This document shows positions 1-58,621 of a stretch of DNA of 58,621 nt, in pieces. This stretch comes from an uncultured Spirochaetaceae bacterium (GTDB lineage: Bacteria > Spirochaetota > Spirochaetia > Sphaerochaetales > Sphaerochaetaceae). Position numbers and translations under genes: made by a program. Each line of letters opens with the position of its first letter. Positions within the stretch are counted from its first letter, which is position 1. The notes beneath the pieces are model-generated. The model did no database searches, had not been told where the DNA came from, and was given only the letters and a program-made list of their open reading frames with translations. The stretch spans positions 1-58,621 of the forward strand of contig CAMDZB010000004.1 of NCBI GenBank assembly GCA_945910645.1. The letters run 5' to 3'.

Positions 1-462
1 AAAGATGGAAAGGTTAAAACATTCTCACGTGGCGGCTCTGACATCACTGGTGCTATCGTCGCACGAGGCGTAAACGCAACACTTTATGAGAACTGGAGTG
101 ACGTATCAGGTGTGATGACTGCAAATCCTCGTATTGTAGAGAACCCCAAAATTATTGAAAGGCTTACCTACGATGAAATTGAAACGCTTGCAACATACGG
201 GGCTGAGGTGTTCCATAGGGATGCTGTTAAACCTGTAAGGGATCTGATTCCAATCAACATCAAGAATACAAACTCACCATCCGACAAGGGCACTATTATT
301 GAAAAGAAGACATCATCATACCTTCCTCTCCTCTCGCTTTCTATTAAAGACGGCAAGGCGTACGTTCTTGGCGACAACAAGGTGATCTACGAGGAGGAAA
401 TCCCGTCAAAGGATGATGAAAAACGCATCGTAAATGAGCTTTACAACAAGTACTTTAAGTAA
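1..462 (+). CDS. Aspartate kinase, C-terminal part (5' end outside window)
   Basis: The open frame enters from base 1. Its first residues hold the conserved aspartokinase stretch SRGGSDITGAIVA, followed by WSDVSGVMTANPR and a conserved EVFH segment. Aspartate kinase phosphorylates aspartate, the first step towards lysine, threonine, methionine and diaminopimelate. Family members usually carry two ACT regulatory domains after the kinase domain. Here only about 50 residues follow the kinase region, so at most one short or degenerate ACT domain fits, and feedback control may be altered. The N-terminal half is not visible. Confidence 0.88.
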   Translation, partial: KDGKVKTFSRGGSDITGAIVARGVNATLYENWSDVSGVMTANPRIVENPKIIERLTYDEIETLATYGAEVFHRDAVKPVRDLIPINIKNTNSPSDKGTIIEKKTSSYLPLLSLSIKDGKAYVLGDNKVIYEEEIPSKDDEKRIVNELYNKYFK

Positions 463-490
463 ATTCGTCAAGTCTCGAATAAAATTGCGT

Positions 491-589
491 AAGTTTGAAT
501 GAGTTTGCCTGAAAAACGCTTAAACTTGCCTTAATGCTGCCAAAGTTTGGGATAAATACTTGAAGTTTGCTTAAATTTGGCAAAGTTTG
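491..589. repeat. Short direct repeats AAGTTTG, partly at 20-bp spacing
   Basis: AAGTTTG occurs at 491, 543, 563 and 583, with a near copy GAGTTTG at 501 and an inverted copy near 520. The last three are exactly 20 bp apart, about two helical turns. They lie between the aspartate kinase stop and the ssb terminator. They could be protein-binding sites or decayed sequence; nothing else was recognised in this gap. Confidence 0.35.
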
Positions 590-600
590 TGTAAATTAAC

Positions 601-632
601 AAAAAGTGGTGAATGTTCTCCATCCACCACTT
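601..632 (-). terminator. Intrinsic terminator downstream of ssb
   Basis: AAGTGGTG at 604-611 pairs perfectly with CACCACTT at 625-632. On the minus strand the stem is followed by a T-rich run, as expected for a terminator of ssb. The plus-strand side has a weaker T-run but may also stop aspartate kinase transcription. Confidence 0.6.
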
Positions 633-693
633 GACTATTTCTTCAACCTCCTCCTTTTATTGAAAGATTCTAATTTTTAACGTCAGTTTGATC

Positions 694-1089
694 TCAAACT
701 GTTTCAATTTCTTCTACAGTTGAAGTTCCATTTTCAACATCGATTGTTACAACCTCATCTCTCTTCTTCTTTGAAAGAAAATCAACCCTCTCTGCATGCA
801 CCACGATTCGTGAGTGTTTGATGCCATCAGGAGTTTCCCACTTATTTTCCTTGAGTCGCCCCATAACGCGTACAGCATCGCCTTTTTTGAGGTACTTAAG
901 GCATGATGTGCTCATTGCACCCCAGACTTCTACTCTGATAAATGCAACCTCTTCATGAATCTCCTTCTTTGCATCCTTGTAAGTGCGGTTTACCCCTACG
1001 CTAAACGTACATAGCGCATCGCCCTGCTTTCCCATCTCAGGATCTGATGCAAGATGACCATCCATAATGAAACTGTTTAAATTATTCAT
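694..1089 (-). CDS. ssb: Single-stranded DNA-binding protein
   Basis: This 131-residue protein has the OB-fold pattern of bacterial SSB: an N-terminal strand with LASDPE, then FSVGVNR, then VWGAMSTSCLKYLKKGDAVRV, then a strand ending in the HAERVDFL region. It coats single-stranded DNA in replication and repair. The usual acidic tip ending in DDDIPF, which recruits partner proteins, is absent; the tail is short and acidic, ending EEIETV. The start is preceded by AGGAG on the minus strand. It is divergent from pyrH. Confidence 0.93.
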   Translation of the reverse strand: MNNLNSFIMDGHLASDPEMGKQGDALCTFSVGVNRTYKDAKKEIHEEVAFIRVEVWGAMSTSCLKYLKKGDAVRVMGRLKENKWETPDGIKHSRIVVHAERVDFLSKKKRDEVVTIDVENGTSTVEEIETV

Positions 1090-1118
1090 ATTTTTCTCCT
1101 ATCTACTTATACTAAGTG

Positions 1119-1209
1119 TCACTTTGAACGCATTTTGTTAAAAAGTTCAGTGAATTTTTTTAAATCTTTTCATAAACTGGTCAATTTTTACTCAAAGTGA
1201 TGTAAAATA
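1119..1209. promoter_or_regulatory. ssb/pyrH divergent promoter region with 9-bp inverted repeat
   Basis: TCACTTTGA at 1119-1127 is the exact inverse of TCAAAGTGA at 1193-1201. A -10-like TAAAAT lies at 1204-1209, seven bases before the pyrH ATG, so pyrH mRNA would begin at its start codon. No Shine-Dalgarno sequence is present. The -35 match is poor. The paired sites could bind one regulator acting on both genes; that role is inferred. Confidence 0.4.
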
Positions 1210-1215
1210 CATCTT

Positions 1216-1917
1216 ATGAGCGAAGATTATAAGGATACATTTGTTATCTCACTTGGCGGCTCGATTGTGGTCCCAAATGAGATTGATACGGATTTTCTTA
1301 CTGAGTTTAAGAGGCACATAGATTCATATCTTTCTAAAAATAAGGAAGCAAGAATCATCTTTGTAGTGGGAGGAGGGGCAGCTGCTCGTAACTACCAGAA
1401 CGCTGCAAAGAAACTCAATTCAAATCCATCCGATTACGATCTTGATATGATAGGCATAAGAGCAACCCACCTCAATGCAGAATACGTGAGGTTAAGCCTC
1501 GGGGCGTCCTCCCCACTTTGCACCGCTCCGAAGGCAAAAAACATACCATTTGAGGGGCAAATATTGGTGGCAGGAGGCTGGAAACCAGGCTTCTCTACAG
1601 ATACGGATGCTGTGTATCTTGCAATCAAATTCGGTGCAAAAAACGTACTTAATCTCTCAAACACAGACCTTGTTTACACATCCGACCCAAGAGTCAACAA
1701 AGATGCAAAACCAATCCATGATATCACATGGAAGGACTTTCAAAAGATCGTGGGAACAAAGTGGACGCCTGGGAAAAACGTGCCATTTGACCCTGTTGCA
1801 TCAAAGCTTGCCAAAAGGAACGACATAAACGTGATCTGTGCAAATGGCAGAAACATCGAAAATACCATTTCTATACTCAAAAAAGACAAGTTTGTAGGCA
1901 CTTTTATACACAATTAA
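1216..1917 (+). CDS. pyrH: UMP kinase, archaeal/spirochaete type
   Basis: UMP kinase converts UMP to UDP in pyrimidine nucleotide synthesis. The 233-residue sequence has the amino-acid-kinase signatures ISLGGSIV near the N-terminus, VVGGGAAARNY near residues 50-60, GWKPGFSTDTDAV in the middle, and LSNTDLVYTSDP. It resembles the archaeal and spirochaetal branch of PyrH rather than the common bacterial one; in other bacteria pyrH usually sits beside tsf and frr, which are not here. The start lacks a Shine-Dalgarno sequence and appears leaderless. Confidence 0.88.
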   Translation: MSEDYKDTFVISLGGSIVVPNEIDTDFLTEFKRHIDSYLSKNKEARIIFVVGGGAAARNYQNAAKKLNSNPSDYDLDMIGIRATHLNAEYVRLSLGASSPLCTAPKAKNIPFEGQILVAGGWKPGFSTDTDAVYLAIKFGAKNVLNLSNTDLVYTSDPRVNKDAKPIHDITWKDFQKIVGTKWTPGKNVPFDPVASKLAKRNDINVICANGRNIENTISILKKDKFVGTFIHN

Positions 1918-1934
1918 CTTTTATACACAATTAA
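1901..1934 (+). repeat. 17-bp perfect tandem duplication at the pyrH stop
   Basis: CTTTTATACACAATTAA at 1901-1917 is repeated exactly at 1918-1934. The first copy encodes the last pyrH codons and its stop; the second lies outside the gene, so the duplication did not change the protein end. It brings an ACACAAT half-site towards the hppA promoter. Confidence 0.85.
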
Positions 1935-1954
1935 TAAGAACATTGTGTTATAAT
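1925..1954 (+). promoter_or_regulatory. hppA promoter with operator-like inverted repeat
   Basis: A consensus TATAAT lies at 1949-1954. Upstream, ACACAAT at 1925-1931 and ATTGTGT at 1942-1948 form a 7-bp inverted repeat that occupies the expected -35 and spacer region. The -35 itself is not consensus, which together with the palindrome suggests control by a DNA-binding protein. The leader then carries AGGAG before the hppA start. Confidence 0.5.
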
Positions 1955-1992
1955 TTACTCTAGAACGCTTTTTTTCAAAATTAGGAGATCTT

Positions 1993-4101
1993 ATGGGAAT
2001 TTATTGGTGTATAGCGCTAGTTGTAATAGTGCTTTCGCTTGCGTATGTCTTCTTCAATTACATTAAAATTAAGAAGATGAAGGAAGGAACTGATGAGATG
2101 GCAGAACTTGCCGCTATCATCAGAGGGGGTGCCAATACCTTCATGAAGACTGAGTACAAGACCATCGCAATAGTTGTTGTCATTGTTGCTCTGATCTTTT
2201 CGTTATTCGTTGAGAAATCATCAGGGTTAACCCTAATCATCGGCGCTTTGATGAGTTCACTTGCCTGTATCGTGGGTATGAAAAGTGCAACTTATGCTAA
2301 CGTCAGAACGTCTAACAAGGCACGCGAGACCCTTTCTATCGGTGAGACTGTAAAGGTTGCTCTCAAGGGCGGTTCAATCTCAGGAATCGGGGTTCAGGCC
2401 TTCGGTATGCTCGGCTTGATCTTTATCCTACTTGTTTGGGGAATCGATGCAAGTTCAAGAGGCTCAGGCTTCCTTTTAGGGCTTGAATGTAACCCATCAA
2501 CAATGCGCATCACAACATACTCACTTGGATGTTCACTTGTTGCTATGTTTAACAGAGTTGCAGGCGGCAACTACACCAAGGCTGCTGATATTTCGTCTGA
2601 TATCCTTGCTAAGATCCGCCATGATCTTCCTGAGGATGACAGCAGAGTTCCAAACGTCATTGCTGACTTTATCGGCGACAACGTAAACGACATTGCAGGT
2701 AACTGTTCTGACCTACTTGAGTCGTTTGTAGCTACGATGGCTGCAGGAATCCTAATTGCATCAACCCTATTCTCAAAGGGCGATATCTCAGAGAGCACAT
2801 ACAATGCTGCTAAGATGTATCCAATCATCCTTGCAGGCGGCGGACTTCTCTCCTGCCTCTTAGGACTTTTAATTGTACAGATTAGAAAGATGGGCGACAA
2901 TCCATCAAAAGAGCTCAACCTTGCAACTTACATTTCATCAGGTCTTACACTCATAATTGGACTTGTTATGGCAAATGTGGTGTTCAAGGGCGTTGACCTT
3001 CCAAAATCGTTTATCTGCGGATGGATTACACCATGGATTTCAGCAGTTCTTGGTATCATATCAGGCGTTGCAATCGGCATGATCACAGAGTACTACACAA
3101 GCACGGACTACAAGCCTACACAGATACTTGCAAACATGGCTACAGAAGGCGAAGCATTCGTGGTTACAAAGGGCGACGCTGTTGGATCACGTTCATGCCT
3201 GATGCCTGTGCTTTTGATCGCAATTTCGCTATTTATCTCAGGTAAAATATGCGGAACTTACGGCATCGCAATATCTGCACTCGGTATGCTTTCATTCGTT
3301 GGAACCACTGTTTCTATCGACGCATTCGGCCCTATCGCTGATAACGCTGGTGGTCTTGCAGAGTCTTGCCACCTTCCTCATGAGGTTAGAGTGATCACAG
3401 ATAAGCTTGACGCTGTTGGTAACACAACTGCAGCTATCGGTAAGGGCTTTGCTATCGGATCTGCTGCATTTGCTACAGTTTCACTCATTGTAGCTTACGT
3501 TGGCAGCTATTCATCAGGCGAGCCTGTCCTCAACATGGCATCGTTTGTAGTGGTTGCAGGTGGAATCCTTGGAGGTGCACTTGTTGAGTACTTCTCTGCC
3601 CTTCTTACTGATAACACCATCGATTCTGCAAAGAAGATGGCTGATGAGGGTGATAAGCTTCTCTCAATCCCTGGAGTGCTTGAAGGCACAGTTAAACCTG
3701 ACTACAACAAGATGATCGAGACTGCAACTCACGAGGCATTACGTAAGATGCTCTTCCCTTCAGTTCTCGCTCTTGTAATCCCTGTGGTTGGCGGATTCCT
3801 CTTTGGCGTTGAATTCATCGGAGGAATACTGGTTGGTGCAACAATCGTTGCAATTCCACGTGCAATCTTTATGGGTAACTCAGGCGGTGCATTTGACAAC
3901 GCTAAGAAGTACATCGAGCAGGAGAAGATCCCAGGACACGGAAAAGGCAGTGCGGCTCATAAGGCTGCAGTTGTTGGCGACACAATTGGCGATACAAGAA
4001 AGGACGTTGTAGGCGTTGCACTTGATATCTTCATTAAGAGTATGTCTACAGTTGCTAACACTCTTGGCGGTGTAATTCGCACATTTACATTGATTAAATA
4101 A
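1993..4101 (+). CDS. hppA: Membrane-bound K+-dependent pyrophosphate-energised ion pump
   Basis: This 702-residue polytopic membrane protein hydrolyses pyrophosphate and exports Na+ and/or H+. The pyrophosphate-binding region shows DISSDILAK (a divergent form of the usual DVGADLVGK), then EDDSR and a GDNVNDIAGNCSD segment. Around residue 475 the motif GNTTAAIGKGFAIGSA has alanine where K+-independent pumps carry lysine, which predicts K+ dependence. K+-dependent bacterial members often pump Na+, so Na+ transport is likely but inferred. AGGAG precedes the ATG. A strong terminator follows. Confidence 0.93.
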   Translation: MGIYWCIALVVIVLSLAYVFFNYIKIKKMKEGTDEMAELAAIIRGGANTFMKTEYKTIAIVVVIVALIFSLFVEKSSGLTLIIGALMSSLACIVGMKSATYANVRTSNKARETLSIGETVKVALKGGSISGIGVQAFGMLGLIFILLVWGIDASSRGSGFLLGLECNPSTMRITTYSLGCSLVAMFNRVAGGNYTKAADISSDILAKIRHDLPEDDSRVPNVIADFIGDNVNDIAGNCSDLLESFVATMAAGILIASTLFSKGDISESTYNAAKMYPIILAGGGLLSCLLGLLIVQIRKMGDNPSKELNLATYISSGLTLIIGLVMANVVFKGVDLPKSFICGWITPWISAVLGIISGVAIGMITEYYTSTDYKPTQILANMATEGEAFVVTKGDAVGSRSCLMPVLLIAISLFISGKICGTYGIAISALGMLSFVGTTVSIDAFGPIADNAGGLAESCHLPHEVRVITDKLDAVGNTTAAIGKGFAIGSAAFATVSLIVAYVGSYSSGEPVLNMASFVVVAGGILGGALVEYFSALLTDNTIDSAKKMADEGDKLLSIPGVLEGTVKPDYNKMIETATHEALRKMLFPSVLALVIPVVGGFLFGVEFIGGILVGATIVAIPRAIFMGNSGGAFDNAKKYIEQEKIPGHGKGSAAHKAAVVGDTIGDTRKDVVGVALDIFIKSMSTVANTLGGVIRTFTLIK

Positions 4102-4120
4102 GCACGTTTTAATTTGATTG

Positions 4121-4157
4121 AAGCTCGGGGTGATGCTCTCATCCCGAGCTTTTTTTT
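4121..4157 (+). terminator. Intrinsic terminator of hppA
   Basis: AAGCTCGGG at 4121-4129 pairs with CCCGAGCTT at 4143-4151, with further GATG/CATC pairing inside, followed by a run of eight T residues on the plus strand. Confidence 0.9.
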
Positions 4158-4169
4158 AAATCTATATAA

Positions 4170-4223
4170 GGTTACCCAAACGTTACACAAAAGGTTACAC
4201 AAAAATCGATAATATATTATAAT
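4170..4223 (+). promoter_or_regulatory. Promoter of the first Fic gene, overlapped by 12-bp repeats
   Basis: Three tandem units occur at 4170-4180, 4181-4192 and 4193-4204, the last two reading CGTTACACAAAA and GGTTACACAAAA. The final unit contains TTACAC at 4195-4200, which is 17 bp from TATAAT at 4218-4223 and so serves as the -35. The repeats therefore cover the promoter and look like operator sites. The same 12-mer recurs inside the gene. Confidence 0.6.
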
Positions 4224-4258
4224 CATTTTAGGGTCTCTTAGTTAAAAAAGGAGTGACA

Positions 4259-5317
4259 ATGTATAAACCACCGTTTGATGTAAATCCAAAAATTATTAAT
4301 TTGATATCAGAAATATCTGAAAAAATCGGATATGTCAACTCTCTAGAAATCACTCCAGAAAGCGTACGACTGAGAAAGAAAAACAGGATTAAAACCATCC
4401 ATTCAACACTCGCAATTGAAAATAATTCATTAAGCTTAGAGCAGATTACAGCACTTATCGATGGAAAACGAGTGATTGGGTCTAATGATGAGATTCAAGA
4501 GGTAAAGAATGCGCTTAAGGCGTACGAGGCACTTCTTACGTTCAACCCCTACTCTCAAAAGGATCTCATGTTTGCTCACAGTCTCATGATGCACGGTCTT
4601 GTTGACACATGTGGAAAATATAGAAAAGACGGCGTTGGGATAATAAACGGTGTGAATATCATACACATCGCGCCACCACCTGAGAGGGTTCCCACACTAA
4701 TGAAGGAATTGTTCTCTTGGCTTCGTTTGAGTTCCCTTCACCCTCTTATAAGGAGCTCTGTATTTCATTACGAGTTTGAATTTATTCATCCTTTTCAAGA
4801 CGGCAACGGACGAATGGGACGGCTCTGGCAGACTGTAATACTTAAGGAATGGAAAGAAGTATTTGCATACCTTCCTGTGGAAAGCCTAATAAAGGCGAAC
4901 CAGAAGGAGTACTACAGCGTGCTAAACAGATGCGACAGCAGGGCAGATTCAACTGAATTTATCGAGTTTATGCTCACTCTTCTACTCAAAGCTATAGAGG
5001 GTATAATCAAGGACGAAAATAAATCATCTAAAGACCTATCAAAAGGTGATTTAAACGTTATACAAAACGTTACAGTAAAGGTTACACAAAAGGTTACTCA
5101 AAACAGCACAAAAAGAGCAAATCAAAAGCTCACTCAAAACCAGTGGAAAATCATCAAGGGCATTAAGAAAAATCCACATATAACACAGAGTGAGCTTTCA
5201 GAAATAGTTGGAATAACACGTAAGAGCATAATATCCAACATGAATAAACTCAAAGAAGCAGGACTAATTGAACGAATAGGTCCCGATAAGGGCGGATACT
5301 GGATAATAAAAAACTGA
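4259..5317 (+). CDS. Fic family protein with N-terminal inhibitory motif and C-terminal winged helix
   Basis: Fic proteins usually transfer AMP to a target hydroxyl. The core motif HPFQDGNGRMGR is complete near residues 178-189. An N-terminal TLAIEN matches the (S/T)xxxE(G/N) inhibitory helix of class II Fic proteins, so activity should be self-restrained. The last 60 or so residues form a winged helix-turn-helix (ITQSELSEIVGITRKSIISNMNKL), joined by a linker of VTQK-type repeats. The ATG at 4259 is chosen because AAAGGAG precedes it. The DNA-binding end and the promoter repeats suggest self-regulation. Confidence 0.85.
   Translation: MYKPPFDVNPKIINLISEISEKIGYVNSLEITPESVRLRKKNRIKTIHSTLAIENNSLSLEQITALIDGKRVIGSNDEIQEVKNALKAYEALLTFNPYSQKDLMFAHSLMMHGLVDTCGKYRKDGVGIINGVNIIHIAPPPERVPTLMKELFSWLRLSSLHPLIRSSVFHYEFEFIHPFQDGNGRMGRLWQTVILKEWKEVFAYLPVESLIKANQKEYYSVLNRCDSRADSTEFIEFMLTLLLKAIEGIIKDENKSSKDLSKGDLNVIQNVTVKVTQKVTQNSTKRANQKLTQNQWKIIKGIKKNPHITQSELSEIVGITRKSIISNMNKLKEAGLIERIGPDKGGYWIIKN
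5056..5103 (+). repeat. Four in-frame 12-bp repeats in the Fic gene
   Basis: Units start at 5056, 5068, 5080 and 5092. The third reads GGTTACACAAAA, identical to the promoter unit at 4193-4204. Being 12 bp, each encodes four residues of the V-T-Q-K type linker between the Fic domain and the winged helix. Confidence 0.85.
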
Positions 5318-5336
5318 GTGGCAATCCACTCAGTTT
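5311..5336 (+). terminator. Hairpin overlapping the Fic stop codon
   Basis: AAACTGAGTGG at 5311-5321 and CCACTCAGTTT at 5326-5336 form a perfect 11-bp stem with a 4-base loop; the stop codon lies in the left arm. The T-run after it is broken (TTTCTC, then a T6 run about 10 bases on), so termination is likely but not certain. Confidence 0.6.
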
Positions 5337-5356
5337 CTCAATATTTTTTGCTTTAC

Positions 5357-5371
5357 AATACAAGTTGTATT
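5357..5371. promoter_or_regulatory. Palindrome AATACAAGTTGTATT
   Basis: Perfect 7-bp arms around one central G, in the gap between the Fic gene and rfbD, which converge. It could be a protein-binding site or part of a terminator region; the remaining gap up to 5512 shows nothing else recognisable. Confidence 0.3.
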
Positions 5372-5512
5372 ACTAGTTACATTTAGCATACGCTTTCCTG
5401 AGCGCTTTAACGTATAGAACAATGTTGTACCGCCAATTCAAAAAATGTTACCTACGTTTTAATTGGTGCACTTCTAAATACATCAAGAGAATCCTTTGAC
5501 ATTAGAATCTAC

Positions 5513-6355
5513 TTATTTACCTAAAAAAGTCTTAAGTGACTCATCCCATGGCGGTAGAAGTTCATATCCACGGGCTCTGATAGTTTGAGTGTTTAATACT
5601 GAGTATAGCGGACGCTTTGCAGGCGTCGGATAATCCTTTGTAAGGATGTCGTTAACTTTTGTGCTTATGTTCATTAGTTTATAAGATGCACGTACAAGGT
5701 CGCTCTTTGATACTGAGCCCTCGTTACATACATGATATAGCCCGTATTCATCGCTTTCTATGATATTAATAAGCATTGGGGCAAGGTCAAATGTGAACGT
5801 TGGGGATGAAATCTGATCTGATACCACGTTAACCTCATCCCTGTTCTCTGCAAGAGAGAGCATAGTTTTGATGAAATTCGAGCCGTTTTTACCAATCACA
5901 GTGCTTGTTCTGACTATGTAACTTTTCTCGTAATATTCACCTATTATCGCATCCTCTGCCCTACTTTTTGACTCTCCGTATACGTTTATGGGATTTTTCT
6001 TAAAAAAAGTCTTATAAGACTCTTTTGAGGTACCATCAAACACGTAATCTGTGGAAATAAATAGGAACTTTGCGCCCCTTTTTCTTGCATCTCTCATAAG
6101 CGCGATAGTTGCATCTGTATTCACCTTAAAGCAGAGCTCCTTCTCGCTTTCAGCCTTATCAACGTTCGTGTACGCCCCAAGGTGCATGACGGCATCATAC
6201 GTGTTGTTTTTAAGATACGTTTTGATGCTGTTTTCATCGCCAAGGTCAAGTTCATCACGAGGCGGTGTAAGGAGGGTGTGGCTGCTCTTAGACTTAAGAT
6301 AAGAGACCACATCAGTCCCGAGTTGTCCTTTTGATCCTGTTATGAGAATTTTCAT
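5513..6355 (-). CDS. rfbD: dTDP-4-dehydrorhamnose reductase
   Basis: This 280-residue enzyme carries out the last step of dTDP-L-rhamnose synthesis using NAD(P)H. It is an extended short-chain dehydrogenase: the N-terminal nucleotide loop is ITGSKGQLG, then ISTDYVFDG, then the catalytic VYGESK (YxxxK pattern), and a C-terminal ending with a family-typical RP-L-Y-S-V-L-N segment. Its start overlaps the end of rfbC by four bases (ATGA), so the two are translationally coupled. The first two pathway genes (rfbA, rfbB) are not in the window. Confidence 0.92.
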   Translation of the reverse strand: MKILITGSKGQLGTDVVSYLKSKSSHTLLTPPRDELDLGDENSIKTYLKNNTYDAVMHLGAYTNVDKAESEKELCFKVNTDATIALMRDARKRGAKFLFISTDYVFDGTSKESYKTFFKKNPINVYGESKSRAEDAIIGEYYEKSYIVRTSTVIGKNGSNFIKTMLSLAENRDEVNVVSDQISSPTFTFDLAPMLINIIESDEYGLYHVCNEGSVSKSDLVRASYKLMNISTKVNDILTKDYPTPAKRPLYSVLNTQTIRARGYELLPPWDESLKTFLGK

Positions 6356-6906
6356 AGATTTGCCCCTTTTAGCTCTTTTAAAAACGCATCGAGTATGAGT
6401 GCATTTTTGTCTTTTTTAGACATGATAAGATCACCCTTCCATCCAAGGTCAATGCCGAGTGTTTTGTCATCAAAACGGACGCTTCTTTCGCTCTCCTTAT
6501 TGTAGAGCGCATCAACCTTGTATTGAACCTCAACCTCATCGCTTATTGTCAAAAAGCCGTGGAGGAACCCCTTTGGCACGAATAGCTCGTTAAAATTGTC
6601 AGCGCTGAGGTGAATCATCCGGTGTTTTAGAAACGTAGGCGATGACTCTCTTACATCCACAATCACATCGATAATTTCGCCCTTTGTACATCTTATGAGC
6701 TTACTCTGCGTGAATGGTGGAAGCTGAATGTGGAGGCCACGAAATACACCCTTTCCCTTTGAGTACGAGTGATTATCCTGAACGTATACGACATCACTAG
6801 GCAGTTTCTTTTCAGAGTAACTTTCGAAAAACCATCCACGATTGTCCTTAAACACATCAGGATGGTAAATATACGCATCTTTTAAGTCTAAATATTCAAT
6901 TGTCAT
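6352..6906 (-). CDS. rfbC: dTDP-4-dehydrorhamnose 3,5-epimerase
   Basis: This 184-residue cupin enzyme epimerises the dTDP-4-keto sugar before reduction by RfbD. Visible family features are DNRGWFFESYSE near residue 20, VQDNHSYSKGKGVFRGLHIQ near residues 43-62 with the catalytic His, and VPKGFLHGFLT near residue 112. It lies 47 bp after prmC on the same strand and may share its transcript. The product would feed a surface polysaccharide or glycoprotein; that destination is inferred. Confidence 0.93.
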   Translation of the reverse strand: MTIEYLDLKDAYIYHPDVFKDNRGWFFESYSEKKLPSDVVYVQDNHSYSKGKGVFRGLHIQLPPFTQSKLIRCTKGEIIDVIVDVRESSPTFLKHRMIHLSADNFNELFVPKGFLHGFLTISDEVEVQYKVDALYNKESERSVRFDDKTLGIDLGWKGDLIMSKKDKNALILDAFLKELKGANL

Positions 6907-6953
6907 TATTTGTTCCTATGAGTTTTTCTTTGTTGATTTAACGCGGTTTAATT

Positions 6954-7868
6954 CTATTTTACTACAGAACGCCATCCAAATGCAAACCTAGGACGCTCTG
7001 TAAGATCGTTAACTATACTCACTTTTTCAAAGGATTTACGTAGTAAAATATCAATATCACCCTCTTCACCAAGTCCAAATTCAAATGCAAGAACGCCGTT
7101 GTTGTTAAGGTGATTTACACTCTCATTAATTAGACGTTTTATTATATCAAGTCCGTCATTTCCGCCAAAAAGAGCTATGCGCGGTTCCCTCTTTACTTCA
7201 ATTTCAAGGCTATCCTCATCGCTATCTTTGATGTAGGGTGGATTTGATACTATGATGTCAAACTTCTTGTATTTCGGTATGTTTTGAAATAGGTCACCTT
7301 CGATAAATAGTGCCTCGTGTTTGCTACTGTCCGCAATAATGTTTTTATAGTTGATTTTACTCACATTTAGGGCATCTTTTGATATATCGGAGAGCGTTAA
7401 GGATACATTAATGCCCATTTTGATAGCCTCTTTTAGAATGGAGATTCCAATGCATCCTGAGCCGGTGCACATATCAAGAATCTTGACCTGTTCGTTGTCT
7501 TTATCATGTAGTTTTGAATTGTTGATGCGTTTTACCTCATCAAGTGCCTTCTCAACAAGGGTTTCGGTTTCTGGGCGCGGAATAAGAACGTTTTCATCAA
7601 CGTAAAATGTGGATGTGTAGAAGTCTTTTTTCTTTATGATTGCAGCAACTGAGTAGCCGTCCTTTCTCATCTTAAGGTACGACTCATAACGACGTTGTTT
7701 TTGCTTAAAATCATCCTCACCTAAACAAATGTTTAGGATATTCTCGCCGTAGTGTTTAAGGTAATCATCCAGGGTGATATCAAAGGCATTTAGGAATAAA
7801 AGCTGCTCATCCCTATTAAGGCTACGTATTTTGAAGTTGTCGCTCAGCATCATCGATTTTAAGTGCAT
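6954..7868 (-). CDS. prmC: Peptide chain release factor N5-glutamine methyltransferase
   Basis: PrmC methylates the glutamine of the GGQ motif in release factors. The class I methyltransferase fold shows the SAM loop [12 protein letters not shown] near residue 135 and the substrate-binding IVSNPPYI near residue 205. Its likely target, RF1, is encoded just upstream, and the two reading frames overlap by 47 bases. The first ATG is kept because the nearer ATGs at 7853 and 7850 lack a ribosome-binding site; a weak GGATGAG precedes the chosen one. The exact start is uncertain. Confidence 0.92.
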
Positions 7869-8883
7869 CTATGATCTCATCCATGTCGCCCTGCATAAAG
7901 GCGTCAAGATGGTATAGCGTGAGGTTAATTCTGTGGTCTGTCACACGGTTTTGAGGAAAGTTATACGTTCGGATTCGCTCACTTCTGTCACCTGACCCCA
8001 CCTGAGAACGCCTGTTTTCAGATCTTTCCTTCGCCTTTTTCTCTTCCTCAAGCTCATAAAGACGTGAGCGAAGCACTCGGAGTGCCTTTTCCCTGTTCTT
8101 AAGCTGTGATTTTTCATCCTGTTGGATTACAACTAGCCCTGATGGAATATGTGTGATCCTCACAGCAGAGTCTGTGGTGTTAACACACTGCCCGCCTGGG
8201 CCTCCTGCTCTCATCACATCGATTTTGAGGTCTTCCTGGCGTATTTTAATATCGGTTTCCTCAGCCTCGGGAAGCACTGCAACAGTTACTGCAGATGTGT
8301 GGATACGCCCTGAACTCTCGGTTTCAGGCACCCTTTGAACGCGGTGCGTACCACTCTCATAGCGTAGTGTTCCATATACGTTCTTTCCAGAGAGTGAGAA
8401 CACTATTTCCTTAATGCCGCCAAGCTCTGTCTCATTGAGGCTGATAAGTTCACTCTTAAAGCCCTTATGCTCTGCAAAACTGAGGTACATTTTGTACAAA
8501 TCTGATGCAAAAAGCGCAGCTTCCTCTCCCCCTGTTCCTGCCCTGATCTCCATGATGATGTTCTTACCATCCATTGGATCTGGAGGCACAAGGAGGGTTT
8601 TACACTTCTTTTCCGACTTTTCAATCTTATCCTTCAAAGCGTTGATATCATCCTTAATGAGCGCTTCCATCTGGCTGTCTGCACCCTTAAGCATAGCGTA
8701 GTTCTCATCAAGCTCTTCTGTGTATTTTTTAAGCGCCTCAAGCTCCTCAACAAGCTCGTAAAGTGTTGCTCTCTTTATCGAAAGCTCCTTAAAACGCGCC
8801 TGTTCCTTTGAAATATTGAGCCTAGAGAGCTCCTCATCGATGTCGTTAAGGAGTTTTTTATTATCAGGAAGAAGCTCAATCAT
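7822..8883 (-). CDS. prfA: Peptide chain release factor 1
   Basis: RF1 ends translation at UAA and UAG codons. The 353-residue protein has the ribosomal catalytic loop [11 protein letters not shown] near residue 225, the codon-recognition region [18 protein letters not shown] (PxT present as PET), and the RF1-type [14 protein letters not shown] near residue 300. The start shares one base with the stop of the upstream phosphoribosyltransferase (TAATG), so the genes are coupled. Confidence 0.95.
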
Positions 8884-9503
8884 TATTTAATTCCTAGAAC
8901 TCTGTAGATGTCTTTTCTTGCCTCTTCATCATCTGAGAATATCGAGTCCACCTCTTCTTTTGTAAGGCTTTCAATCTCGTGGTAGTTGTAGTGAATCCAA
9001 ACTTCATCATCTATTGAGTTCATAACGTGCTTACGGCAGTAGTAGTCAGGCTGAATCGGAAGCGGATCCTTGTGTTTATAGAGTGGCACCTTGTAGTCGT
9101 AAACCGCAACTTTTAAGGCAGAGCGTGGAATTCCTTTATCCATAATAACTCTGGCAAGTTCGTTTACGGTCTTACCTGTATCAAAGATGTCATCAACCAA
9201 AAGAATTTTGTCACCATTCCTGAGGTGTTCAGGCGAATAAGTCCATCCGTCAACCACAACTCTTCCCTCAGTTCGCTTCATGTCGCTGTAGGAACGGGCA
9301 ACAACTGCAGCGTAGAACACAGGATGATCCTTATCCTTACATGCAACTTTGTAGAATTCCGAAAAAATGTTGGCCATATATGCGCCACCACGTAGGGATG
9401 CGTAGATGATGTCCGGAACAAAATGATCTTCATAAAAAATCTTACTAACAAGCTTAATAGCGTTGTTTCTGTAAACGTTTGGTGTAACAAATTCCTTTTT
9501 CAT
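8883..9503 (-). CDS. Phosphoribosyltransferase (purine type)
   Basis: The 206-residue protein carries the PRPP-binding motif [13 protein letters not shown] near residue 100 and a preceding RGGAYMA loop, which place it among type I phosphoribosyltransferases, close to hypoxanthine/xanthine types. The exact base used cannot be read from the sequence. A separate hpt is at 20608, so this one may prefer another purine. Its promoter points to a leaderless mRNA: no Shine-Dalgarno sequence precedes the ATG. Confidence 0.8.
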
Positions 9504-9509
9504 AGGTAA

Positions 9510-9538
9510 ATATTATCAAAAAGCAATCAAACTCGCAA
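9510..9538 (-). promoter_or_regulatory. Promoter of the phosphoribosyltransferase, leaderless geometry
   Basis: On the minus strand TTGCGA (9533-9538) and TAATAT (9510-9515) are 17 bp apart. The ATG begins seven bases beyond the -10, where transcription would start. Confidence 0.6.
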
Positions 9539-9569
9539 CAACAAAGTTAAATAGGTGTATCTAAAATAA

Positions 9570-9583
9570 ATAACAATTGTTAT
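9570..9583. promoter_or_regulatory. Palindrome ATAACAATTGTTAT
   Basis: Perfect 14-bp palindrome just after the stop of the exported protein gene and about 32 bp upstream of the phosphoribosyltransferase -35. A very similar palindrome (ATATAACA-GT-TGTTATAT) is at 47410-47427, so both may bind the same regulator. This is inference from similarity only. Confidence 0.35.
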
Positions 9584-9586
9584 ATA

Positions 9587-10033
9587 TCACTTTTTATCAA
9601 CTGAAATTGCAACGATTTTATTGCTATCTTTAGTCTCTACTACAGCAGAGCCCTCATAAAGCGCATCATTAGACGCTGTGAGTATAAATGAGAACGAAAC
9701 TCTATCATCCTCTGACTCAGGTTTCGAAAATACGATGTTCTTAATCGGCATGATTTCAGAAAGATACGGGGTAATTCTTGAGAGCATCACCCTTACGTTT
9801 GGGGAAAAGTTATTCTCAGTCCACTCAAAGTTAAAGTCTTTTTTCATCTCCGTGCTAAAGTATTTCAACACAGGGTGAAAGTCCTCCCCCACAATCGTCC
9901 CGAACCCCTTGTACGTTGGATAGAGCTTTGATGCGATGCTTGATGCCGAGACACTTGCGATTGCAGATGACTCTGATGCAAACAGGAGGCCTGATGATAA
10001 AACTAGGGCTAAAAGGAGGATCGCTCTTTTCAT
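9587..10033 (-). CDS. Small exported protein of unknown function
   Basis: The 148-residue product starts with a clear signal peptide (MKRAILLLALVLSSGLLFA, cleavage after ASE or nearby) and continues as a single alpha/beta-looking domain with no recognised motif. The mature protein has no cysteine, so it is not a lipoprotein. It is divergent from ttcA. I do not recognise the family; a secreted or periplasmic location is supported only by the leader. Confidence 0.65.
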   Translation of the reverse strand: MKRAILLLALVLSSGLLFASESSAIASVSASSIASKLYPTYKGFGTIVGEDFHPVLKYFSTEMKKDFNFEWTENNFSPNVRVMLSRITPYLSEIMPIKNIVFSKPESEDDRVSFSFILTASNDALYEGSAVVETKDSNKIVAISVDKK

Positions 10034-10058
10034 TCTTTATAAAATAAGTTTATTTTCG

Positions 10059-10072
10059 TAGAATGTAAAGAA
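10059..10072 (+). promoter_or_regulatory. ttcA -10 element next to the start codon
   Basis: TAGAAT at 10059-10064 is followed eight bases later by the A of the ATG. No Shine-Dalgarno sequence is visible. A possible -35, TTTATA, is at 10036-10041. The transcript may be leaderless. Confidence 0.4.
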
Positions 10073-10818
10073 TGAACTACAGAGATGCAATTAACGGGGA
10101 TATCCCGCCATACCTCATGCGTTTTATTAAGGGCGTTGGCAAGACCATCAACACCTACGACATGATAAGGGACAAAGAAAAAGTGCTTCTTGGAATCTCA
10201 GGAGGAAAAGACTCACTTCTCCTCTCACTTGCACTCTCACTAAGACGAATGTGGCTTCCAATCACATACGACATCAAGGCTATTCTCATCAATTGGATTG
10301 AACATCCTCTTGCACAAGAACAGAGGGACAAACTCTACGAATACTTTGATGCGCTTAAAATCGACTTTGAGATTGTGGATGAGCCTATGTTCTCAGAAGG
10401 ATTTAGAGGCGAATTCAACTGTTACCTCTGCTCGAGAAACAGAAGACGCATACTCTTTGACAGAGCAACAAGCGAGAACATCAGGCTGATTGCGCTTGGT
10501 CATCATCTTGACGATCTTGTTGAGACCACGATTATAAACATGGCGTTTCGCGGCGCCTTTGATACGATGCACCCTGTACAGGAATTCTTTGGTGGAAAGA
10601 TCAACATCATAAGGCCGCTTATTGAAACTCATGAGAGCACAATCTCACTTATCGCTGAGCGCCTCAAGGTTCCTGTTGTTAAAGCGGTCTGTCCGTTTGA
10701 TAAGCAGAATATACGATCAAGGGTCAAACCGCTTGTAAAAGAGATGGCGCATATTGATAAGCTTGCACGCGAGCACATCTATGCCTCACACAAGTTCAAC
10801 ATGAAGGTTGAACGCTAG
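10072..10818 (+). CDS. ttcA: tRNA 2-thiocytidine synthesis protein, TtcA family
   Basis: TtcA-type enzymes use ATP and an iron-sulfur cluster to thiolate cytidine 32 in tRNA. The 248-residue sequence has the PP-loop LLGISGGKDSLLLSLALS near residues 43-60, the CxxC pair CYLCSRNRRR near residue 117, LGHHLDDLVETTI near residue 142 and a conserved C-terminal CPFDKQN. Position 32 as target follows from family knowledge. It stands alone, divergent from the exported protein. Confidence 0.85.
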   Translation: MNYRDAINGDIPPYLMRFIKGVGKTINTYDMIRDKEKVLLGISGGKDSLLLSLALSLRRMWLPITYDIKAILINWIEHPLAQEQRDKLYEYFDALKIDFEIVDEPMFSEGFRGEFNCYLCSRNRRRILFDRATSENIRLIALGHHLDDLVETTIINMAFRGAFDTMHPVQEFFGGKINIIRPLIETHESTISLIAERLKVPVVKAVCPFDKQNIRSRVKPLVKEMAHIDKLAREHIYASHKFNMKVER

Positions 10819-10849
10819 TTTTTACCCTCAGCAATTTTCGTTTTTTCAC

Positions 10850-10906
10850 TTGCATTGTAATTATATATTATATATAATCTAATTATGGTATTTTGCCAAA
10901 TTGGCA
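10850..10906 (+). promoter_or_regulatory. Promoter and 5' palindrome of the large surface protein gene
   Basis: TTGCAT at 10850-10855 and a consensus TATAAT at 10873-10878 are 17 bp apart. TGCCAA-A-TTGGCA at 10894-10906 follows just after the predicted start of transcription and could be an operator or a short leader hairpin. GGGAG then precedes the ATG at 10923. Confidence 0.75.
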
Positions 10907-10922
10907 TTATATGGGAGACTAT

Positions 10923-13900
10923 ATGAAGAAATTTGCATTAATCGTATTGACTGCACTCGTGTCGACAGTGGGAATCTTTGCCGCTAAGGGCCCAATCTCA
11001 TTCACCGACCCTGGTGACCTCAGGACATACGGCATAGCAGGAGAGCCAGTTATCACAGATACCCTTCTAGACGGTTACATGGTGTTAACGTGCGACAATC
11101 CTACCACGCTTACGCTCAAAAGTGGTACAATACGTGTGGACAAAGCTTCCATTCTTTCCGTTGTAAATACAGACGACAACGATTACCAGTTCTATCTTCT
11201 AGACGGTAAGGTAGACGTCGCAAGCACGGGATATGGAAACATTTCTGTATTCACTCCATGGGGAAAATACTTTGCTCCTCAGCCTTCAATGTACACAATT
11301 AACTCTTCAAACGATACAGAAAAAGCTACCACAAATACAGGCGCACTCTACAACATCAACGCCCTATCAAATTCCATATCTACAATCCAAAGAGGCGAAA
11401 CAAGAGATATGCTTGTACCTCCAAGAGCTTCATTCACAAACGAAGGCGCATTTACACTTGGAACAGACGAAGCATACTTTAAGGCAGGAATTCAAAAGCC
11501 AAAGGCTCCAGATGCTGCTCCTAGTTTCGTGGAAAACACTGCGTTTACAACGCCTACCGGCAGCTTTGAATACAACCAGGCTGATGACTGGATGCTCGTA
11601 AGCGGTGACTATAGCTACTTCCTACGCAATACACAGACTGAGATCTGGGATGATATAGAAGTCAACAGACCAATCATAATGAACGGCGGTCTGATGATTG
11701 AAGATTATACTACAGGACAGCTCCCAGCCCTTGATGAGTATATCAAAAACGATGTTAATGGCGGTGTCAGAATCCAGGAATATGCAAAAATTGATACCGT
11801 TGGCACAAAAGAAGGTGATAGCACACCTTACCCAGTTGAACCTGGTCATATTAAGACACAAAAGCTCTCTATCAGCGTCAACCCATATATTACATTTGCA
11901 AATTCAATACTTGAGTTTAGACTCAACTTTGTCGTCAATACAGATGCAAGCAATAACGTTATAACTTACCCATGGCAAGGACACAACTTTAAGACAGCAG
12001 CAAACTCTCTAAGTACCATTTCTGAATTTATCAGCGATATCAATATTGAGAATATGATATACCTTACACGCCGTCGCGAACTTCCTATTAGAACAAGAAA
12101 TATTCAATTATTACGCCATAGTGCAGATGAAGAAAAGCTCCCGTTTTATCTCGATCTTGACCTTAAATACTTAAGAATAAACGCATTTGCAACAGATCTT
12201 GCAGACATCAACGCACCATTCAATATGCGCTCTCTAGACTTCACTATTATCCCAAGCCCAGACAAGTATCCTCTTGAAATCTCACTCGGTGCTGTCTACA
12301 CAAGAACAACAGAGAAGCTAGAATCTGGAATGGCTCTCTTTAACGCTTCACTAAAGCTCCCAGTGATTGTAAAGAACGACGCACTCAGCATTGGAGTACA
12401 CGGCGGATTCCCATGGTTTAATGTCACATCTCGAGGAACATTCAAAGAGATCTGGACACAGGGCTTTAATAAATCGGCATTCTATGCAGGACTTGACTTT
12501 AGCATGAACTTCGGTCCATTCCATGGCTTTGTAGGCGTTGACTACAACCAGAATACTGTACTTACAGGATTTATGGATGCATACAGCAACCTAAGATATG
12601 CTAATATTACTTCTACAAATCTTGAAGGGCTTAAGGCTGTTGTTCCATACCTTAACATTGGCGTTGATGCAGGCTACGGTGGATTTGAACTTTCTGCAAT
12701 GGCTCCATTCTATGTAGGTAAAAAGATCTCAGAACTTCCTATTGAGTCAACAATACTTACTGACCCTGAAAATAATTATCAGAATTTATTCTTATATGCA
12801 CTCAATGCAAAGATCTCAGCATTTGTACGACCATTTAACAACAACTCAATCAAACTACAAGTTGAATACGATACAAATAAGATATTCAGAGACTTTTACA
12901 ATCCAGATAATCGACCAGATGTATCATTGTTTAATGATCCTAGTATCAATAAATATTGGATTCCTACATTTATTATATCATCAGAGACAGGTCCTGTATT
13001 CCTCCAGGGTAAACTCGACTTCGACTATGACAAGAATAAGACTCTACAGCCTGAATTCAGCATGCTCCTCTCTATCAACCTTGGTTCTGACTATCTATTA
13101 AACTCATCTTACTACAGAGAGAGAAAAGCAGCCGAGGAAAGGAGAAACTCATCATGGGCTCCAATATTTGCAATAGAAGTTGCTGATGATATCCTTCCAT
13201 ACAAGGATGATAGCGGTAATGTTGCCTTTGGTAACAACTTTAGATTGACACCTTTAGTCGGCGTTGAACATCCCATCTTTGCATTAACACTCAAATATGA
13301 GTTCTCAGGACTCTCATTCAGCGAGTTTGCAAACATCAAATCTTGGGATGCAGGAAAATGGATCAACAGCTTCATCAACCAGTTCAGAATTGCTGACATC
13401 CTCAATTTTGGCAGCAACTCAGCATTCGACATCAAGACTAACAGTGCTGTTTCAACAACATCAGTTATTGAGAACCTTGAACTCAGCTTTGACCTTTACG
13501 GTATATTTGGAATCAGAGCAAGCGACTTTGGAAACAATCTCTCATCAATCATTTCGTCATCAAAGCTCTACCCTGTTGATATATTTATTGGTTATAGATC
13601 AGATAAATTAAATGCATACATTTCATCAACAATTACTGCAGAATGGTCGAATAAAGCTGGAGAAGATAAACTACATATTCAACTTATGCCATCCGCAAAC
13701 TTCGACATCAACCTCTTTGGTGCTCACCTTGGTGCATTCTTTGCAACTACTATTGATATTATGCAGAACTCACAAGGAGTTGTTAGCGTACACCCAGGTA
13801 TTGGCGTAGGTAAGACAACCAACTGGAACATGCTTGCAGGTGGAACTCTTGGATATGCATCAGATATCTTTACTCTTGAACTCACAGGCGGTATACAGAT

Positions 13901-14420
13901 CAACGACGCTGTATACAAAAAGTATGACGCACTCACATATATCGATGATGTTGAAGATAAGTCCTACAGAATTTCAAACTATGCATACGACGAAGTTAGA
14001 AACAAGTATGTACCATTCTTCAACGTTGCACTTAAAGGCAATGCAAGTGACATCTTCACATTCAACCTTGATTATACTGTTAACGTATCATCAAAGTTCG
14101 ATAAGCTCTACTATGATAGACTAAGCATTGGCATTACTGCTAGTACATCAGTATTCGACATCTATGGCTTACTTGAGAAGCGTGGTGCATTCTTGGGTGC
14201 AGAATCATTTAAGGACATTCCTAATTTGTGGAGGAACCCAGTATCACGCGATACAGCATTTGCATATAAGCTTGGTGTTACACTCAAAGCAGAACACATC
14301 AACTTTACTGTTGAATATGAAAACGAATTCTTCAGGAGTATTGCAAATAGACAGCAGGATGTATCGAGTGACTATATGGCTGGCAGACTTACATTTAAAT
14401 CAGTTATTGGTTTAATTTAA
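10923..14420 (+). CDS. Large exported protein: FecR-like N-terminal region plus predicted beta-barrel
   Basis: The 1165-residue product has a signal peptide ending near IFAAKG. Residues of about 40-150 resemble a FecR-type domain (TLKSGTIRVDKASILSV, then a short LLDGKVDV strand and SVFTPWGKYFA). The rest is rich in alternating aromatic/polar strands with repeated G-aromatic pairs (for example HGFVGVDYNQN and LEISLGAVYTR), typical of outer-membrane barrels. The last residue is isoleucine, not phenylalanine. The ATG at 10923 is preferred over an upstream TTG at 10893 because GGGAG precedes it and the signal peptide begins there. Function is unknown; it may be a surface protein. Confidence 0.65.
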   Translation: MKKFALIVLTALVSTVGIFAAKGPISFTDPGDLRTYGIAGEPVITDTLLDGYMVLTCDNPTTLTLKSGTIRVDKASILSVVNTDDNDYQFYLLDGKVDVASTGYGNISVFTPWGKYFAPQPSMYTINSSNDTEKATTNTGALYNINALSNSISTIQRGETRDMLVPPRASFTNEGAFTLGTDEAYFKAGIQKPKAPDAAPSFVENTAFTTPTGSFEYNQADDWMLVSGDYSYFLRNTQTEIWDDIEVNRPIIMNGGLMIEDYTTGQLPALDEYIKNDVNGGVRIQEYAKIDTVGTKEGDSTPYPVEPGHIKTQKLSISVNPYITFANSILEFRLNFVVNTDASNNVITYPWQGHNFKTAANSLSTISEFISDINIENMIYLTRRRELPIRTRNIQLLRHSADEEKLPFYLDLDLKYLRINAFATDLADINAPFNMRSLDFTIIPSPDKYPLEISLGAVYTRTTEKLESGMALFNASLKLPVIVKNDALSIGVHGGFPWFNVTSRGTFKEIWTQGFNKSAFYAGLDFSMNFGPFHGFVGVDYNQNTVLTGFMDAYSNLRYANITSTNLEGLKAVVPYLNIGVDAGYGGFELSAMAPFYVGKKISELPIESTILTDPENNYQNLFLYALNAKISAFVRPFNNNSIKLQVEYDTNKIFRDFYNPDNRPDVSLFNDPSINKYWIPTFIISSETGPVFLQGKLDFDYDKNKTLQPEFSMLLSINLGSDYLLNSSYYRERKAAEERRNSSWAPIFAIEVADDILPYKDDSGNVAFGNNFRLTPLVGVEHPIFALTLKYEFSGLSFSEFANIKSWDAGKWINSFINQFRIADILNFGSNSAFDIKTNSAVSTTSVIENLELSFDLYGIFGIRASDFGNNLSSIISSSKLYPVDIFIGYRSDKLNAYISSTITAEWSNKAGEDKLHIQLMPSANFDINLFGAHLGAFFATTIDIMQNSQGVVSVHPGIGVGKTTNWNMLAGGTLGYASDIFTLELTGGIQINDAVYKKYDALTYIDDVEDKSYRISNYAYDEVRNKYVPFFNVALKGNASDIFTFNLDYTVNVSSKFDKLYYDRLSIGITASTSVFDIYGLLEKRGAFLGAESFKDIPNLWRNPVSRDTAFAYKLGVTLKAEHINFTVEYENEFFRSIANRQQDVSSDYMAGRLTFKSVIGLI

Positions 14421-14423
14421 CAG

Positions 14424-16226
14424 ATGATTAACAAACTTGATGAGGGGCTAGTATCTCACCTTGCTGCAGGCGAGGTGATTGAACGCCCCTCTTCTATTAT
14501 CCGTGAATGTATAGACAACTCGATTGACGCAAAATCCACATCAATTTCAATCACTACAATAGACGGCGGTAAGGATGTTATCACAGTTGAGGATAACGGA
14601 TGCGGAATTCATAAGGATGACTTAAACGCAATTGCCCTGCCCCACGCCACAAGTAAGATTACATCACTTGATGACATCTACAATATAATCACAATGGGAT
14701 TTCGAGGTGAGGCGCTCTTTTCAATGACAAGCGCGGGTGATCTTAAGATTGAATCAAACGGATACGGAATTGAAATTGACGATTTCAAACGCTCTGACGT
14801 CTTTAAGAGCACAAAGGATAGCGGCACACGAATTACTCTATCAAACCTATTTAAAAACCTCCCTGCACGCCTTGCTTTTCTCTCAAGCGCAAACATCGAA
14901 CATCAGAGGAACGCGAGTATTATCTCAGAAAAAGCGCTTGCCTTCCCTGAAGTTGAATTTACGTATATTAACAATAATATTAAATATATACATTATGATA
15001 TAGAGACGCCTAAGGATAGAGTCGGTCGCTTCTTAAAAAGCGAGAGCCTTAGCAAAGTCAAAGAAATTGAGAAGGAATACGATGATTTTAATATAAAGCT
15101 CTTCTATCTTGATGGAGGACTAAGACGCGACAGGAAAAAGATCAAAATCTACGTCAATAAGCGATGCGTCACAGATCCGTACCTTATGAGTGCTATTCTC
15201 TATGCATTTTCAAGCGTGACACCTGGCGCCTTCTATCCTGAGGCTCTGCTCTTTATAGAGAACGATCCATCCCTTACAGACTTCAACGTACACCCTCAAA
15301 AGAAGGAATGTAGACTTCGTAACGCCCACAGTATCCATCATGAAATATCAACTATTTTTAAGGGTGAAAGACTTGATAAAATCCGCTCAATCTACGACTT
15401 TAAAGAAAGCCAGAATGAAACCCAATCTGAGTCTGTTATTACATCAAAGGATAGTGATTGCAGCGGTGATAATTACAGTGGCGAAAGACACGATAACCCT
15501 ATAAATAATGATACAGTAATTAAGACTGAGCAGACGGATGACGCATTTACTAGAAACAACAAGAACAGTATAGTTGAGCCAACGTCCTTTAGATTCCCTA
15601 CTTCTTTTCTATCCACTACGGAGATAAGCAAAAAAGATAGAGAGCCGTACGAGATGAATCCAATGCTCTTCTCAGAGTCTACAAACGATGAAACTTTGGG
15701 CTTTACATACATCGGGCAGATCTGGAACCTATTCCTACTCTACACAATCGGCGATGAACTATTCATAATCGATCAGCACGCGGCTGCAGAACGTGTGATG
15801 TTTGACTCTCTTAAAAAGCGCATCAATATACAGGAGCTCCTCTTTCCTTTAAACATAGAGGTTGATATCAACACATCACGCTCCCTTGATAGGATTAAGG
15901 ACTCATTCATAGAGAAAGGCATAATCATTGAAAAGGTTGAGGACTGCCTCTGGTGTCTTAAAGCCATCCCTAATGCGCTTAAGAACAGCGAAAGGGAGAT
16001 AATCAAGCTTATCGAGAAGGCTGATGATAAGGAGATTGATGCAAAACTCTACGCGATCACATCCTGTCATAACAGCATACGAGGTGGAATGGCACTAACG
16101 CGATCTGATGCCATAGCGCTGATATCAGACACGCTGAAGCTTGATGAACTTGTGTGCCCTCATGGCAGAAGCTTTGTAACTAAGATTACTAAAAGCGAAC
16201 TTGAGGCACTAGTACTCCGTGAATAG
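14424..16226 (+). CDS. mutL: DNA mismatch repair protein MutL
   Basis: MutL links mismatch recognition by MutS to strand incision. The N-terminal GHKL ATPase shows IDNSIDAKS, VEDNGCGI, HATSKI and GFRGEAL in the first 100 residues; a poorly conserved linker spans about residues 330-420; the C-terminal domain has IDQHAAAER, SCHNSIRGG and CPHGRSF. The endonuclease metal site is recognisable, but the last Glu of DQHA(x)2E(x)4E is Asp. The start is three bases after the preceding stop with no clear ribosome-binding site, so it probably depends on the upstream gene. Confidence 0.94.
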   Translation: MINKLDEGLVSHLAAGEVIERPSSIIRECIDNSIDAKSTSISITTIDGGKDVITVEDNGCGIHKDDLNAIALPHATSKITSLDDIYNIITMGFRGEALFSMTSAGDLKIESNGYGIEIDDFKRSDVFKSTKDSGTRITLSNLFKNLPARLAFLSSANIEHQRNASIISEKALAFPEVEFTYINNNIKYIHYDIETPKDRVGRFLKSESLSKVKEIEKEYDDFNIKLFYLDGGLRRDRKKIKIYVNKRCVTDPYLMSAILYAFSSVTPGAFYPEALLFIENDPSLTDFNVHPQKKECRLRNAHSIHHEISTIFKGERLDKIRSIYDFKESQNETQSESVITSKDSDCSGDNYSGERHDNPINNDTVIKTEQTDDAFTRNNKNSIVEPTSFRFPTSFLSTTEISKKDREPYEMNPMLFSESTNDETLGFTYIGQIWNLFLLYTIGDELFIIDQHAAAERVMFDSLKKRINIQELLFPLNIEVDINTSRSLDRIKDSFIEKGIIIEKVEDCLWCLKAIPNALKNSEREIIKLIEKADDKEIDAKLYAITSCHNSIRGGMALTRSDAIALISDTLKLDELVCPHGRSFVTKITKSELEALVLRE

Positions 16227-16320
16227 GTCAGCCTTTGAAAGTCGCTTTTTGAGTATATTTACCGCCGCCTTTTAAGGGACATTCCTGTAGCCTTTTGAGT
16301 GACCCTACATTAAGGAAACA

Positions 16321-17244
16321 CTATGAGTTTTTAAGACTAAGCTCAGCATCTTTAAGTTCCCTATCTATACAATCAAAGTACTTCTTGAACGCCTTGAAGT
16401 ATCCCTTTGTGGATTCATTTACGTAGTTTGGATTAACGCTTTCATCGATTAATAGCTTTTTAAACGGATACGCCCCGTTGACCTTCCATGCGTTAAGAAT
16501 CCCTGCGTTAATCGCATCGTGTGGGCAGTACATCACGCATCTCATACAGATCATACAATGACATCCAAAGTGCGGGTAACCATCCTTTCCCTCTCTTATG
16601 TTGCTCATTGGACAGTTTTTAATACAGAGTGTACATTTTGTACATTTTTTCTTCTTAATTCTGTACGTCTTACCTATGATTGGACCGCCTATCCATACTA
16701 GCTTTCCAAGCGTATAAAGTAGGTAGTAGAGCGGATGCGGATGAAGTAGATACGTCTCATTTTTCACGATTTTATCAGCCATAATCGCGGCGTGGCTCTC
16801 TGCATAGATATACATCTGCTTTACAAGCTCATCAGGGTACCTAAACATTATGTTGTACGGCATGAGGTAGTGTTTTTCCTCCATCACCCTGTACCCTTTT
16901 CGTCTAAGACGTGATTTCATAATCGATGATGAGTAATGGTTTGGTGCAAACGGCTCCCCGCTTGTCTTTATAATAAAGCATTGTTTCTCACCTTTGGCCT
17001 TTTCGAGGACCTTTACAAATCGATTCACAAGGTGTGGCGCGTTAAAGCCGTAAATTGGGTAGGCAATCGCGATGATGTCAAAGTCGTTTGGGCTTGGGTA
17101 CGTACGTTTTTTATAGCTTTCATAGTCGAATGAGAATACCGTGGTTTCAACATCCCTTTTATCAAGTTCAGTTTTGACGAATTCAGATACCATTTTTGTA
17201 TTTCCTGTGCCGCTAAAACAGTAGATTATAGCCTTCACTTCCAC
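16321..17244 (-). CDS. EFR1-family flavodoxin-ferredoxin fusion
   Basis: The 307-residue protein starts with a flavodoxin-like domain (IYCFSGTGNT at residues 7-16 binds FMN phosphate) and has two 4Fe-4S clusters near residues 200-255: CTKCTLCIKNCP and CMICMRCVMYCP. Such proteins carry electrons in anaerobes; the partner is unknown. It overlaps the downstream end of the epimerase gene by ten bases, so the two are one transcript. Confidence 0.85.
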   Translation of the reverse strand: MEVKAIIYCFSGTGNTKMVSEFVKTELDKRDVETTVFSFDYESYKKRTYPSPNDFDIIAIAYPIYGFNAPHLVNRFVKVLEKAKGEKQCFIIKTSGEPFAPNHYSSSIMKSRLRRKGYRVMEEKHYLMPYNIMFRYPDELVKQMYIYAESHAAIMADKIVKNETYLLHPHPLYYLLYTLGKLVWIGGPIIGKTYRIKKKKCTKCTLCIKNCPMSNIREGKDGYPHFGCHCMICMRCVMYCPHDAINAGILNAWKVNGAYPFKKLLIDESVNPNYVNESTKGYFKAFKKYFDCIDRELKDAELSLKNS

Positions 17245-18260
17245 TCACCTTCATCATAGCACGCCTTTCCTGCTCTAATTATAGCCTCTTCAACATCCTT
17301 GCCCTTCTTTATGTGTAATTCCTCGTTCACATCATCCATCTCGTTCTGTGGAAAGTAGAAGTAATCGCTTTGGATGTCCATCATAACGTAGTAGTAGTCA
17401 AGGCCGTGATAAAGGCCCTTACGTTTATCTCTTTTTGCGATTAAGTCAGCGCCAATGGCAGATAGGTAGCGAGGTGGATTTAGAACCCTCATTGGCTTTC
17501 CCTGAACTCCGGTAAGGAGTTTATCAAGCATCCAGTTAAAGTCGTGATTTTCATCCCCAATTGGGTAGTGGCTTCCACCTTTGCCGTAAAGAACTGCACC
17601 AATTAACGCTTCCCCAACGTGGCGTGATGAACACATAACACTGCCGCCTTTTGGGAACATAATAACCCTCTTACCCCTGGCAAAGTGATCAAGAAATGTC
17701 CCTCGCCATATCGGGCGTCTGTTCGGACACGTTCCAAAGATGTACGGAAGCTCCATAATTACAACATCCATCTTATCAGTACCGTTTTCATCCATTCCAA
17801 CGCTTATAAGCGCCTCAGCCTGCTCCTTTCTCACTTTAATATACGGATGACGGGCTGAGAGCTTCTTTTTTGGAAATCTTCTGTCGAAATAGAGAAAATA
17901 CGATGAACATACAACAGCCTTTTTTATCCCTGCTCTACGTGCCGCCTTAAACACCTTTTTAGGATAATCAACAAGCCTTTGATGGAAGAACCTGTATGCA
18001 TTCTCAGGTGGATTTATTCTGTCATCAGGCCCCACAGCGTAAATTAGGGCGTCGTAGGCGCCTTCTTTGAAGATTTCGTAAAGTTCATCCTCAGTAAGTG
18101 TAAAGACGTCTCCTATAAGGCTTTTTGCTTCTTTTGGATACCACGAGGCGGCATCAGCATCATCGATAGCAAGGGATGTGACATCCATGTTCTTTTCAAG
18201 TGCAACAAGCGTGGCTTCATGGCCTAAAAGTCCTGTTCCACCGATTATAATTAGGTTCAT
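17235..18260 (-). CDS. NAD-dependent epimerase/reductase-like protein
   Basis: An extended short-chain dehydrogenase of 341 residues. The N-terminal loop IIGGTGLLGHEA binds NAD(P); VVCSSYFLY is the usual serine strand. The catalytic YxxxK is not exact: HPYIKVRKEQAE has arginine at the lysine position with lysine one residue later. The substrate cannot be read from the sequence. The ATG at 18260 is chosen over a longer frame because AGAGGAAT precedes it. It is the first gene of a pair with the EFR1 protein, which might supply its electrons. Confidence 0.75.
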   Translation of the reverse strand: MNLIIIGGTGLLGHEATLVALEKNMDVTSLAIDDADAASWYPKEAKSLIGDVFTLTEDELYEIFKEGAYDALIYAVGPDDRINPPENAYRFFHQRLVDYPKKVFKAARRAGIKKAVVCSSYFLYFDRRFPKKKLSARHPYIKVRKEQAEALISVGMDENGTDKMDVVIMELPYIFGTCPNRRPIWRGTFLDHFARGKRVIMFPKGGSVMCSSRHVGEALIGAVLYGKGGSHYPIGDENHDFNWMLDKLLTGVQGKPMRVLNPPRYLSAIGADLIAKRDKRKGLYHGLDYYYVMMDIQSDYFYFPQNEMDDVNEELHIKKGKDVEEAIIRAGKACYDEGEWK

Positions 18261-18279
18261 TGTAATTCCTCTTGCTATC

Positions 18280-18326
18280 ATTATATATTCTTTGAATTTG
18301 ATAAACAAATAAAAATGCCATATAAT
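18280..18326. promoter_or_regulatory. Overlapping divergent promoters
   Basis: Plus strand: TTGATA (18298-18303), 17 bp, TATAAT (18321-18326), with the HTH gene ATG at 18333, seven bases further. Minus strand: TTGTTT (18303-18308), 17 bp, TATAAT (18280-18285). The two -35 boxes touch, so only one polymerase can bind at a time; the HTH protein could decide which. Confidence 0.75.
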
Positions 18327-18332
18327 AAAAAA

Positions 18333-18956
18333 ATGGATTATGATGAGATAAAAACAAATGTATCCGCTAACCTGACAGAGCTACGCAAATCAAGTGGCCT
18401 TACTCAGGTTGAATTTGGCGAGAAGTTTGCTTTTTCCGATAAGACAATAAGCAAATGGGAAAGCGGTGCATCAATCCCTGATGTTGCCACTCTATGCCAG
18501 ATTGCAAATGAATTTAACATTTCACTTGACGACCTTGTAAAGTCACATAATATATCAGAAGATCACGACAAGAAAACAAACAGATTCAAGTATAGCCTTA
18601 CGCGTCTTCAACACATAGCTGTACTCTTCTTTGTGGTTGTGTTTATCTGGGCTTGTGCGCTTATGATATTCATATTCGTAAAAGACTTCTTTAAAGTATC
18701 AGTATGGCCTATATTTCTATGGGCGATTCCAATTTCTGCAGTATGCATCCACTACTACACATCGCGCTTTATCGGCAATAACTTCATCCTAAAGCTGTCG
18801 CTTGACACCATCACGGCCTGGAGTACCCTCATGGCGATTTACTACTCCTTCCTTGTGTACAACATCACGTTCAGGTCGATCTTCTTCTTAGGCATTCCGC
18901 TTCAGATAATAGTTGTGCTTGTATCCTACATCAAAACCTGGCGAAGATCAAAATAA
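18333..18956 (+). CDS. Membrane-anchored XRE-family transcriptional regulator
   Basis: The N-terminal 65 residues form a Cro/CI-type helix-turn-helix (LTQVEFGEKFAFSDKTISKWESGASIP). About four membrane spans follow from residue 90 (AVLFFVVVFIWACALMIFIF, then VWPIFLWAIPISAVCI, then two more). Such proteins couple a membrane signal to gene control, but no ligand is known here. The ATG at 18333 is chosen because it lies exactly at the predicted transcription start; the ATG at 18315 would precede the -10. Its stop shares a base with the next start. Confidence 0.78.
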   Translation: MDYDEIKTNVSANLTELRKSSGLTQVEFGEKFAFSDKTISKWESGASIPDVATLCQIANEFNISLDDLVKSHNISEDHDKKTNRFKYSLTRLQHIAVLFFVVVFIWACALMIFIFVKDFFKVSVWPIFLWAIPISAVCIHYYTSRFIGNNFILKLSLDTITAWSTLMAIYYSFLVYNITFRSIFFLGIPLQIIVVLVSYIKTWRRSK

Positions 18957-19783
18957 TGAATAGAGAGATTAAACTTATATGTTCAGACATCGATGGCACA
19001 CTGATTAAGGCTGACCAAACTATTGGTGATATCACAAGGAAAGCCGTAATAAGAGCAACAGAGTGCGGCATTCACTTTGCTCTTGCAACAGGGCGTTTTA
19101 AGACAGGGGCATCATCGATTGAACAGAAACTTGATCTTCCCTCCGATAAGCTTTCAGGCGTATACGACAATGGTGCGTACGTTGAGGCTAATGGGAAACC
19201 AATTAAAGCCGAGGGTGTAAAACACAGTGTGATTCTTGAAATTTCACGCCTTGCAAAAGAGTACAATGCACGTCCTGTGCTATTCTCAGGTGAGGAATGG
19301 ATTGTTGAGGAGTCTGATAAGTGGTGGGCTCAGATCAACGGCTTTTATGAAGGCCGAGGCGTTGTAGATACGTTTGAAAACACGCTTAGAAAGGCACTCG
19401 CCTCATCCTATCAGGAACCTGTTAAACTTGTACTCAGGCACGATGATCCAGAGACGATTATCCGCCTCAGAGAAGACTTGAACAAGCGCTACCCTGACCT
19501 CTTCTTCTTCCTCTCGCACTCTGATATCCTTGAGGTGTCAATGAAGCATGTCGATAAGGGTAGCGGCGTTAAGGATCTTGCGGACTACTTTGGCATAACT
19601 TTAGACAACATCATGGCATTTGGAGACTTCGATAATGATATTCCAATGCTAAAGGCAGTAAAATACGGCGTTGCTATGGAGAACGGCACGAAAGGTGCAA
19701 AGGAAATAGCATCTTTTTACGCCCCCTCTAATGAGGATGACGGCGTTGGGAAGATGATCAATAAACTGCTATTTGAAGAATAA
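18956..19783 (+). CDS. HAD-superfamily Cof-type phosphatase
   Basis: The 275-residue protein shows the four HAD motifs: SDIDGTLI (catalytic Asp pair) near residue 10, ALATGR near residue 42, a lysine in DKGSGVKDLA near residue 203, and AFGDFDNDIPML near residue 223. The inserted cap is of the Cof type, which acts on sugar phosphates, nucleotides or flavin phosphates; the true substrate is unknown. It is coupled by one-base overlaps to the HTH gene before and tcdA after. Confidence 0.85.
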   Translation: MNREIKLICSDIDGTLIKADQTIGDITRKAVIRATECGIHFALATGRFKTGASSIEQKLDLPSDKLSGVYDNGAYVEANGKPIKAEGVKHSVILEISRLAKEYNARPVLFSGEEWIVEESDKWWAQINGFYEGRGVVDTFENTLRKALASSYQEPVKLVLRHDDPETIIRLREDLNKRYPDLFFFLSHSDILEVSMKHVDKGSGVKDLADYFGITLDNIMAFGDFDNDIPMLKAVKYGVAMENGTKGAKEIASFYAPSNEDDGVGKMINKLLFEE

Positions 19784-20544
19784 TGCTGGGTCAATTTTCA
19801 CGAACTGCAATGTTACTAGGCAAAGACTCGATAAACGCTCTTAATGATAAGAGGGTTATCATCTTTGGAATCGGCGGTGTTGGAGGATCAGCACTTGAGG
19901 CACTCACACGAAGCGGTGTTGGTAACATAGACATAGTTGATGATGATAAAGTCTGCCTTACAAACGTCAACAGACAGCTATTTGCCCTAATCTCTACAGT
20001 CGGAAAGTACAAGGTTGATGTTGCAAAAGAGCGCATGCTTGATATCAATCCACGTGTGAACATCAACACGTTTAAGACGTTCTTTCTTAAGGAGAACAAG
20101 GATGAGTTCGACTTTTCAAAGTACGACTTTATAATCGATTGTATTGATACAGTCACAGGAAAGCTCAGCTTGATCGAGGAAGCAAACCGTCTTGGCGTTC
20201 CAATAATTTCCGCAATGGGTGCTGGCAACAAGCTTCATCCTGAGCTTTTTGAGATCACAGACATAAAGAATACATCCGTCGATCCCCTTGCCCGCGTGAT
20301 GCGCTATGAATGCCGTAAAAGAGGCATAAAGAAGCTCACTGTGGTGTACTCAAAGGAAAAACCGATAAAACCTATTGAAGACATGGCTCTAAGCTGCAGG
20401 TATAACTGTATATGTCCACCCGGTGCCAAACACAAGTGTACAGACAGGCGTGACATCCCAGGATCCGTCTCATTTGTACCTCCTGTTGTGGGCTACCTTA
20501 TCGCATCGCACGTTATCACCTCTCTTACGTCTAATTTAAGTTGA
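19783..20544 (+). CDS. tcdA: tRNA threonylcarbamoyladenosine dehydratase
   Basis: TcdA closes the threonylcarbamoyl side chain of t6A37 in tRNA to the cyclic form, using ATP in an E1/ThiF-like fold. Visible are RTAMLLG at the N-terminus, the ATP loop IFGIGGVGGSALEAL near residue 27, DDDKVCLTNVNRQL, DCIDTVTGK, and a C-terminal CPPGAKHKC cysteine pair followed by PGSVSFVPPVVGY. The length of 253 is normal. Confidence 0.9.
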   Translation: MLGQFSRTAMLLGKDSINALNDKRVIIFGIGGVGGSALEALTRSGVGNIDIVDDDKVCLTNVNRQLFALISTVGKYKVDVAKERMLDINPRVNINTFKTFFLKENKDEFDFSKYDFIIDCIDTVTGKLSLIEEANRLGVPIISAMGAGNKLHPELFEITDIKNTSVDPLARVMRYECRKRGIKKLTVVYSKEKPIKPIEDMALSCRYNCICPPGAKHKCTDRRDIPGSVSFVPPVVGYLIASHVITSLTSNLS

Positions 20545-20570
20545 ATAAAACACACGTTTTATATATATTA

Positions 20571-20601
20571 TATAAGTAAGAACGAAGTTTCTTACGAGGA
20601 G
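20571..20601 (+). promoter_or_regulatory. hpt promoter with inverted repeat and strong ribosome-binding site
   Basis: TATAAG at 20571-20576 is a likely -10. GTAAGAA (20576-20582) and TTCTTAC (20589-20595) form a 7-bp inverted repeat over the expected transcription start, directly followed by GAGGAG at 20596-20601. The position suits a repressor site. Confidence 0.45.
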
Positions 20602-20607
20602 TGATAG

Positions 20608-21186
20608 ATGAATAGTAAAAATCTCCCTCGTGGAATAAAAAAAGTACTTTTTTCAGAAGAGACAATCGCAAAGAGAGTCAAAGAGCTCGCTCGTCAAATT
20701 GACAATGATTACAAGGATGCCACTGAACCTATAATTCTTGTTGGGGTTCTTAAGGGCTCATTTATGTTCCTGTCAGATCTAGTTAAAGAAATAACCATAC
20801 CTCACGTTGTAGACTTTATAGCAGTATCATCATACGGATACAAGAAGATTACAAAGTCATCAGGCAACGTCAGAATGATTATGGATACAAGGGAGGATCA
20901 GGAAGGCCGCGACGTACTTGTGGTTGAGGACATCCTTGATACCGGCTACACCCTTGAATACATAGACAAAATGTTCAAGGCACGTGGCACTAAAAGTGTT
21001 AAAAACATCGTGCTACTCACAAAGGAAATTAAACATGAAGCTGACGTAAATCTTGACTATCTCGGCTTCTCATCCCCTGACGTTTGGGCTGTGGGATACG
21101 GTCTTGATTACCGTGAAAAATTCAGAACATTACCATACATTGCAGAGCTCGATATAGACACTCTCAATGCGGATGAAAGGAGATAA
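20608..21186 (+). CDS. hpt: Hypoxanthine phosphoribosyltransferase
   Basis: Converts hypoxanthine (and probably guanine) with PRPP to IMP or GMP in purine salvage. The 192-residue sequence has VGVLKGSFMFLSDL near residue 50, the PRPP loop VLVVEDILDTGYTL near residue 110, and the VWAVGYGLDYREKFRTLPYI tail that closes the active site. It is followed after two bases by purA, which uses the IMP it makes. Confidence 0.93.
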   Translation: MNSKNLPRGIKKVLFSEETIAKRVKELARQIDNDYKDATEPIILVGVLKGSFMFLSDLVKEITIPHVVDFIAVSSYGYKKITKSSGNVRMIMDTREDQEGRDVLVVEDILDTGYTLEYIDKMFKARGTKSVKNIVLLTKEIKHEADVNLDYLGFSSPDVWAVGYGLDYREKFRTLPYIAELDIDTLNADERR

Positions 21187-21188
21187 TA

Positions 21189-22454
21189 ATGGGCGCGATT
21201 TCTGTTGTTGGAGCACAATGGGGCGACGAAGGAAAAGGTAGAATTGTAGACTATCTTGCAACTAAGGCTGACGCTGTAATCAGGTATCAGGGTGGCGACA
21301 ATGCAGGTCATACCGTCATCAACGAATATGGTAAGTTTGGACTTCATATCATTCCATCTGGCATATTCAACAGGAATGCAATCAGCATTGTAGGAGCAGG
21401 ATGCGTTGTTAACTTTGAACGCATGGAAGATGAACTTAAAAACATCCCAAATGAGCTTCACAGTAACCTTTACATTGACAGAAGAGCTCATCTTATATTC
21501 CCATTCAACAAGGATCTTGATGGCGCTGAGGAAAATAAGAGATCTCAAGGTGACAAGGTTGGAACCACAAAGTGCGGTATTGGCCCAACATATGCTGATA
21601 AGGCATCACGTATTGGACTGAGAGCCGGTGACCTTTTATTAAGAAGTAATGTTCTTGATGACAAAATCCGCAACCTTCTTTCTAAGAAGAATCTTGAGCT
21701 TAGTAACTACGGCCTTAATACATACTCATTTGATGAGATCAAAAAGCTTACAGATAAGTGGACTAGGCTATTTGGCGATAAGATCATCGATACTCTCCCT
21801 ATTCTTGAGAAGCTCATCAAGGAAAACAAGACTGTGCTTCTTGAAGGACAGCTTGGCGTGATGAGAGACATAGACTGGGGTATCTATCCATACTGCACAT
21901 CATCATCAACCACATCAGGAGGAGCAGCAGCCCTCTCTGGAATCCCATTTACTGAGATTAAGGAAGTTGTAGGAATCGTGAAGGCGTATACATCATCAGT
22001 TGGTGGCGGTCCATTCCCTACAGAGCTATTCGATGAGACTGGAGACAAGCTTAGAAGCGTGGGCGCTGAGTTTGGCGTAACTACAGGACGACCTCGTAGA
22101 TGCGGATGGCTTGATGCGGTTGCACTTAAGACAAGCGCATACCTTAACGCATTTACAACTATCGCAATCACTAAGCTTGATATCCTAGATACGTTCAAGA
22201 CGATAAAAATAGCCACTTCTTACCGCCTTGACGGCAAAGTTATAGATTACCTACCAGATGCCGAGGATCAAAAGCGTGTAGAGCCAATTTATGAGGAACT
22301 CGAAGGCTGGATGACTCCAACAACTGAGTGTAGGACATGGGATAGCCTCCCTACTAACGCAAAGAAGTACATCACACGTATGGAAGAGCTAATTGGGGTT
22401 AAGGCAAAGTACATCTCCGTTGGACCTGAAAGAGATCAGCTCATCATAAAATAA
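21189..22454 (+). CDS. purA: Adenylosuccinate synthetase
   Basis: PurA joins IMP and aspartate using GTP, the first step from IMP to AMP. The 421-residue protein begins with the signature VVGAQWGDEGKGRIVD; GDNAGHTV, GIGPTYADK, EGQLGVMRDID and TTGRPRRCGWLD follow in the usual order. Together with hpt it forms a hypoxanthine-to-AMP salvage operon. Confidence 0.96.
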   Translation: MGAISVVGAQWGDEGKGRIVDYLATKADAVIRYQGGDNAGHTVINEYGKFGLHIIPSGIFNRNAISIVGAGCVVNFERMEDELKNIPNELHSNLYIDRRAHLIFPFNKDLDGAEENKRSQGDKVGTTKCGIGPTYADKASRIGLRAGDLLLRSNVLDDKIRNLLSKKNLELSNYGLNTYSFDEIKKLTDKWTRLFGDKIIDTLPILEKLIKENKTVLLEGQLGVMRDIDWGIYPYCTSSSTTSGGAAALSGIPFTEIKEVVGIVKAYTSSVGGGPFPTELFDETGDKLRSVGAEFGVTTGRPRRCGWLDAVALKTSAYLNAFTTIAITKLDILDTFKTIKIATSYRLDGKVIDYLPDAEDQKRVEPIYEELEGWMTPTTECRTWDSLPTNAKKYITRMEELIGVKAKYISVGPERDQLIIK

Positions 22455-22507
22455 TTGATTTAAATAGCTGATATTGTTGCTGAAGCAACACAATCGATAA
22501 TCAAGAA

Positions 22508-22542
22508 AAAGAAAACGCTGGAGTTCATCCAGCGTTTTCTTT
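22508..22542. terminator. Bidirectional terminator between purA and rplQ
   Basis: A perfect 15-bp stem (22508-22522 with 22528-22542, core AAAACGCTGGA/TCCAGCGTTTT) with a 5-base loop. A-rich and T-rich ends serve both converging transcripts. Confidence 0.92.
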
Positions 22543-22569
22543 ATATCGTTTAACTTAAATTTAGTTAAA

Positions 22570-23169
22570 TTAAACAGACTTGTTAGAGTTCATAGCCTTT
22601 CTTGGTGCAGACTTAACCTGAGCAGGAACAGCCTTTGCCTTCTTTACTTTGTCAGCCTTTGGAGCTGCTGCTTTCTTCTCTGACTTCTTTGCAGCCTTTT
22701 TCCCACTCTTCTTGTCTTTCTTATCCTTCTTTTCAAACTTGATTTCAGGATGGTCAACAAGTGAAAGCTGAACCATGCTTGCAGAATCCCCTTTCCTGTA
22801 GCCATTCTTAAGGATACGAGTGTAACCGCCGTTTCTATTTGCATAGCGTGGTGCAATCTCGTTGAATACCTTTGCAACTACTTCTTCAGAATAGAGATAG
22901 CGTGCAATCATTCTGTGTGCATGAACGTTTACACCCTTTGCCTCAAGTAGAGCCTCTGGTGTACCTGTTTTTGTTAGCTCTTCAACAGTTGCGTTTGCAT
23001 TCTTAGCACGTGTGATGATCTTCTCAACAAGGCGGCGTGCTTCCTTAGCCTTAGCCTCTGTTGTCTCGATTACCTCGTACTTTAAAAGCTGTGTTGCAAG
23101 ACCTCTAAGTAAAGCCTTTCTCTGTGAAGAAGTGCGTGATAAATCATTAAAACCTATTTTGTGTTGCAT
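22570..23169 (-). CDS. rplQ: 50S ribosomal protein L17 with long basic tail
   Basis: L17 binds 23S rRNA near the exit tunnel. The conserved part, MQHKIGFNDLSRTSSQRKALLRGL to YANRNGGYTRILKNGYRKGD, fills about 135 residues. A further 65 residues rich in lysine, alanine and proline follow, longer than in most bacteria. It closes the alpha operon four bases after rpoA, and AGGAAGAG precedes the start. Confidence 0.95.
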   Translation of the reverse strand: MQHKIGFNDLSRTSSQRKALLRGLATQLLKYEVIETTEAKAKEARRLVEKIITRAKNANATVEELTKTGTPEALLEAKGVNVHAHRMIARYLYSEEVVAKVFNEIAPRYANRNGGYTRILKNGYRKGDSASMVQLSLVDHPEIKFEKKDKKDKKSGKKAAKKSEKKAAAPKADKVKKAKAVPAQVKSAPRKAMNSNKSV

Positions 23170-23173
23170 AGTA

Positions 23174-24244
23174 TTACTCTTCCTTATCTTGTCGTGGTAG
23201 GTTGTGCTTTGGGACTTTTGCTGTTGAATAGTCCTTCATGTTGAAACTCAATCCCCACTCCTTTAGTTTATCTTTAATTTCTAGCAATGATTTCTTGCCA
23301 AAATTTCTTTCCTTTGCAATATCATATTCTGACTTCTGTGTAAGATCATAAAGCGTATTGATGTTTGCTCTTCTCAAACAGTTGCTTGAGCGAACAGAAA
23401 GCTCTAGTACATCTACAGAGGTATTGAGAATGTTGTTAATTCTTGTTTCATTCTCATCCAATGTGTCGTTAGATACAATAGCCTTTGGATCAAAGTTCAC
23501 AAATGCAGATAGATATGTATTTAAGATATGTGCAGCCTGAGCAACAGCGTCTGTTGGAGATACTGTGCCGTCTGTGAATACCTCAAGTGTTAGTTTGTCA
23601 TAGTCGTTTCTCTGACCAACACGTGTTGGATCGATCTTGTAGCGCACTCTCTTTACAGGAGAATAAAGTGCATCGATAGGAAGCACTCCATACTGCTCCT
23701 TATACTTGTCTCCAAGCTCACCAGGAACATAGCCGCGTCCAAGGTCAATCTGAACCTCAATTTCAAGTTCAACGCCTTTCTCGAGTGTAAGCACGTGAAG
23801 ATCCTTATTCATGATCTCAATGCCAGCCTTCTCAAAGTCCTTTGCAGTCAACTTGCAAGGTCCTTTTGCTTCAACAACAAAAACGATCGTCTTATCCTCG
23901 TCGTCCTCGTTGGCTTTGATTTCAAACTTCTTTAAAGAAGCAATAATTTCGGCAATATCTTCCTTTACTCCCTCTATGCTCTCAAATTCGTTAGAAACCT
24001 GATGGGTTGTTCCGTCAGATGATTTGACTGTAAACTTAACAGCACTCACAGCATAACCCTGAATGCTAGAAAGTAGTACGCGTCTTAATGCGTTACCGAT
24101 GGTTGTTCCCATACCCCTTTCGAATGGATAGGCAACAAAACGACCATAGGTAGGATTTGCACCTGGCGTGGTTTCTTCTTCTTTAACAACATAGTCTGTA
24201 TCGTGTGGAATAACCAACCCTTTTAGAAGATTTTTTCTTACCAT
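23174..24244 (-). CDS. rpoA: DNA-directed RNA polymerase alpha subunit
   Basis: Alpha dimerises to nucleate RNA polymerase and contacts upstream DNA and activators. The N-terminal domain shows PFERGMGTTIGNALRRVLLSSI; the C-terminal domain (about residue 275 on) has LELSVRSSNCLRRANI and GKKSLLEIKDKL. Length 356 is slightly longer than the E. coli protein. GGGAGG precedes the start. Confidence 0.97.
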   Translation of the reverse strand: MVRKNLLKGLVIPHDTDYVVKEEETTPGANPTYGRFVAYPFERGMGTTIGNALRRVLLSSIQGYAVSAVKFTVKSSDGTTHQVSNEFESIEGVKEDIAEIIASLKKFEIKANEDDEDKTIVFVVEAKGPCKLTAKDFEKAGIEIMNKDLHVLTLEKGVELEIEVQIDLGRGYVPGELGDKYKEQYGVLPIDALYSPVKRVRYKIDPTRVGQRNDYDKLTLEVFTDGTVSPTDAVAQAAHILNTYLSAFVNFDPKAIVSNDTLDENETRINNILNTSVDVLELSVRSSNCLRRANINTLYDLTQKSEYDIAKERNFGKKSLLEIKDKLKEWGLSFNMKDYSTAKVPKHNLPRQDKEE

Positions 24245-24258
24245 TTACTCCCTCCCTA

Positions 24259-24912
24259 TTATTTTGAATAGAGTTCGACAACTAACTGTTCGTTGATCTT
24301 TTCAAGCTCACGAACATCTGCTCTCTCTGGAACAGAAACAAACTTTCCTTTCATTTCAGCTGTATCAAGGCTAAGCCATGGTTCACAGTTGTTGTTCTTT
24401 GTATATGCGCTTAGGTTGTTCTGGATGAGAGTCATCTTCTTTGATGATGGAGCGACTGAGATCTCATCACCTGGTTTTACAAGGTATGATGGGATGTCTA
24501 ATCTCTTTCCGTTTACAAAGATATGTCCATGTGATACAAGCTGTGATGCCTGAGAGCGTGAAACTGCAAAATGAAGTCTATAAACTACATTGTCAAGTCT
24601 TCTCTCAAGAAGCTTAATCATGTTATCACCTGTTTTACCAGGAAGACGAACAGCCTCTTCGAATGTGAGGTGGAACTGCTTCTCAAGCATTCCATAGATC
24701 CTCTTAAGGCGCTGTTTCTCTCTTAGCTGAATACCGTAGTCAGTTGGCTTTTTAGCTCTGACTTTTGGATCCTTGCCAGGAAGTCCTGTGTGTGCACCGC
24801 CTGCCTGCTTTCTTAGTGGGCACTTGAGAGTAGTACATCTCTCGCCTTTAAGTCCGAGTGGCTGGTGCTCAATACGACAATATCTACATTTTGGTCCTAA
24901 ATATCTTGCCAT
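24259..24912 (-). CDS. rpsD: 30S ribosomal protein S4, zinc-binding form
   Basis: S4 is a primary assembly protein of the 30S subunit. The N-terminal 35 residues keep four cysteines (CRYC, then C-x5-C), the zinc-binding variety. The S4 RNA-binding domain lies around residues 98-160 (LERRLDNVVYRLHFAVSR, HGHIFVNGKRLDIPSY). In many bacteria S4 represses this operon. Confidence 0.96.
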   Translation of the reverse strand: MARYLGPKCRYCRIEHQPLGLKGERCTTLKCPLRKQAGGAHTGLPGKDPKVRAKKPTDYGIQLREKQRLKRIYGMLEKQFHLTFEEAVRLPGKTGDNMIKLLERRLDNVVYRLHFAVSRSQASQLVSHGHIFVNGKRLDIPSYLVKPGDEISVAPSSKKMTLIQNNLSAYTKNNNCEPWLSLDTAEMKGKFVSVPERADVRELEKINEQLVVELYSK

Positions 24913-24927
24913 AATACTCTCCTATCA

Positions 24928-25305
24928 TCAAATACGACGAGCCTTACGTGCTCTACAACCATTATGTGGAATTGGAGTTACGTCTCTGATCGTCTTAACT
25001 TTTAAACCTACAGTGCCAAGAGCTCTAATTGCGCTCTCTCTTCCACTGCCTGGACCTTTTACAAATACATTAACTTCACTAAGACCTGTGTCGAGTGCCT
25101 TACGAGCAGCAGCTTCCATAATTGTCTGTGCGGCAAATGGAGTGCTCTTCTTTGCACCTCTATAGCCCTGAGCACCAGCGGATGCCCATGAAATTGTGTT
25201 GCCATTAACATCTGTAATAGTGATAATGGTGTTGTTAAAAGTAGCCTGAATATAAGCGTTACCTTCTAGGACAATCTTCTTTGTCTTTTTCTTCTGCGTT
25301 GCCAT
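24928..25305 (-). CDS. rpsK: 30S ribosomal protein S11
   Basis: S11 forms part of the platform near the mRNA exit. The 125 residues show [37 protein letters not shown] and [13 protein letters not shown], with [12 protein letters not shown] at the end. It sits between rpsM and rpsD as usual. Confidence 0.97.
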
Positions 25306-25317
25306 TCTTACCCCCTA

Positions 25318-25683
25318 TTACTTCTTCTTACCTGCAACAGTCTTACGCTTACCCTTTCTAGTACGAGCGTTAGTCTTTGTGCGCTGTCCACGAACTGGTA
25401 AACCTTTTCTGTGTCTTAAGCCTCTATAGCAACCAATATCCATTAAGGACTTGATGTTCTGAGCAACCTCTGAGCGAAGTGAACCTTCAACCTTATATTC
25501 ATCTTCGATTACCTTTCTCAAAAGTGCAACATCATCGCTTGAAAGAGTATTGATTCTTACTTCAGGATCGATGTTAGTTTTCTTACAAATGTCTAGGGCA
25601 GAAGTTCTTCCGATACCATAGATATAAGTAAGCGCAATCTTTGTTGCCTTGTTTGGCAAATCTACACCAGCAATACGTGCCAT
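25318..25683 (-). CDS. rpsM: 30S ribosomal protein S13
   Basis: S13 sits in the 30S head and contacts L5 and tRNA. Visible motifs are [30 protein letters not shown] and [19 protein letters not shown], with a lysine-rich tail that reaches the P-site tRNA. Length 121 is typical. Confidence 0.97.
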
Positions 25684-25688
25684 TTATA

Positions 25689-25805
25689 TTACCCCTTTTG
25701 TCTCTGTTTATGTTTTGGATTGCTACATACAATGCGAACAACCCCATTTCGCCTAATAACTTTGCAGTTATTACAAATTGGCTTTACACTAGCCTTCACT
25801 TTCAT
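25689..25805 (-). CDS. rpmJ: 50S ribosomal protein L36
   Basis: A 38-residue frame beginning [19 protein letters not shown] and ending HKQRQKG. The C-x2-C plus later Cys and His are the zinc-ribbon residues of the C+ form of L36. It lies between secY and rpsM, the normal place at the spc/alpha junction. Confidence 0.95.
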
Positions 25806-25822
25806 AATTAGTTCTCCTCTTA

Positions 25823-27157
25823 TTAAAGACCTCTAATCTTTTTTCCTCGCCTCATTAGTCCATCGCTATGATGCATCTTCATAATACTCTCAATAGAACG
25901 CATAGTATCCAAATCTACTCCGACAAGGATCAACAATGATGTTCCACCGAATAGCATAGCAACATCTTGAGGAAAATGGAATATCAACTGAATAAAAGTT
26001 GGTATTAATGCGATAAATGCAAGGAATATTGCGCCAGGAAGAACGATTCTGTTTAGAATCTTTGTTAAGTACTCTTCCATCTTATCAGCTCTAACTCCCT
26101 GAATCGTACCACCATTATCTCTGATGTTCTTCGATATCTCAATTGGATTGAGTGTAACCTGTGTATAGAAGAATGCAAAGCCGATAATCAAGAGCGCATA
26201 CAATACGATGTATAGCCACCCCTGAGGATCGAGCGCATTTGCAAGACGCTGCAACCATCTAACATTTGGACCCCAGGTTGCTGCAACCTGAATTGGCAAT
26301 GTTAGAAGAGCTGATGCGAAGATCACAGGAATAACGCCAGATGGGTTAATCTTGAGAGGGATATGTGAACTCTGTCCGCCATAAACCTTTCTTCCTACAA
26401 CTCTCTTTGAATAGGTTACGTAAATCTTCTTTACACCCTTTTCCTCGTACACAACAAGAACCAAAAGAACTAAGAACATCACAAGAAGTATTACAACTCC
26501 AATTGGATTGATTGTGTTGTTTTTAATTCCAACAATCATTGTGTTGATACCAGCAGGAATACGAGCAACGATACCAGCATAGATAAGAAGTGAAATACCA
26601 TTACCAACGCCGCTCTTAGTAATTCTCTCTCCAATCCATACCTCTGTCATTGTACCTGCTGTACAAGTAATAAGTGCCATTGTTATAAATGCACCTCTTG
26701 AGAAGCCTGCACTTATAATGTTAACACCTGTCTGTTGTTGTATCATGCTAGCATATGCTGTAACCATCAAAGCCTGAAGACAACATACTACTATTGTACC
26801 CCAACGTGTATACCTTTGAATCTTTTTAGCTCCAGAAGGCTCTTGAGCCATCTTCTTTAGAGCGGGAATGATAATCATCAAAAGTTGTAATATAATTTCT
26901 GCAGTGATGTAAGGCATTACACCCAACATAAACACTGAAAAATTTGAAAATGCACCGCCTGAGAATAAGTTGAGATACTCACTTAGCCCCAAAGCACCCT
27001 TGTTTGCTCCCTGAAATGCTTCACGAAGAGCAACAGGGTCTACCCCAGGTATTGGAATAACAATTCCAATACGGGTGATGATAAGTAGACCTATCGTAAT
27101 CAATATTTTCTTACGAAGCTCTTTAACTCTCATCATTTCTACAAGTGAATTTGCCAT
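25823..27157 (-). CDS. secY: Protein translocase subunit SecY
   Basis: SecY is the channel of the Sec translocon in the inner membrane. The 444 residues hold ten membrane spans; visible signatures are the first span [21 protein letters not shown], the plug-region [23 protein letters not shown], and the cytosolic loop RGVRADK-like segment before the last spans. The start shares one base with the rplO stop. Confidence 0.96.
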
Positions 27158-27657
27158 TAGTTCTCATCCTTATTAGGTTCTTCGCTACTTGCGCACTCTT
27201 CACAACAACAATCTACAATTGTACCACCTGCTTTCTTGATGCTCTCCTCCGCTGTTGCAGAAAGGTTAACACAATCAATAGTAAGTGCCTTAGAAATTGT
27301 TCCGTTTGCAAGAATCTTTGCTTCTGTATTGAAACCCTTAATAAGTCCCTTTTCTCTTAATGTGAGTGGAGATACTGTCTCGCCGTTCTCATATACTCTC
27401 TCGAGATCTGAAAGAGATACAGCCTGGAATACTCTCTTGAATGGGTAGTTTGAAAATCCACGGCGTGCAACTCTTCTGTAGAGTGGCATCTGACCGCCTT
27501 CAAATCCTGGGCGAACACCACCGCCTGAGCGTGAGTTCTGTCCGTTTGAACCACGACCTGAAGTTCTACCTTTAGATGATGCTCCACGGCCTACGATTGT
27601 CTTTTTTCTATTAGCTCCATATGGTGCGTGTATCTGTCCGCATTCTACTTTTTCCAT
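27157..27657 (-). CDS. rplO: 50S ribosomal protein L15 with cysteine-rich tail
   Basis: L15 is a late assembly protein of the 50S subunit. GRGASSKGRTSGRGSNGQ and FEGGQMPLYRRVARRGF mark the family. The ATG at 27657 is chosen because GAGGAGG lies six bases before it. The 166 residues end in an unusual acidic segment with CCCEEC, which could bind a metal; other L15 proteins usually stop near here. Confidence 0.94.
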   Translation of the reverse strand: MEKVECGQIHAPYGANRKKTIVGRGASSKGRTSGRGSNGQNSRSGGGVRPGFEGGQMPLYRRVARRGFSNYPFKRVFQAVSLSDLERVYENGETVSPLTLREKGLIKGFNTEAKILANGTISKALTIDCVNLSATAEESIKKAGGTIVDCCCEECASSEEPNKDEN

Positions 27658-27658
27658 C

Positions 27659-27844
27659 TTAAGCCTCCTCAACTGATACGAGGTGCTCGATGACTCTAAT
27701 CATGCCACGAGTAACACCATCATCTCTTCTAACTGTTGAACTTGAAATCTTACCAAGTCCAAGAGCCTTAGCTGTTGCTCTCTGCTTTGGTAATGAGCCA
27801 ATCAAGCTTTTTCTTAATGTAATTTTAATCATTTTATCAGCCAT
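27659..27844 (-). CDS. rpmD: 50S ribosomal protein L30
   Basis: Small 61-residue protein: MIKITLRKSLIGSLPKQRATAKALGL at the front and a conserved VRRDD-x-TRGMI segment. The ATG at 27844 follows GGGG at suitable distance; upstream codons are not needed. It sits between rpsE and rplO. Confidence 0.92.
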   Translation of the reverse strand: MADKMIKITLRKSLIGSLPKQRATAKALGLGKISSSTVRRDDGVTRGMIRVIEHLVSVEEA

Positions 27845-27846
27845 AA

Positions 27847-28404
27847 TTAACCCCAAATATCCTTAATTCTCTTATCGCGACCACGTGCGATTTCCTCAGC
27901 GCTTGAGAGCTGCTGGAATCCGTCGAGTGTTGCCTTGATCACGTTAGCCTTGTTGTTTGCGCCGAGTGACTTTGAAAGAATATCTGTGATTCCTACAGCG
28001 TCACATAGAGCACGAACAGGGCCTCCTGCGATAACTCCTGTACCTGGAGTTGCTGGGCGAAGAACAACCTCTGCACTCTTAAATCTGCCGATAACCTCGT
28101 GTGGAATTGTTACGTTAACAACCTCACCGTTTGGAGATGATACCTTCTTTAATGAGATAGGTTTTAAGGACTTATAAGCCTTATTTGTTGCCTTGCGGAT
28201 AGCCTCTGTTACATCGTTAGCCTTACCGAGTGCAAAACCGACCTTGCCGTTTTTATCTCCAACAACCATCAATGCTGCAAATGAGATAGTACGTCCACCT
28301 TTTGTACTTTTTGAGACACGATTCATTGAGATTAGCTTCTCTACAAGCTTGTCTTCCTTCTTCTCGTCTCTTTCTTTATTCTGTGGTTTTTCTTTTCTTG
28401 CCAT
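27847..28404 (-). CDS. rpsE: 30S ribosomal protein S5
   Basis: S5 helps decoding accuracy and mRNA unwinding. The double-stranded RNA-binding part shows [21 protein letters not shown]; the C-terminal domain has [21 protein letters not shown]. Length 185 with a charged N-terminus is normal. Confidence 0.96.
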
Positions 28405-28418
28405 TTTACCTATACTCC

Positions 28419-28778
28419 TTAGAAGTTAACCCCTGCTTTACGAACGCCATCTGCAAAAGCCTTAACAATACCATGGTATAGATAACCATTTCTATCAAAA
28501 ACTGCAGAAGATATTTTCTTATCTAGCATTTGCTTACCAAGTGCTTCTCCTAATTTTTCAGCATTTTCCTTATTATTTCTCAAACCCTTATACTCTTTCT
28601 GAACTGTAGAAATTGAGCATAGAGTTACACCATTTTCATCATCAATAACCTGTGCATAGAAGTGCAAATTACTTCTGAATACAGAAATTCTTGGACGACT
28701 TGCAGTTCCAGAAATAGAGAGACGAATATGATTCTTTCTTTTTTCATGCCTTTTAATTTTTGATTTTAACGCATTCAT
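28419..28778 (-). CDS. rplR: 50S ribosomal protein L18
   Basis: L18 binds 5S rRNA with L5. The 119-residue protein has [30 protein letters not shown] and the C-terminal [19 protein letters not shown] typical of L18. Confidence 0.96.
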
Positions 28779-28790
28779 ATCTTAACCTCC

Positions 28791-29336
28791 TTATTTCTTG
28801 ACACCGCTCTTACCGACTTTACGTCTGATAACTTCGTTCTCATACTTAATTCCCTTACCCTTATAAGGCTCTGGTCCTCTGAGTGAGCGAATTTCTGCAC
28901 AGACCTGACCAACACGCTGTTTGTCAATACCTGTTACAATAATCTTTGTTGCTCCCTCTAATGACATTTTGATTCCCTCTGGAATCATGTACTCAATCTG
29001 AGTTGAATAACCTAGGGAAAGCAATAGGATGTTTGTACCCTTAAGCTCAGCCTTGTAACCAACACCGTTGATCAAAAGCACAGTTGTATAGCCGTTTGTA
29101 ACGCCTTCAACCATATTCTTAAGTAGCTGTCTGTAAAGACCATGTCTACTCTTTGCATCTTTACTCTCATTGATGCGTGATACAATCACTTCATTGCCTT
29201 CCTGTTTAAATGTGACAAAAGGTTCGTAAACCTGTGTAAGTTTACCCTTTGGTCCTTCTACAGTAAGGATGCCACCATCAGATGAGAATTTAACACCTGA
29301 TGGAATTTCAACAGGTAGTTTTCCGATTCTTGACAT
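28791..29336 (-). CDS. rplF: 50S ribosomal protein L6
   Basis: L6 lies near the GTPase centre. Markers are MSRIGKLPVEIP at the start, a repeated L6 fold, and SLRGPEPYKGKGIKY before the basic C-terminus. Length 181 is typical. Confidence 0.97.
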   Translation of the reverse strand: MSRIGKLPVEIPSGVKFSSDGGILTVEGPKGKLTQVYEPFVTFKQEGNEVIVSRINESKDAKSRHGLYRQLLKNMVEGVTNGYTTVLLINGVGYKAELKGTNILLLSLGYSTQIEYMIPEGIKMSLEGATKIIVTGIDKQRVGQVCAEIRSLRGPEPYKGKGIKYENEVIRRKVGKSGVKK

Positions 29337-29355
29337 TCTTATCTCCTTTTATATC

Positions 29356-29754
29356 TTACCACATTTTGCAAATAAGCTCGCCACCGATCTTTTCTTCAGC
29401 TGCTTTTTTGCCAGTGATTATTCCTTTTGATGTTGAAACAATAATTGTTCCATAGCCGTTAAATACACGAGGCATATCTTTATAACCTGCATACATACGG
29501 CGTCCTGGAGTTGAAATTCTTTCAATTCCGTGTAGGACTGGTTTGTTGCTCTCGTCATACTTTAGGTAGATCTTGAGATGTTTAAAGTCATCAACAAGAA
29601 CTTCTTTAAAATTAACGATATAGCCTTCGCTCTTCATAATCTTAACAATTTCAAGTTTGCTCTTTGAAAGAGGAACTTCAACATCATCATGATGTGCCAA
29701 AGAGGCATTTCTAATTTTTGTTAGCATATCTGCTACTGGATCACTTGCTGCCAT
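29356..29754 (-). CDS. rpsH: 30S ribosomal protein S8
   Basis: S8 binds the central domain of 16S rRNA and in many bacteria represses the spc operon. [13 protein letters not shown] starts the protein, and [26 protein letters not shown]-type residues form the conserved end. Confidence 0.97.
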
Positions 29755-29766
29755 TTTCCCCTCCTA

Positions 29767-29952
29767 TTACCAACTTGACTTTGTTACGCCTGGAATCTGA
29801 CCTTCTGATGCTAGCTTTCTAAAGCATACTCTGCAAATTCCAAAATCACGCATATAACCACGAGGGCGTCCGCATACTGCACAACGATTGTTCTTTCTTG
29901 TGCTGAACTTTGGTGTCCTCTTTGCTCTTACAATCAATGATTTCTTCGCCAT
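29767..29952 (-). CDS. rpsN: 30S ribosomal protein S14, zinc-binding type
   Basis: The 61-residue short form (type Z): [16 protein letters not shown], then CAVC...CRVC holding one zinc ion, ending PGVTKSSW. It lies between rplE and rpsH. Confidence 0.97.
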
Positions 29953-29964
29953 TTTTTGTCTTCC

Positions 29965-30531
29965 TTATTTTGCAAATGGCATACCAAGCGATCTAAGAAG
30001 AGCAAAACCCTCTTTATCGTTTGTAGCCGTTGTTACTATTGCTACATTGAGACCGCTAATGCGCTCAATCTTATCAAAGTCAATCTCTGGGAATATAATC
30101 TGTTCGGTAATACCCAATGAGTAGTTTCCGTTTCCGTCAAATGCTGTCTTCTTAACACCTTTGAAGTCTCTAACACGTGGAAGTGCGATAGAGATTAGAC
30201 GCTCAAGGAAATACCACATGTTATCACCACGAAGAGTAACCATAGCGCCGATTTCCATTCCCTGGCGAATCTTGAAGTTTGCTATAGCCTTTCTTGCCTT
30301 AGTTCTAAGAACGTGCTGACCTGTGATCTGCTCAAGTTCCTTAACTGCAGCATCAAGATACTTCTTGTTTGCAACAGCGTCGCCACAACCTACAGAAACT
30401 GTAACCTTTACAAGGCGTGGGATCTGCATTGATGACTTATATCCGAACTCCTTCTGAAGCTCTGGACGAACCTGTTCAAGGTATTTCTTTTTCAAATTTG
30501 GTATAAATTTCTCTTCTTTATTCTCAGCCAT
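29965..30531 (-). CDS. rplE: 50S ribosomal protein L5
   Basis: L5 binds 5S rRNA and touches P-site t[37 protein letters not shown] and [16 protein letters not shown] are the family landmarks. Length 188. The start shares one base with the rplX stop. Confidence 0.97.
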
Positions 30532-30833
30532 TACAATACCTCATTTGTTCTCTTTGAATAGCGAACTTTCTTTCCGTTTTCAACTTTAAATCCAACGCGA
30601 GTAGGTTTGCCGTCTTTTGCAACTAAAGCAACCTTAGAAACATGGAGTGGAGCTTCAACCTTTGTGATGCCGCCCTTGTCCTGCTCTGATCTTCTCTTGA
30701 TAGCCTTAGAAACCATGTTAACATCAGAAACTATAACAGTCTCATCTTTAGTGTTAACAGCGATCACTTTTCCAGTTTTACCCTTCTCGCGGCCGCTTAA
30801 CACTTTAACCATGTCATTTTTCTTAATATACAT
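30531..30833 (-). CDS. rplX: 50S ribosomal protein L24
   Basis: L24 starts assembly of the 50S subunit. The KOW motif [18 protein letters not shown] is at residues 9-26, followed by [16 protein letters not shown]. Length 100 is normal. Confidence 0.96.
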
Positions 30834-30842
30834 ATCCCTCTC

Positions 30843-31208
30843 CTACAACACTTCCGGTGCGAGTGAAACAATCTTCATGAAACCGTCACGTAGTTCACGT
30901 GCAACAGGTCCAAAGATACGCTTACCCGTAGGGTTATTGTTGGCATCGATAATAACACATGCATTATCATCGAACCTTATATATGTGCCGTCTTGACGAC
31001 GATACTCTTTTTTTGTTCTAACAACTACAGCCTTAAGAACCTGACCTTTCTTAATAGCACCGTTTGGAAGAACGTCTTTTGCAGCAACAACGATGATATC
31101 GCCAACACTAGCAATGTAACGGTGTGAACCACCGAGCACTTTAATACACTGCACAGTCTTTGCTCCACTGTTGTCTGCTACATTTAAATAGGTTTGCATC
31201 TGTACCAT
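30843..31208 (-). CDS. rplN: 50S ribosomal protein L14
   Basis: L14 lies at the subunit interface. The N-terminus aligns with the family from its first Met ([17 protein letters not shown]). [19 protein letters not shown] and [15 protein letters not shown] follow; 121 residues. Confidence 0.97.
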
Positions 31209-31225
31209 AACAGTAATCTCCTCTA

Positions 31226-31477
31226 TTAACGAGCTCTTTCAACAATGTTAGAAAGACGCCAACACTTATCCTTGCTGATATGACGACATTCAGTAATCTT
31301 TACTGTATCGCCTACGTGTGCCTCATTCTTTTCATCGTGAGCCTTAAATTTCTTAACATATTTTACATACTTCTTGTACAAAGGATGTAACTTTCTGCCA
31401 ACTACAGCCACAACAATGGTCTTGTCCATTTTGTCAGAAACAACCTGACCTGTAAATGTCTTCTTTCTTGTGTCCAT
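31226..31477 (-). CDS. rpsQ: 30S ribosomal protein S17
   Basis: An OB-fold primary binding protein of 16S rRNA, 83 residues: [29 protein letters not shown] near the start and [16 protein letters not shown] near the end. Confidence 0.97.
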
Positions 31478-31480
31478 ATT

Positions 31481-31678
31481 TTAGCCCCTCTTCTCTAACT
31501 CTTTTTCTGTAAGACGTGTGTTTATACGTGCAATTTCACGTCTAACTACACGGGCACGAAGTGGGTTGTCGAGATGTCCGACAACTCTGTCCATGCGTAG
31601 TTTTACATATTCCTTAGAAAGGGCTTCTTTTTTAGCTTGCAACTCTTCTCGAGTCATGTTTTTGTATGAATTCTTCAT
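31481..31678 (-). CDS. rpmC: 50S ribosomal protein L29
   Basis: A two-helix protein at the tunnel exit, 65 residues: [21 protein letters not shown], then [16 protein letters not shown]. It overlaps the rplP stop by four bases (ATGA). Confidence 0.95.
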
Positions 31679-32097
31679 GCTTCAATAGTCTCCCTTCTCT
31701 CGATAAATTTAGTCTTGATAGGAAGCTTGTTGCTAGCAAGTCTTAATGCTTCTTCTGCCACAGCTCTATCAACGCCTGACATCTCAAACATTATTGCACC
31801 TTTCTTAACTACAGCAACCCATCCCTCTGGGGCACCCTTACCGTTACCCTGACGAGTTTCAGCAGGTTTCTTTGTATAAGGCATAGAAGGGAAAATCCTA
31901 ATCCATACCTTACCACCTCTCTTAATATAACGTGTCATAGCAACACGAGCAGCTTCTATCTGGCGGTTTGTGATCCATAGTGGCTCAAGAGCCATAAGAC
32001 CGTAGTCGCCGAAAGAAAGGAAGTTACCCTTGTGAGCAACTCTGTTTCTATCGCCACGCTGAACTTTTCTATGTGGAACTCTTTTTGGACTTAACAT
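31675..32097 (-). CDS. rplP: 50S ribosomal protein L16
   Basis: L16 organises the A-site of the 50S subunit. [41 protein letters not shown] and [19 protein letters not shown] are all conserved. The 140-residue length is typical. Confidence 0.97.
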
Positions 32098-32109
32098 TTC
32101 TTACCTTCC

Positions 32110-32877
32110 TTATTCAGCATCTTTATTCTCGGCTGGAGCCTCTTTTTTAGCCTCTGCCTTATCGTTTGACTTTGCTACACGGTTAGGATTTCTCTTTCTA
32201 ACTACAGAGCCAGTCTCCTGAGCTTTAGCTGCAGCCTTCTTCTTTCCAAGGATATCACCGTTGTAAACCCAAACTTTAATACCAATTACACCGTAGCTTG
32301 TTACAGCTGGAGTAAAACCATAGTCGATATCAGAGCGGAGTGTGTGAAGTGGAACACGTCCTTCCTTAATGCTGTCGCTTCTGGCGATTTCAGCACCGTT
32401 AAGACGGCCAGACACGCGGATCTTAATTCCCTCAGCTCCATCTCTTCTTGCATCCTGAACAGCCTTCTTAAGAGCCCTCTTGTATGAACCTCTTGCAACA
32501 AGTGAGCGAGCAATGCTATCTGCAATATGCTGTGCATCTGCAAGTGGGCGCTGAATTTCAACGACCTTAACATGTACTTTCTTACCTGTGAGGCTTGAGA
32601 GCTTCTTTGTGAGCTTGTCGATGTTAGCTCCACCCTTACCTACTAGCACAGCAGGACGTGATGTGTGGAATGTAACAATAACACGCTGTGGGTTTCTTGC
32701 GATCTCGATCTTAGAAACTTCACCGTCCTGAACTTCCTTCATAGCTTTTGCAACTCTGCGGATTTCAAAGTCCTCGATTAAAGTTTCTGTATACTTTGAT
32801 GGCTTCTGATACCAAGTGGAGTCCCAAGACTTATTAACACCTAGACGAAAACCAATAGGATTAACTTTCTGACCCAT
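32110..32877 (-). CDS. rpsC: 30S ribosomal protein S3
   Basis: S3 lines the mRNA entry. MGQKVNPIGFRLG opens the protein; the KH domain includes VLVGKGGANIDKL; the S3 C-terminal domain shows GRLNGAEIARS and PLHTLRSDIDYG. A charged lysine/alanine/glutamate tail of about 40 residues extends it to 255. Confidence 0.97.
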   Translation of the reverse strand: MGQKVNPIGFRLGVNKSWDSTWYQKPSKYTETLIEDFEIRRVAKAMKEVQDGEVSKIEIARNPQRVIVTFHTSRPAVLVGKGGANIDKLTKKLSSLTGKKVHVKVVEIQRPLADAQHIADSIARSLVARGSYKRALKKAVQDARRDGAEGIKIRVSGRLNGAEIARSDSIKEGRVPLHTLRSDIDYGFTPAVTSYGVIGIKVWVYNGDILGKKKAAAKAQETGSVVRKRNPNRVAKSNDKAEAKKEAPAENKDAE

Positions 32878-33233
32878 TATTCACCCACCTTTTCTTTGAC
32901 TGATACAGTTATATGACATGTTCTTCTGAGAAGAAGGTCTCTTCTTCCATGAGAGCGTGGCCATACTTTCTTGTAACGTGGTCCGTCGTCAACAAGCATG
33001 CGTGAGACAACAAGGCTATCGTCACTTAGTTGTTTATTGAGATACTTAGCGTTCTCACCTGCACTGATCATTACCTTCTTGATTAGGCGTGCACCCTTGT
33101 TAGGTACAGCGTTAAGAATAGCTAATGCCTCTGTGTAGTCCTTGCCTCTTACGAGGTTTGCAACTGGGCGAACCTTTGATGGAGACATTGGTAGATATTT
33201 TCCAATTGCTGAATATTCTTTCTTATCTTCCAT
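32877..33233 (-). CDS. rplV: 50S ribosomal protein L22
   Basis: L22 lines the exit tunnel. YLPMSPSKVRPVANLVRGKDY and KVWPRSHGRRDLLLRRTCHI are diagnostic. The ATG at 33233 is used because GAGGAG lies just before it; a longer frame has no such signal. It overlaps the rpsC start by one base and covers 118 residues. Confidence 0.96.
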   Translation of the reverse strand: MEDKKEYSAIGKYLPMSPSKVRPVANLVRGKDYTEALAILNAVPNKGARLIKKVMISAGENAKYLNKQLSDDSLVVSRMLVDDGPRYKKVWPRSHGRRDLLLRRTCHITVSVKEKVGE

Positions 33234-33241
33234 TTCTCTCC

Positions 33242-33520
33242 TCACTTCTTATCAGCAGCTTTGTCGTTTCCGTGTCCACGGAATATGCGAGTTGGTGCAA
33301 ATTCACCAAGCTTATGTTCAACAAGTCCTTCTGTTATATAAACAGGAACCCATGATTTACCATTGTAAACAGAAATTGTGTGACCTACCATCTCTGGAAT
33401 TATCATTGAGTCACGTGAGTAGGTTTTAAGGACAGGCTTCTGATTTTTAGCATTAGCTTCCTCAATTCTCTTAAAGAGTTTTTTATCTACAAATGGTCCT
33501 TTCTTAATAGATCTTCCCAT
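33242..33520 (-). CDS. rpsS: 30S ribosomal protein S19
   Basis: S19 pairs with S13 in the 30S head. [22 protein letters not shown]-type segment [21 protein letters not shown] and [12 protein letters not shown] identify it; 92 residues. Confidence 0.97.
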
Positions 33521-33528
33521 AATTACTC

Positions 33529-34356
33529 CTACTTTCGCCTCTTAACAATAAATGCATTAGATGGGTTCTTCTTAGAACGAGTCTTAGCACCTTTTGTAGG
33601 TTTACCCCATGGTGTCACTGGGTGACGACCAGCTGCTGTCTTACCTTCACCACCACCGTGTGGGTGATCAACAGGGTTCATAACTACACCACGAACCTTT
33701 GGACGATTTCCAAGGTGGCGTGATGCACCAGCTTTACCAAGCGAAATTATCATTCTGTCTTCATTGCCGATAGTGCCGATTGTTGCATAGCATTCACCAA
33801 ACACCATTCTCATCTCACCTGATGGCAAGCGAAGTGTAACATACTTACCTTCTTTAGCAACGATTGATGCACCAAGACCTGCTCCACGAACAAGCTGTCC
33901 ACCGCGACCCTTATTAAGCTCAACGTTGTGTACAATCAAGCCAAGTGGGATGTTCTTGAGTGGAAGAGCATTTCCAACGTTAAGTGGAACTTTCTCTCCA
34001 GAGATAACCTCTCTACCAACCTCAAGCCCTTTTGGAGCAATGATGTATCTCTTCTCACCATCTTTATAAGCGATGAGTGCAATATTTGCACCTCTGTTTG
34101 GATCGTATTCGATGGATTTTACAATTCCAGGAATATCATACTTATCGCGCTTGAAGTCAATAATACGATATGCTCTCTTTGCTCCACCACCACGACGACG
34201 AACAGAAATTCTACCGCCCTGACCACGACCTGCGTGTTCCTTTAGGTGAATTGTAAGTGACTTTTCACTTCCCTTTTTCCTTGTAACTTCGTCGTATACT
34301 AGAGTTGCTCTTTTGCGAAGTCCAGGAGTAAATGGTTTATATCTTTTAACACTCAT
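33529..34356 (-). CDS. rplB: 50S ribosomal protein L2
   Basis: L2 is needed for subunit joining and peptidyl transfer. [23 protein letters not shown] near the front and [21 protein letters not shown] near the end, holding the conserved His, are visible. 275 residues. Confidence 0.97.
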
Positions 34357-34370
34357 ATCTCATCCTCTCC

Positions 34371-34667
34371 TTATAGAACCTCAAGAGCAGATATTGTATC
34401 GCCCTTTTTCATTGTTACAATAGCCTTCTTAAATGATGACCTTCTACCAGCTATACGTTTTCCGTGTGAGCTCTTTGGTTTACCCTGATAAATCATAGTT
34501 GTGCAACTTTCTGGATACACACCAAACAACTCTTGAATTGCAGACATAATCTCGTGCTTGTTAGCATCAAGATGAACACGGAATGTGTACTTCTTTACGT
34601 CTGAATCACGAAGAATGTTTGTCTTTTCGCTGACAATTGGTTCAATTATTATCTCATCAGCTCTCAT
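34371..34667 (-). CDS. rplW: 50S ribosomal protein L23
   Basis: L23 forms the docking site for trigger factor and SRP at the tunnel exit. IIEPIVSEKTN and YTFRVHLDANKHEI are conserved; 98 residues. It overlaps rplD by four bases. Confidence 0.95.
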   Translation of the reverse strand: MRADEIIIEPIVSEKTNILRDSDVKKYTFRVHLDANKHEIMSAIQELFGVYPESCTTMIYQGKPKSSHGKRIAGRRSSFKKAIVTMKKGDTISALEVL

Positions 34668-35305
34668 ACAGCCTCTCCTTCATTCTTTTCAAAGAAACTC
34701 TTAAGGTTGCTAACTGCACCTTCCATAAGAAGGACCTTTCTTGCATAAAGCAACTCTTTTGCAGAAAGCTTATCGTATGATAGCACTCTAACATAAGGAA
34801 TGTTATGTGCTGCTCTTCTGATAAGTACATCATCATCCTTAAGGATAACAACTGTTCTCTTTTCATCCTTCATGAATGCCTTAACAATTGCTTCCATCTC
34901 TTTAGTCTTTCCTGAAACTGTGAAGTCTTCAAGTACAACTAATCTATCCTCTTTTACAGAAAGTGAGAGAAGTGACTTAATTGCAGTTCTCTTCATCTTC
35001 TTAGGAATGCTAAAGGAGTAATCCCTTGGGCGTGGTCCAAAGATTGTACCGCCACCTACCATAATTGGTGACTTATTATCACCACGGCGAGCATTACCTG
35101 TTCCCTTCTGTTTGAAAGGTTTAACATTTGAATAATTAACTTCAGCACGTGTTTTAGTACATGCTGTACCTACACGGCGATTAGCAAGTTCATTGTTGAT
35201 CGCATAGTAGATAGCACCATCGCTTACTTCGACGTTAAAAATAGAATCGTCAAGTTCGATGGAACCTTTAACATTGCCGTCTTTAGCAAAAACTTTAGCT
35301 TGCAT
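34664..35305 (-). CDS. rplD: 50S ribosomal protein L4
   Basis: L4 lines the tunnel and often represses the S10 operon. The tunnel loop NYSNVKPFKQKGTGNARRGD and FGPRPRDYSFSIPKKMKR are visible; the C-terminal domain ends near residue 213. Confidence 0.96.
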   Translation of the reverse strand: MQAKVFAKDGNVKGSIELDDSIFNVEVSDGAIYYAINNELANRRVGTACTKTRAEVNYSNVKPFKQKGTGNARRGDNKSPIMVGGGTIFGPRPRDYSFSIPKKMKRTAIKSLLSLSVKEDRLVVLEDFTVSGKTKEMEAIVKAFMKDEKRTVVILKDDDVLIRRAAHNIPYVRVLSYDKLSAKELLYARKVLLMEGAVSNLKSFFEKNEGEAV

Positions 35306-35318
35306 CTTCCTCTATCTC

Positions 35319-35939
35319 CTATTTCTTAACAGCCTTTTTAACAACGACTGTGCTCTTTGTTCTTCCTGGAATTGCGCCCTTAACAAGCAATAATCCTGAC
35401 TCTTCATCAACTCTTACAATGCGAAGATTCTGAACTGTCTTCTGCTCGTTACCCATGTGTCCTGCCATCTTCTGCCCCTTAAATGTACGTGCAGGAGTTG
35501 AACTCATTGCAGTACCACCGAGGTCTCTGTGGAACTTTGAACCGTGGGTTGCTCTTCCTCCGTGGAAGCCATGACGTTTCATACCACCCTGGTAGCCCTT
35601 ACCCTTGCTGATGCCTGTTACATCGACAAAAACAATGTCTTTAAAAAGGTCTACACCGATTGTATCGCCAACTTTTACTTCTCTTTCAAAGTCTCTGAAC
35701 TCCTGAAGATGCTTCTTAGGAGTTGTGATATCTTTGAACTGACCCATATATGGCTTTGTTGCTGCTTTCTCTTTCATATCGACAGAACCAAGGAGAACAG
35801 CGTTATATCCGTTCTTTTCTTCAGTTCTTTCAGCAACAACAACGTTACCTTCAATCTTAATTGCGGTTACAGGAATTAGATGACCATCGTTATCAAAAAC
35901 CTGTGTCATACCGACTTTCTGTCCTATTAGTCCTAACAT
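35319..35939 (-). CDS. rplC: 50S ribosomal protein L3
   Basis: L3 is an early assembly protein near the peptidyl transferase centre. MLGLIGQKVGMTQVFDNDG starts it; KGYQGGMKRHGF-type and HGSKFHRDLGG segments and PGRTKSTVVVKKA follow. 206 residues. Confidence 0.97.
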   Translation of the reverse strand: MLGLIGQKVGMTQVFDNDGHLIPVTAIKIEGNVVVAERTEEKNGYNAVLLGSVDMKEKAATKPYMGQFKDITTPKKHLQEFRDFEREVKVGDTIGVDLFKDIVFVDVTGISKGKGYQGGMKRHGFHGGRATHGSKFHRDLGGTAMSSTPARTFKGQKMAGHMGNEQKTVQNLRIVRVDEESGLLLVKGAIPGRTKSTVVVKKAVKK

Positions 35940-35955
35940 AATCCTTGCGTCTCCA

Positions 35956-36264
35956 TCAATCCTTCATCTCGACTTCGACACCATCAGGAAGTTCAATCTT
36001 ACTGAATACATCCTTAACAGCGATGCTAGGTGCGTAGATATCGATTAGTCGCTTATGAGTGCGCATTTCAAACTGCTCACGTGACTTCTTGTTAATATGT
36101 GGTGAACGCAACACAGTATACTTCTTAATATGTGTTGGGAGTGGAATTGGACCTGAAACTTTACCACCAGCTTCAAGTACAGCCTGAACTATAGCTTTAC
36201 TTGAGCGTTCAACAAGTTCCAAATCGAACCCTCTTAAGTCCACACGAATTCTATCTTTTGCCAT
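35956..36264 (-). CDS. rpsJ: 30S ribosomal protein S10
   Basis: S10 is part of the 30S head and also a transcription antitermination partner (NusE). [19 protein letters not shown] and [21 protein letters not shown] are typical. The ATG at 36264 gives the usual 102 residues and follows GGAGGGG; the longer frame would run into the leader. Confidence 0.97.
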
Positions 36265-36280
36265 TCTGACAAACCCCTCC

Positions 36281-36329
36281 AAAAATCAAAAAAAATACAC
36301 AACACAGCCGTAAGTTGAACTGTGTTGTG
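36281..36329 (-). terminator. Intrinsic terminator between tuf and rpsJ
   Basis: CTGTGTTGTG/CACAACACAG stem (36298-36307 with 36320-36329) followed on the minus strand by a run of eight T and more T-rich sequence. No promoter is evident between tuf and rpsJ, so this probably lets only part of the tuf transcripts continue into the ribosomal genes. Confidence 0.85.
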
Positions 36330-36344
36330 CCGTAATTATATTAA

Positions 36345-37535
36345 TTACTCGATAATTTCAATAACCTGACCTGATGCAACAGTTCTACCACCTTCACGGA
36401 TAGCGAAGCGAAGACCTTTATCCATTGCAACTGGGTGAATAAGCTCAACCTCGATAGTTGTGTTATCGCCAGGCATAACCATTTCTGTTCCTGCAGGAAG
36501 ATGAACAGTACCTGTTACATCTGTTGTGCGGAAATAGAACTGTGGGCGGTAACCTGAGAGGAATGGGCTGTGACGACCACCTTCGTCCTTAGAAAGAACG
36601 TAGATTGTTCCCTTGAACTTCTTGTGAGGTGTGATTGACTTTGGAGCTGCAAGCACCATACCGCGTACAACGTCCTTCTTGTCAACACCACGAAGAAGAG
36701 CACCGATGTTATCACCAGCCTGACCTTCGTCAAGTGTCTTCTGGAACATCTCAACGCCTGTACATACTGTAGCCTTTGTCTCGTGAATACCAACGATTTC
36801 AACAGGATCGTTAACGTGAATCTTACCCTGCTCAACACGGCCTGTAACAACTGTACCACGACCAGAAATTGTGAAGATGTCTTCGATTGGCATTAGGAAT
36901 GGCTTGTCAAGAGCACGCTCTGGCTCAGGAATGTAAGCGTCCATAGCATCAAGAAGCTCCTGAATGCATTTCTGTGATTCAGCGTTGTCTGGTTCTGAAA
37001 GAGCCTTATATGCACTTCCTCTGATGAATGGTGCGTTGTCGCCATCAAAACCATTCTTTGAAAGAAGTTCGCGAACTTCCATCTCAACAAGGTCAACAAG
37101 CTCTGCATCTGGAACTTCATCACACTTGTTAATAAATACGATAATAGCAGGAACACCAACCTGGCGAGCAAGAAGAATGTGCTCTTTTGTCTGTGCCATT
37201 GCACCGTCTGTAGCTGCAACAACAAGAATAGCACCGTCCATTTGAGCTGCACCTGTAATCATGTTTTTAACATAGTCCGCGTGTCCCGGGCAGTCTACGT
37301 GAGCGTAGTGACGTTTATCACTCTGATATTCAACGTGTCGTGTGTTAATGGTAATACCACGAGCTTTCTCTTCTGGAGCATTATCGATCTCTTCATACTT
37401 TAAGACCTTGTCACCGTACTTCTTTGCACAGTACTGTGTAATTGCTGCAGTAAGAGTTGTCTTACCATGGTCTACGTGTCCAATAGTTCCGACATTAACG
37501 TGAGGTTTTGTTCTCACGAACTTTTCCTTTGCCAT
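36345..37535 (-). CDS. tuf: Elongation factor Tu
   Basis: EF-Tu delivers aminoacyl-tRNA to the ribosome with GTP. GTP motifs: [18 protein letters not shown] and NKCDEV; the switch segment is [14 protein letters not shown]-terminal domains end VIEIIE. Length 396. AGGAGG precedes the start. It is the first gene of the large ribosomal cluster, after a long leader. Confidence 0.98.
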
Positions 37536-37543
37536 TTTTTCCT

Positions 37544-37808
37544 CCTAAGAGCTTCATGCTCCTATTATTTTAAAAATTATTATTTTATTTTCTTGAACGT
37601 GCAAACGTTTGCACATGAGAGATGTTGTGAACTCCAGCGGTCAACTGCAGAATGATTAATGCACCTGACATAGCATTTGATTTAATTGTTAAAAATCCAT
37701 GCTCTGGAGCCACCTTACCACCCTTGTGATTGGTTTGGCTCAAGAAACCTTATTGCTCATGAACACATAAGCAATCATAAATTTATTATAAATTATAAAA
37801 TTGTGCAA
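37544..37808 (-). promoter_or_regulatory. tuf promoter and long structured leader
   Basis: On the minus strand TTGCAC (37803-37808) and TAAATT (37780-37785) are 17 bp apart, a likely promoter; TATAAT also occurs nearby at 37792-37797. The leader of roughly 235 bases contains the perfect palindrome GTGCAAACGTTTGCAC (37599-37614) and a small GAGC/GCTC hairpin before the ribosome-binding site. I found no tRNA or ORF in it and recognise no known riboswitch. Confidence 0.5.
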
Positions 37809-37827
37809 GATGTTTTTAGAAAAAATA

Positions 37828-38025
37828 TCATTTTGCTTCTTTTTCGCTTCCGTCCTCGGTAATCGTGGTGATCTTTGCCTGTACCTCGTTTAGAATTTTA
37901 TCAAGGTTTGAGCAGATCTCCTTACCCTCCTCAAAGAGCTTGATTGCTTCATCAAGCGGCGTTGAATTGTTGCTAAGGCTCTGTAGGATCTCATCAAGTC
38001 TCTTGGTCTGATCTTCGTATGTCAT
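37828..38025 (-). CDS. xseB: Exodeoxyribonuclease VII small subunit
   Basis: XseB joins several copies to one XseA to form exonuclease VII, which degrades single-stranded DNA to short oligonucleotides. The 65-residue helical sequence has TPLDEAIKLFEEGKEICSNL, the family hallmark. It overlaps xseA by four bases. Confidence 0.93.
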   Translation of the reverse strand: MTYEDQTKRLDEILQSLSNNSTPLDEAIKLFEEGKEICSNLDKILNEVQAKITTITEDGSEKEAK

Positions 38026-39221
38026 AATTCCTCCCCCTCGGATTTCGCTTTTAGCGTTCCGTCATTTAGTTTAATTGTTAAGCTATCGCCCCTCTTTACA
38101 TCCTTTACAGATCTTATCACCTTGCCGTCTTTGTCCTTCACGATGCTGTATCCCCTATCAAGGATGTCGTATGGCGAGTAGGCCTTAAGTAGGTTGATCT
38201 TAGATGTAGCATCCGAAATTTTGTGTTTTAGTAGATTAAGGATGTTCATTTTAAGGCTCAGTTTTTTATTGTCGATTGTTACAAACTTGTTTGAACAAAG
38301 CATTTCAAGGCGGGTTTTAAGAAGTTCACGCGATGAGTCGTTCTTTTGAAATGCATTCTCGATACGGCGTTGAATTGTTGTGCCGATGTACTTCTTTGCA
38401 TCCTCAATAAAGCGTCGAAATTCGTTGTTCCTCTCTCGTATGAAGCTTCCTGCCTGAGTGGGAGTGTTTGCTCTTAAGTCCGCGGCAAAGTCGCATAGAG
38501 GCGTGTCAGGGTCGTGCCCGATTGCAGAGATACAGATTAGTTCACTTTCTGAGAGCGCCTTTACGATTCTCTCATCGTTGAATAGATAGAGGTCCTCAAA
38601 TGATCCGCCACCACGAGCAACGATAAGAACATCGGCTTTCACTCGTCCACTTTTTACAAGTTCGTTTGCCCTCACTATAGCACAGCTTACAGAGTCAGGG
38701 CACGCATCGCCTTGCATGAGCGACGGCATGATCTTTACGTTTACTCCGTCGCCTATGTTACGAAGAACATCGTGGATTACATCGCCTGTTGCACTTGTGA
38801 TTACAATTACATCCCTAATGAGGATAGGTAATGGGCGTTTTGGACGCATAAAGTAGGTATTTGCCCACTTACGCTTATTCTCCTCGATTATTTCAAGTAG
38901 CGACCCCTGTCCTGATCTTTTGATGGATGAACACTTTAGCTGATAGCGGCCGCTCTGAGGATAGATGTTTGGAACTCCCTCAACGATTACCTTATCTCCA
39001 ATCTGTGGCTTGAATGTCTGTCTTAATGCGTTGAACTTAAATAATACGCAATCTAGGGATGCCTCTGTATCCTTAATCGAAAAGTACCAGTGACCTGATG
39101 CCTGAAATGTAATCTTGGATATTTCACCCTCGACGCGAACAAATGGAAAGGCGCTTGAAAGCATTGAATCTACAAGGGCATTGAAGGCATGGACTGAAAA
39201 GACATCAGATTTTTCAGTCAT
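38022..39221 (-). CDS. xseA: Exodeoxyribonuclease VII large subunit
   Basis: The catalytic subunit of exonuclease VII. An N-terminal OB-fold (VEGEISKITFQASGHWYFSIKD) is followed by the nuclease domain with VIVARGGGSFEDLYLFNDE and a nearby AIGHDPDTPLCDFAADLRA, then a coiled-coil C-terminus ending in a GYSIV-containing segment. Length 399 is slightly short but complete. It overlaps lepA by eight bases. Confidence 0.95.
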   Translation of the reverse strand: MTEKSDVFSVHAFNALVDSMLSSAFPFVRVEGEISKITFQASGHWYFSIKDTEASLDCVLFKFNALRQTFKPQIGDKVIVEGVPNIYPQSGRYQLKCSSIKRSGQGSLLEIIEENKRKWANTYFMRPKRPLPILIRDVIVITSATGDVIHDVLRNIGDGVNVKIMPSLMQGDACPDSVSCAIVRANELVKSGRVKADVLIVARGGGSFEDLYLFNDERIVKALSESELICISAIGHDPDTPLCDFAADLRANTPTQAGSFIRERNNEFRRFIEDAKKYIGTTIQRRIENAFQKNDSSRELLKTRLEMLCSNKFVTIDNKKLSLKMNILNLLKHKISDATSKINLLKAYSPYDILDRGYSIVKDKDGKVIRSVKDVKRGDSLTIKLNDGTLKAKSEGEEL

Positions 39222-41028
39222 TCTTGTCCTCCCCTGTTTTTAACACTGAAAGGAACGCCTTTTGTGGTATCTCAACGTTGCCTACCATCTTCATGCGCTT
39301 CTTTCCTTCCTTCTGCTTTTCGAGTAGCTTTCGCTTTCTTGAAATATCACCGCCGTAACACTTTGCGGTAACGTCCTTACGGAAGGCGTTGATGGTCTCG
39401 CGTGCAATCACCGTGCCTCCGATTGCAGCCTGGATTGGAATCTTAAACTGATGGCGTGGAATCTCATCTTTGAGGCGTTCACAGATTGCTCTTCCGCGTA
39501 CTTCTGCACCCTTTGAGTACACAAGGCTCGAGAGTGCATCAACAATCTCACCGTTCACAAGAATATCCATCCTCACAAGCGAGGTGGGCTTGTATCCTAT
39601 GATGTCGTAGTCAAAGCTTGCGTATCCGCGTGATAGGCTCTTGAGTCTGTCGTAGAACTCAAAGAGCACTTCGGCTAGTGGCATTTCGAACGTCATCTCT
39701 ACGCGTTTTGTATCAAGGTATGTCAGTCCTGTCTGAACGCCACGCTTCTCCATGCATAGCGTAAGGAGTGACCCGATGTACTCTGCTGGCGTGATTATAG
39801 TTGCCTTGATGTACGGCTCCTCTGCACTTTCAATCTTCATTGGATCTGGGTACTCAAGCGGATTGTCGATGTATTCAGTCTCGCCGTTCTTAAGATGGAT
39901 TATGTACTTTACTGATGGGGATGTGAACACAACCCCGATTGAGCTTTCCCTTTCAAGGCGCTCCTCTATTACCTCAAGGTGCAAGAGTCCTAAAAATCCA
40001 CATCTGAAGCCAAAACCTAGTGCAATTGATGAGTCCTTCTCGTATGTGAAACTTGCATCGTTTAGCTTTAACCTTTCGAGTGCTGAGACTAACTCTTCAT
40101 AGTCGTTTGCATCAACAGGATAGATCGATGAGAATACAACGCTCTTTATCTCCTTAAAGCCTTTAAGTGGCTCAGGTGCCCCTCCGATTACGGTTGTGAC
40201 GGTGTCGCCTACTGTTACGTCGCTTACGGTTTTAACGCCTGCAATTATGTATCCAACGTCTCCTGCCTCAAGTCTGTCTTTCTTTACAAGGCCAAGCTGG
40301 AATATACCAATCTCTTCAACTTTGTATACGCCATCTGAGTGCATAAAGCGGATCTCATCGCCTGTTTTAAGCGTACCGTCAAACACTCTGATGTGCACAA
40401 TCACGCCCTTGTACGGGTCGTAGTGGCTGTCGTAGATGAGCGCTTTAAGAGGGGCCTTATTGTCTCCATTTGGATGTGGTACTCGCTTTACGATCGCCTC
40501 GAATAGATCCTCAATTCCCACACCCGTTTTTGCACTCACAAGTAGGGCATCCTCCGATGAGAGTCCAAGGTCGTTATCGATCTGATGCTTTACGCTTTCA
40601 ACATCCGCAGACGCAAGGTCGATCTTGTTTATAACAGGGATTATCTCAAGCCCTGCATCAAAGGCCATATACATGTTTGCAAGCGTCTGAGCCTGTACTC
40701 CCTGGGTGGCATCGATGAGTAAAAGCGCTCCTTCTGATGATGCGATTGATCGCGATACCTCTGCGCTGAAGTCAACGTGCCCCGGCGTATCAACAAGGTT
40801 AAGTATGTACTCCTTCCCGTCGCTTGCCTTATATGGGATAGTCACAGCCTGACTCTTTATGGTGATTCCCCTTTCGCGCTCGATGTCCATGTTATCAAGA
40901 ACCTGAGTTTGAACTGTGCTTCGTGGGTTGAGTAGACGTGCCTTTTCTATAAAACGATCGGCAAGAGTGCTCTTGCCGTGGTCGATGTGAGCTATTATAC
41001 AAAAGTTTCTTACGTTGGTGATATCCAT
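39214..41028 (-). CDS. lepA: Elongation factor 4 (LepA)
   Basis: LepA is a ribosome-binding GTPase that influences initiation and back-translocation. GTP motifs: AHIDHGKSTL, DTPGHVDF and NKIDL, with RGITIKSQAV as switch; the C-terminal part has the LepA-specific CYGGDISRKRKLLEKQKEGKK. 604 residues. It begins nine bases after ftsH. Confidence 0.97.
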   Translation of the reverse strand: MDITNVRNFCIIAHIDHGKSTLADRFIEKARLLNPRSTVQTQVLDNMDIERERGITIKSQAVTIPYKASDGKEYILNLVDTPGHVDFSAEVSRSIASSEGALLLIDATQGVQAQTLANMYMAFDAGLEIIPVINKIDLASADVESVKHQIDNDLGLSSEDALLVSAKTGVGIEDLFEAIVKRVPHPNGDNKAPLKALIYDSHYDPYKGVIVHIRVFDGTLKTGDEIRFMHSDGVYKVEEIGIFQLGLVKKDRLEAGDVGYIIAGVKTVSDVTVGDTVTTVIGGAPEPLKGFKEIKSVVFSSIYPVDANDYEELVSALERLKLNDASFTYEKDSSIALGFGFRCGFLGLLHLEVIEERLERESSIGVVFTSPSVKYIIHLKNGETEYIDNPLEYPDPMKIESAEEPYIKATIITPAEYIGSLLTLCMEKRGVQTGLTYLDTKRVEMTFEMPLAEVLFEFYDRLKSLSRGYASFDYDIIGYKPTSLVRMDILVNGEIVDALSSLVYSKGAEVRGRAICERLKDEIPRHQFKIPIQAAIGGTVIARETINAFRKDVTAKCYGGDISRKRKLLEKQKEGKKRMKMVGNVEIPQKAFLSVLKTGEDKND

Positions 41029-41037
41029 CTTTATCTT

Positions 41038-43152
41038 TTAGTTCTCACCATTGTCCTGAGGCTTATCATCAGAGGCTGAATTGTTTGCAACTTGTTCCTC
41101 ATTTGATGATTGGACGTCACTTGATGGAGTTTGAATATCACTTGGAGTGCTTGATTCAACAGGTGCGCTTGTTTGGCTCTGACCGTCTTTTTTATCACCT
41201 GGCGTGTTGAAGTCCACAAGGGATGCAAAGTCCTCGCGCTCCTCAAAGCCTAGAAGTTCACGCACTTCCTTATCATCAAGCGTCTCTACTTCCACAAGCT
41301 TCTGTGTAAGTAGATCTAGTTGATCTCTATGTTCTGTAAGGATGCTCCTCACTTCAGTCATACACTCGTTTAGGATGTTTCTTACAGCTTCATCGATCTT
41401 TGTTGCTGTGGAGTCGCTGTAGCCCTTTCTCTGTGCAATTTCACGGCCGAGGAAGATTGGCTCATCATCATTTCCGTAGTTTACAAATCCAAGTGGACTC
41501 ATACCCCACTCTGTTACCATGCGTGTTGCAACACTTGTTGCCTGCTTTATGTCGTTACTTGTGCCTGTTGTGGTTTCACCGTAGACGATGTCTTCAGCAA
41601 CGTAGCCACCCATACAGATCTTTATCCATCCTAAGAGGGCATTCTTTGTTTTTGTAAGCACATCCTTTTCAGGAAGTGACATTGTGACGCCCAAGGCTCT
41701 GCCGTGAGGTATAATCGTGACTTTGTGGAGTGGATCAACATCCTTCACGTAGTAGTGAAGTAGAGCGTGTCCTGCCTCATGATATGCTGTTGCTGTTTTC
41801 TCCTCGCTTGTCATCGCACGGCTCTTTCTTGCAACGCCGAGTATGATCTTATCACGTGCCTCTTCAATCTCATTCATTGTTACAAATGGCTTTGATAGGC
41901 GTGCAGCAAGTAGGGCAGCCTCGTTCACTAAGTTAGCAAGATCTGCACCGCTACAGCCTGCTGTGGCTTTTGCGATTCTTGCAACATCGAGCCCCTGCTC
42001 AAACTTTATCTTCTGAAGGTGGATGTTCAATATTGCTTCTCTTTCCTTAGCATCAGGAAGTTCAACTGCAACCTGACGATCAAAGCGTCCTGGTCGAAGA
42101 AGTGCAGGGTCAAGTACGTCTGGCCTGTTTGTTGCAGCCATAACGATGATTCCCTTATCTGTTTCAAAACCGTCCATCTCTACAAGCATCTGGTTTAAGG
42201 TCTGCTCTCTCTCGTCATGTCCACCGCCAATTCCCGAGCCCCTGCTTCTGCCTACAGCATCAAGCTCATCGATAAAGATGATACATGGTGCCTTCTTTCT
42301 TGCCTGAGCAAAAAGGTCTCTGACACGTGCAGCACCCATTCCAACGAACATCTCTACAAAGTCCGATCCTGATGTATGGAAGAACGACACGCCGCTCTCT
42401 CCTGCAACTGCACGGGCGATGAGGGTTTTACCTGTTCCTGGAGGGCCTACAAGAAGCACGCCCTTTGGAATCTTTGCGCCAATCTGTGTGAACTTCTTTG
42501 GATGCTTTAAAAACTCAACAACCTCCTGAAGCTCCTGTTTTGCCTCAGCCTGGCCTGCAACGTCCTTAAAACGTACTACATCCTTGCCGTTTGGCTTGTA
42601 TTCGCGGGCGTGATTGTGACCAAAGTCGCTAAGCATTTTTCCACCGCCCATGTTGTTAGCCTGCCTCATCACCATAACCATCATTATTATCAGTATGATG
42701 ATCGGGAGGAAGTTGACGATTATATCAAGAATGCTGATCTTACGTGGAACGCCTACAACGTCTACATTGTAAGCCTTAAGCGTTTGAATGAGCGTGCTAT
42801 CAAAGTATGGAATGCGTGTAACGTGAGTCTCGCCGTTTCTGAGCTCATATGTGATAGTCTGTGAATCGCTGATTGAGGCTTTCCTTATGTTGCCCATCTC
42901 TGCGCTCTCAAGAAAGTCCGTATATGATGTTGCCTGGCGCTGGAATGCTCCCATATTCTGAACCAAGCTGAATCCTATCAAAAACACACATACTGCAAGA
43001 AGCGGTAGAAGCCAGCTTCGTGGCGACTTTCCTCCACCTGATGGCGATGGCCTATTTGGTCCATTGTTACCGCTGTTGTTATTGTTGTTATTGTTGTTAT
43101 TACCGTCTCCCCAAAAACCTGAATCTTGGAGTATTCCTTCTTTCTTCTTCAT
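41038..43152 (-). CDS. ftsH: ATP-dependent zinc metalloprotease FtsH
   Basis: FtsH degrades damaged membrane and regulatory proteins at the inner membrane. Two membrane spans (near residues 45-62 and 150-165) flank a periplasmic part; the AAA module has GPPGTGKT and [15 protein letters not shown]; the protease site is HEAGH. Nine consecutive asparagines near residue 17 come from an AAC/AAT repeat. The last 70 residues are a serine/asparagine/glutamine-rich tail of low complexity. 704 residues. Confidence 0.97.
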
Positions 43153-43180
43153 TATTTTTCCTTAAAATTCAATATTTATA

Positions 43181-43209
43181 AATATAAGTGAATAAATCTA
43201 TAAAAGCAA
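43181..43209 (-). promoter_or_regulatory. ftsH promoter
   Basis: On the minus strand TTGCTT (43204-43209) and TATATT (43181-43186) are separated by 17 bp, followed by AAGGA before the ATG. It probably drives ftsH-lepA-xseA-xseB. Confidence 0.65.
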
Positions 43210-43214
43210 GTTAA

Positions 43215-43976
43215 TTATTTTATGGCTTTGAGGCGAGAAACCTCATCTTTGATCATATTTTCAAGAGTTTGAGATAGATTGTCTTTCTCCTCTTTTGTAA
43301 GCGTATTTACATCAATGATCGGAAGAACTGATATTCTAATGTGCGGACGCGGTGTGATTCTCTTACGTCCTTCGAATACTGAGCGCGTTCCTGTTGCTGC
43401 AATTGGGATAATAGTAGCCTTTGATCTGAGTGCAAGCTTTAATGAACCTGGTTTAAACGTTTCAACCTCGCCATTCTTTGCACGGTGGCCTTCTGGGAAT
43501 ATCACCATCTGTACACCCTTTTGGATGTTTTTAACAGCGTTGTTGATTGCATCAATTGACGACTTGATGCCACCGCGTTTAATAAACGTACAACCGAATG
43601 CAACCATCCAGATGTTTAAAAATGGCACAGCTTGTAGCTCTTTTTTTGCAACAAAGCCAGTTCGGAGCTTACAGTATCCAAGAATATTCGTGATATCAAG
43701 ATACGACTCGTGGTTCCCGACTATGCAGTAGTGGCCATCCGCCTTTGGAAGGTTCTCCTTTCCGTATACTGTCACCTTTGCACCAAGGACTTTTGTGATA
43801 AGCCTTGACCACATTCTTGCGCTTGCCCACATGAATCCGTCTGCTGCCTTTTTTAAAAACAATAGGCGGAGAACTCCATATATAACAAATGTTATAATTG
43901 TGCCTGGAATGAACAGTATCACCCAAAAGGCAACTGCGATGTATACGTATAAACTACAAAGAAAGGATCTCTTCAT
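43215..43976 (-). CDS. plsC: 1-acyl-sn-glycerol-3-phosphate acyltransferase
   Basis: PlsC adds the second acyl chain to lysophosphatidate in phospholipid synthesis. The 253-residue protein has an N-terminal membrane anchor, the catalytic NHESYLD (NHx4D pattern) near residue 90 and FPEGHRAKNGEV near residue 158 (the FPEGTRS block). The start overlaps the stop of the upstream envelope gene by one base, so three envelope genes form a unit. Confidence 0.9.
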   Translation of the reverse strand: MKRSFLCSLYVYIAVAFWVILFIPGTIITFVIYGVLRLLFLKKAADGFMWASARMWSRLITKVLGAKVTVYGKENLPKADGHYCIVGNHESYLDITNILGYCKLRTGFVAKKELQAVPFLNIWMVAFGCTFIKRGGIKSSIDAINNAVKNIQKGVQMVIFPEGHRAKNGEVETFKPGSLKLALRSKATIIPIAATGTRSVFEGRKRITPRPHIRISVLPIIDVNTLTKEEKDNLSQTLENMIKDEVSRLKAIK

Positions 43977-45307
43977 TATTTTGTCCTATCCCATCCAAAC
44001 TTGATTACAATTGAGAAATAGTCTACAGGCTTTGCACCTGCATATTCGCCCCACTCCTTCCATCCGTATGAGACATCAAGCACGAATGCCCATAGGTCTA
44101 AGCGTCCGCCAAAGCTTAAGCGCCCGCCGTCTACGCCGAATCGAAGTGCAAGAAATTCACCAACAAAAGCCTCGATACCGAGCCTCATGTGTGATCCAAA
44201 GAAGTACTTAAAATCCTTCTTCTCTGCATCCGAGTAGTGATAGAGGTCTACAAAGTCTAACTCGACACGTGGGTTGAACCACTTCCATTTTGGATTGTAT
44301 GCAATACCGATATCAAGTGAGCCTGTATCGAAGAAGCCGTAGTTTATATGATTTCCTGTTCTTTTATTTGATGACCATATGCCTGTAAGCGCACTTTGCA
44401 TATTATCAAACTCATATGCGCCCACAGCTGATGGCCAGAGATCTCTGATTGCAAGAGAGACTGAGAGGTCATTCATGAACGTGTATGTCATTCCTATGGT
44501 GATTGGGTGAAGAATAGTTGCCATTGCCCTCTTTGTACTATCTGGATTTGCAAATGGGACGAGGATATCCATGGTGCTAAGTGAGCCGCTTCCTCCATCG
44601 CTTCCATCAGATGAACTTGTTTTGTTCAATATCTCATTTGCGGTGTAGCCTTCACCGTATGTTCTCAGCATGAGGCTGATGCTTCCGCCAATATCAATTC
44701 GGTGTAGCCCCTTATTGTATACATTCCCACCGTATCCAAAGGTTGCACCCACTGTGAACATTGGATAGATTTTGGCATCATTTACTGAACTAGAAGCACC
44801 TGAAAGGTTTGAAAACAAACCGTAATCTACAAAGAGGTTTCCACCGAAACCCGAGAGTGTCATTCCAATACCTGCATTTACATTCAAAAGCACAGGGTTG
44901 TTGCCTTGACTGAGAATCTTTGGAAGAAGCTTTTGTATAATTCCCATATAATCGTTAGACTCAAAGCTTTTTATGCTTTCCAAAAATGGAGCAAGGGGCT
45001 GAATCTGTATGTTTAACATTGGCGTGTCTAAGAAGAGCTTCTTGTTCCTTGCAAGGTTGGCAGGGTTAAGATAGAGTGCATCCACGCCTGTTGAGAGCAC
45101 TGTTCCTGTGTTTCCAAGAGCCATAACACGTCCTGAAAGAACCGATGGCATCCTATCTGTGACACCTTTATAGTTCCATGGATTTTTGACATTAACTGAT
45201 GAAGCACTTAAAGGAGCACCTGATGTGGAACCAGACTCACCTTCATCTGCAAATGCTGGGAATATGAGAAGAAACAATAGCAATAATATCAAAAGACTCT
45301 TTTTCAT
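43976..45307 (-). CDS. Predicted outer-membrane beta-barrel protein
   Basis: The 443-residue product has a signal peptide (LLILLLLFLLIFPAFA). After it, SGRVMALGNTGTVLSTGVDALYLNPANLA resembles the start of PorV/FadL-like barrels, where a short loop plugs the pore; the rest alternates strand-like segments and ends in FSIVIKFGWDRTK. A serine/glycine-rich loop lies around residue 235. Cargo is unknown. It starts two bases after a lipoprotein gene and has no separate ribosome-binding site. Confidence 0.68.
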   Translation of the reverse strand: MKKSLLILLLLFLLIFPAFADEGESGSTSGAPLSASSVNVKNPWNYKGVTDRMPSVLSGRVMALGNTGTVLSTGVDALYLNPANLARNKKLFLDTPMLNIQIQPLAPFLESIKSFESNDYMGIIQKLLPKILSQGNNPVLLNVNAGIGMTLSGFGGNLFVDYGLFSNLSGASSSVNDAKIYPMFTVGATFGYGGNVYNKGLHRIDIGGSISLMLRTYGEGYTANEILNKTSSSDGSDGGSGSLSTMDILVPFANPDSTKRAMATILHPITIGMTYTFMNDLSVSLAIRDLWPSAVGAYEFDNMQSALTGIWSSNKRTGNHINYGFFDTGSLDIGIAYNPKWKWFNPRVELDFVDLYHYSDAEKKDFKYFFGSHMRLGIEAFVGEFLALRFGVDGGRLSFGGRLDLWAFVLDVSYGWKEWGEYAGAKPVDYFSIVIKFGWDRTK

Positions 45308-45309
45308 GG

Positions 45310-46203
45310 CTATGGCGTTACCTCACTCCCACTCTCGTTTTTACTGCCATTTCCGCCACCAAGTGAGTCTGTTAGAAAATCATTGATTGACTTCATCACA
45401 TTGCTGTTAGGACCTAATACAGCCAATGTTACGTTAACAAGAGCAATAGCATCTTGAGCATTTTTTTTAATATATTCACCTAGACCTGAGGTTCCACCTT
45501 CACCATCTGGATTCTCTTCTGGTGGATTTTCGTTTATTTTCTTTAAAAGTGTTGCCGCAGATGTTAACAACAGAACACTGCCTTTTGTAAGATCTCCTTT
45601 TTCTGTGACAAAAGAATCGATTGCATCTGTTAAAACCTTATCCAGCGTTGGATCCATAGTTCCGCCACTTGATGTAAGCTCTTCTTTAAACGCATCAAGG
45701 TACTCTTTTACGTTATACTTAGAGCCAAGCTCTGCAGGTTCTTTCATCATATTGGCAAACTTCTGTTGGGCTTCCGTTGTTGTGAGGGAGCCTACAGCCT
45801 GTTGAATACTATTCCACTGATCATCACTAAGAGCTATCTTTTCGACAATCTCATCAACCACATCAATGCTTGAACCATCAATATCGATTGTTAATTGTCC
45901 ATCACCATTGTCTATTGTGACTGCTCCAAAAATATCATCAAGCCCCTCTTTAAAACTATCGAATAATGTTTGGGAGCCATCAGGGCTTGGATCTTTTTGA
46001 GATGTTGAATTAAATATAGAGGAGATAGTGTTCTTGGCCTCATCTGCCTGTTTCTTTGCAGCAGCACCATTGTATCCAAAGATATTGGTGCCTGAATTGT
46101 TTAGGGCGCTTCCAAAACGAGCGAGCATATCAAGACTGCATGATGAGAACACAAAAGCTAGAACCAATAACAAAGTTAATAGAATTAAAATTTTTCGTCT
46201 CAT
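45310..46203 (-). CDS. Predicted lipoprotein
   Basis: The N-terminus MRRKILILLTLLLVLAFVFS followed by SCSLD is a lipobox with Cys as the lipidated residue. The 297-residue body is mostly helical and polar, with a proline/glycine-rich loop near residue 232. No family was recognised. The ATG at 46203 follows GAGGTG at good spacing. Together with the barrel protein and plsC it forms an envelope operon; a TATAAT -10 lies upstream on the minus strand. Confidence 0.68.
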   Translation of the reverse strand: MRRKILILLTLLLVLAFVFSSCSLDMLARFGSALNNSGTNIFGYNGAAAKKQADEAKNTISSIFNSTSQKDPSPDGSQTLFDSFKEGLDDIFGAVTIDNGDGQLTIDIDGSSIDVVDEIVEKIALSDDQWNSIQQAVGSLTTTEAQQKFANMMKEPAELGSKYNVKEYLDAFKEELTSSGGTMDPTLDKVLTDAIDSFVTEKGDLTKGSVLLLTSAATLLKKINENPPEENPDGEGGTSGLGEYIKKNAQDAIALVNVTLAVLGPNSNVMKSINDFLTDSLGGGNGSKNESGSEVTP

Positions 46204-46362
46204 CTTGCACCTCAAACTGATTTTATGAAAATTATTATATCTAAATTGTACACATGGAATGTGATTTTGGCAATAAAAACAAACAACAAAAGATGATAAA
46301 TCTTCTCAATTTTAAAACATTAATTCTTGCCCATTTTGATAAAAATGAATTATACAATATGT

Positions 46363-47382
46363 ATGAGCGTTGAATCTATCGTTAAATCTATCTATGATGC
46401 AGACAAGGAATCACTGGAATTTTCAAAGCCACTTTACTATAAACTTCTCTGCCAATGGCTTAAAAAAGGCGTAAATTCGTTTGATAAGATGACGGATCTT
46501 CCAAAAACCGTTATTGAAAACCTTAAGGCAAAGTACACCTCCCCTATTCTCTCTGAGGTTATTGATGTAAAGAAGGACATCTCATCGACAAAGCTTCTTT
46601 TAAAGCTCTACGATGGATTACTTGTGGAGTGTGTGCTACTCAAACGCGAGGATGGGCTTTATACCGCATGCGTCTCATCAGAGGTTGGCTGTACTATGAA
46701 GTGCGAGTTCTGTGCAACAGGTAGTGTTGGATTTAAAAGAGCGCTCAACTGGTGGGAAATCATCGAGCAATTCTTCCACCTCAAGGCGCTTAACAACGAG
46801 CTTGATAGAATAGTGTTCATGGGCATGGGGGAGCCCTTATGCAACTTTGAGAATGTAAAGAGGGCAATAGAGTACATCAAGGGTGAAATTGGAATGTCAC
46901 CACGCCGCATCACAGTTTCAACATCGGGGATTGCACCTGGAATCAAGGCGCTTGCGGATAGTAAACTTGGGGTTAAACTTGCACTCTCCCTCGTAACGGC
47001 AAACGACAGCGTACGTAATACACTCATGAGTGCATCGCGTCTCTACTCACTTACGGAGCTTAAAAAAGCGCTTCTCTACTACTCCGAAAAGGAAAACAGA
47101 CGAATTGCACTTGAATACTGCATGCTTAAGGGCGTGAATACGGATAGGAAAAGCGCTGATGAACTTAAAAACTTCACAAAAGGACTTATCTACAGCGTGA
47201 ATCTAATACCGTGGAATAAACTCGACTTCCTACCGTTTGACACTCCAAGTGCTAAGGAGATTAAGGCTTTTGAAGGGTACCTTAACGCACTTAATGTGAA
47301 ATACACAATCCGCGTATCACGAGGACGTGACACATCAGCTGCATGCGGTATGCTTGTTGCAAAAAATAAAGGCGGTGTTTAA
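46363..47382 (+). CDS. rlmN: Dual-specificity 23S rRNA/tRNA adenine C2-methyltransferase RlmN
   Basis: RlmN uses radical SAM chemistry to methylate A2503 of 23S rRNA and A37 of some tRNAs. The cluster motif is CTMKCEFC near residue 110, then GMGEPLCNFENV near residue 160, STSGIAPGI, and the catalytic RDTSAACGML near the end. The ATG at 46363 gives 339 residues and has TATACA seven bases upstream of it, so the mRNA may be leaderless; a longer frame from a TTG at 46327 is unlikely. Confidence 0.9.
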   Translation: MSVESIVKSIYDADKESLEFSKPLYYKLLCQWLKKGVNSFDKMTDLPKTVIENLKAKYTSPILSEVIDVKKDISSTKLLLKLYDGLLVECVLLKREDGLYTACVSSEVGCTMKCEFCATGSVGFKRALNWWEIIEQFFHLKALNNELDRIVFMGMGEPLCNFENVKRAIEYIKGEIGMSPRRITVSTSGIAPGIKALADSKLGVKLALSLVTANDSVRNTLMSASRLYSLTELKKALLYYSEKENRRIALEYCMLKGVNTDRKSADELKNFTKGLIYSVNLIPWNKLDFLPFDTPSAKEIKAFEGYLNALNVKYTIRVSRGRDTSAACGMLVAKNKGGV

Positions 47383-47393
47383 CCGCCTTTATT
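47365..47393. terminator. Bidirectional terminator of rlmN and oadA
   Basis: AATAAAGGCGGT (47365-47376) pairs with ACCGCCTTTATT (47382-47393); T-runs lie on both sides. The left arm includes the last codons of rlmN. Confidence 0.9.
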
Positions 47394-47409
47394 TTTAGTA
47401 TTTACAAAT

Positions 47410-47427
47410 ATATAACAGTTGTTATAT
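47410..47427. promoter_or_regulatory. Palindrome overlapping the oadA stop
   Basis: ATATAACA-GT-TGTTATAT, 8-bp arms, touching the last base of the oadA stop. It resembles the 14-bp palindrome at 9570-9583. Its role is unknown. Confidence 0.35.
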
Positions 47428-49127
47428 TACTCTATTTCTGCAATGTTACCCATCTTTGCAACGCTGTCGCCTTCCTTGACAGATAGGCTTACGAGTTTTC
47501 CACCACGTGGTGATGAGATTGCATATTCCTTACCGTTTGAATCGATGTTGAGTAGTTTTGCACCGCTTGATACATTTGAACCTGCTGCGGCAAATACCTT
47601 TACTACCTTTCCATCAACTGGTGATTTAATTGTAGATTTTGTGGATGCCGATGACGAAGCTGCTGGCTTTTCATCCTTCTTCATCTCTGATACTTTTCTT
47701 ACGCCGTTCACCTTAGCCTTGCCTGTGAGGTAAAGGATGCCTTTCTCCTTACATGATGCTGCGATGAATACATTCTCCTCTGTGATTGGAAGACCTGCCT
47801 TTGTTAGCATCTCCTCTGCAGCCTTGCGCCCCTTCTTTGGATCCTTATCGTTGATGTCGATACATTTTTCCTTTGTAGGCTCAAGCTTGAGCTGCTCTGA
47901 TGCAATCTTTACAACTTCTGGATCTGGTTCAACTGGAGTCTTACCGAAGTAGCCAAGTACCATCTTGCCGTAGCCTTCTGCAATCTTCTTCCATGGTCCG
48001 AACATAACGTTATTGAATGCCTGCTGGAAGTAGAACTGTGATACTGGTGTTACTGATGTGCCGTATCCGCCCTTTGCTACTGTCTCTCTCATTGCTTGAA
48101 CGATGAGTGGATACTTGTCCATAAGTCCGTTGTCACGTAGCATCTGAGTATTTGCTGTAAGTGCTCCACCTGGTAGTGGGAAGAATGGAATCATTGGGTT
48201 AACGCTTGTTGCCTCTGGTGGGAGGAAGTAGTCGCTCATGCATTCCTTAAATACGCTCTCCGCTTTCTGGATCTTATCGATGTCGATCTCCTGACCCTTG
48301 CTGTTAACAAGTACGTAGTCTGTGTTTCTGAGTGCATGCCACATTGTGATGATATCAACCTGGCATGTACCGCCTGACACTGGCTCCATTGAGAGATCAA
48401 GCTGTGTAGCACCCGCCTCGATTGCGTTCATGTACTGCTCTACGCAGCATCCTGCTGTTTCGTGTGAGTGCATAACGATGTCAATGTCTTTGCGTCCGAG
48501 TTCGCCTGAAAGGATCTCGCGAGCTCTCTTGATTGTCTCGTATACGTAGCGTGGTGTGCTTGTTCCTGATGCATCTTTGTAACAGATTGAATCAAATGGG
48601 ATTCCTGCATCAAGGATGTTTCTGAGTACCTTCTCATAGAATGCAGGATCGTGTGCTCCTGTAGCCTGTGGTGGAAGGCTCATCATTGTGATTGTAGTTT
48701 CGTGCTTTAGCCCTGCGTTTTTGATTGCTTTTGCACTGTCGATTAGGTTGTTAACGTCGTTAAGTGCGTCGAAGTTACGGATTGTAGTCATACCGTGCTT
48801 CTTGAACATCTTTGCGTGAAGGTCGATTATATCACGTGGCTGTGAATCAAGACCTACAACGTTTACACCTCTTGATAGTGTCTGTAAATTAGCATCAGGA
48901 CCTGCCGTTCTTCTGAACTCATCCATCATGTCGAATGCGTTCTCATTTGTATAGAAATACAGTGCCTGGAAGCGTGCTCCACCGCCTGCCTCAAAGTGGT
49001 CGATTCCTGCTTCTCGTGCTGCTGCTACAGCCTTCATAAAATCCTTTGTAATTACACGTGCACCGTAAACACTCTGAAATCCGTCACGGAATGCTGTACA
49101 CATAAATTTAATTGGTTTCTTTGCCAT
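47427..49127 (-). CDS. oadA: Oxaloacetate decarboxylase alpha subunit / pyruvate carboxylase subunit B-like
   Basis: The carboxyltransferase domain (about residues 1-440) moves CO2 between a keto acid and biotin: FRDGFQS supplies the metal Asp, CYKDASG the lysine, MHSHETAG the metal histidines. A linker leads to a C-terminal biotinyl-type domain of about 70 residues. There the expected EAMKM is replaced by IDSNGKEY, so the lysine is shifted by one and lacks flanking Met. The ATG at 49127 (AAGGAG upstream) is preferred to a GTG nine bases earlier. It overlaps oadG; no beta subunit gene is near. Confidence 0.85.
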   Translation of the reverse strand: MAKKPIKFMCTAFRDGFQSVYGARVITKDFMKAVAAAREAGIDHFEAGGGARFQALYFYTNENAFDMMDEFRRTAGPDANLQTLSRGVNVVGLDSQPRDIIDLHAKMFKKHGMTTIRNFDALNDVNNLIDSAKAIKNAGLKHETTITMMSLPPQATGAHDPAFYEKVLRNILDAGIPFDSICYKDASGTSTPRYVYETIKRAREILSGELGRKDIDIVMHSHETAGCCVEQYMNAIEAGATQLDLSMEPVSGGTCQVDIITMWHALRNTDYVLVNSKGQEIDIDKIQKAESVFKECMSDYFLPPEATSVNPMIPFFPLPGGALTANTQMLRDNGLMDKYPLIVQAMRETVAKGGYGTSVTPVSQFYFQQAFNNVMFGPWKKIAEGYGKMVLGYFGKTPVEPDPEVVKIASEQLKLEPTKEKCIDINDKDPKKGRKAAEEMLTKAGLPITEENVFIAASCKEKGILYLTGKAKVNGVRKVSEMKKDEKPAASSSASTKSTIKSPVDGKVVKVFAAAGSNVSSGAKLLNIDSNGKEYAISSPRGGKLVSLSVKEGDSVAKMGNIAEIE

Positions 49128-49287
49128 CCTCTTCACTCCTTATTTCACTATCGTGAATCGTAGTACTGGTATATTTACCCCTTTTCTTATCGATAAAAGA
49201 TGAAACAACCTTGGTAACGTACATTGCCACACCCAAAAACACAAAAGCGGCAATAACAACAAAAAACACTTGTATGATTTTAAGCAT
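49108..49287 (-). CDS. Small membrane protein, probable OadG-type gamma subunit
   Basis: A 59-residue protein with one membrane span at residues 4-26 (IIQVFFVVIAAFVFLGVAMYV) and a charged, polar tail. Size, topology and position directly before the alpha subunit, with a 20-base overlap, match the gamma subunit of Na+-pumping decarboxylases, which anchors the alpha subunit to the membrane. Sequence alone would not prove it. The start is only 11 bases after the tRNA-Gly 3' end and has no Shine-Dalgarno sequence. Confidence 0.6.
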   Translation of the reverse strand: MLKIIQVFFVVIAAFVFLGVAMYVTKVVSSFIDKKRGKYTSTTIHDSEIRSEEDGKETN

Positions 49288-49297
49288 ATACAATGAA

Positions 49298-49368
49298 AGC
49301 GCCCGGCGGGAGTCGAACCCGTGTCTTCAGCTTGGAAGGCTGAGGTAATACCGTTATACAACAGGCGC
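49298..49368 (-). tRNA. tRNA-Gly (anticodon UCC)
   Basis: On the minus strand GCGCCTG (49362-49368) pairs with CGGGCGC (49299-49305) as acceptor stem. The anticodon arm CAGC-CTTCCAA-GCTG carries TCC, and the T arm CGGG-TTCGACT-CCCG is standard. The discriminator is T, usual for bacterial glycine tRNA; CCA is not encoded. The D arm is compact and the total is 71 bases. Confidence 0.95.
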
Positions 49369-49377
49369 ATTACTATA

Positions 49378-49407
49378 ATAATAAGATAAAATCCGTTATC
49401 ACGTCAA
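49378..49407 (-). promoter_or_regulatory. tRNA-Gly/oad promoter
   Basis: On the minus strand TTGACG (49402-49407) and TATTAT (49378-49383) are 18 bp apart. No other promoter is seen before oadG, so tRNA, oadG and oadA are probably transcribed together. Its -35 lies close to the divergent carD promoter. Confidence 0.6.
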
Positions 49408-49416
49408 CATTTTTGA

Positions 49417-49445
49417 TTACAAAAAAACCGAAATTGTGATATAAT
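49417..49445 (+). promoter_or_regulatory. carD promoter, leaderless geometry
   Basis: TTACAA at 49417-49422 and TATAAT at 49440-49445 are 17 bp apart. The ATG starts eight bases after the -10, with no ribosome-binding site between. Confidence 0.65.
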
Positions 49446-49452
49446 TTGAAGT

Positions 49453-50043
49453 ATGTTAAAAATGGACTTCAGTAAGAAAACAGAAAAGAAAACTCAGAAG
49501 AAAGAAACAAGCGTAGAAAAAGATGAATCATCAAAGGCTACAGCCAAGAAAAAGGGCAAGTTCAAGAGCTCTTTTAAGGTTGGAGATACTGTGGTGTACC
49601 CTTTCCATGGCGTTGGAAAGATTGAAAAGACTGAAACCCATCAAGTGCAAGGAAACGACATTGATTTCTTTGTGATCAACATACCATCAAACAAGATGAC
49701 TATAGCAGTGCCAATCGAGATGGCTGAGGAGAAAGGCATTCGTCACCTCATCTCGCAGGCTGAGCTTGATAGCGCACTTGTTCATTTAAAAGATAAGCCA
49801 GATAACTCGATGGACTGGAAGGTGCGTCAGCAGACCAATAATAGTCTTGTAAAGAAGGGCGATATTCTCTCAAACATCAAGGTGATTGTATCCCTTCATT
49901 CGAGGAACAAGGAGAAGGAGCTTCCTCTTCAGGAGAGACGCATCTACGACTCATCCGTGACCATGCTCAAGACTGAGATGTCAATCGTTATGAAAATTAC
50001 TGAAGAAGAGGCTGGCGAGATAATCAAGAGCTATCTTCCATAA
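49453..50043 (+). CDS. CarD-family transcription regulator
   Basis: CarD proteins bind the beta subunit of RNA polymerase and stabilise open promoters. After a lysine-rich 35-residue N-terminus comes the CarD/TRCF interaction domain (FKVGDTVVYPFHGVGKIEKTE, about residues 40-100), then a helical DNA-binding part (WKVRQQTNNSLVKKGDI and LPLQERRIYDSSVTMLKTEMSIVM). 196 residues. The same order carD-ispF is seen in other spirochaetes and firmicutes-like lineages. Confidence 0.87.
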   Translation: MLKMDFSKKTEKKTQKKETSVEKDESSKATAKKKGKFKSSFKVGDTVVYPFHGVGKIEKTETHQVQGNDIDFFVINIPSNKMTIAVPIEMAEEKGIRHLISQAELDSALVHLKDKPDNSMDWKVRQQTNNSLVKKGDILSNIKVIVSLHSRNKEKELPLQERRIYDSSVTMLKTEMSIVMKITEEEAGEIIKSYLP

Positions 50044-50052
50044 GGGCTTATT

Positions 50053-50523
50053 ATGAGAATTGGACTTGGGTTTGATTCGCATTTTCTTAAATGTAAACGT
50101 GGTATTATCACCCTCGGCGGTGTTAAAATTCAAAGTAAATTTAGCGTTGTGGCTCATAGCGATGGCGATGTTATTGCGCATGCTCTTATTGATGCAATTG
50201 CTCCCCTCTACCTTGGCTCGTCTATTGGTGAGCTCTATAGCGATAAGGATGAGAGTGCGCGTGGCTCAGATTCAATGAAGCGCCTTAAGGATGTGTATGT
50301 TAAGGCATCCTCCCCTGAGATTATTAATATAGATATCGTTGTTCAGACTGATGATGTTTATATTGCATCGATTGCAGATGCGATTAAACGCAATATTGCA
50401 TGTTGCTTCGGCATAGAGCCTTCCGCTGTTGGCATCAAGGGTAAGACACTTGAGGGACTTGGAGCGCGATGGCTTTGGCGTGGGCATTCTATTCGCGTCT
50501 ATGCCGTAGTTTTGGCTCGTTGA
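50053..50523 (+). CDS. ispF: 2-C-methyl-D-erythritol 2,4-cyclodiphosphate synthase
   Basis: IspF makes the cyclic diphosphate of the non-mevalonate isoprenoid pathway. The zinc ligands are visible as DSH near residue 8 and HSD near residue 36 (AHSDGDVIAHALIDAI). The C-terminal part is divergent: KGKTLEGLGARWLWRGHSIRV replaces the usual KATTTEKLGFxGRxEG. The last codons (L-A-R-stop) fall within a GGCTCGTTGA repeat, so the gene end may have been reshaped by that element. Confidence 0.85.
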   Translation: MRIGLGFDSHFLKCKRGIITLGGVKIQSKFSVVAHSDGDVIAHALIDAIAPLYLGSSIGELYSDKDESARGSDSMKRLKDVYVKASSPEIINIDIVVQTDDVYIASIADAIKRNIACCFGIEPSAVGIKGKTLEGLGARWLWRGHSIRVYAVVLAR

Positions 50524-50729
50524 ATCTGCGGGCAAATACGTTGTCAAACTACGGCATCGGCGCTTGGCCTACCACAAAGGTATGTCCTGCGCTGGCCTTG
50601 CCTAGCTTTCTAGTAGCTCATCTCAATATTCAACTCGCTAAGATGCTTGCCCAAATCTGCGAACAAATTCGTTGCACTCGCATCTCAAACTTGCAGATAT
50701 GTGCCAGCCAGTAATAATATCAAACTCGC
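50514..50729 (+). repeat. GGCTCG repeat family, copy A
   Basis: Starts GGCTCGTTGAATCTGCGGG and runs to a conserved 3' module (50672-50729). A central 28-bp block at 50564-50591 is identical to 51511-51538. The centre folds into an imperfect hairpin around TACC-ACAAA-GGTA with further GGC/GCC pairing outside. No credible protein is encoded in 50524-50803. Confidence 0.8.
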
Positions 50730-50783
50730 AGTGGTATCTAGTACGCGATTTTACTTGGTATTAAAAATATGAAGAAGATATTG

Positions 50784-50789
50784 TATAAT
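50784..50789 (+). promoter_or_regulatory. -10 element of the second Fic gene
   Basis: Consensus TATAAT, 15 bases before the ATG at 50804. No clear -35 was found 17 bp upstream, and the short leader has only a weak GGA as ribosome-binding site. Confidence 0.45.
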
Positions 50790-50803
50790 TATGGATAGAT
50801 ACT

Positions 50804-51460
50804 ATGTTTGAAGATAAGTACAACCTAACTTTAAAGGAAAACCTCTTTCTCCTACGAAAACACTTCTCATCGGTGGTATACACTGGACTCAAGATGGAGA
50901 ACAGGAATATCACGTTCCCACAGACGGAGGTGATCCTTCAGGGCGTAAATGACGGCGCTGTTGCACTTGATGATATCTATGCTATCCTTGGGATGAAACA
51001 CGCTATTGAGGTGCTCATAAAGAACATAGATAAACCGCTCACCTCATCCATCATTAAGGAGTTTAACCTCCACATTGCAAAGGAAGAAGCAATTGAAAGC
51101 GGCGTTATAAGGAGCGGTCGTGTGTCCATCTCTGGCACTGATTATGTTCCTCCTGCTGTTACTGATGCAATGCTTGATGATAATCTAAGTCATGTGCTAT
51201 CATCTCGTAAGACTTACACTGAAAAGGCAATCGATCTGTTTCTTGATCTTATCTATACTCAGTACTTTTGGGATGGAAACAAACGTACAGCGCTACTTAG
51301 TGCTAACTTTTTACTCTGTCAGCACGGGCTTGGATTACTCGAGATTATGGATCGTGATATGGTTGAATTTGCTACTCTGTTAAACAAGATGTTCAACACT
51401 GGGCAGAGAGATCAAATTAAGGTGTTTCTATATAATCATTGCATTACAGGCATTGATTGA
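50804..51460 (+). CDS. Fic/Doc-family protein with altered catalytic motif
   Basis: The 218-residue protein has the Fic fold and the motif block QYFWDGNKRTALLSANFLL near residues 158-176. The first residue of the motif, normally the catalytic histidine (HxFxDGN[G/K]R), is glutamine. The phosphate-binding GNKR part is intact. It may therefore be inactive as an AMP-transferase, or act by a different reaction. No antitoxin gene is adjacent; the gene is enclosed on both sides by members of the GGCTCG repeat family. Confidence 0.78.
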   Translation: MFEDKYNLTLKENLFLLRKHFSSVVYTGLKMENRNITFPQTEVILQGVNDGAVALDDIYAILGMKHAIEVLIKNIDKPLTSSIIKEFNLHIAKEEAIESGVIRSGRVSISGTDYVPPAVTDAMLDDNLSHVLSSRKTYTEKAIDLFLDLIYTQYFWDGNKRTALLSANFLLCQHGLGLLEIMDRDMVEFATLLNKMFNTGQRDQIKVFLYNHCITGID

Positions 51461-51701
51461 GGCTCGTTTGATCTCGGGCGCCTAACTTTGTCAGACTGCA
51501 CCCGCCCAACTTGGCCTACCACAAAGGTATGTCCTGCGTTTGGGGCTCGTTTGATATGCGGGCAATCTCTTTGTCTCTCTCCACCTCAATGCTCACTCAC
51601 ATACACAAAGTATGCTCGCTTCGCTATTGAGTGGGTTCGACTTTGACCTTGCACTCGCATCTCAAACTCGCGGTGCCATCCAGTAATAACCTCAAACTCG
51701 C
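51461..51701 (+). repeat. GGCTCG repeat family, copies B and C
   Basis: GGCTCGTTTGAT occurs at 51461 and again at 51544. Copy B shares an exact 28-bp block with copy A. Copy C ends with TTGCACTCGCATCTCAAACT at 51649-51668, which is nearly the inverse of its own start (GTTTGATATGCGGGCAA), and has an inner pair CCACCTCAAT/ATTGAGTGGG. Copy C thus forms one imperfect palindrome of about 128 bp. Nothing protein-coding is seen here. Confidence 0.8.
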
Positions 51702-51715
51702 TAGGGGGGGTGTTT

Positions 51716-51738
51716 AATCTGCGGGCAAATACGTTGTC
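51716..51738 (+). repeat. GGCTCG repeat family, fragment D
   Basis: A 23-bp block, AATCTGCGGGCAAATACG followed by TTGTC, is identical to copy A at 50523-50545. It directly abuts the truncated end of the flavoprotein gene. Confidence 0.85.
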
Positions 51739-51879
51739 TTAGACCACCTCAATGCCAAAGTTCAACGACAGGATATAAGGGACAGGCTCACTGCTAAATC
51801 CCAATCGGATATAATCGCATTTGTTGATGATTGCAACAATTTCATTAAAATCCGTTACTTCTCGGTCTGATCTACGCAT
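51739..51879 (-). pseudogene. Truncated pyridoxamine 5'-phosphate oxidase-like (Nim-type) gene
   Basis: Only 46 residues remain: MRRSDREVTDFNEIVAIINK, then CDYIRLGF and a Pro-Tyr-Ile-x-x-Leu-Asn-Phe-Gly segment, the N-terminus of flavin-binding proteins related to nitroimidazole resistance proteins, which are normally about 150 residues. The reading frame stops exactly where the GGCTCG repeat fragment begins. GGGGGGGAGAGG precedes the ATG, so the start was once well translated. A run of eight G lies in that ribosome-binding region. Confidence 0.75.
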
Positions 51880-51952
51880 ACCTCTCCCCCCCCTGTTATT
51901 TTTAAACACAGCTAAGTGGCAAACAATAAACGTTATAAAGAAAACTTGCAAC

Positions 51953-52714
51953 TCAATTTGAGTTATATGAAGACAATAACTTATGGTTATAGTCGTTTGC
52001 AAGTCCTATTGCCAATGACATTGAAATCTTTGATTCTTCCATAGTCGGCACCTGAACCTTAACCAACAACAGAGGAATTAACGACGAAAGTGTCAATAAA
52101 CTGCCAACACCGGCAATAATTCCTCCCGGAATCAACACTGAATTATTATATCCTGAAAGACCGCACATCAAAGCTCCGGCTATCATAGCTCCCAATCCCA
52201 CTCCTAACAATGTATATCCTGCAATATTAACTGCATTCTTTTTTCTTTTATAAGCGTCATATTGAGAATTATACATTTCGATTTTATTCCTCATATCATC
52301 CTCTAAATCGTACGCACCGACCATATGTAAAAAAGAAAGTTTACTGATTTTTTCAGGACCGCAATAAGGAACCCAATCAATGCTTTTATTTGTTTCCGAA
52401 TATCCGTCCGATGTTGCTCCACCTACTGCAGACGATGCTAAAATAAGAGTAGAAACCAATCCCAAATTCCCGGAATAAAAAAGCGGAGCATATGAAAACG
52501 TATTAGTTTGGCTATGCGTTTTTGATGTTTCCTCTGTTTCTATACTTAAATGATTGTATAAAAAGTGCCTCTTTTGTTCTTCTGTAAGATTTTGGTAAAT
52601 TTCTGCATCGTTGTTATTTGTCATAACCGTTTCCGTAAAAGCGGCAAAAACAGAGGTTGAACCCACTGCTAAAAGTATTACTAAAGCTGTAACTATATTA
52701 ATAATTTTTTTCAC
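51953..52714 (-). CDS. Exported membrane protein of unknown function
   Basis: A signal peptide (IINIVTALVILLAVGSTSVFA) is followed by a polar region, a weak hydrophobic stretch near residue 85, and two strong glycine-rich membrane segments near residues 170-215 (GYTLLGVGLGAMIAGALMCGL and VLIPGGIIAGVGSLLTLSSLIPLL). The start is GTG at 52714, preceded by GGAG. Spirochaetes have many proteins of this look; no known domain was recognised. The downstream end runs into the truncated flavoprotein leader. Confidence 0.65.
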   Translation of the reverse strand: MKKIINIVTALVILLAVGSTSVFAAFTETVMTNNNDAEIYQNLTEEQKRHFLYNHLSIETEETSKTHSQTNTFSYAPLFYSGNLGLVSTLILASSAVGGATSDGYSETNKSIDWVPYCGPEKISKLSFLHMVGAYDLEDDMRNKIEMYNSQYDAYKRKKNAVNIAGYTLLGVGLGAMIAGALMCGLSGYNNSVLIPGGIIAGVGSLLTLSSLIPLLLVKVQVPTMEESKISMSLAIGLANDYNHKLLSSYNSN

Positions 52715-52884
52715 AATTTACTCCATCTGTGATGTAAGGTATAAACATTATATTAGAAAACACCATAAAAGAGAATAATGCATGGCGTGGATGAGGTGAA
52801 TTTAGTGTAATCTCAGTTATATCTAAAACAATTACTTTTCCTTTCTAAAAATACAAAAAGAACAGGTTTTTAAAACAATAGTGG

Positions 52885-52952
52885 TATACGCGGCGGCTGC
52901 TCTCCTCTTGGACTTATAAAAGCCACAGACGGAATTGTCTGTGGCTTTGTTT
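52885..52952 (+). pseudogene. Deleted remnant of a ybaK-like gene, now a perfect hairpin
   Basis: 28 bases at 52885-52912 are identical to the active-site region of the intact ybaK (55823-55850), and 22 bases at 52919-52940 match its 3' end (55965-55986); the 114 bp between them are missing. In the remnant AAAGCCACAGAC (52919-52930) pairs fully with GTCTGTGGCTTT (52937-52948); the intact gene has a broken right arm. The hairpin may end transcription of the radical SAM gene. The rest of 52715-52884 shows only promoter-like AT-rich sequence. Confidence 0.8.
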
Positions 52953-52980
52953 AGGACGTGGGTGTATTAACCTGTTACGC

Positions 52981-54339
52981 TTAATGTTCACTACAATACT
53001 CTTGGAGAGCCTCATAATATAATCGTGTTATTTCGCAGTTATGATCTGTTATCTTCATATAGTCACCGTTGTTTTCATTTGCATTTTTTGAAAAGCAAAT
53101 ATGACAAAACGGACGAATATCACAACCGTTACACTTTTTAAAATCACTGTAGCGAATATATCTAATTTTTTTAAAGGCTGATGAGTGTAAAAGTATATCC
53201 AACATTGTATTGTGTTTAACATTACCACAAACACAGTTCCATCCGGGGCATGGTACAACATCTCCGTTTGAGTTGATTGCAACTCCGTTTAAACCAACTC
53301 CGCATGGTCTATCTGTTGTTTTGTACCCATTTTTAATCTGTTCAATATCAATTGCTTTAGCTTGTTGTGTTAGAGAATTTTTAAATTGAACTTTTAATGC
53401 TTGGTAATCCGGACGATGTAAAAGATTTTGAGTACAACAGTCACTTTCTGCAAATATGTCGTTATCTATTCTAAGCTTGATATTATTCTCTTTACACCAT
53501 TTACTAACATCGCTGCTGTCATTGATATTATAGTCCATTAACGGACACGCTATCCAAACATTAACATTATTGTTAAGGAGCTTTTTTATATTAGCAAATG
53601 TTTTATCAAAGGAGCCTTTAAGGATTGTGATTTTGTCATGCGTTTCTGCCTTCAAGCTATACAGCGAAATTTGAACGGTAGTTAGCGGATTTTTAAACAA
53701 CTCAAGATATTCATCATTAAGCAACGTTAAATTGGTAAATACCGTAACAAAGATATGCTTTGTTTGCAGCCTTTTAATAACTTCCGCAAAGCGAGGGTGC
53801 AGCATTGGCTCACCGCCGGATATGTTTACACTCATAACGGATGAAGAATTATCAATTTCATCAAGAATTTTATCAAGTGTATGGTTATCCATATCTTTTA
53901 TTTTATCTTGATGAGGAATATAGCAGTGAATACATCTTTCGTTACATATGTTTGTTAACTCGATATGAATGTGACGTAGATCAACCGAATTGTCAATCTC
54001 TTGTGTGAGTTCTCCCTCTTTAATCATGGAATCACTTGGTATTTGTTGCAATTCATCATCACATTCAATATCAACCATATTCAGTTTTTTTAAACTGTAA
54101 TAAAATTCTATAGCATCGTTTTTTAGTGTCTCATAAGATACATCAATATAAACTGATAAAAGGTGTTTTACAACAGTATCTATGTTTTGATATTCATACG
54201 TAAGGCATGAACAAAAAGGAATGGACCCCTCCTCTACAACAACAGATGATTCTTCTAAACCATTCTGTCCTCTGTATAAAATCCATCCCCTTTTGTCAGA
54301 CACTTTAAAAACAGTTAAATTATTTAATTTAAGTTTCAT
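52981..54339 (-). CDS. Radical SAM/SPASM peptide-modifying enzyme with PqqD-like N-terminus
   Basis: Radical SAM enzyme of about 452 residues. The first 95 residues resemble a PqqD/RRE peptide-recognition domain (LNNLTVFKVSDKRGWILYRG, then HLLSVYIDVSYETLKNDAIEF). The SAM cluster motif is CNERCIHC near residue 145, followed by NISGGEPMLHPRF. The C-terminal SPASM region has CPGWNCVCGN and KKCNGCDIRPFCHICFSK for extra clusters. Such enzymes crosslink or modify ribosomal peptides. A 34-residue candidate substrate lies just upstream. The start is uncertain: ATG at 54339, or TTG at 54363 close to the peptide stop. Confidence 0.88.
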   Translation of the reverse strand: MKLKLNNLTVFKVSDKRGWILYRGQNGLEESSVVVEEGSIPFCSCLTYEYQNIDTVVKHLLSVYIDVSYETLKNDAIEFYYSLKKLNMVDIECDDELQQIPSDSMIKEGELTQEIDNSVDLRHIHIELTNICNERCIHCYIPHQDKIKDMDNHTLDKILDEIDNSSSVMSVNISGGEPMLHPRFAEVIKRLQTKHIFVTVFTNLTLLNDEYLELFKNPLTTVQISLYSLKAETHDKITILKGSFDKTFANIKKLLNNNVNVWIACPLMDYNINDSSDVSKWCKENNIKLRIDNDIFAESDCCTQNLLHRPDYQALKVQFKNSLTQQAKAIDIEQIKNGYKTTDRPCGVGLNGVAINSNGDVVPCPGWNCVCGNVKHNTMLDILLHSSAFKKIRYIRYSDFKKCNGCDIRPFCHICFSKNANENNGDYMKITDHNCEITRLYYEALQEYCSEH

Positions 54340-54366
54340 TTTTCTTGCGTCTATGTTATTCAATCA

Positions 54367-54471
54367 TTATTCTCGGCAAAGATGGCCCATGCCCTGATAT
54401 CTTGGTATACAAGGATATGGGATTACACCCATGTTCACAACTTTCATTGCTTGCGGTTTACAGTACTTCAT
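54367..54471 (-). CDS. 34-residue three-cysteine peptide, candidate RiPP precursor
   Basis: The frame starts MKYCKPQAMKVV and ends HLCRE. Cysteines are at 4, 21 and 32; residues 17-25 read IPYPCIPRY, followed by GMG. AAGGAGGT lies ideally before the ATG, the strongest ribosome-binding site in this region. The start overlaps the NTPase stop by 14 bases and the stop lies 3 bases before a possible TTG start of the radical SAM gene. Size and place fit a precursor peptide; the modification and any leader cleavage cannot be read from the sequence. Confidence 0.7.
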   Translation of the reverse strand: MKYCKPQAMKVVNMGVIPYPCIPRYQGMGHLCRE

Positions 54472-54955
54472 CGTTTACCTCCTTTATATTAAGTTTTTCA
54501 AGAATTTCATCAAGACATTGTTTATTATTTTGATCTTGTTTTAACTTGTCATTTTCATTAGTAGTTATTACCTCAAAACAACTTATGATATTTGCATATT
54601 TATGATTTTTTAATGATTTATCAAATGCATTCTTCACGTTTTCATGCTCAGTATTCTCTGATATAATCCAATAGTCTATTTTTAACATTTCTTTATTGCT
54701 ATAAAGACAACAATCAACAACAAAAAGATAGTTAATGAGTAGTTCACGATAATTATCTCCGGGACTTGTAATTACTACATTTATGTCGTTACCGTCACTA
54801 TCTTTACCATTAAGAAAAACACGATGGTCTTTTGGATCATCTGTTTTTTTATGGTCTACTCTAGTAAAATTATTCTTGATTAATTCATTATACAAATTAT
54901 CCAAAATTGTTGTCTTGCTGGAATTACTTTTCCCGGATAGTACTATAACTTCCAT
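54458..54955 (-). CDS. Small P-loop NTPase of the radical SAM locus
   Basis: The 165-residue protein starts with a Walker A motif, LSGKSNSSKTTIL (GxxxxSKT), at about residues 6-18. A VITSPGDNYRELL strand near residue 68 and VVDCCLYS near residue 83 look like the rest of a small nucleotide-binding fold; the C-terminus is charged. The ATG at 54955 is chosen because GGGAG lies six bases before it. It is the first gene of the operon with the peptide and the radical SAM enzyme. Its job there, such as regulation or transport, is unknown. Confidence 0.72.
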   Translation of the reverse strand: MEVIVLSGKSNSSKTTILDNLYNELIKNNFTRVDHKKTDDPKDHRVFLNGKDSDGNDINVVITSPGDNYRELLINYLFVVDCCLYSNKEMLKIDYWIISENTEHENVKNAFDKSLKNHKYANIISCFEVITTNENDKLKQDQNNKQCLDEILEKLNIKEVNDEVL

Positions 54956-54992
54956 ATAATCTCCCGCCCTATTCAAAGAGTATTTGTTTTGT

Positions 54993-55101
54993 TATAGGGT
55001 GCTATGTCAATAGCACCCTATATACGCTAATATTAGCGTAGCGCAGGAATACGTGCTTCTAAAATTGGGATTTTAGGAAAACGAAAATAATGATAAAACG
55101 G
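54993..55101. repeat. Triple-hairpin element, copy 1
   Basis: Three hairpins in series: TATAGGGTGCTAT/ATAGCACCCTATA (54993-55022, loop GTCA), the perfect palindrome TACGCTAATATTAGCGTA (55023-55040) and CTAAAA/TTTTAG (55059-55076). The element ends near 55101, inside the azlC pseudogene. It lies 38 bases before the NTPase start, in the leader of the peptide operon. On the minus strand the first loop region reads TTGACA. Confidence 0.85.
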
Positions 55102-55502
55102 GAATATGTGCGACATAATTGACAGAAAAGGTTTCGACGCATATACCGTATATCAGACAATACTTTTTCCATCCTAAGTTCCTGTATTTATCAAGCATGG
55201 AAATGCCGTAAAACAAGTGACGTGCCTACAGAATTAAAGAAATTGCAAATACGCTAAGAGGTGCATAAGGAGACAGGAACATATTTACAGCCACAATTCT
55301 AGACTACCCCCAAAAATCACCATACTCATAATAATGGGATATACAAAACTAAAACCGGAGATATTCATCAAAACTCCATAGACAAATGATAAAAACAAAA
55401 ATCCTGCAAAGATAGGAATCGTATATGGAAAGGCACATTTAAAGGCGTTTTTTACAGATGTAACATGTAATTTCCTATTATATAAAGGCTGTCTTTTATT
55501 AA
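55102..55502 (-). pseudogene. azlC-like branched-chain amino acid exporter, broken
   Basis: Minus-strand translation gives AFKCAFPYTIPIFAGF, then FGGSLE, then after a one-base shift FVAVNMFLSPYAPLSVFA, and then ARHLFYGISMLDKY, all characteristic of AzlC. There are at least one frameshift near 55300, one in-frame stop near 55225, no proper start codon, and truncation at 55101 by the repeat element. It is divergent from ybaK. Confidence 0.75.
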
Positions 55503-55532
55503 CAACAATTTTTATTTAAAATAAAAATAATA

Positions 55533-56000
55533 ATGAAAACAACCAATGCAATAAGAATATTAGATAAGCTCGGCGTGACATACGATGTATATGAATACGA
55601 TTTTGACGAAGACAATCTTGACGCTATGCATGTTAGTTCTTCTTTAGGTTTTTTACCGGAGCAAGTTTTTAAAACAATCGTATTAGTAAATGATGAAAAA
55701 AAATTGTTTGTTTTTGTTCTTCCTGCCGACTTTTCAATATCGCTAAAAAAAGCAAGAACATTAACAAAGAGCGGACAAATAGATCTTCTTAAAACGTCCG
55801 ATCTTCAAAAATATACCGGTTATATACGCGGCGGCTGCTCTCCTCTTGGAATGATAAAAAAATATCCCACGTTTATTGAGGAAACTGTTTTACTTGAAGA
55901 TTTTGTTTGTGTAAGCGCCGGGGTCAGAGGGGAAATGATAAGGCTATCCCCTGCCGACTTAATCAAAGCCACAGACGGAATTGTCTCTGATTTTGTTTAA
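55533..56000 (+). CDS. ybaK: Cys-tRNA(Pro)/Cys-tRNA(Cys) deacylase, YbaK type
   Basis: YbaK removes cysteine wrongly attached to tRNA(Pro). The 155-residue protein has QVFKTIVLV with the catalytic lysine near residue 47, and GYIRGGCSPLGMIKKY near residues 96-111, as in the family. The 3' end contains the sequence from which the remnant at 52885-52952 derives. It lies downstream of the azlC pseudogene, on the opposite strand. Confidence 0.9.
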   Translation: MKTTNAIRILDKLGVTYDVYEYDFDEDNLDAMHVSSSLGFLPEQVFKTIVLVNDEKKLFVFVLPADFSISLKKARTLTKSGQIDLLKTSDLQKYTGYIRGGCSPLGMIKKYPTFIEETVLLEDFVCVSAGVRGEMIRLSPADLIKATDGIVSDFV

Positions 56001-56008
56001 CTGACCTA

Positions 56009-56332
56009 TTAATCGTCATCATCGTCATCTTTGTCATCATCGTCATCATCGTCTTTGTCGTAACAGTTGTTTTTATCTGCTACTGTTTCAACATTAACAT
56101 CTTCATTCGGTACAGCAAATACTTTGCCGCAATCTATACACACATATGCTGTAATATTATCAGTACGTTTAGTACATCGTAAACATAACATATCCTTCCC
56201 CTCTCCAGGGTAATCCTCTTTCATTTTATTCATAAGATTTTCACTAAAAGAACAATCATTATAACTCGTACAAGTACAATAAAGATGCTTAGTTCTAATA
56301 TTTAGACTATCACAATAAGGACAATGATACAT
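56009..56332 (-). CDS. Zinc-ribbon protein with aspartate-repeat tail
   Basis: The 107-residue protein begins MYHCPYCDS and has further CxxC pairs (CLRC, CIDC), forming two zinc ribbons. The last 17 residues are almost only aspartate with two lysines, encoded by a GAT/GAC trinucleotide repeat likely to vary in length. The ATG at 56332 is preferred because AAGGAG precedes it. It overlaps the 156-residue gene by 23 bases. Function is unknown. Confidence 0.65.
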   Translation of the reverse strand: MYHCPYCDSLNIRTKHLYCTCTSYNDCSFSENLMNKMKEDYPGEGKDMLCLRCTKRTDNITAYVCIDCGKVFAVPNEDVNVETVADKNNCYDKDDDDDDDKDDDDDD

Positions 56333-56780
56333 AAACACACTCCTTTATTGCTTTATCAAGTTCTTTTAATTGAGAAATAACTTCTTGTACTATTTCTTCA
56401 TCTTTTTTACCTGTAATCTGAATTCCACTGCTATCTTTGTAATACCATAGCCAGTTATCATTTTTGCATCTGTCTAAGTCTGATTTGTTTAAACCACAGC
56501 TATTTAATAAGTTAGTAATTTTTTCGGCTTCCTTACCTGTAAAATTTTTTTGTTCCAAGTGAAACATTACATAGATTATTGAGTCTTTTTCTATACGAAC
56601 TTCAAAATGATAATCTTCAGTCCAAACAAATGGCCATCTCTTTAACCCTATTTGTATATACTCACCATTATTATTATTCATATCCAGCGGGTGTTCTAAA
56701 TAAAAGAAACCGGCATTATCAAGTTCACATTGTATTTTATTAAATAATTGCTTATGTTTCTTATTCTGCTCATTACCCAT
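56310..56780 (-). CDS. Protein of unknown function between two zinc-ribbon genes
   Basis: The 156-residue protein is alpha/beta-looking, with strands such as YIQIGLKRWPFVWTEDYHFEVRI and IIYVMFHLE and a conserved-looking NDNWLWYYKD near residue 108. No catalytic motif, signal peptide or membrane segment is visible. It is co-directional with the zinc-ribbon genes on both sides and overlaps the downstream one, so they are probably made together. Confidence 0.6.
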   Translation of the reverse strand: MGNEQNKKHKQLFNKIQCELDNAGFFYLEHPLDMNNNNGEYIQIGLKRWPFVWTEDYHFEVRIEKDSIIYVMFHLEQKNFTGKEAEKITNLLNSCGLNKSDLDRCKNDNWLWYYKDSSGIQITGKKDEEIVQEVISQLKELDKAIKECVYVSLSLL

Positions 56781-56818
56781 TTTTATCTCCTCAAATTAGT
56801 ATTAGTTGATTACTCACT

Positions 56819-57034
56819 TTACCAACGTGTTCCACAGTCATAACAATAGTGGCGCTTTCCACTTTTGTTATAGTACGCTGTATTAGTACTACCACATGTT
56901 GGACATTCATACTCATCTCGTCTATCATCCTCGGATTCATCAAAATGTCCGCCACAATTATAACACTTAAAATCGTCACTCAAGTCATCCCAATGGAATC
57001 TTGTACTACCACAATATGGACAATGTTTCCCCAT
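56819..57034 (-). CDS. Double zinc-ribbon small protein
   Basis: 71 residues with four CxxC pairs: CPYC, CYNC, CPTC and CYDC, thus two complete zinc ribbons, joined by an acidic linker DESEDDRRDE. AAGGAG precedes the ATG. It is the first gene of the trio and lies directly behind the second copy of the triple-hairpin element. It may bind nucleic acid, but no function is known. Confidence 0.7.
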   Translation of the reverse strand: MGKHCPYCGSTRFHWDDLSDDFKCYNCGGHFDESEDDRRDEYECPTCGSTNTAYYNKSGKRHYCYDCGTRW

Positions 57035-57066
57035 ATATTTCTCCTTGTCTAACAGTGTTTTTGTGT

Positions 57067-57175
57067 TATAGTGGTGCTATGTCAATAGCACCACTATATA
57101 CGCTAATATTAGCGTAACACGAAAATACGTGCTTCTAAAATTGGGATTTTAGGAAAACGAAAATAATGATAAAAA
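57067..57175. repeat. Triple-hairpin element, copy 2
   Basis: Same order as copy 1: TATAGTGGTGCTAT/ATAGCACCACTATA (57067-57098, loop GTCA), TACGCTAATATTAGCGTA (57099-57116), CTAAAA/TTTTAG (57135-57152). In the first stem both arms have gained one complementary base relative to copy 1, so pairing is kept. It lies 32 bases upstream of the first zinc-ribbon start. Confidence 0.85.
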
Positions 57176-57541
57176 TTGATAGAATGACAAGAAAATAAAT
57201 GGCTTTGCGATTTATTTATCGACCTACTCGGCGCGACATAAGTCGCTTATCGTACGGTCGTAAACTTATTTTTGCAAAACAAGTAATGTCCTGTTGTAAT
57301 ACTCTGCTTTTAGACCTGTTCTCAGTTTTTACGGACTTTAACTCAAATCAATCAACTAAACGCCCTAAAAACAAAAATCAACTCTATTCTCTTAAAAAGT
57401 CACTATTTTATGACAAAAAAAAACATTTTCTGCTTATTAAGTTCACTGCCAACTTGTAGTATAACGGAATAAAATCAAGTCAGCAGTGATCCTTTACATA
57501 ACATTTGTCCGTGAGCCTAAAATTCTTTATACATATTCTAA
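57176..57541. other. Non-coding stretch with a nested hairpin
   Basis: CGACC (57220-57224) and GGTCG (57256-57260) enclose GCGAC (57233-57237) and GTCGC (57242-57246), giving a nested hairpin. An 86-codon plus-strand frame at 57199 lacks a ribosome-binding site and resembles nothing known; I do not call it a gene. The rest is AT-rich and without recognised content. Confidence 0.4.
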
Positions 57542-58450
57542 TTATTGAGGCTTAGATAAATTAATTAACAACTTACCGGATGCTACTGCCTTAATTTCTT
57601 CCCCCTCTCCTACAAATCCTATAACTCTATAATCTATTGTTTTTGAATACTTAGCTGCTTCACTTAAGCCGGCATTAAAGTCATCATTTATGCTCCAACC
57701 ATATGGAAAGATAGCTAATATTTGTTTCGTAGTGTCACCATTTGTAATAGAATCTGTTCCTGTTGAGCCATATGTATATGTTTTAACACCGTTTTCTATG
57801 TTTACTGTCTTTTTTGTAAAATAGAATGATGGTGTTTGAGGAGCACTTCCGTCATTGTATTTAAAGTCAATACCAAGCATAGTTTTGCCTATCTCTTGTG
57901 CGCCCGATGATGGTATTGTAATTGTTACACTATTTTTGTCAGCACTCAATTGAGGAGCACCCAAAGTATTATTGTTATTCCAATATACCCCCTCCGGTTT
58001 CATTTCAGAAAGCCCTGATAAATAATCCGTTCTGAATACTTTCTTATCATCCACACGAATATCAGGATGCTCACTGCTAAGTTCCATCTGTAAAACAGGA
58101 GCAGCTATTTTAAGTTTTCTACCTTCAATTTTATAAACGTTTTGGGTTATAAATGAATTGTTTCCAATTGACAGCTTAAGCTTATCAGTTGGAGTAAATG
58201 AAGTTTCCCCTACCTTAACATTTTCTACATTATCAATTGTTCCGACTTCAATATAGAATTTATTCGGGGGTGTAACATTATCATTATTCTGTACATCATT
58301 ATAAATATTTTTGATTTCAATAAGAGAACTTTTAACACTATCTTGTATGTTAACATCTTCGACAGGTATCTTTGTTTCGTTTGGGCATGAAACAAGTATC
58401 ACGGTAAATAACAAACAAAAAATTAATGAAATAATTAATGTTTTCTTCAT
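57542..58450 (-). CDS. Predicted surface lipoprotein
   Basis: Signal peptide with lipobox (IISLIFCLLFTVILVSC, lipidated Cys near residue 22). The 302-residue mature part looks beta-rich with short low-complexity Asn/Asp stretches (NNDNVTPPN, WNNNNTLG) and no recognised domain. AAAGAGGTG precedes the ATG. The promoter includes a 26-base poly-A/T tract, which may switch expression. It is the last gene before another GGCTCG repeat copy. Confidence 0.7.
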   Translation of the reverse strand: MKKTLIISLIFCLLFTVILVSCPNETKIPVEDVNIQDSVKSSLIEIKNIYNDVQNNDNVTPPNKFYIEVGTIDNVENVKVGETSFTPTDKLKLSIGNNSFITQNVYKIEGRKLKIAAPVLQMELSSEHPDIRVDDKKVFRTDYLSGLSEMKPEGVYWNNNNTLGAPQLSADKNSVTITIPSSGAQEIGKTMLGIDFKYNDGSAPQTPSFYFTKKTVNIENGVKTYTYGSTGTDSITNGDTTKQILAIFPYGWSINDDFNAGLSEAAKYSKTIDYRVIGFVGEGEEIKAVASGKLLINLSKPQ

Positions 58451-58497
58451 ATTTCACCTCTTTTTATGACACAATTTAATAGTTGTATCTTAGTATT

Positions 58498-58540
58498 ATT
58501 ATACGAAATTTTAGAAAAAAAAAAAAAAAAAAAAAAAAAA
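58498..58540 (-). promoter_or_regulatory. Lipoprotein promoter with 26-bp homopolymer
   Basis: TATAAT on the minus strand at 58498-58503. A run of 26 A (plus strand) at 58515-58540 covers the expected -35 (58521-58526) and part of the spacer. Length changes of this tract would alter the promoter, a known way of phase variation; an assembly artefact cannot be excluded. Confidence 0.5.
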
Positions 58541-58576
58541 TAAACAACTGAATAAAAAAAAGATATTTATAGGAGG

Positions 58577-58621
58577 GGCTCGTTGATTCTTGAGCGATCT
58601 CCGTCGGCAAGCTGCGCCATC
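58577..58621 (+). repeat. GGCTCG repeat family, partial copy E
   Basis: GGCTCGTTGAT at 58577-58587 matches the start of copy A closely. The following sequence (CGTCGGCAAGCTGCG) diverges from the other copies and runs off the window. Confidence 0.5.

Follow-up and report, generated by a model that had tools for sequence, protein, structure and literature searches.

A Probable Mobile RiPP Cassette of Spirochaetes and Plasmids, with a YxxP Leader Peptide and a Radical SAM/SPASM Enzyme Carrying a Predicted Recognition Element

Gene Layout of the Cassette

Here we describe a three-gene cassette in a 58,621-nucleotide stretch of DNA from an uncultured Spirochaetaceae bacterium (the window, meaning the whole stretch that was analysed). 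All three genes lie on the minus strand and encode a small P-loop NTPase, a 34-residue peptide, and a radical SAM/SPASM enzyme. The features are as follows.

54458..54955, minus strand: NTPase gene; 165 aa, small P-loop NTPase, an occasional partner gene
54367..54471, minus strand: precursor peptide gene (putative); 34 aa, YxxP leader, Cys21-X10-Cys32 core
54427..54471, minus strand: leader part of the peptide, residues 1-15; contains YCKP, 91% nucleotide identity to a sister species
54367..54426, minus strand: core part of the peptide, residues 16-34 plus stop; 47% nucleotide identity to the sister species
52981..54339, minus strand: radical SAM/SPASM maturase (putative); 452 aa from ATG
54028..54339, minus strand: predicted RiPP recognition element (RRE, PqqD-like) of the maturase, folded over its first ~95 residues
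51746..54510, no strand: block common to the window and the sister species; 96.6-98% nucleotide identity

A preliminary description made from the sequence had proposed these genes as a tightly packed, overlapping RiPP locus. The genes are real, lie where they were placed, and follow the order given; the overlaps are smaller than described. The peptide gene overlaps the end of the NTPase gene by 14 nt, and the reading of the second junction depends on where the enzyme begins. A TTG at 54363 would give a 460-aa protein (52981-54363); the ATG at 54339 is the likelier start, because the open reading frame of the sister species and those of most relatives start at the aligned ATG. With this start the peptide and enzyme genes do not overlap—27 nt separate them.

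The peptide, MKYCKPQAMKVVNMGVIPYPCIPRYQGMGHLCRE, is present as first described, with cysteines at positions 4, 21, and 32. Its start is preceded by AAAGGAGGTAAACG-ATG, and the strong ribosome-binding site ascribed to it is indeed there (AAAGGAGG). Likewise, neither a protease nor an exporter was found near the cassette, in agreement with the preliminary description. No riboswitch or other known RNA was matched within the cassette by Rfam. The tail of the window that holds these genes has a GC content of 33% (vs. 42%). A role in anti-phage defence was considered and rejected: PADLOC gave just generic viperin-type radical SAM scores, and the NTPase scored none.

Several other features of this region were recorded. 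An element of ~130 nt upstream of the NTPase gene (54968-55098) is repeated, at 91-94% identity, 2 kb away at 57043-57174, upstream of a zinc-ribbon gene; it contains the perfect hairpin TAGGGTGCTAT-TGAC-ATAGCACCCTA, and no further full copy was found in the genome. After the enzyme gene, the sequence at 52860-52953 is similar to segments from the 3' portion of a tRNA_edit gene (55659-55999), with 87-95% identity over short pieces—possibly a rearrangement scar. A Fic/DOC family gene (33 bits) lies at 50804-51460, shortly before the low-GC tail.

A Family of Related Loci

The same genome holds a second NTPase-peptide-enzyme cassette in the same gene order (contig C11, locus L003/L044). Its NTPase is 39% identical to that of the window and its radical SAM enzyme 34-36%, depending on the alignment; its peptide is MAYTKPLVIAGTKANGNFSAGCVDKYGYGCCATCRCS, and an amidohydrolase gene comes after the enzyme gene. 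Profile searches extended the family to about 40 related radical SAM loci in Spirochaetota, on plasmids of E. coli, Salmonella, and Photobacterium, and on two IMG/VR contigs, with seven plasmids and the two contigs contributed by the plasmid and IMG/VR searches. The boundary of the family is a clear gap in score: members reach about 350-730 bits, other radical SAM proteins at most 258.

Of the 39 loci with enough upstream sequence to be testable, 35 have a short YxxP-leader peptide ahead of the enzyme: in 31 it lies within 1.5 kb and on the same strand, and in four more it is found farther upstream. The preliminary description had staked its RiPP proposal on such a peptide recurring beside homologous enzymes, and it does. 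The count is partly circular, since the reading frames were searched for with YxxP, and is therefore no evidence by itself; what counts is the comparison with three control positions searched for the same motif (1/39, 2/38, and 2/38) together with the fold described below. The system is real, and we consider its reading as a RiPP system well supported.

The peptides fall into types. Type A has a proline-rich core near CRPNSKPSGRPCNPPGPSGR and is identical in amino acids in all seven plasmid records, with the E. coli and Photobacterium enzymes 77% identical. Type B reads AQN...GSYAAGCP; a variable stretch comes next, and CxxC usually stands at the C-terminus. The window peptide represents a third type. 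In the resources searched we found no earlier annotation or detection of the peptide, and a search of open-access papers found no description of the family; we call it a new family within the radical-SAM RiPPs, which are a known kind of system.

The plasmid and phage-like settings deserve separate mention. The peptide-enzyme pair (L039, L040, L041, and L042) is carried by seven conjugative plasmids of E. coli, Salmonella, and Photobacterium, and adjoins a serine recombinase gene in the plasmids inspected; its 38-aa peptide, the same in all seven, is unannotated in the gene tables searched. The plasmid cassette was unmatched, in near and distant mode, in the collection of E. coli chromosomes and plasmids ‘ecoli_genomes’; E. 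coli plasmids in PLSDB carry it. On one IMG/VR contig with phage-like genes (L037) the cassette appears as prophage cargo. At five loci (L079, L087, L098, L100, and L106) the family enzyme has another radical SAM gene of the SPASM type as its neighbour; this one scores about 220-258 bits to the family profile and apparently has no RRE where inspected.

The Recognition Domain

A PqqD-like N-terminus had been proposed for the enzyme, with its absence as one stated ground for giving up the RiPP reading, and the family bears the proposal out. The PqqD Pfam model matches 20 of 25 family N-termini, with no match on the window enzyme's own. For that segment, a structure predicted from 23 sequences (aligned relatives included) gives strands and then three helices (mean pLDDT 86.6), and its top PDB matches are complexes of TbiB1 with its leader (5v1u and 5v1v; probability 1.00, TM 0.70/0.82, E 1.4e-4). 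The prediction thus gives the first ~95 residues the fold of a RiPP recognition element. In a 2025 study YxxP is given as the lasso-type recognition sequence, and W/Y/LxxP/L/I motifs are listed for a number of RRE groups, PqqD among them (PMC12710340). The match to a lasso-type RRE independently agrees with the YxxP found in the peptides.

TbiB1, an RRE of lasso-peptide biosynthesis, is therefore the nearest parallel for the recognition step, in the predicted fold and in the leader motif; here, however, RRE and radical SAM enzyme make up one protein. Neither an asparagine-synthetase-like lasso cyclase nor a leader peptidase lies next to it or elsewhere among the Pfam-scanned neighbours (49453-58450), so the locus is not classed as a lasso peptide cluster.

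The Radical SAM/SPASM Enzyme and Its Possible Product

The enzyme scores 84 bits to the Radical_SAM Pfam model and 37.1 bits to SPASM (cut-off 21.5). The radical SAM motif CX3CX2C is present as CNERCIHC (C140/C144/C147 in the 460-aa numbering) and invariant in the family; seven SPASM-type cysteines are conserved (C354, C372, C411, C414, C420, C423, and C443), with the last pair described as CX2C. Among solved structures SkfB—the maturase of the sporulation killing factor sactipeptide, likewise a peptide-modifying radical SAM enzyme—is the best PDB match to the window sequence (6efn, E 2.3e-14) and to the family profile (E 1.9e-25); it differs in its unrelated precursor and other gene neighbours, and the window enzyme scores just 72 of the 300 bits of its NCBIfam model. 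SuiB, a SPASM maturase with a fused RRE (5v1q), shares the combination of RRE, radical SAM, and SPASM (profile match E 2.5e-11), but its leader motif and precursor are not alike, and the family profile is distinct from all NCBIfam equivalogs.

One narrower form of the RiPP cassette explanation is that the product is a thioether, with Cys21 and/or Cys32 joined to the carbon of another core residue in the manner of sactipeptides or ranthipeptides. The two core cysteines are shared by the window and sister peptides, type A peptides have the same C-X10-C spacing, and the closest solved structure is that of a sactipeptide maturase. The sactipeptide models AlbA (83.5 bits; cut-off 850), SkfB (72.1; 300), and StsB (70.5; 625) and the ranthipeptide model PapB (69.3; 340) are among the best NCBIfam scores, all far below cut-off. 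Since the window enzyme reaches no NCBIfam equivalog cut-off, we do not file it as a sactipeptide or ranthipeptide maturase. PapB-type peptides are defined by a CX3D/E pattern, which the window core lacks; C-C, ether, or epimer products are equally possible. We regard the chances of a thioether as about even. The window enzyme also forms a long branch in the enzyme tree, so its chemistry may differ from that of its relatives.

Partner Genes: NTPase and Amidohydrolase

The gene first described as a small Walker A NTPase does encode a P-loop protein, with a motif that is not canonical—in GKSNSSKT a serine replaces the second Walker A glycine, and the C11 paralog has GASNSGKT. Its fold was predicted with confidence (pLDDT 82), yet no PDB entry matches it at an E-value below 0.001. 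In sequence and fold it weakly resembles MobB, P-loop kinases, and small GTPases; the best TM-scores are only ~0.3-0.4, leaving no confident relative, and MobB models score 14.2 bits (cut-offs 26.6 in Pfam and 76.2 in NCBIfam).

Is the NTPase part of the system, or an unrelated passenger beside it? It accompanies just four of the about 40 radical SAM loci (window, C11, G366, and G254), which fits the preliminary view that it is an unusual partner. A two-sequence profile had suggested that it is exclusive to the cassette; we rejected this claim and reduced it to what follows, because a four-sequence profile found weaker relatives (20-52 bits) adjoining unrelated genes in other spirochaetes. These relatives and the rarity of the association speak for a passenger. 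On the other side, the four top-scoring copies (146-221 bits) are all at enzyme-peptide cassettes; these show three gene orders and are spread over separate branches of the enzyme tree. We lean against the passenger reading; the NTPase is probably an accessory of the pathway, in regulation, peptide handling, or self-protection.

More often the partner is an amidohydrolase, which comes after the enzyme in many loci (10 in the first set, then more); its alignment largely preserves the metal-binding residues usual for such enzymes. None lies beside the window cassette; the single clear copy in the genome is at C11. Bottromycin biosynthesis involves an amidohydrolase—a parallel that we take as a lead only.

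Divergence of the Peptide Core

In a sister species (G001, contig JAQYLW010000072, locus L001) the cassette lies within a 2.76-kb block that is 96.6% identical overall to the window. Nucleotide identity within the block is 98.4-99% for the enzyme, 97.8% for the downstream gene, 91% for the leader, 47% for the core, and 60% for the short gap between core and enzyme; the core and this gap are its sole differing parts. The window peptide reads MKYCKPQAMKVVNMG-VIPYPCIPRYQGMGHLCRE and that of the sister MKYSKPQATKVVNMG-GIGFNCPPKWNDMRMQCRVG, with both core cysteines and the X10 spacing kept. The block ends within what seems to be a shortened version (51746-52002) of a 166-aa gene; the sister has this gene intact (L001, 2627-3127).

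Other alignable parts of the two genomes are 64-77% identical, so the ~98% identity of the block argues that it was transferred recently. A mis-binned contig was considered as the cause and rejected, for the remainder of the G001 contig, which has a uvrC-like gene, matches the window genome at only 69%. That contig ends inside the NTPase gene, with the peptide close to its end, and the true block may be larger.

The contrast between leader and core is seen again in the pairs L092/L093, L092/L095, and L093/L095 (leader 97-100%, core 49-58%, enzyme 85-91%), which form one cluster of three loci and are not independent; the pair L078/L100 shows mild change (core 84% at enzyme 88%). Together with the 35 of 39 loci that have a leader peptide, a conserved leader and a variable core next to the enzyme are what was found in the family, and the pattern suggests ongoing diversification of the end product.

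Alternatively, the two genomes may simply hold different old alleles, with no active swapping of cores. The exact cassette is known from two sequences only, and the gap after the core differs as well (60%). The flanks, however, are near-identical (leader 91%, enzyme 98-99%), so recombination must have joined the alleles, and the leader/core contrast is seen in other pairs. We think old alleles unlikely. A stronger form of the mobile-cassette reading is itself doubtful, and we offer it as speculation: that the core moves as a unit in and out of near-identical leader and enzyme flanks, so that every strain makes a product of its own, and that the NTPase is a dedicated partner (e.g., in strain-specific handling or immunity).

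Proposed Mechanism

Our preferred reading, held with high confidence, is a mobile RiPP cassette in which a YxxP leader docks on a fused RRE, radical links are made in the core, and the core diversifies. The 34-residue peptide would be the precursor and its first ~15 residues (MKYCKPQAMKVVNMG) the leader, whose YxxP would dock on the N-terminal RRE of the radical SAM/SPASM enzyme in the way that the YxxP leaders of lasso peptides do on theirs. We infer that the enzyme acts on the core, in which it would form at least one radical-derived link, probably through the paired cysteines C21 and C32 (C-X10-C). Recombination or very rapid change would replace the core with leader and enzyme nearly constant, so that one enzyme could yield many products, and such products may serve interactions specific to a strain or target. 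Genes elsewhere would have to provide for leader removal and any export, the cassette having no protease or exporter.

A PQQ- or mycofactocin-like role for the peptide, as a cofactor precursor or internal signal made within the cell, would fit the PqqD-like domain, the missing exporter, and a type A core that is the same on E. coli, Salmonella, and Photobacterium plasmids, as for a fixed structure, but it is improbable, given that window-type and type B cores are highly variable, unlike a cofactor, and that no PQQ or mycofactocin equivalog cut-off is reached (mycofactocin 65.7 of 265 bits; PqqE absent among the window enzyme's best 25 NCBIfam models and at 78.9-80.8 of 381 bits in two relatives).

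Significance

The probable mobile RiPP cassette described here adds a family of radical-SAM RiPPs, mostly spirochaetal, with a simple and easily recognised layout in which a SPASM enzyme carries a fused lasso-type RRE that would read a YxxP leader. The 38-residue proline-rich peptide on plasmids of E. coli, Salmonella, and Photobacterium makes the family open to direct study in laboratory E. coli. In the spirochaetes, near-identical sister cassettes with unlike cores are a natural experiment on the substrate tolerance of a maturase—and they also bear on what selects for new products.

Follow-up and report, generated by a model that had tools for sequence, protein, structure and literature searches.

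The 105-bp frame at positions 54367-54471 (minus strand) of the DNA analysed here, a stretch of 58,621 nucleotides hereafter called the window, is a real gene of 34 codons whose likely role is that of the precursor of a ribosomally synthesised and post-translationally modified peptide (RiPP). Reading its sequence together with that of the neighbouring gene, we regard the peptide as a putative radical-SAM-modified, cysteine-cross-linked RiPP. Of the features that define RiPPs, we found an encoded short precursor with a conserved leader (MxYxKP) and a variable core, in 17 precursors and in the allele of a congeneric genome (G001), as well as a modifying enzyme beside the precursor, with a radical SAM/SPASM gene at every locus. 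The gene, its conservation, the order of the operon, the family of the enzyme, the common leader motif and the replacement of the core between species were all observed directly. Radical SAM RiPPs are a known kind of system; the novelty lies in a family with a YxKP leader, devoid of a curated precursor model, and in the natural replacement of the core in a closely related pair.

The peptide gene

The gene was delimited using the list of open reading frames, the G001 homologue, the family alignment and profile matches. It starts with the ATG at 54471 and its TAA ends at 54367; the product, MKYCKPQAMKVVNMGVIPYPCIPRYQGMGHLCRE, has a leader spanning residues 1 to ~17 (Y3-x-K5-P6-x-A8, here Y3-C-K-P-Q-A8) and a core spanning residues ~18 to 34, with Cys21 and Cys32. 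The plus strand of the same interval reads differently. A Shine-Dalgarno sequence, AAGGAGGT (54477-54484, minus strand), lies 5 bases before the ATG, the good distance that an earlier note on this DNA had claimed, and is identical in G001. AGGAGG is found 3-11 bases before a start codon at only 13 sites in the 58.6-kb window, including the one of the peptide gene; several of these precede ordinary genes. The scan for promoters of the operon returned nothing above chance level. The overlap with the stop of the upstream 172-aa gene is exactly 14 bases, as that note had stated, and the frame indeed ends just before the next gene, which encodes the radical SAM enzyme: the gap is 3 bases if this gene starts at its listed TTG (54363) and 27 bases if it starts at the ATG at 54339. 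The latter is conserved in G001 and is the more likely start.

The note had proposed a real peptide gene, missed because of its size, and the comparison with G001 (JAQYLW010000072.1, a Spirochaetales MAG) bears this out. There, an enzyme 98% identical to that of the window is preceded by the peptide MKYSKPQATKVVNMGGIGFNCPPKWNDMRMQCRVG, in a frame that is open, in frame and of almost equal length, with the identical Shine-Dalgarno sequence and a conserved leader; this frame overlaps the preceding gene's end in the same way. Cys21 and Cys32, whose conservation the note had singled out for checking, align without gaps and are exactly the two cysteines kept. The third of the cysteines it had counted, Cys4, is present in the window but is a serine in G001. 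This genome, the sole close relative at hand, has neither frameshifts nor stops in the frame, and the dN/dS ratio is below 1, as anticipated, in both the leader (0.20) and the core (0.48), values that derive from few sites and two alleles. The composition of the peptide, which had also been invoked, is not decisive for the reality of the gene. The strand, the leader and core structure, and the peptide-modifying nature of the radical SAM neighbour were absent from the note.

Among the short frames of the window, only the peptide ORF begins with Y-x-K-P. When we scanned 292 kb, comprising the window and the enzyme loci, YxKP-type short ORFs were found solely at enzyme loci (~25 matches, two of them overlapping starts in L046); five whole shuffles of these 292 kb gave 6 matches.

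A family of YxKP peptides associated with one enzyme

The genome of the window encodes a second, paralogous operon in another contig (C11; L009 6875-9832), with a P-loop protein (38% identical), the five-cysteine peptide MAYTKPLVIAGTKANGNFSAGCVDKYGYGCCATCRCS, the enzyme, and an Amidohydro_2 protein that overlaps the end of the enzyme gene and recurs in 10 of the examined enzyme loci. Using the C11 enzyme as a query against 392 genomes of the phylum, we identified relatives in 16 genomes; plasmids of E. coli, Salmonella and Photobacterium also carry the enzyme. All 21 loci with an uncut upstream region, which come from spirochaetes and from these plasmids and include near-duplicates (L041/L042 and L054/L055), encode a YxKP peptide of 27-51 aa located 0.1-2.1 kb upstream of the enzyme, usually with a good Shine-Dalgarno sequence. 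In the alignment of 17 peptides, M1, Y3, K5 and P6 are invariant, and the two near-invariant cysteines are the most conserved positions of otherwise highly variable cores. The first cysteine is absent from the aligned peptide of G447, and in G249 and G352:C58 the frame that contains the motif is longer and probably starts elsewhere.

A profile of these peptides matched 13 of 394 genomes of the class at E < 1e-8, always beside this enzyme. It was built from most of the same peptides, whose low E-values are thus circular, but G469, G249 and G352:C58 are independent and were still found. G469 was found through the peptide alone, and an enzyme-like N-terminus lies downstream of it. No Pfam or NCBIfam model covers the tested peptides: the family with a YxKP leader, a cysteine-bearing core and a dedicated radical SAM/SPASM enzyme lacks a curated precursor model in these databases. 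Searches of the literature with the core strings gave no match.

Cores and enzymes branch together: the AAGCP...C..CE, CRPNSKPSGRPC and window core types are each found with a separate branch of the enzyme tree. The conjugative plasmids of E. coli, Salmonella and Photobacterium (L054 5674-7302, L055 2782-4410 and L053 5672-7293) encode the enzyme and the peptide MSYSKPTVLAKSSTYMAQCRPNSKPSGRPCNPPGPSGR, which directly follows a serine-recombinase-like gene. In the core, the plasmid peptides hardly differ from those of two spirochaetes, suggesting transfer between phyla. The plasmid peptide is absent from the gene table of PLSDB, which is incomplete, and the collection of complete E. coli genomes gave no match to the plasmid version.

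Several loci have a second, diverged radical SAM paralogue beside the first (e.g., L044 6825-8234, L045 5375-6415, L041 3579-4898). The enzyme gene of G354 (L045 6427-7871) is interrupted by stop codons and its peptide is intact. Tandem precursor copies occur in L039 (4412 and 4685), where the first copy looks decayed past the leader, and in L048 (5815 and 6009). We considered reading the in-frame TGA codons of the G373 peptide as selenocysteine and rejected it; with two TGA side by side and a third further on, truncation or decay of this peptide seems the better explanation.

The enzyme and the operon

Domain models and alignments identify the downstream gene (52981-54363, minus strand) as a radical SAM/SPASM peptide maturase of 460 aa from the TTG, or 452 aa from the ATG at 54339. 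It has the radical SAM motif CX3CX2C (CNERCIHC, residues 140-147) and seven SPASM cysteines (354, 372, 411, 414, 420, 423 and 443), and scores 84 bits with the Radical_SAM model and 37 bits with the SPASM model. Both domains are present in 17 out of 17 aligned relatives. The PqqD model (RRE domain) matches 13 of the 17 enzymes of the family and is not reached by the window enzyme's own sequence; the N-terminus of the window clade aligns with those of the PqqD/RRE-bearing relatives with 98.3% probability in profile homology searches. An AlphaFold model of the enzyme, made from two sequences, was too poor (pLDDT 39.5) to test its fold.

The best solved relatives of the enzyme, three PDB matches, are SkfB (E 2e-25), PqqE (6c8v) and SuiB. 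All three act on peptides, and SkfB is a sactisynthase. The window enzyme falls well under every cutoff of the named maturase models of NCBIfam: 83.5 of 850 bits for AlbA (residues 76-434), 72 of 300 for SkfB, 70.5 of 625 for StsB, and 69.3 of 340 for the ranthipeptide maturase PapB. It also scores 71 bits with models of prokaryotic viperins. We rejected an anti-phage role of this type: the match is limited to the radical SAM core, and the SPASM domain and the precursor speak against it.

The operon comprises, in this order, a P-loop protein, the peptide, the radical SAM/SPASM enzyme and a terminator hairpin. We read it as ending there because a 12-bp stem followed by a short U run lies after the enzyme gene (52919-52948, minus strand; -19.9 kcal/mol, z -8.4). 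The P-loop NTPase-like protein, whose Walker A motif is GKSNSSKT, has 172 aa from the TTG at 54976 (54458-54976, minus strand); a start at the ATG at 54955 is also possible. No family reached its cut-off in the domain-model search with this protein, and its AlphaFold model, from a single sequence, was too poor for fold searches (pLDDT 42.5). It is probably accessory, since it was seen in three loci only (the window, C11 and G395), with a further tail at the end of the G001 contig. In phages and plasmids the P-loop protein had no match, the enzyme alone had one weak, unannotated phage match, and viral contigs contained no useful relative of either.

We recognised no gene for an exporter, a protease or immunity near the operon. 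The exporter might be encoded elsewhere, or the peptide might act in the cytoplasm or as a signal; the missing exporter and the variable core are compatible with each, and we have no preference among them. A 253-aa protein with a signal-like N-terminus and no family (51953-52714) is conserved downstream of the enzyme in G001. At 51739-52002 is an 87-aa remnant of a protein that G001 encodes intact, with 166 aa (L010 12490-12990), and the similarity to G001 breaks inside this remnant, at 51746. Positions 56009-57034 encode small zinc-ribbon-like proteins, one of which terminates in a long Asp-rich run.

Replacement of the core between species

The window and G001 have in common a block (51746-54503, minus strand) that extends up to the end of the G001 contig and is mostly 95-100% identical, with 98-100% identity over most of the enzyme. 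Identity within it drops to about half in a single patch of roughly 100 bases (54347-54426, minus strand), which takes in the core codons and then the spacer almost as far as the start of the enzyme gene. The oadA genes of the two genomes are 77% identical in DNA. The near identity of the block, when oadA is so divergent, points to a recent exchange of the block between genomes. Substitution rates follow the same partition. The enzyme has a dS of 0.034, the core a dS of ~1.5 and a dN of 0.73, and the leader, with very few sites, intermediate values (dS 0.28, dN 0.06); the comparison of the cores involves two alleles, and the G001 peptide is encoded no more than 134 bases from the end of a MAG contig, beside an assembly break.

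This pattern suggests that the core may have been exchanged by recombination. A bolder reading, which we hold to be somewhat less likely than not, is that of a natural core-swapping RiPP locus: a near-invariant leader and maturase, recently shared between species, would acquire new cores by recombination within ~100 bases, so that one enzyme would make different cross-linked peptides in different strains, with selection for novelty as in bacteriocins or signals that determine specificity. We found no donor for either core patch in 41 related genomes. The difference between the cores, and only this part of the data, might also have arisen by point mutation under diversifying selection, or by an old tandem duplication of which each species kept a different copy, a possibility that we hold with some doubt. 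Tandem precursor copies do exist in related loci (L039 and L048), and selection on the product would be expected to give the core a rate of change of its own. However, the synonymous sites (dS of 1.5, compared with 0.03 for the enzyme) and the non-coding spacer have changed as much as the amino acids have, which is not what point selection by itself predicts. Recombination, or the retention of different tandem copies, is therefore favoured over such selection on its own.

Proposed mode of action

The radical SAM/SPASM enzyme encoded next to the peptide would bind the short leader (residues 1 to ~17) through its RRE-like N-terminal domain. We infer this binding from the leader motif and from the alignment of the N-terminus. 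YxxPx[L/V/I/F/A] is an experimentally supported RRE-binding leader motif in lasso and linear polyphosphorylated peptide systems (PMC13381572), and the YCKPQA of the window fits it. Motifs of the W/Y/LxxP type have been reported across several RiPP classes, including lasso peptides, PQQ and a sactipeptide (PMC12710340). The enzyme would then modify the core around Cys21 and Cys32. The most plausible chemistry is the linkage of each cysteine sulphur to another core residue, in a thioether of the sactionine or ranthionine type; this chemistry and all later steps are what we infer from the genes. The P-loop protein, translationally coupled to the peptide, would have a putative helper role, and the leader would be removed by a protease encoded outside the operon. 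Between species, the core would have been exchanged, and the leader and enzyme are kept. Taken as a whole, from leader binding through core modification and P-loop help to leader removal, we consider the RiPP-precursor explanation very probable.

The nature of the product is less certain. SPASM enzymes are known to catalyse C-C and ether bonds, epimerisation and other modifications, as well as trimming to a cofactor. A product of such kinds, e.g., a trimmed cofactor as in PQQ, with cysteines serving for instance in metal binding, is rather unlikely here but would fit the presence of PqqE and SuiB among the three PDB matches, the absence of a recognised exporter in the operon and the Amidohydro_2 neighbour of 10 examined loci. 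Against it stand the two cysteines, which are the most conserved positions of the variable cores, and the top solved relative, the sactisynthase SkfB. The position of the frame directly before the enzyme start and over the upstream stop also allows translational coupling to be its sole role, as a regulatory upstream ORF or a chance frame in the 5' region of the enzyme that has no peptide function of its own. We regard this as very improbable given the residue-wise conservation of the leader and both cysteines across distant loci, some with the peptide 0.5-2 kb from the enzyme, and the tandem peptide copies of L039 and L048. Although YxxPx[LVIFA] is known as the RRE motif of lasso peptides (PMC13381572), we dismiss a lasso precursor almost entirely, as the whole genome has no B2-type transglutaminase-like protein (PF13471) at E 0.01, the neighbours scanned include no asparagine-synthetase-like cyclase, and the constant partner of YxKP peptides is a radical SAM enzyme.

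Relation to known systems

The radical-SAM-modified RiPP that we favour resembles sactipeptide systems (SkfB and the sporulation killing factor, AlbA and subtilosin, StsB) in its radical SAM and SPASM enzyme, its putative N-terminal RRE region and its adjoining small cysteine-containing precursor. It differs from them in its scores, far under the maturase cutoffs, and in that neither an exporter nor an immunity gene was recognised, and the sactionine bond is here putative. Ranthipeptide systems (PapB, SCIFF-type) also have a radical SAM/SPASM enzyme that acts on a cysteine-bearing peptide, but the PapB cutoff is missed, there is no six-cysteine SCIFF-like precursor, and a ranthionine bond is likewise putative. 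With the RiPPs that have YxxP leaders, lasso and linear polyphosphorylated peptides (PMC13381572), the family has in common the YxxPx[V/A/I] leader, the conserved N-terminus and the variable C-terminus; in contrast to them, its constant partner is a radical SAM enzyme and the genome lacks the lasso protease family. The short precursor, putative RRE domain and SPASM enzyme recall PqqA, PqqD and PqqE, but here the RRE region is fused at the enzyme N-terminus, the core bears cysteines, and no other pqq genes were found among the neighbours scanned.

An unannotated frame of 34 codons thus becomes a testable pair of enzyme and substrate, in a defined family whose members occur both in spirochaetes and on conjugative plasmids of E. 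coli, Salmonella and Photobacterium. The two natural cores, which differ at most positions and are associated with enzymes that are 98% identical, provide a ready test of substrate tolerance, which is relevant to peptide engineering.
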